Shown here: positions 1 to 64,000 of the stretch, piece by piece
Layout of the letters: each line of letters opens with the position of its first letter
Numbering within the stretch: position 1 is the stretch's first letter
From: Cinnamomum chago
Taxonomy: Eukaryota; Streptophyta; Magnoliopsida; Laurales; Lauraceae
Assembly: GCA_038049695.1 (NCBI GenBank)
Contig: CP142453.1
Coordinates: 36,307,501 to 36,371,500, forward strand
Direction of reading: 5' to 3'
Length of the DNA stretch: 64,000 nucleotides
The notes under the pieces: model-generated
What the model was told of the DNA's origin: nothing
Databases searched by the model: none
The model's input: only the letters and a program-made list of their open reading frames with translations
Position numbers and translations under genes: made by a program

Positions 1-468
1 GGTGTGTTCTTCCCCTTTCAACCAAGTCAGGATGATTAGAATAATTTTTTTTTATCAATAACGGTAAATTAAATTAAGAATAAAGCAATGGTACAAGAAA
101 ATTTCTAACAAAAAGAAGAAAAGAAAAAGGAATTGGTACAAAAGCATTATGCCATATAAGATAGAGGAAATTTGAAGACTTTACTCAAATCAAATTTAGT
201 GATTTCATGTTCAAAACTAACTTTTAATGATAGTAACTTAGATTTACGAATCTACTTTCTTCTACGGTTTGAAGATCGAAGAATCATTTCTGTTTCCAAG
301 ACTGCTGGTTTGTTTGATGCAACGGAAGAAGAAATTACAATTTTCACTTTTGGGGAAAAGTTATTCTAGTTTTTCTTGCATCTGGGGCTGCACATTTCTA
401 TTCACTGGGTACCATAGAGTAGCATAAAACCTCAAATCCATAAAACGGTGGTTTTGGTCTGCTTGCTT
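1..468. other. AT-rich stretch without a recognised gene
   Basis: No coding frame with family resemblance, RNA gene or bounded repeat is visible. The short open frames are what AT-rich sequence gives by chance. Confidence 0.5.
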
Positions 469-809
469 GTTTGACCACCAAAATGAGGACCCAGTTTCTC
501 ATTTCCGTGCACTACAATTTTTTTTTAGAAAACTTGGACCAATGTTAAAATGAGGACCCAGTTTCTCATTTCCGTGCACTACAATTTTTTTTTAGAAAAC
601 TTGGACCAATCATTTTTTTTAGTCATTTACCCTCCGTTTGTTTGACCACCAAAATGAGGACCCAGTTTCTCATTTCCGTGCACTACAATTTTTTTTTAGA
701 AAACTTGAACCAATGTCAAAATGAGGACCCAGTTTCTCATTTCCGTGCACTACAATTTTTTTTTAGAAAACTTGGACCAATCATTTTTTTTAGTCATTTA
801 CCTTCCGTT
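469..809. repeat. Nested tandem repeat, 67-bp unit inside a 171-bp unit
   Basis: A unit beginning AAAATGAGGACCCAGTTTC occurs at 480, 547, 651 and 718, giving 67-bp spacing within each pair. The pair plus its flank (TTGACCACCA at 471 and 642) is itself duplicated with a 171-bp period. The copies are nearly identical, so the array is recent. Confidence 0.85.
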
Positions 810-1190
810 TGGAAAGAGGGGAGGGAAGGGGAAATTAATTTTACCTTCTCTTGTTTGGGAAGTCAAAAAGTAGGGGGAAGAAAAGTGAAAAAGTAGGATT
901 TTGTTTGTTTGTGAAATAGAGAAAAAATTACCGTTTTATCCTTACTTTTATAAAAACTTTAAAATTATCTTTTACATATAAACGGCAATTTAGTCATTTT
1001 GTCCATTTTCCCCTCCTTTCCCCTCATTTTTCCCCTTGTTTTGGGGGGGAAATTTTTTCACCCTTTTTCCCCCACCTCATCCCCCCATTTTCCCTCCCCC
1101 CTTTCCCAAACACCATCAAAAAAAATTTCTCCCCCACTTTCCCCCCTTTTTTTCCCTCCCCCCAATTTTACCCCCCTCCCAAACAGAGAT
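795..1190. repeat. Purine/pyrimidine-skewed inverted-repeat element (MITE-like)
   Basis: The left edge is purine-rich (GTTTGGAAAGAGGGGAGGG) and the right edge, read on the minus strand, is similar (GTTTGGGAGGGGGGTAAAA). A further internal copy of the GTTTGGG-purine motif lies near 1110. The long C/T tract 1008-1185 dominates. Termini and target duplication could not be fixed, so assignment to a MITE class is inference. Confidence 0.35.
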
Positions 1191-1509
1191 GGGATTTGAC
1201 ATATCCTCCATGTGTCACCCCCATTGGTCCAGGGAATCCGGTTCCTTTTTTTCTTTTGAAGTGCTTTACTTGTCATTTCCTATTTTCCCAAGAAAGATGC
1301 TCGGGAACTCCTTCAATTTACGTGGGAAAATGCTCCACACAAAAATATCTACTTCAATCAATTGCTATTAAATACCTAGTCTGTGTTTTTTACTTGAAAT
1401 TGTGGGCGAAGAGTTTCAAATTCTTTAATGTCACATTTGCATGTACATTAATTTCACGGAAAGAGAAAATTGTCACATAAGCAAAGTCCATGAAATAGAA
1501 TTTTTGCAG

Positions 1510-1880
1510 AAGTATCCAAATTCTTGTTTGGTACGGATTTTTTTCTTTGATAAATTGGTGCTAATGTTGTTTGATATAGCTATGAATTCCTGAATTTTCA
1601 AACGAGAGGAGGAAGGGTAGGAGAGGGGGACGGGGGATTTCTAAAAAAGCAAATTTTGGGAGGGACACTAATGCTTATAGAAGGTTGTCAAAGAAGGCAG
1701 AGGAGGCTTATTCTAGTCGAAGACAAAGAGGTAGGATTCCTAGATTTAGATATCGGAAATGACATAATAAAGGAGGGAAAGTTTTCTTTTGTTGCACCAA
1801 AACATATAAAATATCAGTTTTCCGTAGAAAATCAATACCTTCTCTGTAGAAATGGGTTACACAAGAAGGTGCCCTAAAAG
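1510..1880. repeat. Dispersed repeat, copy 1 of a family shared with 18890-19075
   Basis: The segment from GCACCAAAACAT to GGTGCCCTAA (about 1795-1877) aligns in the same orientation with about 18990-19072, including TTTTGCGTAGAAA/TTTCCGTAGAAAA and ATGGGTTCCACAA/ATGGGTTACACAA. No transposase is present. The left edge is uncertain. Confidence 0.35.
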
Positions 1881-1884
1881 TTGT

Positions 1885-2120
1885 GCCGTTGAAGTGGAAT
1901 TCCAAATTCCTCTTCTCATAAGAGCATTTGAAACTCCAATAAAAAAAATAAAGAAATTGGAATTCCAAATGGTCATTTAAGACCTTTTAGGTGGTTGGAA
2001 TTTGAAATTCTTGTAAATGAATTATGGGATTTCAAATGCTAGGAGACAAGCCATTGCATCATGTCCAAAAAACTCAACATGCCAAATTCTTATTTGGAAT
2101 TCTAGTAAAGAGATTTAATG
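1885..2120. mobile_element. Divergent Tourist-like MITE copy
   Basis: It shares ordered blocks with the bounded MITE at 29132-29416: GGAATTCCAAATGGTCATTT, TGGGATTTCAAATGCT, CATGTCCAAAAAACTC and GAATTCTAGTAAAGAGA. The termini are eroded and no target duplication is visible, so only family membership is claimed. Confidence 0.45.
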
Positions 2121-2258
2121 AGGGCTTTTCCAAGAGAGATTGGGGAGTGAAGGGCCCAAGTGCAAATGTAGCACAGGAAAAATTCTTTTTTAATCCTTTT
2201 TTCTTAAATGGTGAAGCATTAAATTCTCACAATTTTTATTCCTAATAAGGTGGAGGGT

Positions 2259-2516
2259 CAACCAACGAGTATTGCTCAGTTGGCCAAGGACTTTACGCAT
2301 TAGGAAGCAAAGAGGTCTTGTGTTTGATACCTACCCTCATTGGCCATCTCCTATAGTTTTACCTGATACATACAGATATGAGGATTTGCATGTACCCCAA
2401 TAGATTAGTTTTCAACTGTCCATAATCAAGTGTCCCTTGGGCTTGGGGTGAAAAGCACCTGAGCTGGGATGGACAAGAAATACCTGGATTATCAAAAATA
2501 AATAAATAAGTAAATA
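2259..2516 (+). mobile_element. tRNA-derived SINE with 12-bp target-site duplication
   Basis: A 258-bp element flanked by the perfect direct repeat AAGGTGGAGGGT (2247-2258 and 2517-2528). An internal RNA polymerase III A box (TTGCTCAGTTGG, 2272-2283) and B box (GTTTGATACC, 2322-2331) lie about 40 bp apart, as in tRNA-related SINE heads. The element ends in an A-rich tail of AAAT units. All three hallmarks of a SINE are present. The family was not identified. Confidence 0.78.
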
Positions 2517-2528
2517 AAGGTGGAGGGT

Positions 2529-3374
2529 GGGCGACCATTTCTTATAACCAATCATTATCTTGTCCGTGTCCCACTCCCATCAATCCAAGGTTAGCATCAT
2601 AAGAGTTCGCGCACTTGAGCTAGAATGCTATTGGAACGGTATAACCGTCAACATGTTTTTCTTACATTAACCGGAGTATATTTGTTGGCCCTAATATATC
2701 TTCTCTTCCTTCCTCCATCCCTCACTAGGGACCATGTGTTCGGTCGAATTTGAATTCCTAATAATTCTACCCAGTGCCCTTCTATCCAAGAAGCTAAAAC
2801 CAAAAGAGGAGTGACAGAGAAAATCGACATAGGACCATCAAATGGTCTCCTCTTTCGGTGGGAAATGATTGCCATCCATTACCCATGTCTATCAAATCAT
2901 TCGTCTCCTCTACATATCCAACTTGTATCCTCCCATGTTATTAGAAAATCAATACCTTATGATTTTCTACAGAAAATATGGCACGTCCCCAAAAGGGCTG
3001 AGTGAAGGATCAAAAGTAACTGCCGATCAAAATATCAACACTTGCATTATTGGCCATCCTAACCAAATCACTAAGAATTCAAATGCCCCACTCTAGATCT
3101 AAACCGTTTATCCTTCACTACCACCACATTCACAACCAAAAAGAAAAAGAGAAAAAGAATACCTCCACAAGGAAATTCACAACCTAAACCCCCTATTTAT
3201 AGGCCATTGGGCCCTTAAAAAGGGGCATGCCTTTCAAAGTGGAGTCATGAAACAGTATCTTGAAAGTGCTTGCCAATTAAACAAATGTTTGTACATTACA
3301 GCTCCACCACTCTTGCCTCTCCACCGGGTGAAACCACTGATTAGATTTTCACAAACACACTGCACACATACAAT
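2529..3374. other. No gene recognised
   Basis: Moderate-complexity intergenic DNA. Open frames of 60-85 codons show no family resemblance. Nothing else seen. Confidence 0.5.
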
Positions 3375-3630
3375 GGGTGCGTTTGGTCACAGCAACTTCC
3401 TAGCGATTGGTACAGCGATTGACGATTGGTACAGCGATTGGCCAAACGCAAATATAAGACAACAACAAGCGACAGCGACAGCTTCTAGAGCCTCAAATCG
3501 CTGATTTTCCATAATCTCGGTCCCCCCAGCTTCAGCAACAGCAACAGCTTCTAAGCATCAGCAACAACAACAGCAACAGCTTCTACATAACCTCAATCGC
3601 TATCAGTAGTTGCTGTGACCAAACACAGCC
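3375..3630. mobile_element. 256-bp MITE with 22-bp terminal inverted repeats
   Basis: The left end (3375-3396) and the reverse complement of the right end (3609-3630) match at 20 of 22 positions, sharing GTTTGGTCACAGCAAC. The trinucleotide AAT sits on both flanks (3372-3374, 3631-3633) and may be a 3-bp target duplication. The interior is rich in CAACAGCAACAGCTTCT-type subrepeats and has no coding capacity. Confidence 0.8.
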
Positions 3631-4629
3631 AATATAATAATGATGATAACAGGCTGAAATGTGATTATACCAACAGCATGTGAGAAACCACTACCCATCC
3701 TACGTAATGATCTGACAAATGAATAGCCCGAATCATCAAATCACTAGACATAACCCATAAGTTGCAATAACCAAAGGCAATTAACAAGCAGAAAGCACAA
3801 TCGCAAAATCTGATGATCATGTTACGAGACAATGAGATATTGAGGTATCAGTCATATAACAGTTTAAATTACCAAAAGCAGGATATGTCTATGGTTCTAT
3901 CAGAAAGTCTTTCCTTAGAAACCTCTTCCCCTAGATTACTTCTTAGTTCTTATATAATTACCATCATAAAGCCATCTGACTTGGGGTTTTTATATGAAGT
4001 AGGTTTAAACCAATATTCATGGATGGGACTTCTAGGATTCTGACCTGTGAAATTTCACTTCTAGTCTCCAATCAACATGAAGTCCAATTCATACTCTCCA
4101 ACGAAAAAGCAGGCTGTAAAATGTGTTTGAAGTTGGGATTCCCGTGTAGTAAACCCCATCATGTTTAAGGAGAGATTAAAACAAATGAACGTGCAATTTT
4201 GAAGGTTGTTTTGTCAGTAATCTAGGTTCAATGAGAAAAGGTCAACTTTGAAGGCCAACACATTGCCCATGCATCCCTAGGAAACAGTAAGGTTCAACAA
4301 ACTGAAGGTCCAGCCAGATCCACCAACAGATGGCTGTGTGCATGGTTGCATCATAAATGCCAAAACTTGTGTATAAACCCAGCATCCAAGTTGGACGAGG
4401 AAATTTAGTCCAGCTAACTCTTCCAGATTTCTTAAATCATTGCAGTGCAAGCAAACGTTTAGCAAAGCAGCAAATAGTATATGCAACTCTCACACTAAAA
4501 TGCATAACAAAATTTCAGACATCTATGTCAGCCAGTTGGGATCCACTGAACCATGATTCCCTAGACAGCAAGCACTACATAATAAAATCTGAATCCAAGT
4601 ACAGAACAAAAAACCTAGAGCAGATTGAT
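3631..4629. other. 3' flank of RPS8, no further gene recognised
   Basis: No coding exon with family resemblance on either strand. The part next to 4629 should hold the RPS8 3' UTR (minus strand); no clear AATAAA signal was seen. Confidence 0.5.
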
Positions 4630-14834
<10,205 letters not shown>

Positions 14835-14960
14835 ATTTACTAATCAGCGAGGCCAAGGTCCTCTCTCTCTCTCTCTCTCTGTGAGACTGAGACTGAGATT
14901 GAGATTGAGATTGAATATGCCAAAGACCCTAACCCCACCAAATGAAGAGGGTTTTATAAC
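14835..14960 (-). promoter_or_regulatory. RPS8 promoter/5' UTR with TATA box
   Basis: A minus-strand TATAAAA lies at 14958-14952, about 120 bp upstream of the ATG. A GA-rich microsatellite (14862-14880, CT on the plus strand) lies between them in the expected 5' UTR. Confidence 0.6.
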
Positions 14961-15130
14961 GCGGAGGATTGGGTCATAAAGAATATTGAATTGTGGTTTC
15001 CTTGCTTGCATGGAATTCACGGCTGTTTGGAAAATGATATGATTCTGCATTCGATGGAAATTCATTTTAGCCTTTTAGGAGTAGCACCGATTCAGGACAC
15101 TGCCTTTCCCTATGGATGCTCATGCAAGCA

Positions 15131-15427
15131 AATTATATTTTATGGGTTTCAAAGTCAATTTTGACCATAATTCTGATTTTGACTTAAAATTATATCTCTT
15201 CTGTATAACTTATCCACATTCTCCCTCCACTTCCCCATGCAACCACTGTAACTTCTTCGTGCTTTTCATTACTCTCAACCATTTTCCTCTTTTTTTATTA
15301 TTATTTGTCATTAAGCGTTTGAAGATGATTCTATGTGATCTGAATTTCTTTTTAATTAATTTTTATGTATATTCCTTCAAGTTTTATTGGTAAACATGAA
15401 CGTGCTTAGCACGGGTTACTGTGCTAG
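15131..15427 (+). mobile_element. Small non-autonomous Helitron (3' end defined)
   Basis: The 3' end shows the Helitron signature: hairpin CGTGC-TTA-GCACG (15401-15413), a 10-nt spacer, CTAG (15424-15427), then T. The body is repeated in the same orientation at 19191-19609 (shared TTTTGACCATAA, CCACATTCTCC, GATGATTCTATGTGATC, TTTTATTGGTAAACATG). The 5' end is approximate. Confidence 0.7.
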
Positions 15428-15644
15428 TATCTAATTATCAAATTATCAGAAGGGTTGGCAAATGGGTCCAAATCCAAATCAATACTAGTTCAAACCCATG
15501 GATCAACTACCCATCACATTTTAATTTTTTCCTTTTCTTGGTTAAGAGCTGACTTTTCCCAGCGCCCTCTTTAATTTCATCATCATCTCTCTCTCTCTGC
15601 GTTGCGCTTATCTTCATCAGTCGTGATCTTCTTCCTCTCTATCT

Positions 15645-16350
15645 TCTATTTCTCTCAAAAAACTGACTAATGAATATTGCATAAGATTGTGTTATCACAT
15701 TTATTATCATATGGTTAATAATATTTTACGACTAATTCTTATTAGGGTAAAATGCAACACACCCCCTACATTGGGAGGAAGTTTATTTTATGTAACTCGG
15801 ATTTTCAATAGGTTGATTCAACTACAAAGCTCCACCTTTTTATATTAGATATCTCTAACTCAAAGATTTAGAAGATTCGAACTCATGACCTGAGGACACG
15901 TTTGTGAAGCCACCTACTCATAGAAAATGCAAGGAAAAGTAGGATACTTTTTTATTCTAAACGAGGAGTTTTTCTTATTTGATGCAAATGCTTTTCCACC
16001 ATCTCTCTCAAAAAAATGACTAATGAGCAGTGCATAAATTGTGTTATCACATTTCTTATCATATGGTCAATCATTTTGTATGACTAATTCTTATTAGGGT
16101 AAAATGCAACACTCCTACATTGGGAGGAAGTTTATTTTATGCGACTCGAATTTTCAATAGGTTGGCTCAACTGCAAAGTTCTACTTTTTTAGCTTAGATA
16201 TCCCTAACTCATAGATTTAGAAAATTCGAACTCATGACCTAAGGATACATTTGTGAAGCCACCTACCCGTAAAAAATGCGAGAAAAAGTGGGATCCTTTT
16301 TTTTATTTCTAAAGCAGGAGTTTTTATTATTTGATGCAAATGCTTTTCAA
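15645..16350. repeat. Two tandem copies of a 353-bp unit
   Basis: TGACTAATGA recurs at 15664 and 16017. The following sequence (AGGGTAAAATGCAACAC, GGGAGGAAGTTTATTTTATG, GATGCAAATGCTTTTC) repeats in register to about 15997 and 16350. Divergence is moderate. Confidence 0.8.
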
Positions 16351-17482
16351 CGAGGAAAAAGGCAAATATGAGATTCATTTTGTACGACTATATGGAAAAG
16401 CGTTTCTTATGGGGTAGAAAAAAAAATTCCAGTGAAAAAATGGAAATGCACAAAACCGATTTTCTTTTTTTTTTGTAAACACTACACATACTTCCTCTAA
16501 GGGCATGTTTATATACAGGGCCTTTATACAGATTAAGGAAAGTGCCACATCAACAATGTTCATGGTAAATTGATACCATGGAAGAGGAGCTTTGCGGCAA
16601 GTAGATTTTCATGTTTGGTGCAAATCTCATTTTCTCGATGAATCCATGCTAGTGTTGTTTGGTGTGCCTGCGGGTTTCTTGTGGCAGTCAAATCAACATG
16701 TGTCATTCAACCTATATATACAGCATGCAACCATTCCTTGAAATCAAGCAAAGGAACTATATACTTTGGTGAGTTTTCCAATTTGCCAACAAATTTCAAT
16801 AGATTTTGATAAATACCACTGAATCTTATAAAAAATTTGTTGATTTATTTCAATTAGGTTTTTCCTGGGGTATGTCAATTGAGTCCATTTCATTAGAACT
16901 TAGTAAGTCTTATCTTAGTTTTGTTAGTGTTCATTAGAAGTCAATTGGGTCATGTTTGTTTCACTGAATCTGGGCAAGAAAATTGATAAAAAGAAACCGC
17001 CTAGGCTCTACTTTCTATAAATTTAAGATGGGTCTAGTTAATCAAGCCATATCGGAAAAATCTATGGTTTTGCAAGTCAACCTCTTGGTATGTCTAACCA
17101 ATTAACATCACCAAGGGCATCAAAAGTAGTGATGAAACATACCCAAATAATCAATCTCTTTCCCATTTGAGGACATAGGATCCGCATCGAGAGAAGAAGG
17201 CACATAACAGAAGCACTACTAGGTGAGGGTAGAACAATGAAGGGGAAGGATTTGCCGGTGCCAATTAGTGATTTGAAGGATGGCAGGGGAGGGATTTACT
17301 GGTGCCAATTAAGGATTTGACAGAGCAGTGGCCTTGTCTCTACACGCGATTGAGGGTGACAATGAGAAGAGTAAGGGTTCAATGAGATATGGTAGATTAT
17401 GTTAATCCGGTAGATGCTATAGTTGCTATTGCAAGTTGGAGAGTCCATCTTTGTATGTCGATCTTGGGATTAAAGACGACTG
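16351..17482. other. No gene recognised
   Basis: Intergenic sequence. A short imperfect duplication (GGTGCCAATTA at about 17258 and 17301) is the only structure noticed. Confidence 0.45.
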
Positions 17483-17594
17483 TGTTAGAACTCAATCCGG
17501 GGCGGCACCCTTAACCATGACGCATAGCATGTCAACCACGGGCGTCCAATGGAGAGTCTCAGCAAGTCCTAGATCGAAAATATCTAAGTCCCGA

Positions 17595-18455
17595 CAATGG
17601 CGGCTCCAGGAATTCGAGTCAGTGGGGTTAACAAAAGACTAATGTTCCGCAAATCGAATAAATTTGTTTTCCCCTTCATTAACATCTGTTGTCTACTTTC
17701 GATAATCCGACAAATATAATATAAAATTCTCAAATAATCTATTTCCGATAATCTAACAAAGATAATATTGAATTCTAAAAAGAAAAAATAGAAATTTTAA
17801 TACAATGTTATTAATAAATCTTAATCCAAAAAGAAAATTCAAATACATAAACTCCTACAGCTGCCCTCAACAGGTTTTCATGTGTTGAAATTGCTGCATA
17901 ATAGCTTCATTAGTAACACTAGCCATCAAATCATTTTCAATATTTGTGACCAAACAGTCATTCATCCATTGATCTCTCATTCAGTTATGCAACTTGTTAT
18001 TTACGTACTTTATTGCTAAAAAAACTCTTTCTACCGTCGCAGTTGCTACTAGTAAAATCAACGCCAATTTTAGAAGCAAATAAATCGATTGGTATACATA
18101 TCATTCTTTCCCTCCACTAATTTTCCAGCAATGTCACCAATTCCTTTTAGTTCTAAAAACTTATTGCTAGAGATCATGTCAACAATGTGGGCCCATTAAT
18201 TTTTTATTTATTTTGGTAAACAGTTGGTCCATTAACTTAGGCGGTGAGTATTTTATAGTAATTTTTGTTCACTACCACATCAACAAAGAAAAGGTGTAAA
18301 GTTAGCTAATGTGCGGTGAAACTCTTAAATTGAGTAGGGTCAAAAGTTTCCCATAAGTTCAAATCATGACATAAAAAGATTTATTTTTACAATATGTTTT
18401 TGGATCTCAGTGGGGTCAATTGACCCCCATTGAGATCAATATGGAGCCGCCCATG
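17595..18455 (-). mobile_element. Internally deleted hAT element, 8-bp target duplication
   Basis: The 861-bp insertion is flanked by the perfect 8-bp repeat AGTCCCGA (17587-17594 and 18456-18463), the duplication length of hAT transposons. The ends are short imperfect inverted repeats: CAATGGCGGCTCC on the left and CATGGGCGGCTCC on the right when read on the minus strand. It carries only the C-terminal part of a transposase. It interrupts an LTR, so it is younger than that LTR. Confidence 0.88.
17860..18180 (-). pseudogene. hAT transposase C-terminal dimerisation domain fragment
   Basis: Minus-strand reading gives KLALILLVATATVERVFLAI, KYVNNKLHN, then MRDQWMNDCLVTNIENDLM and NEAIMQQFQHMKT. 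This matches the hAT C-terminal dimerisation region of the TTF-type plant group (LPVATATVERxFSAMxxVKxxLRNRM...DQWxNDCLV). Upstream FLELKGIGDIAGKLVEGKN also fits. A stop follows HN and the catalytic N-terminal part is absent. Confidence 0.8.
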
Positions 18456-18829
18456 AGTCCCGACTCTGGGCTTATAAGTCAAACCTCGTGTTAAGTCAAC
18501 ATGGCGCGATTTAAAGCCGTAAGACCCTGCATCCCATAAGAACTCTGGAGTCAAGCCTGCTCCAGCGGGAGTAGTACTAAGATGTGTGATCGCCTGGGAA
18601 GTCTGCACGCGTGCATGTGGGGCTAAAGTGGACAATATTAGACAATTGGTATCAGAGTCAAGGACAACTCTATTTTATGTTCATCGACTCTATTTTCGGT
18701 TGGGGAGGGGGGGTCAGTGCCAGAATGGGTGATTCCCTGGGAAGTCCTCACGCCTGCATGTGGGGCCAAAGCCAATAATATCATGCTGAGTTGGGGCGAG
18801 CCTGAGACAAGATGGGCGATGGATATGGA

Positions 18830-19190
18830 GCTTAGAGATGAGAGATCGAGATGAACATGGAATGATTTTCAAAGGAGGGGCCTTTTTTCTATGGAATTAA
18901 AAGTCCGACACCCCCCATGGGAATCGAAATTCCGACTTTCTCATAAAAAATGTTGACATGGTAGAAAAGAATTTACGAAGACTTTTGCAGCACCAAACAC
19001 ATGAAAAACCAATTTTGCGTAGAAATTTGGTACTTCATTCCACAAAAATGGGTTCCACAAATGTACCCTAATGCTTCTCAACTGAGAAAACAATGTGATG
19101 GAATGAAAAAAATAAATTCAACCCTCTAGGATTTTGATTTTGAGAAATTTTAAGTTAAAAGGAGTGAAACTCCACCATGAAGCGCACCTG
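18830..19190. repeat. Dispersed repeat, copy 2 of the 1510-1880 family
   Basis: GCACCAAACACATGAAAAACC to TGTACCCTAAT (about 18990-19072) aligns with about 1795-1877 in the same orientation. The rest of the stretch has no recognised feature. Confidence 0.35.
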
Positions 19191-19609
19191 TTATAATATA
19201 TTAAAGTCAAGGGTTCTAAAGTTAATTTTGACCATAACTCCTAATTTTGACTGGGAGTTATATCCTTTTCTATAGCTTACCCACATTCTCCTCCCACTTC
19301 CACATGCAACCACTCTGGCTTTTTTCCGAATTCCACTCCTCTCAACCATTTCATTTTCATCCCAAGTCTCCTATGCTCTACGTATTCTGCTCTTTCCTTT
19401 CCATTCGACCTTTTTGAATCCATTTCTATGGCACAAGCTCTTGGATTAAAAAAAAATGTACCGGCATAATCCTCTTTTATATTGTTCTATGTCATTAGTG
19501 TTTGAGATGATTCTATGTGATCCAAATTTCTTTTTTAATTGATTTTATGTATGTTGTTGCAAATTTTATTGGTAAACATGCCCATAGTTAGCACGGGTAA
19601 TTGTGTTAG
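19191..19609 (+). mobile_element. Second, degenerate Helitron of the 15131 family
   Basis: It aligns with 15131-15427 over most of its length. The 3' end has a decayed hairpin (CCATAGTTAGCACGGG) and TTAG instead of CTAG, followed by T. It begins TTATAATATATTAAAGTC, similar to usual Helitron 5' starts. Confidence 0.6.
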
Positions 19610-20376
19610 TTGAAGATTTGAGATGCTCAAAGTGAAATCTCTCATCATCAATGGGGCTGGGCTATAAATTCACTCTAATAAGAGTTGAACACGCAATTAG
19701 ATTCATCATGAGATCATTAATGTGGTTGAATAAATGTGATTGATATTGCTTTAATCATGTATTCATTATATGGTTAATCTGGGGCCAAATCTTATTGGAG
19801 TGAAGCTTTAGAACTTCTAATACAAGGTGAGGACATCTATTTTGAGCCGCTCAAGATTTCAGTAGGTGGAACTTATTGTGGAGTTTCACTCATATAACTC
19901 GGGTCTCTGTGTTTTCTTTTTTTCCTTTTTTTTATTACTCCAACCAAGGGGCCTAGGACTCATGAGAGAGCCCACACACATGGGAAGAGAGCATGTACAC
20001 ACAAACTAATACCCCAAACAAGTGGCGAAGGAGACGACACTCATGGGAAAAGGCCCACACACATGGGAAGAGGGTAGCATACCTAGGGGGTCAATCCATC
20101 AATAGCTGGTGATATACGAGATTGCCAACCAACTGAGCAGCCTCAAGTTCTCCACTCAAATCTCTAAGCTGAAGACTCAGAGGATCCAATCTCTTGTCAT
20201 AGGCGATGAGATATTCATGATAGTTACTTTCCAATGAATAATTGTGATGCATGTGTAACCAAGGACATGTTTGTGAAACACAATTGTACAGGAGGTGTAT
20301 ATTTCCTCTTTTACGAAATGGGTTTCTAGGGAAGGGATGAAAAAGTCTACTTTCCTCTCTCGCGATGAAGAACATT
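19610..20376. other. No gene recognised; one 20-bp exact direct repeat
   Basis: GCCCACACACATGGGAAGAG occurs at 19970-19989 and 20053-20072. Otherwise nothing supported. Confidence 0.5.
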
Positions 20377-20735
20377 TAGGTCATGTTTGACAATCAAATC
20401 CTTGAGGAGTCCTCATTGATTTCTCGCATAGTCGTGGAAATACATGTTTGACAACTATAAATCCCCAAGGTTTGGACTGATTGAAATCCTCGTTTTTTAG
20501 GATTTCATGTTTGACCTCCCCCACGAGATTTGAAAATCCTCATCTTTGTAGATTTAGACATTGATGCAAAATTTTCTCAACGATACGCATCGGCACACAC
20601 CGATGTTGATGTAAAAGTCACATCTATACAATCCTTAGTGAGAGGACTTTGTTCCAAATGGAATAAATAAAGATTAAAGGTGTAGAGTTCCCATGCTTTC
20701 GTCAATTGTTACCAAATGTGCACTTAGGAGGCGTC
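20377..20735. mobile_element. MITE-like element, family shared with 43050-43305
   Basis: The left edge reads TAGGTCATGTTTGACAA. The right edge on the minus strand reads TAAGTGCACATTTGGTAACA, giving imperfect inverted ends. Internal blocks (GAAAATCCTCATCTTTG, CAATCCTTAGTGAGAGGA) recur in the copy at 43050-43305. It is non-coding. Confidence 0.5.
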
Positions 20736-20769
20736 TGAGCAATTCATTTACCACATAAATAGTGGGAGA

Positions 20770-22000
20770 CAAGGTGCTGGATTTTTTAGTGTTTTCCTCG
20801 CTTGTATTGAAAACAATCATCTTTCATGGTTACATCGTAACCAAAAGAAACTACACTCAAATCTTTATCGTGGTATGCGGGATGCTATAACTGAAGATGA
20901 TACTAATACATCTTTTGTAGGTCATCGGTTCATACTACCATCTTCCTACACTGGAGAACCTTGATATATGGTCGAACAATATCAAGATATAGTGGCTATA
21001 TATACATAGGTGGAACTTCCAGATTTATTTCACTTGTAGCTCGTATTGGGAGGGAATACAAGATATGATTGCCAACATTCCGGGACAAAGAGTTGAAGAT
21101 CAATGAGAAATAGTTGCAAGGGACTTCAGGTTGAAACTGAAGAAGTTAATTGACGACCTAAGAAAAATAATGCACTTTGGTGTAGTAATTCCAGGTACAT
21201 ATAAACACATCTCTTCTACTTTTTTAATTATATTTCTATTAATTTATTAATAGTAATATAGAATGAAATGAATTCCCTTCTTGCTATGCACATTGCAGAT
21301 ATATACACAATCAAATTACAAAAAACGAGGATTGCCACATGCACATATACTTCTTATATTGGATAAAGGCTATAAACCTATCATACCAGATGATATAGAT
21401 GACATCATATGTCCCAACATACCTGATCCTGATAACGAACTAGAAGCAAATACAGTGATACAATGCATGATGCATGGCTCATGTAGATACCCAAACCGAA
21501 GATGTGTATTTATTATTGATGAAAAGTGTACAAAAAATTATGTAAAATCTTTTAACCCCAATACAATGCTCAATACTGATGGGTATCCAACTTATAGAAG
21601 ACAAGATAATGGAAGAACAATTAAAATTAGGAATGTTGTTCTCAATAATCGTTGGGTAATTCCTTACAATCTTCCTTTAGTTAGAAAGTTTAATGCACAC
21701 ATCAATGTTAAATTATGCAATCGCATGAGAGTTGTGAAATATTTATACAAATATATCCATAAGGGTGAAGATCGAGCGACAATGGTGATTGAAAGGAATT
21801 TGCAAAAGGTAACTACATCTGAAGGAGTAGACCATACTATAGTTGATGAAATTAAGCAGTACTTGAGTTGCATGTACATATATATCGGTTAAGAGGATGT
21901 TTGATATGAATCTTGTTGGAGGATATTTGATTTTAAAATGCATGGTACATATATATCAGTTAAGAGACTACAATTTCATCTAAAAGATCAACAAACTGTT
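20770..22000 (+). pseudogene. Helitron Rep (HUH nuclease) and N-terminal domain
   Basis: The N-terminal part reads WLHRNQKKLHSNLYRGMRDA, EDDTNTSFVGHRFILPSSY and EQYQDIVAI (about 20837-21000). It matches the Helitron-like N-terminal domain (RxxLPSSFTGGPRYMxxNYQDAMAI), with a stop after TGEP. From 21281 a 203-residue open frame carries RGLPHAHILLILDKGYKP with the HUH metal-binding motif as HAH, then GSCRYPNRRC and TDGYPTYRR. KYLYKYIHKG provides the two catalytic tyrosines expected of a rolling-circle Rep. An intron or frameshift separates the two parts. Confidence 0.85.
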
Positions 22001-24143
22001 GTCTTCATATATGACAGCAACTTACACTCGATTTTCATCAATCCTGTCAATCAACAAACTATGTTTACAGAATGGTATGAGGCAAATAAAAGGCATTCAT
22101 CTGCTTGAGAACTCACATATGTCAATTTCTCAAGAAAATGGACTTGGGATGAAAATGCAAAGATATGGAAAGAAAGAAAAAGAGGGACGACAATAAGAAG
22201 ACTTTCTTATGCACATCTATTATCCGATGAAAGATATTATTTATGAATGTTGTTGCATATCGTAAAAGGACCTACATATTATGAAGATTTGAGGATAGTT
22301 AATGGAAAGACACAAGACAAATTCAAAGATGCATGCAATGTTCTAGGACTACTAGATGATGATGGTGAATGGGATGCTTCAAACTGGGCAACAGGACATC
22401 AACTCCGACACATGTTCAATGGGATATTAATATATTGTGAATTAAAGGATCCTAACAAGTTGTGGAGAAGGCATTAGCAAACGCTTTCAGATGACTTATA
22501 GAAAAGAACTAGAAGAGTAACTGGAGAAAACGAAATTATACTTTTAGAAAATGAATTGCAGCATCTTTTTCTCGCCTAACAAAAAAATGGTCATTCATTA
22601 TTAGAACTTCCAATAATAGCTTTTAACAATCAAGATGCAACGGATCCAGTTGCCAATAGCTTGTTAAGAGATGAGCTCTCTTATCATGTTGAGGCTATGA
22701 GAATTCAACTCCATAACATGCATTCTCGTCTTAATGAAGAACGGTAGTGGTGGTACATGTAAGACATTTCTATGACGGACAATAATTTATAAGTTGCATG
22801 GTGAGGGGAGAATTTGTCTCGCTGTAGCATCGTCAGGCATGCTACATTCAAGCAAATATTACTTGCATCACTATTACTATCAGGTGGAAGAACGACATAT
22901 TCTACATTCAAGATACAATTACAACATCATGAACACTCTTATTATTCAATCAATAAACGTTCAAATCTAGCAAAGCTGTTACAAAAAACTGACCTAATCA
23001 ATAGGATGAAGCACCAATGACACACCGACATGCTTTTGATGCTCTAAATAGATTGCTTAAAGATATATTGGTTGACATTAATGAAAATGTTGAGCAAAAA
23101 CTATTCGGTTGTACGACTGTGGCTAGGAGTTGACTTCAGGCAAATATTACTTGTGGTGTATAAGAGAAGAAGAGAACAAATAGTCAATGCATCATTGATA
23201 AATGCAGAAGTATGAAAACATTGTTAAGTTTTTAACTCAACCAACAATATGCGCATCCAACAAACAATGCATTGTAACAATACAAATTATGAACGCTCAG
23301 TTTGCAAGTTGGGTGTTGGGTATATTAGCAATGGAACTGCTAATTCAATTTCAAGAATCCGATTGGGTCAAGCTACCAGAAGATTTCTTGTTGAAAAAAG
23401 ACAATGGCCATAATAAAGATATAATGGGGCTCATACAAAATGTATAAGGTGAATTCTTTAAGCTAAGTGTTGATCATACTTATCTTCAAGAACGAGTGAT
23501 TCTCGCACCGGCAAATGAGGATGTTGAAAAGAAAAATGATATCATGTTGAGCATGTTGGATCATGATAAAAAGGGATATCTAAGTGGAGCTACTATAATA
23601 GGCATTTAAGACGATGAGCAAAATGCTTTCTACACCCTAGAATTTCTTAACACATTGAGATTTAATGGACTTCGAAACCACTCTCTCTAGGTAAAAGTAG
23701 GAGTACCGATATTCCTATTAAGAAATCTAAATCAACTGATTGGTTTGTGAAATGGAAGTCGATTGATTGTAAAGCAAAATGAGGCAAAAAGTATTGAGTC
23801 TGAAATAATAACAGGCAGCAAAATAGGAGAAAGAGTCTACATTCCTAGAATTGTAATGTCACCAACTGATACAAAATGGCCTTTCACATTCAAAAGGAGG
23901 TAATTTTCCGTGCGTGTCGCATTTGCATTAACAATCAACAAAAGCCAAGGTCAAACATTAACAAAAGCTAGTTTATACCTTCCAAGGCAATTCTTCACGC
24001 ATGGACAACCATATGTAACAATATTCAGAGTTACATCAAGATCAAGGCTAAAGATTTTGTCATTAAATAAAGAGAATGAACCCCAAGGATACACAAAAGA
24101 TGTAGTATACAAAGAAATCCTTGACAAAGTTCTCAATAACTAG
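22001..24143 (+). pseudogene. Helitron PIF1-type helicase, broken
   Basis: A C-terminal Rep/linker block reads KGPTYYEDLRIVNGKTQDKF then ACNVLGLLDDDGEWD and WATGHQLRHMF (22247-22420). The Walker A motif appears as GSGGTCKTF at about 22743-22770, with Cys in place of the usual Gly before Lys, so it is probably dead. GRICLAVASSG-like and LLLSGGRTTYSTFK lie near 22805-22910. DEAPMTHRHAFDALNRLLKD lies near 23008-23065 and is the DEAD-type helicase box. The last domain (23910-24143) contains FALTINKSQGQTL, FTHGQPYVTIFRVTSRSRL and VVYKEIL. Numerous stops and frameshifts. Confidence 0.85.
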
Positions 24144-24239
24144 TGGTATCTCTCCATAATTTTCATAATTTATATGTCATTTTTGAAATTTAATTTGTAT
24201 TTTTCAATTTCTATTAATCTTAATGTATTCATTAAAAAG

Positions 24240-27200
24240 ACCATGCCAACAACTAATTTTATAATATTTTAATAGAACTTCCACAAATACCACAGAACAT
24301 AATGCCATTGCCAGGCTATGAAACATTTGAAAGCCTCAACCCGTTTAAGATTCACTGGAAAACTAAGGCCAAAACTTGTCGTATATGGCATAAGCTTAAA
24401 GTTCAAAGATCGTTGATCCGAAAAAGGTTTCTAAGGGTATTGTTCATTGATGAAAATTTGATTTTGTCGATTGAAACATTATCTTTTCAAGGTATACCTT
24501 TAAACAAATAGTAATTAATATAAATGATATATTTCTTACTTTCTTTTAAGATTAACAAATGCAGTTAACATTGCAAGGCACAAAGATCCAATCATGTGGA
24601 GCAAATCTTAGAGAAAGAACTCACTACCAAGTTGTACCAAGTTACTACCAAATGTGCCTAAAACATGATTCGATAATATAGGAGATCGATGAAGGATGCT
24701 TTGAGATACCATTAGACTGTTTCTATTCAAGACTTTTGAACAACTGTCAAACTTAGTGAACAATATCAAATATCTGACAGGTGCAAATAATGACAATTAT
24801 TATTATGTTCATTTTCACATTAAAAATATGATATTGTCAACTTACAATAATTTTTTTTTCTTATATAGATAACATTTTACAATCTTATTGTTTATTATAT
24901 GTTAATGCATATGTCATTGGTATAATAAGAAATATAAGCAAAATATCCATCATGTCGAAAAAAGATAATACAAAAACTAAAAAAATGGATATCATCATGC
25001 TCGATAAGAAGCATTAGGACGTACATTTATTTACATCAACTAAAAGCATGAGTATCAAAATTTATGATTATAGAATTCTGTTAGCTCATATTAATCAATC
25101 AAATAGTGAAACAACTGCATCGTTGACATTATGAGAAGAAATTATATCAGCTTATAGAGAACAACTATCGAGCATAGCACAAATGACAAAATCTTTATTG
25201 TCACATCCCAGTCCCGAATCACCCTGGCCTAGGGTAATCCCCGAGGTGAGACACACGTACTCCCGTAATGCTATACCTATCTCGAGCCAAATACAACACA
25301 CGAAGGAGAAAAATGACCTTTTTCACACATGAGTCTAGCTCACTAGAACATATCAATAATATTTAAATCATAGCGGAAGCTGTAATTCTTACACATGAAG
25401 GTACCATTTTCCATTTAGTCCAATTAAACATTCAAGTTTAATACAAAAGAATTACACAATTATATACCTTGTCTTACAAAAGAGGGTGTATAAAAGAACC
25501 CTATATAACTATGCCAAAAATATGGTCAAAAGTATAATTAAAAGAACTAAGTGTGACCCACACAAAAAAGAGTAAGCCAGACTCTCCACTTAAGCTCTCA
25601 AAAGAGTCAGTCCATTGCTCTCCGTTGACCGAACTACAAAGGGCCATTTCCCGGCCACTCCTCTAATCCTGGAGGAACCTCCTCGGTTTCCTCCTCTCCC
25701 TTCCGAGCCTCCTCAGGATCGGGAGCTGCACCTGCCTCTGTGACACCAAAAACAACATCATGAATACGACGATGTGGCAAGTATAGGCATTAATAATAAA
25801 TCACATGATGTATCAAATCGAATTTAAGGACAATTGATTAAAAGATGTCAATATCAAGTAATAACTAGGCAATTGTGCCAAAGTCGAATAATCCTTGCCT
25901 TACGAATCAATATGGAATAAAACACACTAGTTGGCTACTACATTAAGTTCATCCTCTCAAGAGATAACGAATCTAGTTGGGATGTCACCAGCGGCCCGGC
26001 CAAAGACTAACTGACTCTCCGGTTATAGAGTTCCGATGCTCCAGATGATCTACTGCAGTGATCTCGAATAACTAAATCAAGTTTAACCCCGTTGGGTATC
26101 ACAAGATCGAAACTTAGTAGTGTCAGACCAATTGAATCGAATAAATACACACATGAGTAAGATTGTTTTTACTTGAATCGAATCAAATCATTAATATCCA
26201 AAATATTCCACACATAACTTACTCATCTCGAACTTCAATAGAATATCGTATAACCGTACAAGTATAACAAATAGAAATGAAACAATTTATGCATATAAAT
26301 CATTATTTAGAATTTGAAAGTCGAATAGAAAATGAATCCCAATATGCACATGCATTGATTAAGAAGAATCAATGGTCATTTACTAGGCTCTCGTCCTTCA
26401 CATTCTCACACGATGAAGTTTGGAGATCCGGTGTATGACTATCTTTAATTTGGTGCCACTTTGTATAAGTATAGTGTATCGGGTTCTCCAAGCCTCATCC
26501 ATGACAAAGTATTAGACGAAAAATAAAATTCACGTGAGATTATCTTAGCCTCAATGATTTCTCACATGGTTAATTATCATTGGTCCGTTGATCTTGTCAA
26601 ATGTGCGATTTTCTAGGGTCCTATAAATCCCTCAGAGTCTGAGATCCTAATTAGTTTAGTAACTACACAAGCTAAGGGTATTCGTTAACTTTTAGTGTGC
26701 AAAAATAAGTAACTTTTGTCAAAAAAAATTGGGCCCAATAGAAACCCATATCGCTATAGCAAGCTTGTATAGCAAGCCCACCCAGAAGGGGTCTCGCTAT
26801 AGCGAGGTCCACGTCTGTGCCCATTTTCACTTTCTACCTACAATTCTACCTCTCATGCACTATTCCACACCTGCACTATTCCACCCATTCATTATTCCAC
26901 ATGTTTTCCATCCATATAAAATGCACATGTTTTCATCCAGTCACCACTCATTTCACATGCAATGTTTACACATGTACAAATTCCAATTCCACCTGCACAC
27001 ATGCAATTTGTGTTTGGTGTTGTTTTTTTTTTTATACACTACTTCACCACCAATCCCATCTCCTCTTTACCTTTCCAAATTAAGATTACTAACACCCAAA
27101 ACTCAAACTCATACTATAATCATTCTCAATTTATGATCAAAGAGGCTAATCACAATAAGAGGAAAATAATAGAATTTGATAATCCAATTGAAGAATAAAA

Positions 27201-29128
27201 CCTCATGCATTAATACTTAAAGCTTATACTTATCTCAAATCAGCTTTCCAGGCCTTTTCTCTAACCTTTGCTCAAAAGATTCAACAACCCCAAATAACAA
27301 ACCCAAACCACAAATCCAAATGAAAAATGCAATGAATGGTTATGTATGACTATAAATGAGTCTTTTGACTCCATTTCAGCTCACAAGCATAAAAAGAATG
27401 GGATTTGATTCTTACCTATGAAGTGATTTCGAATTTGTGAAGGGTTAAAGAGATGGGTTCTTGTCACAATGAGCAAAGGAGGATGAAGAAGATGGAGATG
27501 GACCCAAGTTCTCTCCAAACCCAAGCAACAATCTCTCCTAGCAAATGGAAAAGGAAAGAATGGAGAGAAAAAAATGAGGAGAATGGTTCTTCTCTCCCAG
27601 CCACAATGAACAACAAATAAGTGGAATGAGTGGAATGGTTGAAGTGATAAAGGTGCCCAATTTGCACAAAGGTCCAGTGGTTTTCATGTATTTTCATTTT
27701 CAGTCGAATGATGGCCCACTTCTTCAACCCTTGGTCCAATGAAGCAATGCTTAATACAAAAATCGACGTGCTCATCAGGATACATGTGATGATGCCAAGA
27801 TGACGTGCATATGATGCAAAATGAGAAAACCACTAATTACGTAAAAGCCCTCGATTCTACCCAACTGAGTCAAATCGGTTCCAACCAACTATTCAAGACT
27901 CGTAACTCTACTAACTCTTCTAAAAGGAACTAATAGGCATTAATTATCATAATTAGTGACTAAGTATAATTAAAGTAACTAAATCATAATTAATTAGTAC
28001 TAATTAAACTTAAATTTGGTCGAGGTGTAACACTTATTGCAACATCATTGTGAGTACAAGAATTTAACAGTACAAATCATTACATATCTCATTTCAGGCC
28101 TAAGATCTCATACATTTTCTATCTCTAACATTCAAATTGATATCTAAGGAAATTGGTATCTCTCATCAACTTACTCGACGAAATTGTCTTCATTTCCAAA
28201 ATTGATGATTCACATCAACTTCAGTCATGGTATTCAATCAACTTAAGTTTTTCCATCAAAGCTCTGTTATTCATTTCAAAATTTATTAAACTATGCCTGA
28301 TTGTAATATTCATGTCTATATTTTTAGGTATGCATAACATAAAGATCTACACTCTTCAATCACCATTAACCCTTCAAATGAAAAGAGGGCAATCATTACG
28401 GACTAGAAGAACTATAAAAAAGAAACATGCACATCGGTAGGATACACGACCTAATATCTTCAATATATAATGTACTCGGAAAAATATTTTATATTTTTAA
28501 TTTTAATGGTTTCTTCTTTTAGAGCATCATGATGGGGATAAAGACAACCATATTTAGAGCACAACTTGATCAAAGAAGCTAGTACCTAGCCTGTATAAAA
28601 TGTGGCAAAAAGGCACAAAGAAATGACGCAAATGGTAACCGCCAAGTGTGTAACCTTTCAACGACTAAGACTTATCCAAGGTAATTCTATAATATTATTA
28701 CCATAAATACTATTGCATGTATTTATTATACATAACACATACCTAATTAAATAGGTAATTTCGTTAGGTACATTATACGATTAACATTGATAGATCGCAC
28801 AGATACATTAAATGTTCTGCTATTTGATAATGACAGTGCACGTTCCTAAAAGCAAGCAAAGATTAGTTTTCTACATTGACAGGAGATGTAAGATTGTATT
28901 CTCAATGCTTTTTCCGTAGTCAAATTGGAAAAAGGTTATTCTATTTTCACCTTACATATTGCTACTTTCTATGTAGGAAAATGAGGTTGATAAAGTTGTT
29001 GAGAAGCTCAGGGGCGTTCTTTGGCAATCTTTTATTTTCTACTTGAAAGTTAATAGGAACAGAACCAATGAGCCAAATCATTCATGTTCTATCACAAGTC
29101 TAAGCAACGTAGATTATGACGCTGAGTC
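24240..29128 (+). pseudogene. Helitron-borne RPA70-like protein, broken and interrupted
   Basis: SLNPFKIHWKTKAKTCRIWH (about 24331-24390) followed by a LFIDEN stretch fits the first OB-fold region of Helitron-associated RPA (DUF223 type). A second OB-like part lies at 24900-25195 (YVIGIIRNISKISIMSK...IIMLDKKH). After the solo LTR the frame resumes. A C-terminal zinc-ribbon start (ACIKCGKKAQRND) lies near 28590-28630, then RLTLIDRTDTLNVLLFDNDS (about 28780-28840) and VDKVVEKLRGVLWQSFIFYL (about 28988-29047). These resemble the RPA C-terminal OB domain. Stops and introns make exact structure uncertain. Confidence 0.65.
25199..28032 (-). mobile_element. 2.83-kb solo LTR inserted in the Helitron RPA region
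   Basis: The block begins TGTCACATCCCAG and ends GAGGTGTAACA (TG...CA). On the minus strand it reads TGTTACACCTCG...GGGATGTGACA, a common LTR terminus style. Flanking pentamers TTTAT (25194-25198) and CTTAT (28033-28037) match at 4 of 5. No coding similarity, primer site or second LTR was found. Left and right Helitron sequence is continuous across it in character. Confidence 0.6.
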
Positions 29129-29131
29129 TAA

Positions 29132-29416
29132 GGGCCTGTTTCATTTCTAGAATTCATGGAATTCCTATCTAGGGAATTCTTGAATTCCCAGACATAGTGG
29201 AATTCCTGGGTGCTCCCTTGGACTTGAGCATCCAGGAATTCTATCAAAATGCAAAGAGATTGGAATTCCTGAATTCCAAAAGGTCATTTGTGACCTTTCA
29301 TGTGGTTGAAATTCCTAGGTGCCTGGCAAGAAATATGGGATTTGTAAATGCTCTCATGTCCCAAAAACTCCAACATCTAAAATTTTTGTCAAGAATTCTA
29401 GTAAAGAAACGTGCCC
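29132..29416. mobile_element. Tourist-like (PIF/Harbinger-type) MITE, 285 bp
   Basis: Terminal inverted repeats of 24 bp match at 20 positions (left GGGCCTGTTTCATTTCTAGA; right, reversed, GGGCACGTTTCTTTACTAGA). The 3-bp duplication TAA flanks it (29129-29131 and 29417-29419), the TWA target of this superfamily. Non-coding. A divergent relative lies at 1885-2120. Confidence 0.88.
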
Positions 29417-29419
29417 TAA

Positions 29420-30944
29420 GCGGTTACTATCACTCATATAAAGACCTTAGTTTTTGTTCCTCCAAACTGAACATTTAAGTCATTTCTATAGTCCTATAAT
29501 TAAAAGTTTTGTTGATGCACTTTATAGTTGTTGGTTGTTACATTTGAACATTGTGATTGTATTTTGAGTCTTTTGGCAAGAGAAAATCTCGATTATAGTA
29601 ATACTCCAGTATAGTCTTTAGCTGAATGCATTAACCGGCAAAATTATGGAATGTCTATACTTTGATATTGTCTTTATACAGCTATATTTTGCTACTATGA
29701 ATTGTGCCAAGGAAGGATTCCCTCTGCTGCAATCATATCCAAAACAAATGCTACTTTGCACAAGTTTATTTAAATTCTTGTGATTATTCAAATGTGAGTT
29801 TTTCATTTTTAATGAAGCTTGCGAAGTTGTGATATTATTAATATAGACAAAATGCATTAAATGCTATATCTACATTGGCCTTGCATTGAATTGACATTGA
29901 CCATGTAAAGGGCTACATTTTAATGAATTTTACTTTTAAATTTCTTGGAACAAATATTTAAGATTATGACCTACACTTTACGCTAGTTCATCAGATGATA
30001 AGATTTAGGGTTGTGATGATCCTCCTAGCATCTGACTGCAATGTTGTACATAAACACCCCCAATGATCATTCTTCCTTAAATCCTCTTTTCCACATAATT
30101 TCCTTCCACTATGGAGGAGTTTCAATATGTGCCTAACTTGTGTTATGTACATATGAAATCTATCTATATGCATGTTTTTATTTAATCCTAACAAATTAAA
30201 CATTTGAATATCTAAAGATTTTGTCCCTTTGACCATCTTATAGTTCTTAACGCCAGTTCAACTCAGTTGAGTTATCAAGTCAATTATGACATTGCTTAGT
30301 TGAATCAGCTTTATTTCACAGACTTTAAAATGGTTAGTGATGCATTGGATTTGATGAACATCCAATTTTATGTATCCATGCTGTACCCTTCAATGACCCA
30401 CATGCAATATTGCCAAAAGTGTTATTACTATTGGATCCATCACCAGATTTTAGACGGTCAAAAAAGGTTGGAGTAAGAGTCATGTTTCTTTTGGTTGTAT
30501 TTTGTGTCATTGGCTTTTGTTGTTTTTCTCCTGTCTTTTTTCTAATATAAAGCCTCTTTTTTTTTCCAAAAAAATGAAAAAAGGAGTAATGTTCATTAAA
30601 AAAAATATTATAAAAACATATATATATATATATATCAAGTTGGAAATGTTGAAAATATATTTACCAAAATATATGTAGTCTCCAAAACTACAAGGTAAGA
30701 GCAATTCAAGTAAGAACAAGTTTAGGAATAGGCTAGAAAATCCATAGTGGATTTTTGTAGTGGGAGTTAGCTTAGCCATATTGAATACACAGGCACGCAG
30801 ACACAGATGTCCAGTTATAGCTGTTAATAGAGCTTAAGAATAAGATTGATAGCCATGATTTTTAATGTATCTAAATAAAACTTTGGACAAACTTATTGTT
30901 GGCATTTTATCAATGTTCAACAAAATGATGCCTCAAGAAACTTG
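29420..30944. other. No gene recognised
   Basis: AT-rich intergenic DNA with a (TA)n tract near 30618-30634. If the Helitron 3' end survives it should lie here, but no hairpin plus CTRR was convincing. Confidence 0.45.
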
Positions 30945-30949
30945 ATATT

Positions 30950-31489
30950 TGATGATGCCAAAAAGTGGCTTTCGGACACCACCGGTCGAGTGATATGCAA
31001 TTAATGTAGAAATTAATAAAGAGAGAGAAAGTTTATAGTGGTTCGGTCAGTATGACCTACGTCCACTTTAAATGATCACTTTACTGCTCTGAGGAGGAGA
31101 TTACAAAGTAGTCAGATACAATAATGATGTGAAGAATTCTAGAGATCCCCTTTCCTTTGTTAGGACTCCTCCTTCTATACTCTTTCTCCAACGGATGGGG
31201 AGATTCTCCAGGGATCTCCAATGATGTACGCTCCAGTCTGGTGGAGTCTTCCGAACTCTCCTCAACAGATGAGCAGATAAAATTTCCTCTGCGGGAATTG
31301 GTAAAAGCAGGTAGGTGAAACGACACGAGGACTTCTTCCTTCAGTGGATTTGGATCCGGCCACAATGGGTAGATCAAGACCTGAGCTTATCATGGACTAA
31401 GGTCAGTTTGACCCGACCCGTCGTCGTGGACCGAGCCACCTGGGCCTAACCTGTCATTGCGGACCGAACTATTTGGGCCTGGCCCATCA
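30950..31489 (-). repeat. 3' LTR of the gag-only element
   Basis: 540 bp, plus-strand edges TGATGATGCC and GGCCCATCA. Same length as the copy at 35237-35776. Differences seen by eye: AATAAAG/AATGAAG near 31018 and GAGGAGG/GATGAGG near 31092. Confidence 0.95.
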
Positions 31490-31501
31490 TTTGCCCCTCA
31501 A
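31490..31501 (-). promoter_or_regulatory. Polypurine tract
   Basis: Minus strand TTGAGGGGCAAA directly abuts the 3' LTR, the expected place of plus-strand priming in an LTR element. Confidence 0.6.
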
Positions 31502-31619
31502 TGTCTCGCGCCAAAGAATGCTTTGAAAGGGAGACATTATTAACATCAGGCTTTTTCATGCCAAGCAATTAGTAGCTTTTCTGGACACTGAACCCCCTTT
31601 TAGTATATGCCCTCCGCAG

Positions 31620-31985
31620 AGGGGTCCGAGGGTGCCCCCCGGCGGTGGTCGAGCTGGCGACGGAGGTGCTGGACGGGGCAGGGGCGCCAGCCAGGGCACG
31701 GGCGCGGAAAGCACTGGGCGCGGGCGCTGGTGCTGGCGTGGAGCGCGAAGGAGCTGGGCGCCTAGCCTGTGCGAGGAGCATGGAGGAGATGGGCGCCCAG
31801 GGTGCTGCTGGCACTGGTGCCGGGCGCCCAGCCTGGGCGAGGCTGTGCTGGGCGCGGGCGCGGGCGAGCGGGCGCTGGTGGGCCAGCGCGGGCGAGGGGG
31901 CGCGAGGGCGCAGGCACGCGGGCGCGAGGAGACCTGCTGTTTGGCGAGCTGCTGTTGAGCGTTGGGAGAGCGGGCGCCGAGATTA
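31620..31985. repeat. GC-rich island of GGGCGCCC-type motifs, no. 1
   Basis: Strongly GC-rich within AT-rich surroundings. Built from GGGCGC/GCGCCC pieces, with full GGGCGCCCAG palindromes near 31789 and 31821. Long overlapping open frames on both strands are by-products of base composition. Confidence 0.75.
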
Positions 31986-32330
31986 GAGTATTTTTAGCTT
32001 CATGCTTCTACTCATTATAATATGTTTCATGTCAATAGTAGATGCTGGAAAGTCAACAATTGAGGGACAGATACTCTTCCTCAACGGTCACGTTGATGAT
32101 AAAGCAATTCAAAAAATATGAAATGAAGCCAAGGAGAAAAGTCAGAGAGTTGGTGAGTTTTTTTTTTTTTTTTTTAGTCAATGTGCCACTGTTGGACTTT
32201 TGGCAAGAAAAGTGACTGTTCAAAACTTGGATGGAACTTGGCTTTTGACAGGGTAAAAAGTCTTGGTTAAGTTTATTTCAACCACTACATGTGCAGGGGC
32301 GCCATGTGGTAAAAAATTTTCCTTTTTTTT
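31986..32330 (+). pseudogene. Captured fragment of the eRF3/GSPT1 release-factor GTPase gene
   Basis: Plus-strand exon 32039-32152 reads VDAGKSTIEGQILFLNGHVD then DKAIQKI, a stop, and NEAKEKSQR. It resembles the start of the translation release factor eRF3 GTPase domain, in which HVDAGKSTTGGQILFLSGQV is the P-loop region. The exon is preceded by an acceptor-like TTTCATGTCAATAG and followed by the donor-like GTGAGT. The copy therefore derives from genomic DNA with introns, not from spliced mRNA. It has one nonsense codon and lies antisense to the element's gag. Identification is by motif; other eEF1A-like GTPases are less good fits because of the QILFLxGxVDD string. Confidence 0.75.
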
Positions 32331-32339
32331 TTTTTTCTT

Positions 32340-32441
32340 GTTGATGGGGGCAGGGGCGCCCAAGTGCACTTGAAAGGTGATGGGCGCCCAGCACTTGGAA
32401 GGATGGGCGCCCAGCACTTGGAAGGGGCGCCCATGTGCCTT

Positions 32442-32477
<36 letters not shown>

Positions 32478-32510
32478 GGCAGGCGATGGACGAGGAGCCT
32501 CGGGCGCCCC
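32340..32510. repeat. GGGCGCCC island no. 2 with a 34-35 base T tract
   Basis: GGGCGCCC palindromes occur near 32353, 32383, 32406, 32425 and 32503, two of them within GGGCGCCCAGCACTTGGAAG repeats. A T run spans 32443-32476 (A on the element's sense strand). Confidence 0.8.
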
Positions 32511-32875
32511 CCAATCCCAGTTGTACTGAGCCATTCATCTAGATCATCTGGTGTGACTTCACGCCTATCCTCTGGATTAAGTGCGTTGTCTCACCCATTC
32601 AAACTTAGTCTATGTAGAGCACAAGGTGACAAATCTCCGTGACTATTCTTCAAATATCTTTCTCATTGAACCTATGGCAAGTTTAGCAGCCGTTGAAGAA
32701 TTCCTTTGGCCAAGAGTTCAACGTGGAGAGTCTGCACAGAAGCTTCTGCTGGAAATTCTGAGCATGGGACAGCACCTGCTGCTGGTGTGCCATCACCATC
32801 TACATCAGCTCCTACATCCTCTGGTCGGCGCTATTCAACTAGATCTAGGTCATCAGTAGCCATAGGCGATGCTGC
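32511..32875 (+). pseudogene. Captured fragment of the HECT E3 ligase gene UPL3
   Basis: Three consecutive frames read VVLSHSSRSSG...SRLSSGLSALSHPFKLSLCR and AQGDKS; then RDYSSNIFLIEP with SLAAVEEFLWPRVQR; then SAGNSEHGTAPAAGV with RRYSTRSRSSVAIGD. This is the order and wording of a conserved middle region of plant UPL3 (ubiquitin-protein ligase 3), as I recall the family. Two small indels (near 32638 and 32745) break the frame. The match starts immediately after a GGGCGCCCC motif and stops where the next GC-rich island begins. It lies antisense to gag. Confidence 0.8.
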
Positions 32876-33215
32876 AGGCGGCTGCGCCCCAGGCGCTGCT
32901 GGTCGTGCTGCGCATGACGGACGACGGGGCGCCCTAAGCGCTGCTGGGTGTATTCCTGATCGCGGCGGGCTGCGCTGCCGGCTTGGGGGACGGGGCGCCC
33001 CTGCTGCAGGTGCTGCGGATGGGCGAGGAGCGCTGGGCGCGCGCGGTGGAGGACGGGCTCGGTGCAGGCCATGGGCGCGGGCAGCAGCACTCATCAGGTG
33101 TTGGGCGAGGAGTTCTGTCGCGGGTGCGGGGCGCCCAGCCTGCTGCTGGGCGCTGCTGTGCGGTGCGCCCAGCCTGTTGGTGATGCTGGTGGGCGCTCAG
33201 CCATGGGCGAACAGT
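32876..33215. repeat. GGGCGCCC-type GC-rich island no. 3
   Basis: GGGCGCCC occurs near 32928, 32993 and 33128, with further GGGCG and GCGCCC half-sites throughout. Overlapping ORFs on both strands here are Ala/Arg/Gly-rich composition artefacts. Confidence 0.75.
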
Positions 33216-33483
33216 TACTCCTTGTTTTTTTTTTTTTTTGAAAAACTTCTGGAGGCCAAAACAGCTGTTTCTGAACCTATTTTGGACTTTTGACACCATC
33301 AATCACCGCCATAGGCGGTGAGTTCTGGGGCTCGTCGAGAGCTTAGATTTAATTTGTACACCCCGTTTTGGAGCACCTTGGGCGAGCCTGGGCTGCTTGG
33401 GGGAGCCGGGGCTGCCTTGTGAGCTTTGGGCGCTATGGGGCTGCCTTGTGAGCTTTGGGCGAGCTAAGTGGGTCAGGCCCCGC

Positions 33484-33858
33484 TGGAGATAGGCTGCCTG
33501 TTTGAGAACAGTGCAGAGGTAGGTCAAGCTTTTTGACGACCCGCGAGAGAGCCGCTAAGCTGAAGATAGGCCGCCTGTTTGAGAACAGTGCAGAGGTAGG
33601 CCAAGCTTTTTTGGCGACCCGCGAGAGAGCCGCTAAGCTGGAGATAGGCCGCCTGTTTGAGAACAGTGCAGAGGTAGGCCAAGCTTTTTTGGCGACCCGC
33701 GAGAGAGCCGCTAAGCTGGAGATAGGCTGCCTGTTTGAAAACAGTGCAGAGGTAGACCAAGCTTTTTTGACGACCCGCGAGAGAGCCGCTAAGCTGGAGG
33801 TAGGCTGCCTGTTTAAAAACAGTGCAGAGGCAGGTCACGCTTTTTTGGGCGACCCACG
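33484..33858. repeat. 78-bp tandem repeat downstream of gag
   Basis: GACCCGCGAGAG-type starts occur at 33538, 33616, 33694 and 33772, with a variant at 33851 (period 78, last 79), about 4.7 copies. Since 78 is a multiple of 3, the array stays open in several frames. On the gag strand and frame it would encode a 26-residue repeat (for example KKAWPTSALFSNRRPI). Confidence 0.9.
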
Positions 33859-35184
33859 AGATGATTCACCTCGCCTAGACCTGTTGATTTCCTCAGCGTT
33901 CATATATTTTTGAGCTTTTGCCAATAGTTCTGGCATGCTCTTTGGTGGTCGCTTCATTATTGAAAAAAAGAAACTGGATGAACGGAGGCCTCCTAGAAAG
34001 GCGGTCATGGTGACTTTGTCATTGGGCTCTTCGATTTGGAGGACCTCCTCGTTAAAACGAGTGAGGTAACTCCTCAGACTCTCATCTGGATCCTGCTTTA
34101 TGCTGAGTAGGTGTGCGGCAGGCTTCTGGTGGCGGCGCCTACCGATAAAGTGTGAGACGAAAGATCTGCTCAACTCTCCAAAGGTGGCTATGGATGCTTG
34201 GGGGAGATTCGCAAACCACTGCCGAGCGGAACCCTTCAATGTAGTTGGGAATGCCCTGCACATTATCTCGTCAGGGATATTATGCAGCTGCATTCTTGTT
34301 TTGTACGTCTCCAGATGGTCCAGTGGATCCTTCGTTCCATCGAAGGTCTCCACGGATGGCATCTTGAACTTCCGAGGGAGTGGGTAGTTCACCACATCAG
34401 GTTTGAACGGTGAATCCGTTCGCCCAACCAGATAATCTACCGTCTCCGGTGCCTTCACCTTTATGGCGTTGAAGGCATTGCCAATCTGATTTTGCATCTC
34501 TTTGATCTTCTCGTCCCAAAGGTTGGGGGCTTCTCTGGATTGACCTTGGAACTGGCTCTCGTCTTCCAGGCTGTAATTTCCACTTCCCATCTCCTGGAAA
34601 TCAGGATCCTCGTGATTGGAAGCAAAGGGAGGAGGTGAAAGCCCACCGCGATTCGACCCGCCCGGGGGAGGGGGTACATCGAGATGAGCGCGGCCTTCAG
34701 GATCAACCAGGAGCCTTCCGTGCGGGACGACCGGCGGAGCTCCAGCAGACGTCCCCTGGGCGTGGGCGCCATGATGACGGGCGCCCTGGGCGCCATGAGG
34801 ATGGGCGCCCAGGGCTTGGGCGCCCAGTTGCAGTCCTCTACCCTGGGCGCCCAGGGGTTGGGCGCCCAGGTGAAGGCGGCCTCGATTGGCGCCTCGTCCC
34901 CGGGCGTGCTGACGGGCGCCCGGGTGAGGTGCCCCTCTGCGTCGAGCAACCAGTTGCTTCGAGAGTGGTGCTTCCTGCGGTCCTGCACCTAGTGCTCCTC
35001 CTTGACTCGCCAGCATGAGCTGCAGTATTTGTTGGTTTTGAGTTACCAACTGTTGCATGGTCTCCAGCATCTGCTGGGGAGAGGGAGCGGGAGCATTCGG
35101 TACAGGGTTGGTCGGTGGAGGATTACCCTCGCCCTCGCGCGAGGGGTTACCATCTTGTCGCCTTGTTGATTTGGTGATCGGCAT
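33835..35184 (-). CDS. Gag protein of the Ty3/gypsy-type element
   Basis: 449 codons, intact. The N-terminal 90 residues are Pro/Gln-rich and the next 80 are dominated by Gly-Ala-Gln/His repeats (LGAQPLGAQGRGLQLGAQ) encoded by GGGCGCCC palindromes. An acidic linker follows. The retrotransposon gag core lies at about residues 255-400: FKMPSVETFDGTKDPLDHLE, RAFPTTLKGSARQWFANLP and FGELSRSFVSHFIG are the diagnostic motifs. There is no CCHC zinc knuckle. The stop (33837-33835) coincides with the start of the 78-bp array, where sister units have TGG in place of this TGA. Gag would form the particle that packages the element's RNA; pol must come from elsewhere. Confidence 0.92.
   Translation of the reverse strand: MPITKSTRRQDGNPSREGEGNPPPTNPVPNAPAPSPQQMLETMQQLVTQNQQILQLMLASQGGALGAGPQEAPLSKQLVARRRGAPHPGARQHARGRGANRGRLHLGAQPLGAQGRGLQLGAQALGAHPHGAQGARHHGAHAQGTSAGAPPVVPHGRLLVDPEGRAHLDVPPPPGGSNRGGLSPPPFASNHEDPDFQEMGSGNYSLEDESQFQGQSREAPNLWDEKIKEMQNQIGNAFNAIKVKAPETVDYLVGRTDSPFKPDVVNYPLPRKFKMPSVETFDGTKDPLDHLETYKTRMQLHNIPDEIMCRAFPTTLKGSARQWFANLPQASIATFGELSRSFVSHFIGRRRHQKPAAHLLSIKQDPDESLRSYLTRFNEEVLQIEEPNDKVTMTAFLGGLRSSSFFFSIMKRPPKSMPELLAKAQKYMNAEEINRSRRGESSRGSPKKA
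34735..34965. repeat. GGGCGCCC palindrome cluster inside gag
   Basis: At least six GGGCGCCC sites (near 34778, 34803, 34819, 34845, 34859, 34914) fall within the reading frame and encode the GAQ/GAH repeat of Gag. It uses the same word as the three non-coding islands 31620-33215. Confidence 0.85.
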
Positions 35185-35215
35185 GGCTTTGTTGAAAAAA
35201 GGAAATTCTTTTCGT

Positions 35216-35233
35216 TTCCCACAGACGGCGCCA
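35216..35233 (-). promoter_or_regulatory. Primer-binding site
   Basis: Minus strand TGGCGCCGTCTGTGGGAA begins three bases inside the 5' LTR edge. The first eight bases fit the TGGCGCCG class used by several plant gypsy elements; the matching tRNA was not determined. Confidence 0.65.
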
Positions 35234-35236
35234 AAC

Positions 35237-35776
35237 TGATGATGCCAAAAAGTGGCTTTCGGACACCACCGGTCGAGTGATATGCAATTAATGTAGAAAT
35301 TAATGAAGAGAGAGAAAGTTTATAGTGGTTCGGTCAGTATGACCTACGTCCACTTTAAATGATCACTTTACTGCTCTGATGAGGAGATTACAAAGTAGTC
35401 AGATACAATAATGATGTGAAGAATTCTAGAGATCCCCTTTCCTTTGTTAGGACTCCTCCTTCTATACTCTTTCTCCAACGGATGGGGAGATTCTCCAGGG
35501 ATCTCCAATGATGTACGCTCCAGTCTGGTGGAGTCTTCCGAACTCTCCTCAACAGATGAGCAGATAAAATTTCCTCTGCGGGAATTGGTAAAAGCAGGTA
35601 GGTGAAACGACACGAGGACTTCTTCCTTCAGTGGATTTGGATCCGGCCACAATGGGTAGATCAAGACCTGAGCTTATCATGGACTAAGGTCAGTTTGACC
35701 CGACCCGTCGTCGTGGACCGAGCCACCTGGGCCTAACCTGTCATTGCGGACCGAACTATTTGGGCCTGGCCCATCA
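35237..35776 (-). repeat. 5' LTR of the gag-only element
   Basis: 540 bp, bounded by TG...CA on the plus strand and followed by the ATATT duplication. Near-identical to 30950-31489. Confidence 0.95.
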
Positions 35777-35959
35777 ATATTGATCTTATTCATTATGCAA
35801 AGGAGGAAGATTGTAATAAAATGAGAACTTGATTCAATCCATATGGGAAAATAATATTGTGGATTAGCTTAAAACCATTCCTCTCGGTGAGATGATGTGT
35901 ACTGTTGGATATTTCGTAACAAGCGACTTTCAAAGTCTTAAAGAGACACTTGAGTGTGC

Positions 35960-36206
35960 CATTTGTGTCTCATGGGCTAAGTAGATGCAACCCAATAACA
36001 GCTCCGTACCGTTTTTATCTAGCAGGGTTTGAACCCCGGGTATGTCACACCTCTTTCCCGACCTCCTTTCCCACTTGTGTCGGTTTTCTTCTCTTGTGTG
36101 TGGGCTTCCTTCCCACTTAAGTGAGCTGCTTTTCCATATATATGTGAGCTCTTTCTTGAGTCCCAGCCCCCTTGGCTCGGTTACAAACAAAAAAAAAAAA
36201 AAAAAA
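35960..36206 (+). mobile_element. Possible tRNA-derived SINE
   Basis: A-box-like TGGGCTAAGTAG (35973-35984), B-box-like GGTTTGAACCCC (about 36026-36037) and an A run ending at 36206 are in SINE order and spacing. No target duplication was found, so the call is tentative. Confidence 0.4.
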
Positions 36207-38900
36207 GGTAGTTGCGACCCAATCTAAATGGATTGCTTTCAATTTTATTTAAGAAGCCCAAATTCAAGTTCTGTTAGATGCAACAACACAACTAAAACTT
36301 TGAATAGAAATAACCTCTTGCTGGCGTGTTAATTTAGCCCATTGAAATGGGTACCCGGTCCGGCCCAAGCCCAAAAACACAAGGCTTTTAAAACAAATTG
36401 AGCCTAGCAGGCTTGGCTTGGACAATTATTTGAAAGCCCGGTCAAAATGGAACTGGAAATGGACAGAGCATGCCCAGCTTGTTCAGGCTCGGGCCTGCCC
36501 AGTTGCAATATTATTTTACTAATTTTTATATATTTCAATGGGAACCCTCCAAAATGTCTCTTCCCTCCACCATTTCTCATGAATTCAATCACTTCCCACT
36601 CCACACTAAAAACTCACACCATGAATTGGCAGTGGACTCAATTTGATACTTAGACTAGATCCACTATTGAGTTTAGGTTTGAAATTTTTGATAGATTTAT
36701 CACCCTTCATTTTGAACACTTAATATCTACTATTTAGTATCTAAGCATTTTGAAATGTGATCAAGCTGAAATTTGGTCCGCCCCTTATCCAGCCATCATC
36801 ATCATCTTTATTAATAGAGCTTCACCCAATAAGAAGAAAAAAGACGTCTCCATTGATGAAAATGCCAAAGCCCGGGCCGGCCCATCCCAAGCCCGTATGG
36901 GATGGGATTTTACATAGACCCGCTCAATTTAGGGCCCAGATTGGACAATCCCAGGCAAGCCCGTCCAATATTCAGGACGGAATTCGACAACCCATGCCGT
37001 CCCATTAACAGGCCTCCAGCATCCAAGTTTCTGAGAGACAGAACCGTAGCAAACTGAGACAAAACTTCAGTAACTGAGACTATTTCTCAGAACCCATTCC
37101 TCTCCCTCTTCTTTGTTTATTTTTTCCAGTTTTAAGGGCAATTCAATATTTCCATCTCAGTTGTATAGACCTTGAGATAGTATCGGACATTGTATCCTAT
37201 GACAGAATTTCGTTAAAACCACGGAAGATTGATGCCTTTAAAAAAAATGCCTTGATTGATTTGCCTTGCACATTTGCATTCTTTAATTCATTTTCACACT
37301 TCTACCTAGCATTATTCCAACCTCTATTTCCAACATGTACTGCTATGAGGAAGAATAAGCCTGTTCACATTCCATTATGTCATCCTTTGATGGAACCCAA
37401 CTCTCCGATGGCAAGCCTTGGGATTGGGACACGCCGTTGAAACAAAATTGTAAGAAACATTCCACTCATGAATTAAGTTTATGGTTTTATGCGAGGCGTA
37501 ATGTTTAATGTTAGAAAACCAATATTCAGCAAGTCCTACTTGATTGGGACTGGCTTATTCTTCTAAAATCTTTATGAAGAGCAGGTAATATATCATGGGG
37601 TCTAATTTTAACTGAAAAAAGTTGATGTAAGATTTGGGAGGTCCCAATCATTAGGGAATCCAGCTGTGCTATGATTTTTGCATATGAGGTCTATGTTGCA
37701 AGTCCTGGACTCTACTGCCTTTAAATTTTACTTGCACCCCCCCCAAAAAAAAAAAAAAAAAAAAAAATGGTACTTCCATTTGCAAGATAGGGACAAGCAG
37801 CAACAACACAAAAAGATAGAAGCTGAGAAAAGATGTTCACCTTTTTCAGCAGAATTTTGTAGATAATGGTCCCAAGGCAGACTTTCACATCAACTAGTTG
37901 AGAGTGGTTTTGTGGTTTTCACTCTGTTTAATCTGTTGTTGGTCCTTGTTGAACTTTCTTTTGATCTTTTCTCTTTGTCAATAAATTTTCCTTTTCTTAG
38001 GAAAGAAAAGACGGGAAGTTGTTTGTGTGTCACTAAATCATATGAAATTAAAAGGTAAAAAAAAAAAAAACCTTTTATTGTGACGGAAAATTAAGAAGCA
38101 AGAATGGCCATTCAAGAATCAATCTTCACTAATCTTACAGAGACTCCCAAACCATCTCCAAGTAAGCCCATAGACTCAATCGAGGCTTCACCCAGTACCA
38201 ACGCACATCATCCATTCCCATTACTAGGCCCCAACAACAAGCGATAGTGTTTCCCAGCCTCACCCATACCATGCCCACCCAAATAGGATTAAAGGAATCT
38301 CCAAGCCAAAGTAATAGGTAAGAACACTCCCAATCCCAACATTTACAAAGATCCTCACTTGCATTCGGTGAAACGATTTGGATTCTGGAGAAGCTTGGGC
38401 TCAGTTTATTAACAGTGCATTGGCTGCTATCCATCATTCATTTATTCTTCATTTGGACTTTCAGCTTATATAGCCCCAGCCTCTAATAGAAAAACAACTG
38501 AGATAATTTTACTATAAACAATCAAAGACTGCCGCTGTATCTAGTGCTCTCACACTCTTTACCATATTTACGTAAGATGCCCCCTCAGTGACCACTTATA
38601 TTTTTTCTGGAAAATAATTGGTCGTAAATCATTGCAAAATAGTAGGTCGTAAGTCACTTCACTATTCAAGGATTCAATCGTCAGCTAGGGATGCTAAATC
38701 TCTGAAAATTGGCACAAACCACACTGCTCGAGTTAGAATGTGCCCGGAAGACCAAAAATCCCTCTTATGGTCCACAGATTCTGAGCAAGGCCACTGCCCA
38801 GCTAGACTTAATCGGTTCTCTGTGCTGCACACCACAAAGCCATGCATATATTCAGCCTAACAGAAAGCTAGAAGCTGTGAGAATACAGTTGCACTAAAAA
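36207..38900. other. Intergenic, no gene recognised
   Basis: It contains GC-richer GGCCC/CCCGG-rich patches at 36350-36510 and 36860-37020, poly(A) runs near 37746 and 38058, and chance open frames. The 100-codon minus-strand frame at 38437-38135 has a TATATAAG upstream but no family resemblance. Confidence 0.45.
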
Positions 38901-38903
38901 TTC

Positions 38904-39150
38904 CATTCCATTCAATTTGTTTTCTCAGTTCAACATTGTTTGTTAACAAGGGCTAGTAATGACATAAGGCCGCAATCCTCTCTAGCTCAATTCCATTAGA
39001 CAAAATAGGCTTACTCTACTAAACTTAAATTTCATTCAGGTTGTTTTCTCAATTCAACATTGTTGGTTTACAAGTGCTAGCCTTGACATAAGACCGAAAT
39101 GCTTCCTATTCAACTCCGTAAGACAAAATAGGTTCATGCTAAGCAAATAA
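38904..39150. repeat. About 123-bp tandem duplication at the FKBP62 3' end
   Basis: CATTCAATTTGTTTTCTCAG (from about 38908) and CATTCAGGTTGTTTTCTCAA (from about 39031) begin two divergent copies that run to AGACAAAATAGG in each. It lies just downstream of the FKBP62 stop, so it is probably in the 3' UTR. Confidence 0.75.
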
Positions 39151-39195
39151 AACCAAGGCAGAAAAGGGGAAGCAAACACCTCCACTTCTCACTCA

Positions 39196-42100
39196 TTAAG
39201 CACTGTCAACACTCATGGGTTCTGTCTCCTGTTTAGCCGCAGCCAGATTTGTTGATTTCTGCAATTTGAAAGATGAAGCATATCAGCATCGGTAAGGTAA
39301 AAATACTAAAAGTAGCAGTATTCTCAAATAAGCAAAAGGATTGGTTATCTGGGCAGTGGAACCAAGAGAGAACAATCCCGCCACTGTGTGGACCACACAC
39401 ACTGCAACTAGAGACCTCTTTCTCAAATTAGGAGGGATCCTGTATACTCACATTGGATTCTAACTGCTCCAACTTGCTCATTTTAGCAAATATGTTGCCA
39501 TAGAACTTAGCATCCTTCTTGTTGTACTCTTTCACCTTTTCCTTTAGGGTCTTGTACTCCAGCTTGACATCTCTGATGAATTACAACAAGCACGCCACAC
39601 GCAATAAATGAGTGGGTAAAGCTTACAAGAAGAGTAGAGAGAAGAATGCAGACATTGGTACCAAGCAGGAGCATACCTATTGTCGGGATCAATTTCAAGA
39701 GCCTTCTTGATATCAAGCTCAGCCAGATCCAAATCCACTAGCTGGATATATGCTTGGGCCCTCCTATAAAGGGCTTTCACATTTCTGCTATCAATCTCCA
39801 GCACCTGGCAAAGTCGAAGTAAACCAAGTAAATCCAACACTAGAATTGTTAGCTCACACAGCTCAAAGCAACATCATCCAGTATAATTCAATCATTTTGG
39901 GTGCACTTAGATGTGCATCAACTCGTCCCAACTAACTTAAATTTATTGGCCAAGTGCTAGATTAACCATTAAATTCTTATGGAACAGCTAAAAACAGGGT
40001 TTAATTCTAACAGCAGTGTTATACCCTTTCCTACCAAAGATCAATATTCAGCATTTGGAAAAATTGTGATGCGCGATAAAAATGCCCATATCACCCACCT
40101 AATGGCATTTCTTCCCATAACAATCCAACTACAGTATAATTAATTAGCCATCTGTTAGGCCACTGCATTCAACTGCTGCAGTTAAGCATGCATCCAAACA
40201 TAAACGAAAACATGTAAACTACCACATATATCATTGGCTGAGATGAACATACATACCTTACTGCACAGCTTTACTGCCTCTTTGTAATCCTTGAGCTTCA
40301 GCTTGCAAGCAGCATTGTTGAGATTGCAAGTGGCCTTAAGAACCTTAGATTGCTTCTTCTCCTCTTCACTGAAAGAGCTGTCGTATTCAATGAACTTTGC
40401 TGCCTATTTCAAAGGAAGAAGAAAACCAAAAAATATATATTGAGGATACAATTCATAAATTAAACAAATTACGAAAGGACTATAAATAAGAAAACCACCT
40501 CATGCGTTGCATCATTTTACCTTCTCATATTTCTTAGAGGCCCTTGCATATTTACCCACTTTGAACAATGCATTGCCTTCTTCCTTCTTCTTCCCTGCAG
40601 CTTCAATCTTTTCCGCATTGTTCATATCCCATGACTCTTTATCCTGGAAGGTAAGCGTGATGTGTCAGATGGCTAGAGAGAGAATAAAATACTGAAAACC
40701 AAGAACTAAAAATTCTTTGAACCAACTAACCTTCTCAAATGAAATAAGCTCAACCTCATAGTTCACAGTAGAATTAGCGGGGACCACAGCTAAATCCTGT
40801 GTTGATTCAGTAGAAGAGTAAGCATATTCAGGAGCAATTGTCACCAATGCAACCTCCCCTTTCTTCATTGTCAACACCGCTAGGTCCAGTCCATCAATAA
40901 CTTGCTCTGTTCATGGTCCAAAATCCATCACAGCTAGCCCATATTCAAACCAGTAAAATCACAAGCAAAAGTCAATCAAAGGAGAACCACCATTACCTTC
41001 ATCAGTCTTGAACTCAAATGGCTCCTCCTCATCATGACCCTTTTTCAAAAATATGGTCCCATCTTGCAACCTCCCAATCAATTTAACTGGCACCATCAAT
41101 CAACCAAACTGAAGTCAGCATGCATCTTTGATATATAACTAACAGGTAAAAGAAGTAATTCTTTTCAAACCATCCCCACCTTTGACAACAGCCCCATCAT
41201 TTGGACGTTCATATCCTTCTCCTTCCTTAAGGATCTTCTTCATAACCTTCTTGTCCTTGGTAACTTCTGACACAGTCTTCCAAGACACCAACTCCAGTTC
41301 TATGAGAACTGATGCATTGGGTGGGACAGCACCCTCATTACCAGAATGAGCTCTACCATTCTCTCCAAATCCATCTAAGTCACATAACAATAGCATTAGA
41401 AGGTAGAAATTCTTACAAGTGTTGCAACAACAACAACAACTGCAATGCTTATGAAACCACCAGACTTACATTGAGGCTTCACAGTCAACAACACCTTTTC
41501 TCCCTTCTTCATAGTTTTCAAAGCTTTTGACAAAGCAGGACAAAAGTACCCTGATCGCATTATCCCACTAACGTTAGATAACTTTATAAGTTAATCGCCA
41601 AAAACAGTAGCTTAAAAACCATGTAGAAAACCAACCATCGCTAACAGTAAATTCCACTCCATCAGATTTGGATATCACAGTTCCATCCTCAAGCCGGGCT
41701 TCATATTTCACTGCATAAGCAAAAGGAATCAAAAGCATTAAAACTAAGGAACATATTTAAATCTTGCAGCACCCCATAAGGATGCAAAGTTATAGCCAAC
41801 ATAGGTCTTGCCCTACGGTGGCATGCAGGGTTCTTGCAGCATCCTAAGAAGGATGCAAAATTGCAGCCTACACAGGTCTTGCCCCTTCAATGACATCCCA
41901 GGTTATGATCCCCATCAATGTTTGCTGAAGAATAAATGACCACAGGTTAGTGTGCACGTGCAGAAGATACAGAGCACACAAAAGGGCATAGGATTAGAGG
42001 GTCTGCAGGACCATGGGATTGGTTTGCATAAAACACACGCTGCAGCATGAAAAGGCATGCATTATTGAGATTCTAAGTTGGATTTACTGGTTTTCAGTGT

Positions 42101-45100
42101 TGCCTTAACCTATAAGTTATATAACTAGGAGCTCGAGTGTACTAAAAAGAACAAAAGATGAATAATTATATACCAAAAACTTCATCAGCATCTTTAGGAT
42201 TCTCCCATTTCTCTCCTGCAGCAAGAATCTTCTTGAAGATTCCTCCATCCTTGCATATGTCCTTCACACTAGACCATGAGAGCAACTCAACATCAAACTG
42301 AAGTGTCGCATTGGGTGGAATGGTTGGTGGAGAACCTGATTCCCCATATGCCAATTCAGGAGGAATAGTGAAAATGGCATTCTCCCCCTTCTTCATCGTC
42401 TTGATCCCTTGATCCCATCCCTTTATCACTTGGCCTACAATATCAGACGACAAACAGCATAAAGAATCAGATAATTCTCACATTTTTATTTTACTATTAG
42501 AATTTGGAACTGCTATCACCAATGAAAAAGGAGAGAAAAAATATATTTATCGTATTGCAATAGATTGTGAAGAGGTATGATAAAATATCGACTTCAATAT
42601 ATTTTATAGAAGCTTTCATGCTTTGTTTTATCTCTAGTAAAATACAGCAGTAAGTAAATAATGCCAATGCACATACCAACTAAGCATTTATCTATTGCCA
42701 GTCATTTTTCTCAACTTTCAATTTCAATTCTAAAGACAAAAAATAAACATGAAGAAATGGAATAAAGTAAAAAATTCTACCAGAATATGTAAGGAATGTA
42801 TGGTTATAAGGGCATTATAATGTATAAACATAGTTAAAAATCATAGTCGCGTTAACATCAGTACATCACCATCTGTGGCAATGATGAGAATGTTGAAGCA
42901 GATGCGTGGTAAAACTAGGAAAGGTAGATTAAGAAGTCAGTGCTTCTAAAAGCATTTAAAAGCATTATTAGGTGATAAAATAAGAGAAACTCATTTAAGA
43001 TGGTTTGGACATGTCCAATGTAGGCAAGCAACGGCGGCGGTGAGGAAACGTTTTTCTCAGCAATTGATGGCCCACTGCTGAGATTCCTCGCTGATTTTTG
43101 ACAAATTCATGGAAAACCCACATTTGGCAATTGTAAATCCCTGAGAGGATTTGGAAATCCTCATTTTTTGCGGATTTACTCACCAATACCTATTTCTATC
43201 AGCTATACATATCGATCTCGATGTGGAATCTTTAGTTGTACAAATCCTCAGTGAGAAATCCTTATTCCAAAGGCAATGTTGTTGCCAAATGTGCCCTTAG
43301 CTATGCATTATTTTTTTATCCAAAACCACATATATACCAACCCTCTTGTGAATTGACACAACCCAATATGACAATGATTGTACCATAAGATTTCAATGCC
43401 CGGTATGACATTAAGCGGTCTACGAACGGTGTTGCTGACGCTCTAGCAAAAATGGGTGTTTGGAGTGACAATCTTGTAATTGATAATTGTATCTCGCTTG
43501 CTGTGTGAGCGGCGGTTCTGGAGTTTAGCTTTTCCTTTTCTTCCTTTCTGGTTTCATTTGTTGCTTCTCAGTATGTCTCTTATGCTGATTTGCTACTAAT
43601 AAAATTGCATTATCATTCAAAAAAAAAAAAGGTTTCAATTCAATCTTGATCATTACCCTTCAATTTTGGCTTTCACTAGACCCCGTACTAACCTATGATT
43701 GTATATTAGAGCATTAAGGTTTTCAAGTTTTAATTCAATTTGACCACTATCTTTCAATCTTGACTCTCACCGTTATCAATGAAGGAAATGCTACTCATTT
43801 TGTGCTAACTTTTTCCAAGCATATATCTTTTTACATCTTTGGTTGCATGTTAGAGCCAAAAATAAGTTTTCTAAATTATTTACTACTACATGAAATCTCC
43901 TTAGTCCATTTATTAGCTATTGCCTTTCTTAAATTATTTATTACTTTCATTGTAGTATATGTGGACATTTGACGATTTATGACCATTTAGAATGGTTTGA
44001 ATAATTCACTTATTTTGCGTTTTCCTTTGAGATTGATGCAAAAGAATTAATCACAATACGATGATAAATCAGATCAATGCAAGTTAATGGCCTACCAAGG
44101 AAAAGGTGGAGATCAACCCAACATAGTTCGGACAAGGCCTTGATGACGGATTGTGCATTAATTTTACATTAATTAGTTTAAGATTTTTACATTAATCGGA
44201 TGATGATGATGATGATGATCAATCGGATTTGGCTCAAGATAGATAGGAATGGACAAACAAAACTCAGGTAGCCGACCCCAACATAGTTTGGACAAGACCT
44301 TGGGATTTGAGGTAATGGCAATTTAAAGAAAATGATAAGAGATTGATAATAATTAAAAAAAAAAACACTTTATTTGATGATTTCAAACAACCTAATGAGT
44401 TGACTCTACTTTGTTTGTTGGAGTGAAATATTTATTTGTTACATGAAGTATGATGCTTATCATTTATTCTTCTAATTGAAGTGTAGGCCCTACTCTACAA
44501 GTGAAGCTAAAGTTGTACAAAATAAAACTGAGTTACCTTTCTTCATATTTTCATAATTGGAAACTTCCGAAGTCCAATATCAAACTATAAAGATTGATAT
44601 TAATGAAAATAGAGCAAGAATTAATAACTAATGCAAAAGATGAAATAAGAAGGGATTTTTTACCCAAAAAAACTCTGTTTAGATCCGATAATTACTGGCA
44701 AATGATATAGCTTTAAAAACGACAAAAATGCCTTTTGTCTTGATATTGTAACATGGTTGACTTCCTATACACATGTAGCTCTCATTCCCTTCTCTGCATC
44801 TTCAGTTATGAAAGAGCACTAGAAAAGGGGAATAAAAATTTTCTTTGGATTAATTATTTAAAGAGGACAGACCAAATGCATGGCTGGATGATATACACAA
44901 TTGATTCAATCACAGTGCAAAATAAGTTTTGTCAATCTGATTTTTTACCCAAAAATCCTGTTTAGATCCGACAATTACTGGCAAATGACATATCTATAAA
45001 AAGGACAAAAATGCCTATTGTCTTGATATTGCGACAGGATTTGACTTCCTATACACATGTAGCTCTCATTCCCTTCTCTGCATCTTCTGTTATGAAAGAG

Positions 45101-46239
45101 CACTAGAAAAGGGGAATAAAAACTTTCTTTGGATTAATTATTTAAAGAGGAAAGACCAAATGCATGGCTGAATGATATACACCATTGGTTCAATCACAAT
45201 GCAAAATAAGTTCTATCAATCTGATGATAGCAATTTAACCACCCCATAATCCCAACGACGTCCTTATCTTTGCACCCATGTGATTTGCAACGATTCAAAT
45301 AGGCTACATATATAAGGACTTCAATTTTTAAAAGGAAACCCGATTTTACTTAGCATTCCCCATAGTGACTACTCACAAACGATCAGAATCATCCAAATAA
45401 AATTAACAGAAGTGCATGGGTCATCCAAGGTGGGGCTCTCCTTCATTCTCAAATGGCCTATGACATGAACATGGAACATGGACCTTTCAACTCATCATCA
45501 GATGCAGAAATATGAATGCCATGATGTCGAAAAAGGTGATACATTAGCAAAATGCTTCAAGTGAAATTCGTGTAATGGATGTACCTGCCAAAATTCAAGT
45601 CTTACCCATTTATTTCACACTGATATTAGATCAACAGCCCTCAAGTCCTGCCATTTATTTGTCCCTCGATATTAAATCAGCAGCCAATGCGCCAACACTA
45701 TGTAATCAGGCATGGACTTGATAAAATCTAAAGAAACCCAAGTTCATGCTTACCATCAGCCACAACATGCACCCCAGTCCGAGCCCACTCAACCATCAGG
45801 CCATATCGTGATAACAGCTGTATATGCAGAATCCACAACCTTTTCAATAATTAACATGACTTCAACCAAAGCCTTGTGGTTGCGTCAATGAGCACCTTCC
45901 AACTGTCCTAACTCCTAATGCTCATGTAGGGATCACAAAACGTTGTAATAAAAGCATTCAAGCAGTGTAAATAAAGATTTCTATCAATCTAACCACAAAA
46001 TTTCTAATGTTTACTGGTTAAAAAATATTTCTAATTTTATGATTCAAAAAAATATTTCTATTTTTTCCTGCCAAACACAATGATAAAACCAAAGCCAACT
46101 GCACAATTTGGTTGGCAGTTTATCCCAATAACTGTCACCAAAAACGTAAACAGTTGATAGTCATTGCCACATCAGAAGCAAATGACAAGAAACCCAATAA
46201 AGTAGTGAAGCTGAATGAGTGTGCGGCTGTCTGTGCACG

Positions 46240-46295
<56 letters not shown>

Positions 46296-47483
46296 ACATG
46301 ATCACTACACACATCTGAACCTTCATAAACCAAATAAAGGAAAACTAGTTTATTTACATCCAAATGAAGGTTCATGGATCCAGACAATCTGAGTTACCCA
46401 TAAACAAAGTTGTAGTTTTGAATCCATTGATATGGATACCCAAATGCAGGTAGCTAAGTTTCCGTGTTGGATAGAGGTTCATCAGTTGGCCTTAAAGTGA
46501 CACTTGTAGTAATCTTTGGGATAGCCAATTACAGTTAAAAGAGTTACCGGTAATCAGATTTACAGGTAAGCTAAGCGCACATGCAAAGAACCAAACGGGG
46601 CATTTGTTCTTTGCCATAAACAATTACATACAAGAGAAGGACACGATAGCAGGTTCCAATGATCTAAAGAAGCCTTTAGTGTGTGGATGCTTATCTCTCA
46701 ATTAAGTATCTAAAAAAAAAAAACCACTCCCAGATAAACATAGATGCATTTTATTGATGCCAATGTAAAAGAGGCATAACAACGACAAATTCAAGCACCA
46801 AGGCCAACAAAGAAGCTAACAGACTTCTAAATGAAATGAATTCCAGAAATGCAATCCAACAACAGCTGCAGCAGCCAACAAACCATGATTTTCAAAACAG
46901 AAACCAATCCAGAAAGCAAATCCATAAAAATTCAAATTTAACAAAACATCCTACCATGAAATGAGATTAAAAAACTAGTAGAAATAGCAAAAGGAACAAA
47001 ACCCAGATAGCAAATTCACATGACAAAACCAATAACCCCATCAAAGCACCAAAATCCATCAACATAAATCAAACCCCAGAAAAGAAAATCAGCAATAATC
47101 TCACCTTGACCAAGCTTGAACTTGAACGGCGTCCCACGATCTCGGCTCGAATCGAACTGGGTCCCATCGAGCAAAGTTCCCGTGTAATGAACTATCAATA
47201 AAACAGAACCGCATGAAACAACACCACCTCACCTCACCAAAATCCCAAAGAAAATCAAGCACAAACGAAATCGATCCAACAGTAAAACTATAACCCAATT
47301 ACCTTCGACTTCATCGCCATTCTCCGGAGTTTCCCAACCTTCACCTTCCTTAACAAGCTTCTTCTTCAATCCCTGCTTTCCAATCTCCTTCTCCTCCCCC
47401 ACTTTAAGAATCGAGCTCTCTTCTGGCATCTCCATGTCTTCGTTCATCTCCTCCGCAACCGGCATATCGAAATCCTCGTCCAT
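39196..47483 (-). CDS. FKBP62: Peptidyl-prolyl isomerase FKBP62/ROF1-like, 13 coding exons
   Basis: Exons (minus): 47483-47303, 47191-47105, 42434-42174, 41710-41636, 41550-41470, 41374-41180, 41086-40997, 40906-40731, 40643-40521, 40403-40257, 39804-39677, 39572-39452, 39258-39196. The total is 1,728 nt, 575 aa, all GT..AG with phase kept. An acidic N-terminus is followed by FKBP domain 1 (about 55-155), with [16 protein letters not shown] and [18 protein letters not shown] keeping the Tyr, Phe-Asp, Val-Ile and Trp pocket residues. Domain 2 (about 177-290) and domain 3 (about 294-385) lack the pocket Trp ([27 protein letters not shown]). A TPR region runs from about 390 to 515, then a basic [16 protein letters not shown] segment at the usual calmodulin-binding place. 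This is the HSP90-binding immunophilin ROF1/ROF2 layout. Paralogue choice (FKBP62 or FKBP65) is inference. Intron 2 is 4.7 kb and full of transposon pieces. Confidence 0.94.
41762..41895. repeat. About 70-bp imperfect tandem duplication in an FKBP62 intron
   Basis: CTTGCAGCACCCCATAAGGA and CTTGCAGCATCCTAAGAAGG begin two copies, each running to GGTCTTGCCC. Confidence 0.65.
42870..43048 (+). pseudogene. RTE LINE C-terminal fragment
   Basis: Plus-strand [18 protein letters not shown], then [19 protein letters not shown] and TAAVRK. This corresponds to the same C-terminal region as the LINE at about 12140-12330 (MRILRWMCGITMRD..., DKMRENRLR). It is antisense within FKBP62 intron 2. Confidence 0.75.
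43050..43305. mobile_element. MITE-like element, second copy of the 20377 family
   Basis: It shares GGATTTGGAAATCCTCATTT and CAAATCCTCAGTGAGAAAT blocks with 20377-20735 and ends GCCAAATGTGCCCTTAG. It lies directly against the RTE fragment, as if inserted into it. Confidence 0.5.
43398..43630 (+). mobile_element. 5'-truncated L1-type LINE 3' end
   Basis: [20 protein letters not shown] to a stop (about 43408-43508) is the last part of the RNase H domain that closes plant L1 polyproteins. A short 3' UTR and 13-base poly(A) follow. Flanks GATTTCAAT (43389-43397) and GGTTTCAAT (43631-43639) match at 8 of 9, a likely target duplication. It is antisense in FKBP62 intron 2. Confidence 0.78.
44086..44310 (+). 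repeat. Two RTE LINE 3'-end remnants with a (GAT)n tail
   Basis: CCCAACATAGTTCGGACAAG (about 44117) and CCCCAACATAGTTTGGACAA (about 44277) are versions of the DPTxxG-encoding end of plant RTE elements. A (GAT)n microsatellite at about 44200-44219 is the usual tail type. Confidence 0.6.
44656..45225. repeat. 285-bp perfect-register tandem duplication
   Basis: TTTTTTACCCAAAAA starts copies at 44656 and 44941. The two run in register (GAAAGAGCACTAGAAAAGGG in both) with few differences. In FKBP62 intron 2. Confidence 0.9.
45226..47104. other. Rest of FKBP62 intron 2
   Basis: No gene recognised. A GA microsatellite lies at 46243-46293 (about 25 units). Confidence 0.55.
46243..46293. repeat. (GA)n microsatellite
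   Basis: About 25 uninterrupted GA dinucleotides in FKBP62 intron 2. Confidence 0.95.
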
Positions 47484-47815
47484 GATCGCTAGAAACTAGA
47501 GAGAAAAAATGGGTTTTCTTCTTTTGGGTAAAGGAGATTAGTGGATTTGCAGAAAAACCCAGGAAGATGGTGGATTCTAATGGATTCTGGCAATGCAGTA
47601 TTCAGAGATGCAGGTCTGATGGTGCCAGAGGTACAGAGAGAGGTTTTTATGGTGTGGAGCAGATGAAGGAAGTGGGGTTTCTAGAGGCTTCTGAAAAGGG
47701 CCAAGTATATATATAGTAATAAAATAGAGAGTCGAAGAGAAAGTAGTTGCTACAAAGGGTGAAGATGCTTCCAGAGATTAGGGTTCGTTTATGCATGACC
47801 CATGAACGTTCTACT
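47484..47815 (-). promoter_or_regulatory. FKBP62 promoter with TATA and heat-shock-like elements
   Basis: A TATATATA box lies at about 47707-47716 (minus strand), about 225 bp upstream of the ATG. A perfect GAACGTTC (nGAAnnTTCn core) lies at 47804-47811. An imperfect TTC-nn-GAG-nn-TTC array lies at about 47679-47695. Heat induction is known for ROF1-class genes; function here is inference. Confidence 0.5.
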
Positions 47816-47819
47816 ATGG

Positions 47820-49300
47820 GTCCCCACTTGTAGATGGTGGTTAAAAGTGACTAATGTTGCTGTTGTTATTATCCTTAGTTGATGTTGGTTGTGAAATTTT
47901 GGACAGATTATGAGCAAATGTCAAAGGATGAAAGACCTAGATGTAAGATGGATAGTTTGGGCCCTTGAACGATGGATAGATCATTGAATGGATGTTACAG
48001 TTTGATTTAGATTTGGATCAGATAAATGCAATAAAAATAAAAGTATATAACAAAATAAAATTTAGGGGATTTTATTTTTTAAAAATATCACTTTAGATGC
48101 ACCCTATGCCAGGACGGCCCTTTTAGTTGTGGTCGGACGGAAGTGGTCCCTGCTACCACTTCTGTTTTCTTTATGTGAGATGAGAGTAGGGCCGGGGAGT
48201 GCCCAGAAAATTCTATTTGGGGGGCTTCACATAAAAAGAATATGGGAAAGGGGCAAATGTTAAAAAAAAAAAAAAAAAAGCATATTAATTTTCATAATTT
48301 GCATTGTTTTTTATTTTTTTAATGTCTGCACTTTGGGTGGGGGCTTCAGCCCACATAACCTTGAACTTGGGTCCACCCCTGGGGAGGGTCAAAATCTACC
48401 CTCCGCAAGTGAAAAAAAACAGCTTCCATCCAGTAGTAATCTCCCATCTAATCATTTGTTTTATTAATATGAGTGTCTAATGTAGAAAGCATTTGGGTCT
48501 TCTCCATTGAGATGGGTTTGGGGAAGAGAAGAAGAGGAAGATAACGGAAACTGGTTGTGTTTTTTGTGTGACCCTTACAATACAAAACATGGGTCGAACC
48601 CTTGAAAAAGTTGGTAAAAAAAATATTTTTTTAGCAGGAAGACCACTTTGGTAGGAGGGAAATTAAAATGATCGTTCATCCAAAGTGATTTTTTTTTTTT
48701 TGTAAAACCATCTAAATTTTATGCAAAAAATGAATAATAAAATGAAAAAGGAGATAGAATTTCTGAGGACGAATAAAAGGTTAAAATATGGTAAAATTTC
48801 CATATGTCATAGAAAATAAGAACAGAAAAAATATATAAGATAAAAGAATGCAAGCACTAGAAAGTGTAAGGCAAACTAGAAAAAAAATCAAGCAAAATGA
48901 AATTGGAACTAATATGTTTTAGTTTTTGAAATACACAAAAACGTGGGAAAATTTTGAGCTTTTATGCTGAAAGAAAGTTTCGATGAGATATTCAAATTTA
49001 CCACTCAATAAAAATTATATAGTAAAAATAAAAATAAAAGCAGTACAGCTGAAAAATAACAATATAATTCCCAATGTAGGATGGTGGATATGACAAAAGA
49101 AAGAAAACATGTAGAGAAATTGAAATTCTAATATGGTAAATAAAATAATTAAAATAATTAATTCAAAAATAGAAACAATATAAAAGTAGCATAACATATG
49201 AAAGATAGTTTACAAATAAAAAATGTTAGCAAAATAATAAAATATAAAATATTAAGACAAAAACCATGAAAAATCATAATAATAATAATAATAATAATAA
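47820..49300. other. Intergenic; possible hAT-type MITE at about 48188-48382
   Basis: Left GGGCCGGGGAGTGCCCAG and right (reversed) CCAGGGGTGGACCCAAG, each followed by a GGGGGCTTC motif, suggest a degenerate inverted-repeat element. No duplication was proven. An (AAT)n tract ends at 49300. Confidence 0.35.
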
Positions 49301-49719
49301 GAGTGCTGCTACCTGTCCATTGGGATTTGCTCTCCACACACTACAATAAATTGAGACTAAAATGCTCACTTGTAAATTTACCAAAATGGCTGAACTTCAC
49401 CCCTCCTAGAGTCTACTTGAAATGATATGAGAATGGTTCTACTGTTATCTATACACTGCGTTTTCCCTCCAAATGAAAATATGAGAAGGGTTCCTCAATT
49501 TACAATCTTTCGTGCATTCATCACTCCTCTCTACTTGCTTCTCTCTTTTTCAGCTTAAATGAACGTGAAGACTACATTAGGAAGACAAGGTTTCTACTTC
49601 CTACATTGACTCCTCTCTAATTCCACCCTTTGTCGCCTTCTTCCCTCCCAGCCTCACCTCATTCTCTATTTGATTGCAACAATCAAAGTTGATACTTGCT
49701 TTGCTAACATTCTTAAGCA

Positions 49720-52700
49720 ATGGACGAGCGAAAGGACAAGCAGATGATGGCTCCCGATCAGTCTAGCAGTGTCGAGGTAAGCATAATCATCGCGCTTTGT
49801 GTATGATTAGAGACGAACTACTCAGCCCTGCATGTCCGACCGAATGTCCTTTGGTCGGCCCTACATGTCTGACCGAATGTTCTTCGGTCGGCATGTGAGT
49901 GCCGAAAATTTTAAATTTGAACAGCACTACAGTGTCGAGAATAACAAAAATTTGCGGACATGATTAATCGAAAATTAGGATAATGTGCGGACATTCAGGA
50001 CCGAAAATAAGGACAATATGCGGTGATTTAGGTCTGAACAATTCTGTCTGGATATTCAGAGCCGTGCAGTTGTATCATTTACATACTCTAACCAAAATTG
50101 GTTCTATAGCAGTTTCATGCGCCTATTGAATGCAGCAAGGTTTGCTCGGAATGTATGGTTGACTATAGTAATGAGTTTATCACTCATGAGGTAATTATCT
50201 AGATGAATCATTCGATATTTAAATTGATGAAGTCAGTTGGTTTAATAATATTTTCTTTGGTTATGTGCAGATATTCACAAGCCGAGAAGCCCTAATTAAT
50301 TAGGCTCGTGAGGTTGGGAGGATAAATTGTTTCATTGTTGTGATTAAGACATCAACAGCGCCCAACAGGAGAAATAAAAAACCAAAGCTGACCCTTGGGT
50401 GTGAGAGGAGTGGGTCTTATAGAGACACGAGGATAACTAAAGATGTGACCGTTGGGAAGAAATTGAAGCAGACTTATGCGAAAAAATGTGGATGCCCATT
50501 CACGTTACAAGGCAAAGTGGTTGGCTCATACGAGGAATGGATGTTGCATGTAGTGTGTGGTGTGCATAATCATCCAGCTGCAGACTTTCTAGAAGGGCAC
50601 TCATTTGCAGGGAAATTAACAAAGAATGAAACTTCATTGCTGGTAGACATGTCCAATAATATGTTTCGGCCAAAGGATATCTTGGTGACATTGAAACATA
50701 AAAATGAGTTAAATGTAAGCACACTGAAGACTATTTACAATGCACATCAAAGGCATAAAGTTGCGGAGAGGGCTGGACGAGTCAGATGTAACAACTGTTG
50801 AAATTATTGGCGAAGCATAACTACATTGAGTGGCATGGGAATTGTTCTACAACAGATACTGTCATTGACTTGTTCTTTACACACCCTACCAGCCTAGGCC
50901 TCTTGCGTGCATTTCATCATGTGTTGATGATGGACTGCACCTACAAGACCAATCGGTATCGAATGCCCTTATTGGAGATTATTGGGGTTATATCTCCAAA
51001 ATGAACGTGAAAACTGCTACTAATGGGCATTGGGTATTTTGCTCAAAGTTATTGGTGAGGGTGTTCTTCCTAGTGTTATCGTCACCATCAGAGAGATGGC
51101 TTTAATGAATGTCATATCTATTGTTTTCCCTGGCGCCAAACTTCTTTTATGTAGATGGCATATCAACAGAAATATCTTGGCTAAATGCAAGAATATGTTT
51201 GAGACGAAGGAAAAGTGAGACCACTTTATAATGAGCTGGAACATGTTGGTCTCCTCATCCACAGAGGAACATTACAATCTGCAATTCAACTTATTTATAA
51301 AAGAGTTCATCACTTATCCAGTAGCACTTCAGTATGTTAGAGCATCTTGATCAGATGCGTACAAGGACAGATTTGTGGCTGCCTGGACGGACAAGGTCAT
51401 GCATTTTTGTAACACTACTACAAACAGGGTGGAGAGTTCACATGCACAGCTGAAGCAGCAGCTTGGATCAAGCCAGGGGACTTTTGAAGATTCTTGGATG
51501 AAGATTCACAACCTATTGTTGCTGCAACATACAGATATAAAAGCATCATTTGAAAAAAGTAAGACGGTTGTGCAACACAATTTTAAATCTTCCGAATTCA
51601 AAGAACTTCGTGGGAATATTTCTATAAGTGCATAAGAGAAAATCTTGGCCGAGACGAAACGAGTCTCGTCAGTTGGTTGTTGATAGAGATACTTGTGGCT
51701 GTGTACTTCGACACACACATGGTCTACCTTGTGCTCATGAGACTGCAGAATATATAAGTGCTGGGCTCCCTATTCCTCTAGATTGCACACATATGCATTG
51801 GCACAAGCTTGACTTGCTATCTACTGCTTCTGCCCAGGACTCCAGTGTCAATTTGGATTGCATGCCAGAGATAGATTTAATCGTCGAACAGTTCAGGAGC
51901 TATGATTCAAGAAAGAAGTTACAGATCTTGGATAAGCTTAAGGAGTTAGCAAAGCCTGATACGACCTCATTGATCGAGCCAGATTCGAAAACTAAATGTA
52001 TGGTGCGCCCCAAATTGAAATTACATAATTCTACTAAACGTAAACCCTCTTCCTTTGAATATGTTGAATCAGCTCAGGATAGTTACTCTCCTGTCTTGAA
52101 GACGGAAAAGACTATTGTCAGTCGTGGGGCTCCTTGGTTCCCGTGAAGAGGCTTATGCCTAAGCAAAAGGTGAGTCGCATCAAAAATTTGGAGCCAGTTT
52201 CTTATATTAACACACTTCCAGCTGGTTTAACGCCTTATATTCATCATATAAAAGATGTCAATGCGGATGGCAATTGTGGATTTAGAGTCATTGCAGGGTT
52301 GATGGGACTTGGTGAGGATTCGTGGTAACAGGTACGGAAAGATCTTTCTAAAGAGTTGGTGACTCATGCAGAACACTACAGACAATTATATGGATCACAC
52401 CAAAGGATTGATGAACTTCTCCACATCATATAGTACCAAGGGGATTGTCCTCCATATGATCGGTGGATGACGATGCCGGACATGGAACATCTAATTGCAT
52501 CGCACTATAACGTTGTCCTATACCACCTGTCAATTGAGCTATGTCTGGCTTTTCTTCCTCTTCAATCGGTGCCTATTCCTACTGCTGCTAGACGGGAGAT
52601 CGCAATCGGTTTTATAAATCAGAACCACTTTGTTCAGGTGATAATAGTAGATTCACCTATCTTATTTTGCCTAAAATGCCGTGACTCACTTGAACTCCTT

Positions 52701-52879
52701 ATTATGTGTAGGTTTTTCTCATACAAGGTCATCAAATTCCACTCATTGCTACTAATTGGATTCGTCACCATCACCCTTCTGCAGATGGTTGGGTTACAAC
52801 TTATCAATCTCGGATCCAACATTTCAGATAAATTATCAATCCATCAGTTGCCACACGTGAAACCATCAATCTGAAATGA
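49720..52879 (+). pseudogene. MULE transposase fused to an OTU-type cysteine protease domain
   Basis: Exon 1 starts MDERKDKQ and ends at a GTAAGC donor (49777). The N-terminal DNA-binding part reads KKCGCPFTLQGKVVGSYEEW, VCGVHNHPAA and EGHSFAGKLTKNETSLL. The MULE core reads LRAFHHVLMMDCTYKTNRYR, LLLCRWHINRNILAKCK, FVAAWTDKVMHFCNTTTNRV and HAQLKQQLGSSQG. A SWIM zinc finger follows (CGCVLRHTHGLPCAH). Then an OTU domain: VNADGNCGFRVIAGLMGLGE with the DGNCGFR catalytic Cys, YDRWMTMPDMEHLIASHYNV, and NHFVQ joined across an intron (about 52639-52711) to FLIQGHQIP and NWIRHHHPSADGW. Stops or frameshifts near 50780, 51001, 51217, 51350, 51633, 52140 and 52326 disable it, and part of the core is deleted. 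Confidence 0.92.
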
Positions 52880-53601
52880 TTGTTATATTTTATAAGAATA
52901 TACAAGGATCCAATTTTTTTAGAACTCAATGAAATTGAGACTTGTTGTAACTTTTTACACTTTTTTTTTTTTAGTAAAAGAACATTCCATATATCTTCAT
53001 GGTGCATGGCACATCACTTAAGTTGTACTTGCTAATTGTTGATGACAATTTAAACTGAACGACCATGTATACCCGAGAAATACAAGTTTGTACGGCCATG
53101 TATGGCCGAGAAATAGCAGTTTATACGACCTTGAGAGGCCGAGCAGTTACAAAAAGGACATCAATGTCTGGCACCAACATTGGCAACTTTGTCATACCCG
53201 TTTACAAAACTACATCATCCATTTCATCTAAATGCTATGCAAATAAAAAGATACTATCATTGAACATCAATACAAACTACAACATTTAAAAAAATATCCA
53301 TAAAGAGGTCAATTTATGTCAAAAGTTTTACATGTACCGTATTTGGTACCCAAAAAAACGCATAAACTCGGTTTACAATCTTTCAAAATGACAGTACTTC
53401 AACCAAAACTACAAAAAAATACAGATCAAATGCTAAGTCCACATCCTAGACCCTATGTCTCTTCCTGCGGTTGTAAGTGTGTGTCTCGCTCCTTGGCGGT
53501 CTTTGAACAAGATCTTCCGGATCGGCTCCATCTAAGACCCCGTTGACGTCCTCTAGGGCCGCGTACAATGCATCAGGATCTCAGACACTCAGACTACGCC
53601 C

Positions 53602-55455
53602 TCACCTGAGAATAGGCTGAATAATGCTTTGGGCATTCACGATGCGCTGTTAATTTATCACATAATGCACAAATTAGTCAATTTGTTCAGTTGACTAGAC
53701 GTAATATAATAGTTAAGTTGTTAGGCATCATACCAAACGTGGGTCTATAGGAGAGCTGCCCTGAGAATCTTGAACACGCGAATTGAACGTGGAGCGATGT
53801 GTAGGGTTCTGAATGATTGGGTGCAATACTCGGATGAACCATTTCATATAATTGGGTGCACAGTCTCATGGGTGCGCCACAGGCACACCACGCTCCATCG
53901 GAGACAGGAGGTGGTTATGCCACCTCTCCCATATTTGATCTAAGTAATTGTAAGCGATCCGATATTGATTTGCGGTGGCACCCCTAGCAGCACGCTGCGG
54001 TGCTAGTGGAGTGGGGGTAATGCGTTGGACCCTACCAAACTGCCTAAGCACCCGATCAGGATGATATGGTTCAACGATGTCCATGCATTTAAGACGGCCA
54101 GTATAATAAGCAACCTCCTAAAAGGGGTAATCTGCCATGTGCTCTCGGTAGGGGTCCCACACCACCTGCAACATTAATCAACAAATGCATTAGTTTAATT
54201 GTACAGTACTCAAGTACTCAAATCTTTTATTTATAACTTATAAGACCTTACCTCATGGGCACCAAGATCGCCAAGTGACTCTCGTAATGACTGCAGGTTG
54301 GACATTTGGTCCCTAGACTCTCTTTGTGGCACCCAGCGATGCACCCGCGGTAAATTTTTTGTGTATGTGCGGTTTTGGTGAGGCCTACACTTGAGGAAAT
54401 GCTCGTAAATTCATGCCTCTAGTAGAGTCAGATATCCAACAATCTGCCTGACTCCACTCCGAGTAGCAAACCCCAACTGTCGGTATAGGTACCCAAGCGC
54501 AGCAGCTCCCAAGCATATGTGCGTGCCTCATCGAAGTTCATTAGCAGCCTTAGATAGAGCATTGGGATCATCGGGCCACTCTTGTCTGTGAAGAGTGTAC
54601 AACCCAAGATATACAATAGATATGCTCTAGCAGCATGCTTAATGTGCTCTTCTAGATCCGCATCAGTCATGTCTCCATATAGGTCCCTGAGCTACTCCAG
54701 TCTAATCGACGAGCCCCACACACCTACTAACTTTTCGTGTGCCTGCTGGGATGTGACCCCAAGACCATTCTCTACAAGTATCTTTGATCGCTCAAATGGC
54801 AGTTGCTCCACTGATACAGATTTTTCAGTGACCGAGATCCCTAGAATGATGCTCACGTCATCAAGGGTAATCGTCATTTCACCGAAAGGCATGTGGAATG
54901 TGTTTGTCTCAGGCTGCCATCTTTTCACAAAGGCTGACACCATGTTCTTGTTGATGGAACGATAAGATGTCGCCACCAATGGAGCCAACCCTGAACAGCC
55001 AATGAGACAACTAAAAACAGTATTCTACCTTCCTTCTGAATTCCATGCCCATTCACTGATTTTTTGGGCATGGCTTATGCATTTAAGTGGCGGTCTCTCC
55101 TGCAAAACGAAATAAAAAATAAATTAGTGAAGGTAATAAATATTAAAAACATGTTTACCAAAATTATTCACAAACCTGTTGTTGCCAAATACTTACAGCA
55201 ATATGCGTAGAGAAACTGGGTAGCATGCTCGAACTTGCAGGCCTTCCGGGAATTTCTCCAGTCCTATCATGAACATCAGTTGAAGTTTGTTGACGTACTT
55301 TTTCTGTCGGTTTGGAAACTTTGGTCTCCACTTAGGCTTCGGGTTGTTCTTCAACTACTTCTTCGTCATCCTCGAGCACATTAGCAACAAACCTCTGACG
55401 GAGTCTCCTGTTCGACGCTGTGGGTCGAATCCTAGAGGTCCTAGAGGTACTAGGT
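53602..55455 (-). pseudogene. Plant mobile domain (PMD) protein gene inside the MULE
   Basis: Minus-strand exons appear at 55455-55197, 55099-54252, 54165-53734 and 53646-53602, all with GT..AG borders. The core reads ATSYRSINKNMVSAFVKRWQ, PETNTFHMPFGEMTITLDDV and SIILGISV, the diagnostic PMD string (RWxPETHTFHxPxGEMTITLxDVxxLLGL). It continues with HAARAYLLYILGCTLFTDKS and, at the end, PDRVLRQFGRVQRI. In-frame stops occur near 54690, 54425, 54122 and 53871. PMD proteins are known both as transposon passengers and as host MAIN/MAIL1-type silencing factors. Here the transposon location decides. Confidence 0.88.
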
Positions 55456-56347
55456 CTGAAAAAAAATCATCAGTACATAGTTTAGCACTGAGTCACACAC
55501 CATTCGGCCCTGACTATCCGTGTGGAAATTATAGTTCTGGCGTTACAGAGCCATGAAATTAGCATTTGCTCGGACCCACAGTGTCGAGAAATGACACTCT
55601 GCTCGATTCATTAAAGTCGACAGAAGTTTTTCCACTCAGACCCATACTGCCGAAATAGTTCAATATATGCGGATCATCGAGACCGAAAGTAATATCTGTT
55701 TTCGAACCCACAGTGCCGAACGGGTTCATCGTGCAGACACTAAAATGATGACGATGGCTGGAGAAATGGGGGATACAAAGGTGCATGAGGGAGGAAAAAA
55801 GCTTTGAAAAAACCAAATCTTTGTTCTTAAAAGAAAACTACAGGCATTTCTAATCAAGTAAAAGTTATCAAAATCACTCATGGAGGTTGGAAAGTCGACG
55901 ATTCACAGTAATGCAGTTTGACGAAGAAGGCAAGAAGAGAGAGATGGCTAAACATGAAGTGCGGCGTTCATGTCCGGGTGGGGGAGCTCGTCGAGATCAC
56001 CTTCGATGTGGAGGGTGCAGCGAAACGGCGATTTACAGAGTGAAATGGGAGGGAAGAATACAGAGTGTAGGGAGTAATTTCATCGAGTCCAGCAATGGGT
56101 GTTTTAGGGAAAATGCAAAGTGTATAAAGAAAAAATTGAAAATTTCTTCACTGAAGACCACTGTGTAAAGAGATGCAGTGTGTGGAGAGCAAATCCCAGT
56201 GTGCAGGTAGCAGCTTTCTAATAATAAATAGCCCTTTTATACAAAAAAAAAAACTCCCACTTTATCAATGGTTTTGGAATCCTTGGGAAATGGGAACAAC
56301 ATGTGAAAATGGAATTATATATTCTCCTATTTGAGTAATTCTAATAA

Positions 56348-57910
56348 GAGGATTAAAACAGATTAGGTGATCACCATACCGAAAAAGTAATTTTAAGTGC
56401 CCTTGCACCAAATCAGTCATTTTGCCCGAAAATGTATTTTTTCTTAACATTCTCTATTAGGATCCCTATCGTCTTTTTTTTAAATGTTAAGGGTCCCTAG
56501 CGACCCTGCGTTTGACCCATTCTTACATTTTTGGGCTTAAAAGCCTGATTTTCTCTCTTGTTTGTTTCCTACTCCTTCCTCAGCGTCGACTGCGACTCCA
56601 CATCAACTGCCAGGCATATTCATAGTGGTTCCCAACGGTCCTCCATCAAGCCATTGCAGTTCCCTCCAATGCCCCCTTTGTCGAATGTATGTTCCCTAAA
56701 AAAAACCCTTTTTTCGTTTTTGTTTGTTATCTCATAGTCGGCTGGGTTGTGCCATCGCCATCCCTTTTGCGATATCACATTTCCTCTTACCACACATCTA
56801 CTCTCCACTTGAGAATGGGATTCTAAAAGGGTGATTTGCACCGGTTTTGTATCATAACCTGGAAGGAAAAAAAAAAAGCCCTAAAAATAGTTGAAACCCT
56901 TCCTAGAAGACAATAGGCAAAGAGTTGAAGAGGGGGATTTCATGCTTGCGTTTTTTAGAAGGTTTTCAAATGGAAATGCCATAGCTTTCATCCACCGTGA
57001 CTTTGGGCATTGATTCAAATAGGCTAAACTCAATATTTGTTGCATTTGCGTGAAGTTGTCTCTAGTATTTCCAATTGGTTTATGTTCATTTTTTTAAGGT
57101 CTGAAATATTGATATTAACTTAACACAATCATTGGTATGAAAACCCCATGGCTAAGGAAGGTTTTGATGAATCTGGAGGGTGGAAATGAAAGCCTCATGG
57201 TCATTTTTTTTCTAGGGATGTAAATGGGTTCCCGATTCTTTGATTACCCAAATGTTCTGACCCGTTAAAAACCGACCATGGGTCCTTATTTAGGCCCCGA
57301 TAAGTAAATGGGTCCGAGTCCGATTCCACCTTGGTTCGGACCCGTGGATCCGAGACTCGACGTATTACCTCAATTTTCGAAAATCTCACTTAAAAGCCAT
57401 GTTTTTTTAATATCATTTTCTACCTAGACCCTGACCCAGATCCAAACCCATCCCATATATGGTTCTAGTTCTGGTGCCAAGAAACTAGTTCTGGGTCTGG
57501 ATCCGGTTCCACATTCTCCTTAACGGTTCTGGTTTCGGGTCCACCATGGACCCGGACCGGAACCGACCTATTTACAACTCTATTTTTTTCCAAGAACATG
57601 GAATGAGGGATGAGTTTCGTGCATTTATAAGCGTACACCGCATGGTCGGTAGAGACCCTTAACATTATAAATAAATATTGATTGAGACCCTACAAACAAA
57701 GTAAATGAGAGTTCTGTGAGGGTTAGGATGGACCGTAAGATCTCAATTGACCCTTAACATTGCAAATGAAGGTCGATGGGGACCCTAATAGATCAGAAAG
57801 CTTTAAAAAATTATGTTTTCGGGCAAAATGACTGATTTTGTACAAATGGCACTTAAAATTACCTTTTTGGTATTGTGGTCACCTAATCTGTTTTTTCTGA
57901 TTAAATCCCC
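56348..57910. mobile_element. Non-autonomous MULE-like element with long inverted ends
   Basis: The perfect 9-bp repeat TTCTAATAA flanks it (56339-56347, 57911-57919). The first and last roughly 150 bp are inverted copies, sharing ACAGATTAGGTGA, GTAATTTTAAGTGCC and TCAGTCATTTTGCCCGAAAA. The 1.2-kb interior has no transposase and no recognised captured gene. Confidence 0.88.
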
Positions 57911-57919
57911 TTCTAATAA

Positions 57920-58122
57920 TCACCAAGTCAAATGAAATACATACCAATTCATGAGTGTATATGTGTCTTGTGGACCATTGTGTTGGTGAAAGTAATGTGT
58001 AAATTTTACCTAAGAGATTTATAATATGCATAAAATAAACAAAGTTAAATTCTTAAGGGGTCCTTTTTTATGTTAATCCACTTGTAATTAAGTGGACAGT
58101 GATGCAATCTTTAAGATGCAAA
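57920..58122. other. Short intergenic spacer
   Basis: Nothing recognised between the two elements. Confidence 0.5.
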
Positions 58123-59920
58123 TTAACCGCAAGTGCACGAGTGTCTATGTGAGACAGTGGCACATACGGGTCGAACCCATAGGGAGATAATTAAAGAAAT
58201 TGTTTAATTAAGAAAACTAACTAATTAAAGAAACTGAATTTTTGGAGTGGTGAGTGTTAAATATTGCATATTTTATCCCTCCTTAGTCCGAGTTTTATCA
58301 GCATCACATATGCATATCATTTGCTTTACACGGAGATTTTATCATTCTATCACATCAACGGATTATCGGATTATCGTCGCTTATAACTTCATTTTAACTC
58401 GTAAAATGACGTTGTTTCCTTGCGTCATTTCATTGGATGTGGAATTCTGTGCAAAATCGGCTACTCATTTGTATTCATACGAGTTCAGACGAGTAACATA
58501 CGAAGCGGCAAAGATTACATGCATAAATTTGATTATTTATAGTGCATTTTTATGTAATTTCTCTTGTGTAGGCGGACCCCACGACTACCTCAACCTTCCG
58601 GCCAGTGTCCCAAGACATCACGAAGAGATTTTAATAAAAGAAGTTACGTGAAGAAGGCTTAGTGAAGAAATCTTGGTGAAGAGTTGAAGAATTCCATAAT
58701 GAGAGGAAAAGACTTTAATAATAAAAGAAGCCATTTTCTAATACAAATGGTGGGTATAAAAGCAATCCTGGTAAAAGGAAATGAACCAATCAAATGCCCT
58801 TAATGTTTTTCACAAATTGGAATGTATTTGTAGAGAGAGTAAATCTTTTGGAAAGACAATCTTTTTTGTAATTTTATTTTTACTTTATCTACACTTTTAG
58901 ATTGTAATTAGGAGCTTATTTATAACTAATCTAGAGAGTGTATGAAATTGAAGATGAAAATTTGGAGCTCTTTCTTGATGTTTAGTGGCTAAAGCTCTTG
59001 GATTAGGCTCTCATTTTGAAACTAAGTAATGTGATTAGTTCAATTCCATACATGTTTTAGTTTAAATTCCCTACTTGTGCCTTGATTGATTAGTAGATTT
59101 TATATATAATTGTGTCAATCTCTCTCATTTTCCGTGCTCTATCTCTACACTTGATCCTTGGATAATTTCAATTGATGCTTTGTAGTTGGATTGAATCCTC
59201 TGATATGGCATGCTCTAGAGCCCTTATCTTTAATCTTTTGTAACTTGATTTTGATGATTAATTTTTAGGGTAGTTAGGTTGTGATCTAGAATCTTGACAT
59301 TTTGATATTCTTTACTTGGACCTTCATTGGTATATCATCTAATCCAATTAGGCAAGAGATTGCTAATTGGATTGTAGATTTGAGAGTTAAATTAGAACAT
59401 ACATTGTTTGAATTAATTACATACTTAGTGGATATTGGATTGCCTAATCTCTTTTTTAATTTTTAATTTAAATTCTTGTTTGATTTGTTATTTTCACTTC
59501 TAGATTGTTAGTTCTACAATTCACATAACTTGTTTTAAAATCTTACATATTTCACACCACGTCTTCACCTTAAAGCTTTCATTCCCACCACCATTCATCC
59601 ACTAGTTTAGTGTAGTTTGTTAGATCTTATTAATTTTATATTTTAGATTGTTAGTTAGAGTAGTTTAGTTGCTATTTTGGTTTTCTTTCACATTTCAATT
59701 AGTCAAATTCAATTTTTTTACACATAGTTTAGTAGTTTTAATTGTTCCCTTCAATTGTCTATATTATCTATATCTTAGTTCAATTCTCTTTTAATTGGAT
59801 TCATTGCTTGTTTCATCATCTCTTTGTGGGATCGATAATCCGGACTCTTTAATTTTTTACTACTTGATGACACTATAGTCTTGCGGTTAAATGTTGCACA
59901 TATAAGTGTTGATCAGGGAG
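58123..59920. mobile_element. Solo LTR or fold-back-like element
   Basis: Two readings fit. First, TGTTAAATATTGC (58255) to TGTTGATCA (59915) looks like a 1.66-kb solo LTR with flanks GTGAG/GGGAG (4 of 5). Second, TTAACCGCAAG (58123-58133) and its exact reverse complement (59880-59890) are followed inward on both sides by GAACCCATAGGGAGAT/GATCCCACAAAGAGAT, giving inverted ends of about 70 bp. No coding potential is recognised. Confidence 0.45.
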
Positions 59921-62900
59921 TGAATCAAAAAAGACAAAATCAAGCAACTAATTAGAATGTGAAAATTAAAAATTAATAAAAATGACTAGAGCATAGGAAT
60001 CCATTAAGCATCTATCACCTTATTCATAAAGAATCCCTAACTTGTTCCAAGTTTTTTTTCTTCAAATGAAAAATAAATCGATATTTTTTATTTGGGTGAT
60101 TTAACTTTAAAATCTATTTTTATTAAAAATATTAAATAATCATTTTCAAAAGCCAAGACCTCCTTCACTTCATAAAATAATTAAAATAATTTAAACATTA
60201 CCCATCGAAAGTAAGTATAAACTAACCTAAGTTTTAAGCATGGCCTATCAAATCTAAGCACGGTTAGTCAAAAATCTAATTTTAATTTTAGAAATCAAGC
60301 TTGGAAGTTGCCTAGGGCAAGAAGACAAGCCTATTATACAATAAAAGCATGACATAACAGAACAAGTTAGAACTACCAAATAAACAAGAGAGAAACACTT
60401 ATCTTCATCCAAACCCCAATCAAAAGAACTAGCCAGCCATTACAAATAATACTTCTTAAGTTTTCATTAAAAAAGTTGGACAAGGCCCAAAACTACCCTA
60501 AAAATAAAAATAAAAATATGAAAAACTAGAACTAGAACGGACCTAGAACTAGGGGGGGGGGGGTCATCTTTCCAACTTTGGCTCTTTCAAAGATCCTTCG
60601 ATGTGCATGTATTCCATAGAAATTCAACTTTTCTAGAGATAAAAACAACCCCTTATTAGGCGTGAATTCGAGTGTGGGTCCCACCTATGGGACGTCCAAC
60701 ACAAGGATTGAGCCTTGGCCTCTTTATCTTCATTCCTCTTTGGCTTGATCTCCTTCTTAATCTTCACAAATTTGAATTGTTTTTCAAATCTTTTTGGAGT
60801 GCTTTCCATCTTGAGCTCTATCAACTTCTTCATTTTCGAAAATATTGGGGTAGCGGATCACTTTCAAAAACATTTGAAAGTTTGAATCTTGCAACCAACT
60901 AGAACCACCCCTCCCTTGGGCGTGTCTTGGAATTCATGCCCAAGCCTGGTCCTTTTTTATTTCTTTTCTTTTCTTTATTCTTCCTCTCAATTATTTCTCT
61001 CCAAGCTTATCTCTAGCGCGGACCCCATTTTCACCATAATTTCCTATAAGAATAAAGAATGTAATTTAGCCATAATGAATTGTATGAGATTCATGAATAC
61101 CATGCATGTGACCCACATCAATTTGAAATTGTACCTAATTATGCTATGATGTAAGAGTTTGATGCATATTTAAAATCAAAAGGCTAATTGGTGTGACACT
61201 GGGGTGATGCAAACCATTGATATCATAATATTCATGCAAGATTGATGATTTTGAATTATTTTGACTAAAATTTCAATTTTGATGCTTACAAGCATGATAT
61301 CATGAAACTCTATGCAAATGACACTAATTAAGTCCACAATTTTGCATAAATGATGAATTAAAGTACAATTTTGTGGACTTTTCAGCCAAACATATCCTTA
61401 TCCACGGATACAACCAATCCATGGGTTCGTTGGATATGGACATGTTAAGTAAGTGTAAAGCGGTGTGTATGTACTTAAGCAAACAAATGAAAAAGAAATG
61501 ATCATTTGCCTCTTATGCATTGGATGAAAAATGGGTTTTACATGTGTAAATGTAACATATATGAGACTCACTATCACATTTGTCAAAATCACCATTTTCA
61601 TGTGAGTAAATGCATAAATCAAATGCTTTTAGATGTGTTCACATTTTATTTTATTTTATTATATTTTCACAAATCTTTCATAAAATTTAAAAATGAAATT
61701 AAACATCTTGATGTTTATTATTAATATGAGAACATTGAACGGTTCGGATCATGATTTGGGAGCCCACTGAAGTGTAAAAAACCATATCCATAGGTTTTAT
61801 TTTTTAGACTTTTATTTTTACAAAGCAACTCTTAACATCTATATACAATTAAGTGTTTATGGCTCACACTATGGCTTACACAAGTAAAGAGGATGAACCA
61901 CTTGGATTGCCATTTTGCGCCCCGCCGCCCCCCCCCCCCCCCCCCCCCCCCCCGGCCAAAAAAAAAAAGTAGCTCAAGGGATTTTGGTTTAACGATCATC
62001 ATTATATTGTAACATATACCACCACCCATCCTCATTATATATATTGAAGCAATAAGGATGGGTGTTGTGGAGAGTGCCACATCAATGACAGGACATTATA
62101 AGGGTGCAACGTTAGAGCTCCCAAAATAGCCATGTGGATTTCTATGCTCTCTTAAGTGTTAAGTTTCTATACCAACTCCTTTCAATATTTCTCTTCTAAA
62201 TATTTTCAATTATTTCCCACAATCTCCTAAATTATTGGGTGTACACGGTTCCTCTCAGGGGTCGTTTGTCTTTTACGCATGGGATAAAAAGATTTCATTT
62301 TCATATGTAAATACAACATATATAAATGTTATATATGTAATCATTATGCACGTGATTCATTTTATCATGTTTGTTTACAAACATCATTTTCACACCTTTT
62401 ACACAAGTGATTCAATTTACAACGTTTGTTTTGACTACATGCGTAAATGTATAAATTTCATTTTTATATGTATATTTAAAATAACATATTGATATTCGAC
62501 CAATATCATATTAAACATCAATAGAAGATCTTTAAACCTTTTGTAATTATAATGATATACATTGAAATTTCTATGAGATAAATATTTATTTTTAAACCTC
62601 AAAACACAAAAGAAGATCAATTAACCATTCATATGAATAATTTACCAAAAAAAAAAAAAACCATTCATATGAATAATGAGCATGACCATGGATGATCTCA
62701 ATATGAATGACTTCGTGACAATACAAAATAGAGCCATGAACTTGTTTTCTCCTTTTTAGAGTGAAGGTGCCGTAGTAAGCCGTAGTAATAAAAATAAAGA
62801 ATTGCCAACATTCTAAAATGCAAAACTAATATTCTCCTTTGATCCTCAATGGATTCTCTTCCATTTTAAAATGGATATATTTGATGCATATTATTAGGAA

Positions 62901-63230
62901 AAAATGCATAAATTATTCTATCAATCACATTATCATTTTTATAACATTATAGTAAAAGACAAAATGTATGCCTCATAAAAGATAGCAAATGACAACAAAC
63001 CACTAGTAAATATAAACATAAATATATCCATAAAAAAAATGAGTCAATAGCATTTAAACTTTAAAATTGGACATATCCATCAAAAAATAATTCATAATAT
63101 TAAAACTTTAAAGTAAACGTATCTATTAAAAAATAAATCTAATACACTATAACTCTAAACTTGAACATATTCATTAACATGCTCAAACATTCCAAAATCG
63201 ATCATCCGCATTATTATAACTAACATTTAT
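59921..63230. other. AT-rich region without recognised genes
   Basis: Homopolymers G12 (60552-60563) and C26 (61928-61953) stand out. Related AT-rich segments near 61500-61620 and 62270-62470 (TACATGTGTAAATGTAACATA, TATGTAAATACAACATATA) may be copies of one MITE family. No coding similarity found. Confidence 0.45.
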
Positions 63231-63325
63231 TTAATCTAGATAGATTCATCTAATCTATCCAATAGCCACTCAAGTCGATCATCCACATTATAGGTTAACA
63301 TGCTCAAACATTCTGAAGTCGGTGG
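63170..63325. repeat. Short imperfect duplication
   Basis: ACATGCTCAAACATTC recurs at about 63177 and 63299, and GATCATCC(G/A)CATTAT recurs at about 63200 and 63278. Confidence 0.55.
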
Positions 63326-63399
63326 GGAGCCCTTTGATTGGTCAATAACACATCTCTTCCATCCCCTATTTATCCCCTTATATAATATTGAGCTTTTGA

Positions 63400-63929
63400 A
63401 AGTTGATAGTATTTCTATGTCGATAAAATTCATAGTTTGGGTGCACTTGAAGTTGACATATGAAACAAAATAGGATAAATAGGTGATTAGCTAAATAATT
63501 AACAGAATTACACTAGAATAAATTATTACTAAAGCACTCACCTCAACGAACCCATCCCAAACTTCTTCACTAGTAGTAACCTTTTTGTAACAACATCCCA
63601 TCCAAAACCATTTAATCCCATGAGAATCTGGATATGATTGTAGTGGATCTTCAATGTTCTAAGCTGATTCTAATTTTACTTTTATCATAAGCATCTCTAA
63701 ATTTGTCTTTCATTAGTTGTTAAAGCTTCTTCCAACGTTCCAAAGTAAATCCATTGTCGTCTTTTCTCCCAAAATTTATTTGTTCTGACGTGATATCAGT
63801 TAAATATCTATCAGCAACCTCTGTCCATGTGATGCTCTTCTTCTCTCTTATTTGACATTTGTAAATTGTGGATGACCCAACAATCATTCCACAATTTCCT
63901 GCATTATTGCCATCTTTTATACTATCCAT
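63400..63929 (-). pseudogene. Myb/SANT-like (Myb_DNA-bind_3 type) protein, broken
   Basis: From a Met at 63929 the frame reads MDSIKDGNNAGN, then ITWTEVADRYLTDITSEQIN and GRKDDNGFTLERWKKL. The domain continues after a stop as QLMKDKFRDAYDKSKI. After a frameshift it runs GLNGFGWDVVT and KKVTTSEEVWDGFVE, followed by a GTGAGT donor (63541). A next exon near 63452-63400 reads VHPNYEFYRHRNTINFQ. This is the layout of the plant Myb/SANT-like domain (TWTxxxDRxxxDLxxEQ...GFxWDxxTKxVTAxxEVWDxxI...HPxAxxYR), often found in PIF/Harbinger-associated genes. At least one stop and one frameshift make it a pseudogene. Confidence 0.7.
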
Positions 63930-64000
63930 TTCTAAATAACACAATAAACCTATCTTTGTAGATGGTATAATAAAAAACAACAATAATAAACATTGAATAA

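Follow-up and report, generated by a model that had tools for sequence, protein, structure and literature searches.

A gag-only element in the window

The window, a 64-kb stretch of Cinnamomum chago DNA, contains at positions 30950-35776, corresponding to C3:36338450-36343276, a young, gag-only TR-GAG-type Ty3/gypsy element that reads on the minus strand. Its termini are TGAT...ATCA, and a target-site duplication, ATATT, flanks both ends (30945..30949 and 35777..35781). The 3' LTR (30950..31489, minus strand) and the 5' LTR (35237..35776, minus strand) are each 540 bp long and identical at 538 of 540 positions; with two mismatches between them and ATATT on both sides, the description in the first-pass annotation of 540-bp LTRs, an ATATT duplication and a very recent insertion of a gag-only gypsy element was confirmed. 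The polypurine tract TTGAGGGGCAAA (31490..31501, minus strand) adjoins the left LTR, the primer-binding site TGGCGCCGTCTGTGGG (35218..35233, minus strand) the right one. The gag ORF (33835..35184, minus strand) is followed by a tandem repeat with a 78-bp unit in about five copies (33482..33861, minus strand), the first unit of which contains the gag stop, and between gag and the 3' LTR there is a GGCGCC-rich spacer (31640..33480), in which pieces of two host genes are embedded. The window has 27 GGCGCC sites, 25 of which lie inside the element: 14 in the spacer, 10 in the gag ORF and 1 at the primer-binding site. The structural signals (two LTRs, target-site duplication, primer-binding site and polypurine tract), the single gag-domain ORF without pol, and the existence of a multi-copy non-autonomous family with a pol-bearing relative in the genome place the element among the TR-GAG elements of plants, reportedly described by Chaparro and others in 2015.

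The gag ORF encodes 449 amino acids and matches PF03732 (E=1e-16). It had been called intact, which is true in that it is open and its capsid-type domain is complete, but not in the sense of full length: it stops before a C-terminal region, which we take to be zinc-knuckle-like, into which the gag of two relatives (P0001 and P0005) extends. The longest ORF ends like the window gag, with small letter changes, in 12 of 18 copies. Comparison of gag with viral contigs returned nine pattern matches and no relative. The reported absence of pol held: at an E threshold of 1e-4 the pol frames of the long relative L018/L019, for reverse transcriptase (RT), RNase H and integrase, found no match in the window element and did match a control relative, and none of the 18 short copies matched pol or TRP28, the control again being positive.

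A search of the genome with the LTR gave at least 41 matches (40 scored of 1851 candidates). Six more LTR-paired copies (L009-L014) have 5-bp duplications and gag matches, without pol matches. In the long relative L018/L019 the domain matches are to RT, two types of RNase H, integrase and, in an antisense ORF, TRP28 (PF00078, PF17917, PF13456, PF00665 and PF04195), an arrangement of the Retand type. In L016/L017 we found PF13456, PF00665 and PF04195, and of the RT frame only its two ends have a match, the middle being missing; the domain scan of the relatives covered 10 of 31 listed frames. The LTRs of L018/L019 are about 90-91% similar to those of the window element, which, judged by sequence, is related to this Retand-like pol-bearing element of the same genome.

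Pieces of an eRF3 gene and of a UPL3-type gene

Both host-gene pieces are on the plus strand. The eRF3 (GSPT1-type) piece (31980..32234), antisense to gag, consists of an intron tail, an exon and an intron head. Compared with solved structures it matched eRF3 with E of about 1e-6, HBS1-type proteins with 0.004 and 0.06, and eEF1A with 0.04; against Pfam GTP_EFTU this short piece scored 14.4 bits, under the 26.5-bit cut-off. A DNA match of 87% over 31980-32234 to the C4 gene L040 of the same genome identified the donor, and the gene's own sequence runs on past both breakpoints. In L040 an upstream exon (...HLNVVFIGHV, ending in GTCG|GTAAGT) precedes the 112-bp exon DAGKST...KSRESW, which is followed by the exon YMAYIMDTNEEERVK. 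Compared with the gene, the captured exon (DAGKST...ESW, 32042..32152, plus strand) has lost 1 bp by deletion and contains a stop codon. The first-pass annotation had placed it at 32039-32152 with splice junctions at both ends; an acceptor (TAG) and a donor (GTGAGT) are indeed present, but the start had to be moved to 32042 because the host gene places the acceptor at TAG|ATGCTGG, the apparent Val codon being intron. Intron, exon and intron all match L040; the piece was captured unspliced, as DNA or as RNA. A protein search for single-exon eRF3 ORFs yielded no candidate.

At least 13 genome matches span window positions 31986-32234 (12 of the 52 candidates unscored), at least 11 of them in elements, including 10 element-borne copies besides that of the window, and 2 in genes. 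In 9 of 11 element copies the left breakpoint is the same, where spacer matrix directly adjoins the host (A)GAATAG, the join being placed to within about 2 bases; in the other two (L045 and L046) it was lost by deletion. These observations suggest one old capture. None of 9 loci (10 copies) retains any host sequence from the 182 bp that precede the piece in the gene or from the 295 bp that follow it, and the window element has no match to L040 beyond the piece, which is antisense to gag in all retrieved copies having gag. The piece, about 323 bp as captured, has been trimmed and has decayed to different degrees. It is longest in L048 and L050, which differ from L040 at 3/256 and 5/256 sites; the window piece is shorter and differs at 30/250. 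The two eRF3 genes (L040 and L041) differ at 6 sites; the donor was confirmed at 5 of the 6, and 8 of 11 element copies carry the L041 base at one of them. It must be noted that L048 stays so close to the gene although its own LTRs differ at 23/561 sites. A single capture thus needs very unequal rates, or later gene conversion between L048/L050 and the gene, or else this breakpoint was used twice, in separate captures.

The second piece (32515..32876, antisense to gag) derives from a UPL3/TRIP12-type ubiquitin ligase gene. It gave five protein matches (E down to 1.2e-28), and at the DNA level it is 97% identical (7/362 sites differ) to the C5 gene L055 of the same genome, where gene sequence continues on both sides. 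The host exon matches the ubiquitin ligase TRIP12 (E=2e-15); the family link was computed with TRIP12, and the name UPL3, rather than UPL4, is our assumption. Searches of the PDB with this short piece returned low-complexity matches to designed Pizza proteins only, and these were discarded. The piece lacks introns because it lies inside a single host exon, thus the earlier description of intron-containing pieces of two genes applies to eRF3 and not to UPL3. It occurs at four places in the genome (4/4 candidates scored), two of them element-borne and two genic, and both element-borne copies carry an identical pair of frameshifting deletions relative to the gene. It would therefore be a later, second capture, and a recent one. 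Chance similarity of either piece is ruled out by the DNA-level matches to genes on C4 and C5 of this genome. Two separate captures, as was first proposed, are supported. Neither segment is unique to the window element.

Proposed exchange and capture, and possible consequences

Our main reading, to which we assign a probability of roughly 0.86, is that a TR-GAG-type, non-autonomous Ty3/gypsy element, which has a Retand-like, pol-bearing relative in the same genome and a GGCGCC-rich spacer, acquired host sequence twice. Its pol functions would be supplied in trans by the long relative. The host sequence may have entered by non-homologous template switching onto RNA antisense to the gene, a route to which we give even odds and which would explain the retained introns and the antisense orientation together. 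A candidate source of such RNA is read-through from an element reversed within the gene. Apart from the cargo, no element match was found in the approximately 10-kb eRF3 region (L040) or in the 3.4-kb UPL3 region (L055), where diverged LTRs could escape detection, so that the read-through donor remains putative. Microhomology at the junctions is weak.

Insertion at the DNA level, by which double-strand breaks in genomic copies were patched with eRF3 and UPL3 filler DNA and the patched copies then transposed, has in our judgement somewhat less than an even chance. It accounts for the introns without an unusual RNA, it needs only two events, both antisense with a chance of 1 in 4, and the junctions abut the repetitive GC-rich matrix (for the right eRF3 junction, as kept in L048 and L050). 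By itself, however, break repair leaves unexplained why both pieces lie in the spacer and not in gag or an LTR, although selection would remove insertions elsewhere.

Captured sequence appears to have moved within the family. Of the 24 200-bp bins that were scored, 23 show the window element 95-100% similar to L042. It resembles L009 in the LTR and much of gag and is unlike it in the spacer; its gag and eRF3 piece are like those of L043, with most LTR bins at only 69-78%. Similarity of LTRs and similarity of cargo thus disagree between copies, which points to exchange between subfamilies. Template switching between RNAs packaged together could have carried the cargo from one LTR subfamily to another. 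Two AT-richer blocks in sister copies were considered as further captures and rejected: they occur at 37 places (37/37 scored) and at least 40 places (40 scored of 405 candidates), thus their behaviour is that of repeats, and neither could be assigned to a gene. A bolder proposal, which we regard as unlikely in its entirety, is that the family is a recombining collector: the self-complementary GGCGCC spacer would pair co-packaged RNAs and promote strand transfer, unspliced antisense pieces would be acquired, traded between LTR subfamilies and spread, and some copies, like the window element, would become mobile antisense RNAs against the live UPL3 gene.

The first-pass annotation had stated that both captures are antisense to the element transcript, and plus-strand pieces facing a minus-strand gag bear this out; the element's own transcript would consequently be antisense to the host mRNAs. 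Its suggestion that an antisense transcript is the source of small RNAs had to be reversed, since the strand complementary to the mRNAs is the element's sense RNA. The UPL3 piece has 216/353 of its 21-mers in common with the C5 gene, and perfect runs reach 109 nt; the element RNA may thus be a natural antisense to UPL3, and small RNAs against UPL3 are plausible. For mature eRF3 mRNA they are not plausible on sequence grounds, because the exon of the window element has no 21-mer in common with either eRF3 gene. A role of the cargo as an active antisense regulator, in which small RNAs from the element RNA reduce UPL3 (and in the past eRF3), would agree with this UPL3 complementarity of the sense RNA, but the UPL3 piece is present in two copies only, both pieces are frameshifted and the eRF3 exon has diverged as described, and we consider such a role improbable.

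A nested DNA transposon (Helitron or Pack-MULE) with both pieces carried along is very improbable: such elements take up many gene fragments (PMC13317346) and Pack-MULEs carry introns (PMC4717578), but the copy distributions of the two pieces differ, with eRF3 in at least 11 elements and UPL3 in 2, which indicates different histories, the GGCGCC matrix separates them, and a search for inverted repeats of at least 30 bases flanking the cargo found none.

Comparison with known elements

Under the main reading, the family offers a traceable case of unspliced antisense gene capture, with donor gene, breakpoint and later decay in one genome and with a recent second capture (UPL3) standing beside the old one (eRF3). 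The copies form a graded series in which the capture mechanism of LTR elements can be tested, and the window element would provide a defined case of a natural antisense to a gene for a ubiquitin ligase.

According to PMC9784723 and PMC8704663, TR-GAG elements have two LTRs and one gag ORF, lack pol, and are thought to be mobilised by the proteins of an autonomous relative; one of them was shown to transpose in Arabidopsis ddm1 (PMC8704663). The window element shares the two LTRs, the one gag ORF and the lack of pol, and differs in its C-terminally short gag and in the spacer with pieces of two host genes. Among the papers listed for TR-GAG elements, and among 15 of 4,604 listed for TR-GAG elements and captured fragments, there is no case with a short gag and two host-gene pieces in the spacer.

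Host genes inside LTR elements were also described in rice and sorghum, some with unique small RNAs (PMC3726574); the main text of that paper does not mention introns, antisense or orientation, and unspliced antisense capture is not discussed there. Maize Bs1 is an LTR element with pieces of three unrelated genes (PMC13317346 and PMC4717578), and in Bs1 and a soybean TRIM the captured exons are without introns (PMC4717578). Transduced sequences are usually in the sense of gag-pol, as stated in PMC7264820. The window element resembles Bs1 and the gene-carrying TRIMs in having host-gene pieces in an LTR element; unlike those described in these papers, its pieces lie in antisense, and the introns on both sides are retained in one of them.

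A further comparison is with the Retand lineage (PMC11963269). Besides gag and the pol domains (RT, two RNase H types and integrase), L018/L019 carries an antisense Transposase_28 (TRP28) ORF adjoining the 3' LTR. The tandem repeats after gag in the window element also fit this lineage; the window element has no pol or TRP28 match, and the antisense host-gene pieces occupy the corresponding region.

A gag-only element and its pol-bearing relatives

The element at 30950-35776 of the window (minus strand) has, as the first-pass annotation described, two 540-bp LTRs and an ATATT duplication: the LTRs differ at 2 of 540 sites, and ATATT is found at both flanks. Both a PBS and a PPT are present, and the PBS core was found in 17 of the 18 element copies examined. 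The sole ORF with a family match encodes a 449-aa gag (PF03732, profile positions 2-96 of 97). No match to reverse transcriptase (RT), RNase H, integrase or Transposase_28 (TRP28) frames was detected in the 18 short copies, the window's included, which agrees with the earlier statement that pol is missing. The description of gag as intact holds for the PF03732 domain but not for the 3' part, because the protein ends before the zinc-knuckle-like stretch that continues gag in the two relatives compared (P0001 and P0005). The stop lies in a tandem repeat with 78-bp units, inside the first of them. The longest ORF ends at the same place, with small changes, in 12 of the 18 copies (the remaining 6 have a disrupted ORF or one with a different end), thus the shortening of gag looks like a family trait. 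Among the best 120 of 239 gag protein matches, those with names come from plants, e.g. Rhododendron, Cornus, Actinidia and oaks, and many are unnamed metagenome proteins.

Searching the genome (1.06 Gb, 14 contigs; the window is at C3:36307501-36371500) for other copies by their LTR, as had been proposed, gave 41 matches, a lower bound for the copy number since 40 of 1851 candidates were scored. Two long relatives, L016/L017 and L018/L019, are stretches between LTRs about 90-92% like those of the window element, and contain pol matches; the scan covered 10 of their 31 listed frames. L018/L019 has gag, RT, two RNase H types and integrase, and a TRP28 ORF on the opposite strand adjoining the 3' LTR, the same layout as that described for Retand (PMC11963269). 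L016/L017 (C8:8273222-8286073) looks defective, because its RT frame was matched at its two ends only. We infer that pol is supplied by elements of the L018/L019 type.

Elsewhere in the window, a 5S rRNA-like sequence at 18500-18618 scored just above the Rfam threshold (39.4 vs. 38 bits) and could represent a pseudogene or a repeat derived from 5S. At 9698-11543 lie fragments of a LINE-like element, which match endonuclease and RT in separate frames. Of two FAR1-like ORF pieces at 50340-52146, the first is a weak PF03101 match below the cut-off and the second has no match.

Origin of the two host gene pieces

The eRF3 piece (31980-32234) and the ubiquitin ligase piece (32515-32876), which we take to be UPL3, lie antisense to gag in the GGCGCC-rich spacer between gag and the 3' LTR. 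The proposed resemblance to eRF3 is borne out at two levels. A 36-residue reading matched solved eRF3 structures with E ~1e-6, better than HBS1-type and eEF1A chains (the Pfam GTP_EFTU score was below the cut-off), and the DNA aligned to two eRF3 genes of the same genome, L040 and L041. These genes and 11 element copies make up the 13 matches spanning 31986-32234 among 45 rows (40 scored of 52 candidates); the remaining 32 are partial, and the 7 of these examined were all in related elements. In L040 an exon ending in HLNVVFIGHV is followed by a 112-bp exon (DAGKST...KSRESW) and, 3.6 kb on, by YMAYIMDTNEEERVK. L041 has the upstream exon end and the DAGKST exon in common with it, and no YMAY exon was seen in the 10 kb of L041.

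The spacer joins the host intron at one place, within about two bases, in 9 of the 11 element copies, and this join is deleted in 2. In the nine fetched loci, which represent 10 of the 11 copies, neither the 182 bp preceding the captured piece nor the 295 bp following it is retained. The piece is ~323 bp in L048 (C6:76.08 Mb) and L050 (C2:92.43 Mb) and shorter in L049, the others end near GGATGG. At five of the six sites distinguishing L040 from L041 all 11 copies have the L040 base, and at the sixth 3 have the L040 and 8 the L041 base, so the sequences point to L040, or an ancestor of L040 and L041, as donor. One locus, L042 (C1:84552000-84561900), holds two eRF3-bearing copies inverted relative to each other, with a truncated element joined to another at a shortened LTR end.

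The UPL3 piece matched five proteins (best E 1.2e-28), none with a functional name; one of them, P0123, matches TRIP12. Its DNA occurs at four places (4 of 4 candidates scored). Two are elements, the one in the window and a sister on C1 at 99%; two are genes, on C5 (97%) and C4 (82%). A single open frame of 510 codons in the C5 gene spans the piece and matches TRIP12 (E=2e-15), in line with the original assignment to a ligase. The claim that both pieces contain introns was thus right for eRF3 but not for UPL3. The window piece differs from the C5 gene at 7 of 362 sites, two of them in its terminal bases, where the position of the breakpoint is uncertain, and by two deletions, both common to the window and C1 copies.

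The window element's transcript is complementary to UPL3 mRNA, with 216 of 353 21-mers identical and perfect stretches of up to 109 nt. In the eRF3 piece 3 of 241 (L040) and 6 of 241 (L041) are identical, all intronic. Judged from this sharing, small RNAs could possibly act on UPL3 and would be unlikely to affect mature eRF3 mRNA.

Probable order and possible mechanism of capture

eRF3 was probably captured first, since the copies that have it differ considerably in their LTRs; the capture of UPL3 probably followed, in the subfamily to which the window element and its C1 sister belong. These two are 95-100% identical in all but one of the 24 bins of 200 bp that were scored. L009, picked by LTR, shares the LTR and much of gag with the window element and has an unrelated spacer; L043, picked by cargo, resembles the window element in gag and in the eRF3 piece, with 69-78% identity in most LTR bins. 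The discordance between LTR and cargo stands, on bin-wise identity of a few copy pairs. It must be noted that proportions among these copies are meaningless, because they were selected by LTR match (L009-L014) or eRF3 match (L042-L052). In the spacer of L050 a block with an open reading stretch (4080-4250) is a candidate for a third capture from a gene.

A single capture of eRF3 meets a difficulty. The eRF3 piece differs from the gene at 30 of 250 sites in the window, and at 3 of 256 in L048 and 5 of 256 in L050. The L048 cargo seems too near the gene for the age suggested by its own LTRs (23 of 561 sites differ), which counts against this reading. A second capture or gene conversion could possibly explain the near-identity of the L048 and L050 pieces to the gene, and unequal rates the L048 vs. 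window divergence. In the fetched gene regions no further matches to the window element, beyond the cargo, were seen.

RNA read backwards through a gene would keep its introns, because antisense introns are not spliced out; DNA repair would keep them too. The capture junctions sit in GC-rich spacer sequence (the right eRF3 junction as kept in L048 and L050). The window has 27 GGCGCC sites; the element accounts for 25 of them, with 14 falling in its spacer and 10 in gag. This repeated, self-complementary hexamer could tether RNAs to one another while they are reverse-transcribed, an idea for which retroviral dimer sites are a partial basis.

Comparison with known transduction events

We found no TR-GAG element with antisense, intron-bearing host pieces in the open-licence literature, judged mostly by titles and the beginnings of abstracts. 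Cases listed in PMC13317346 are Bs1, TRIM and Rider. The exons carried by a soybean TRIM and by Bs1 lack introns according to PMC4717578, and transduced sequences are mostly in the gag-pol sense according to PMC7264820.
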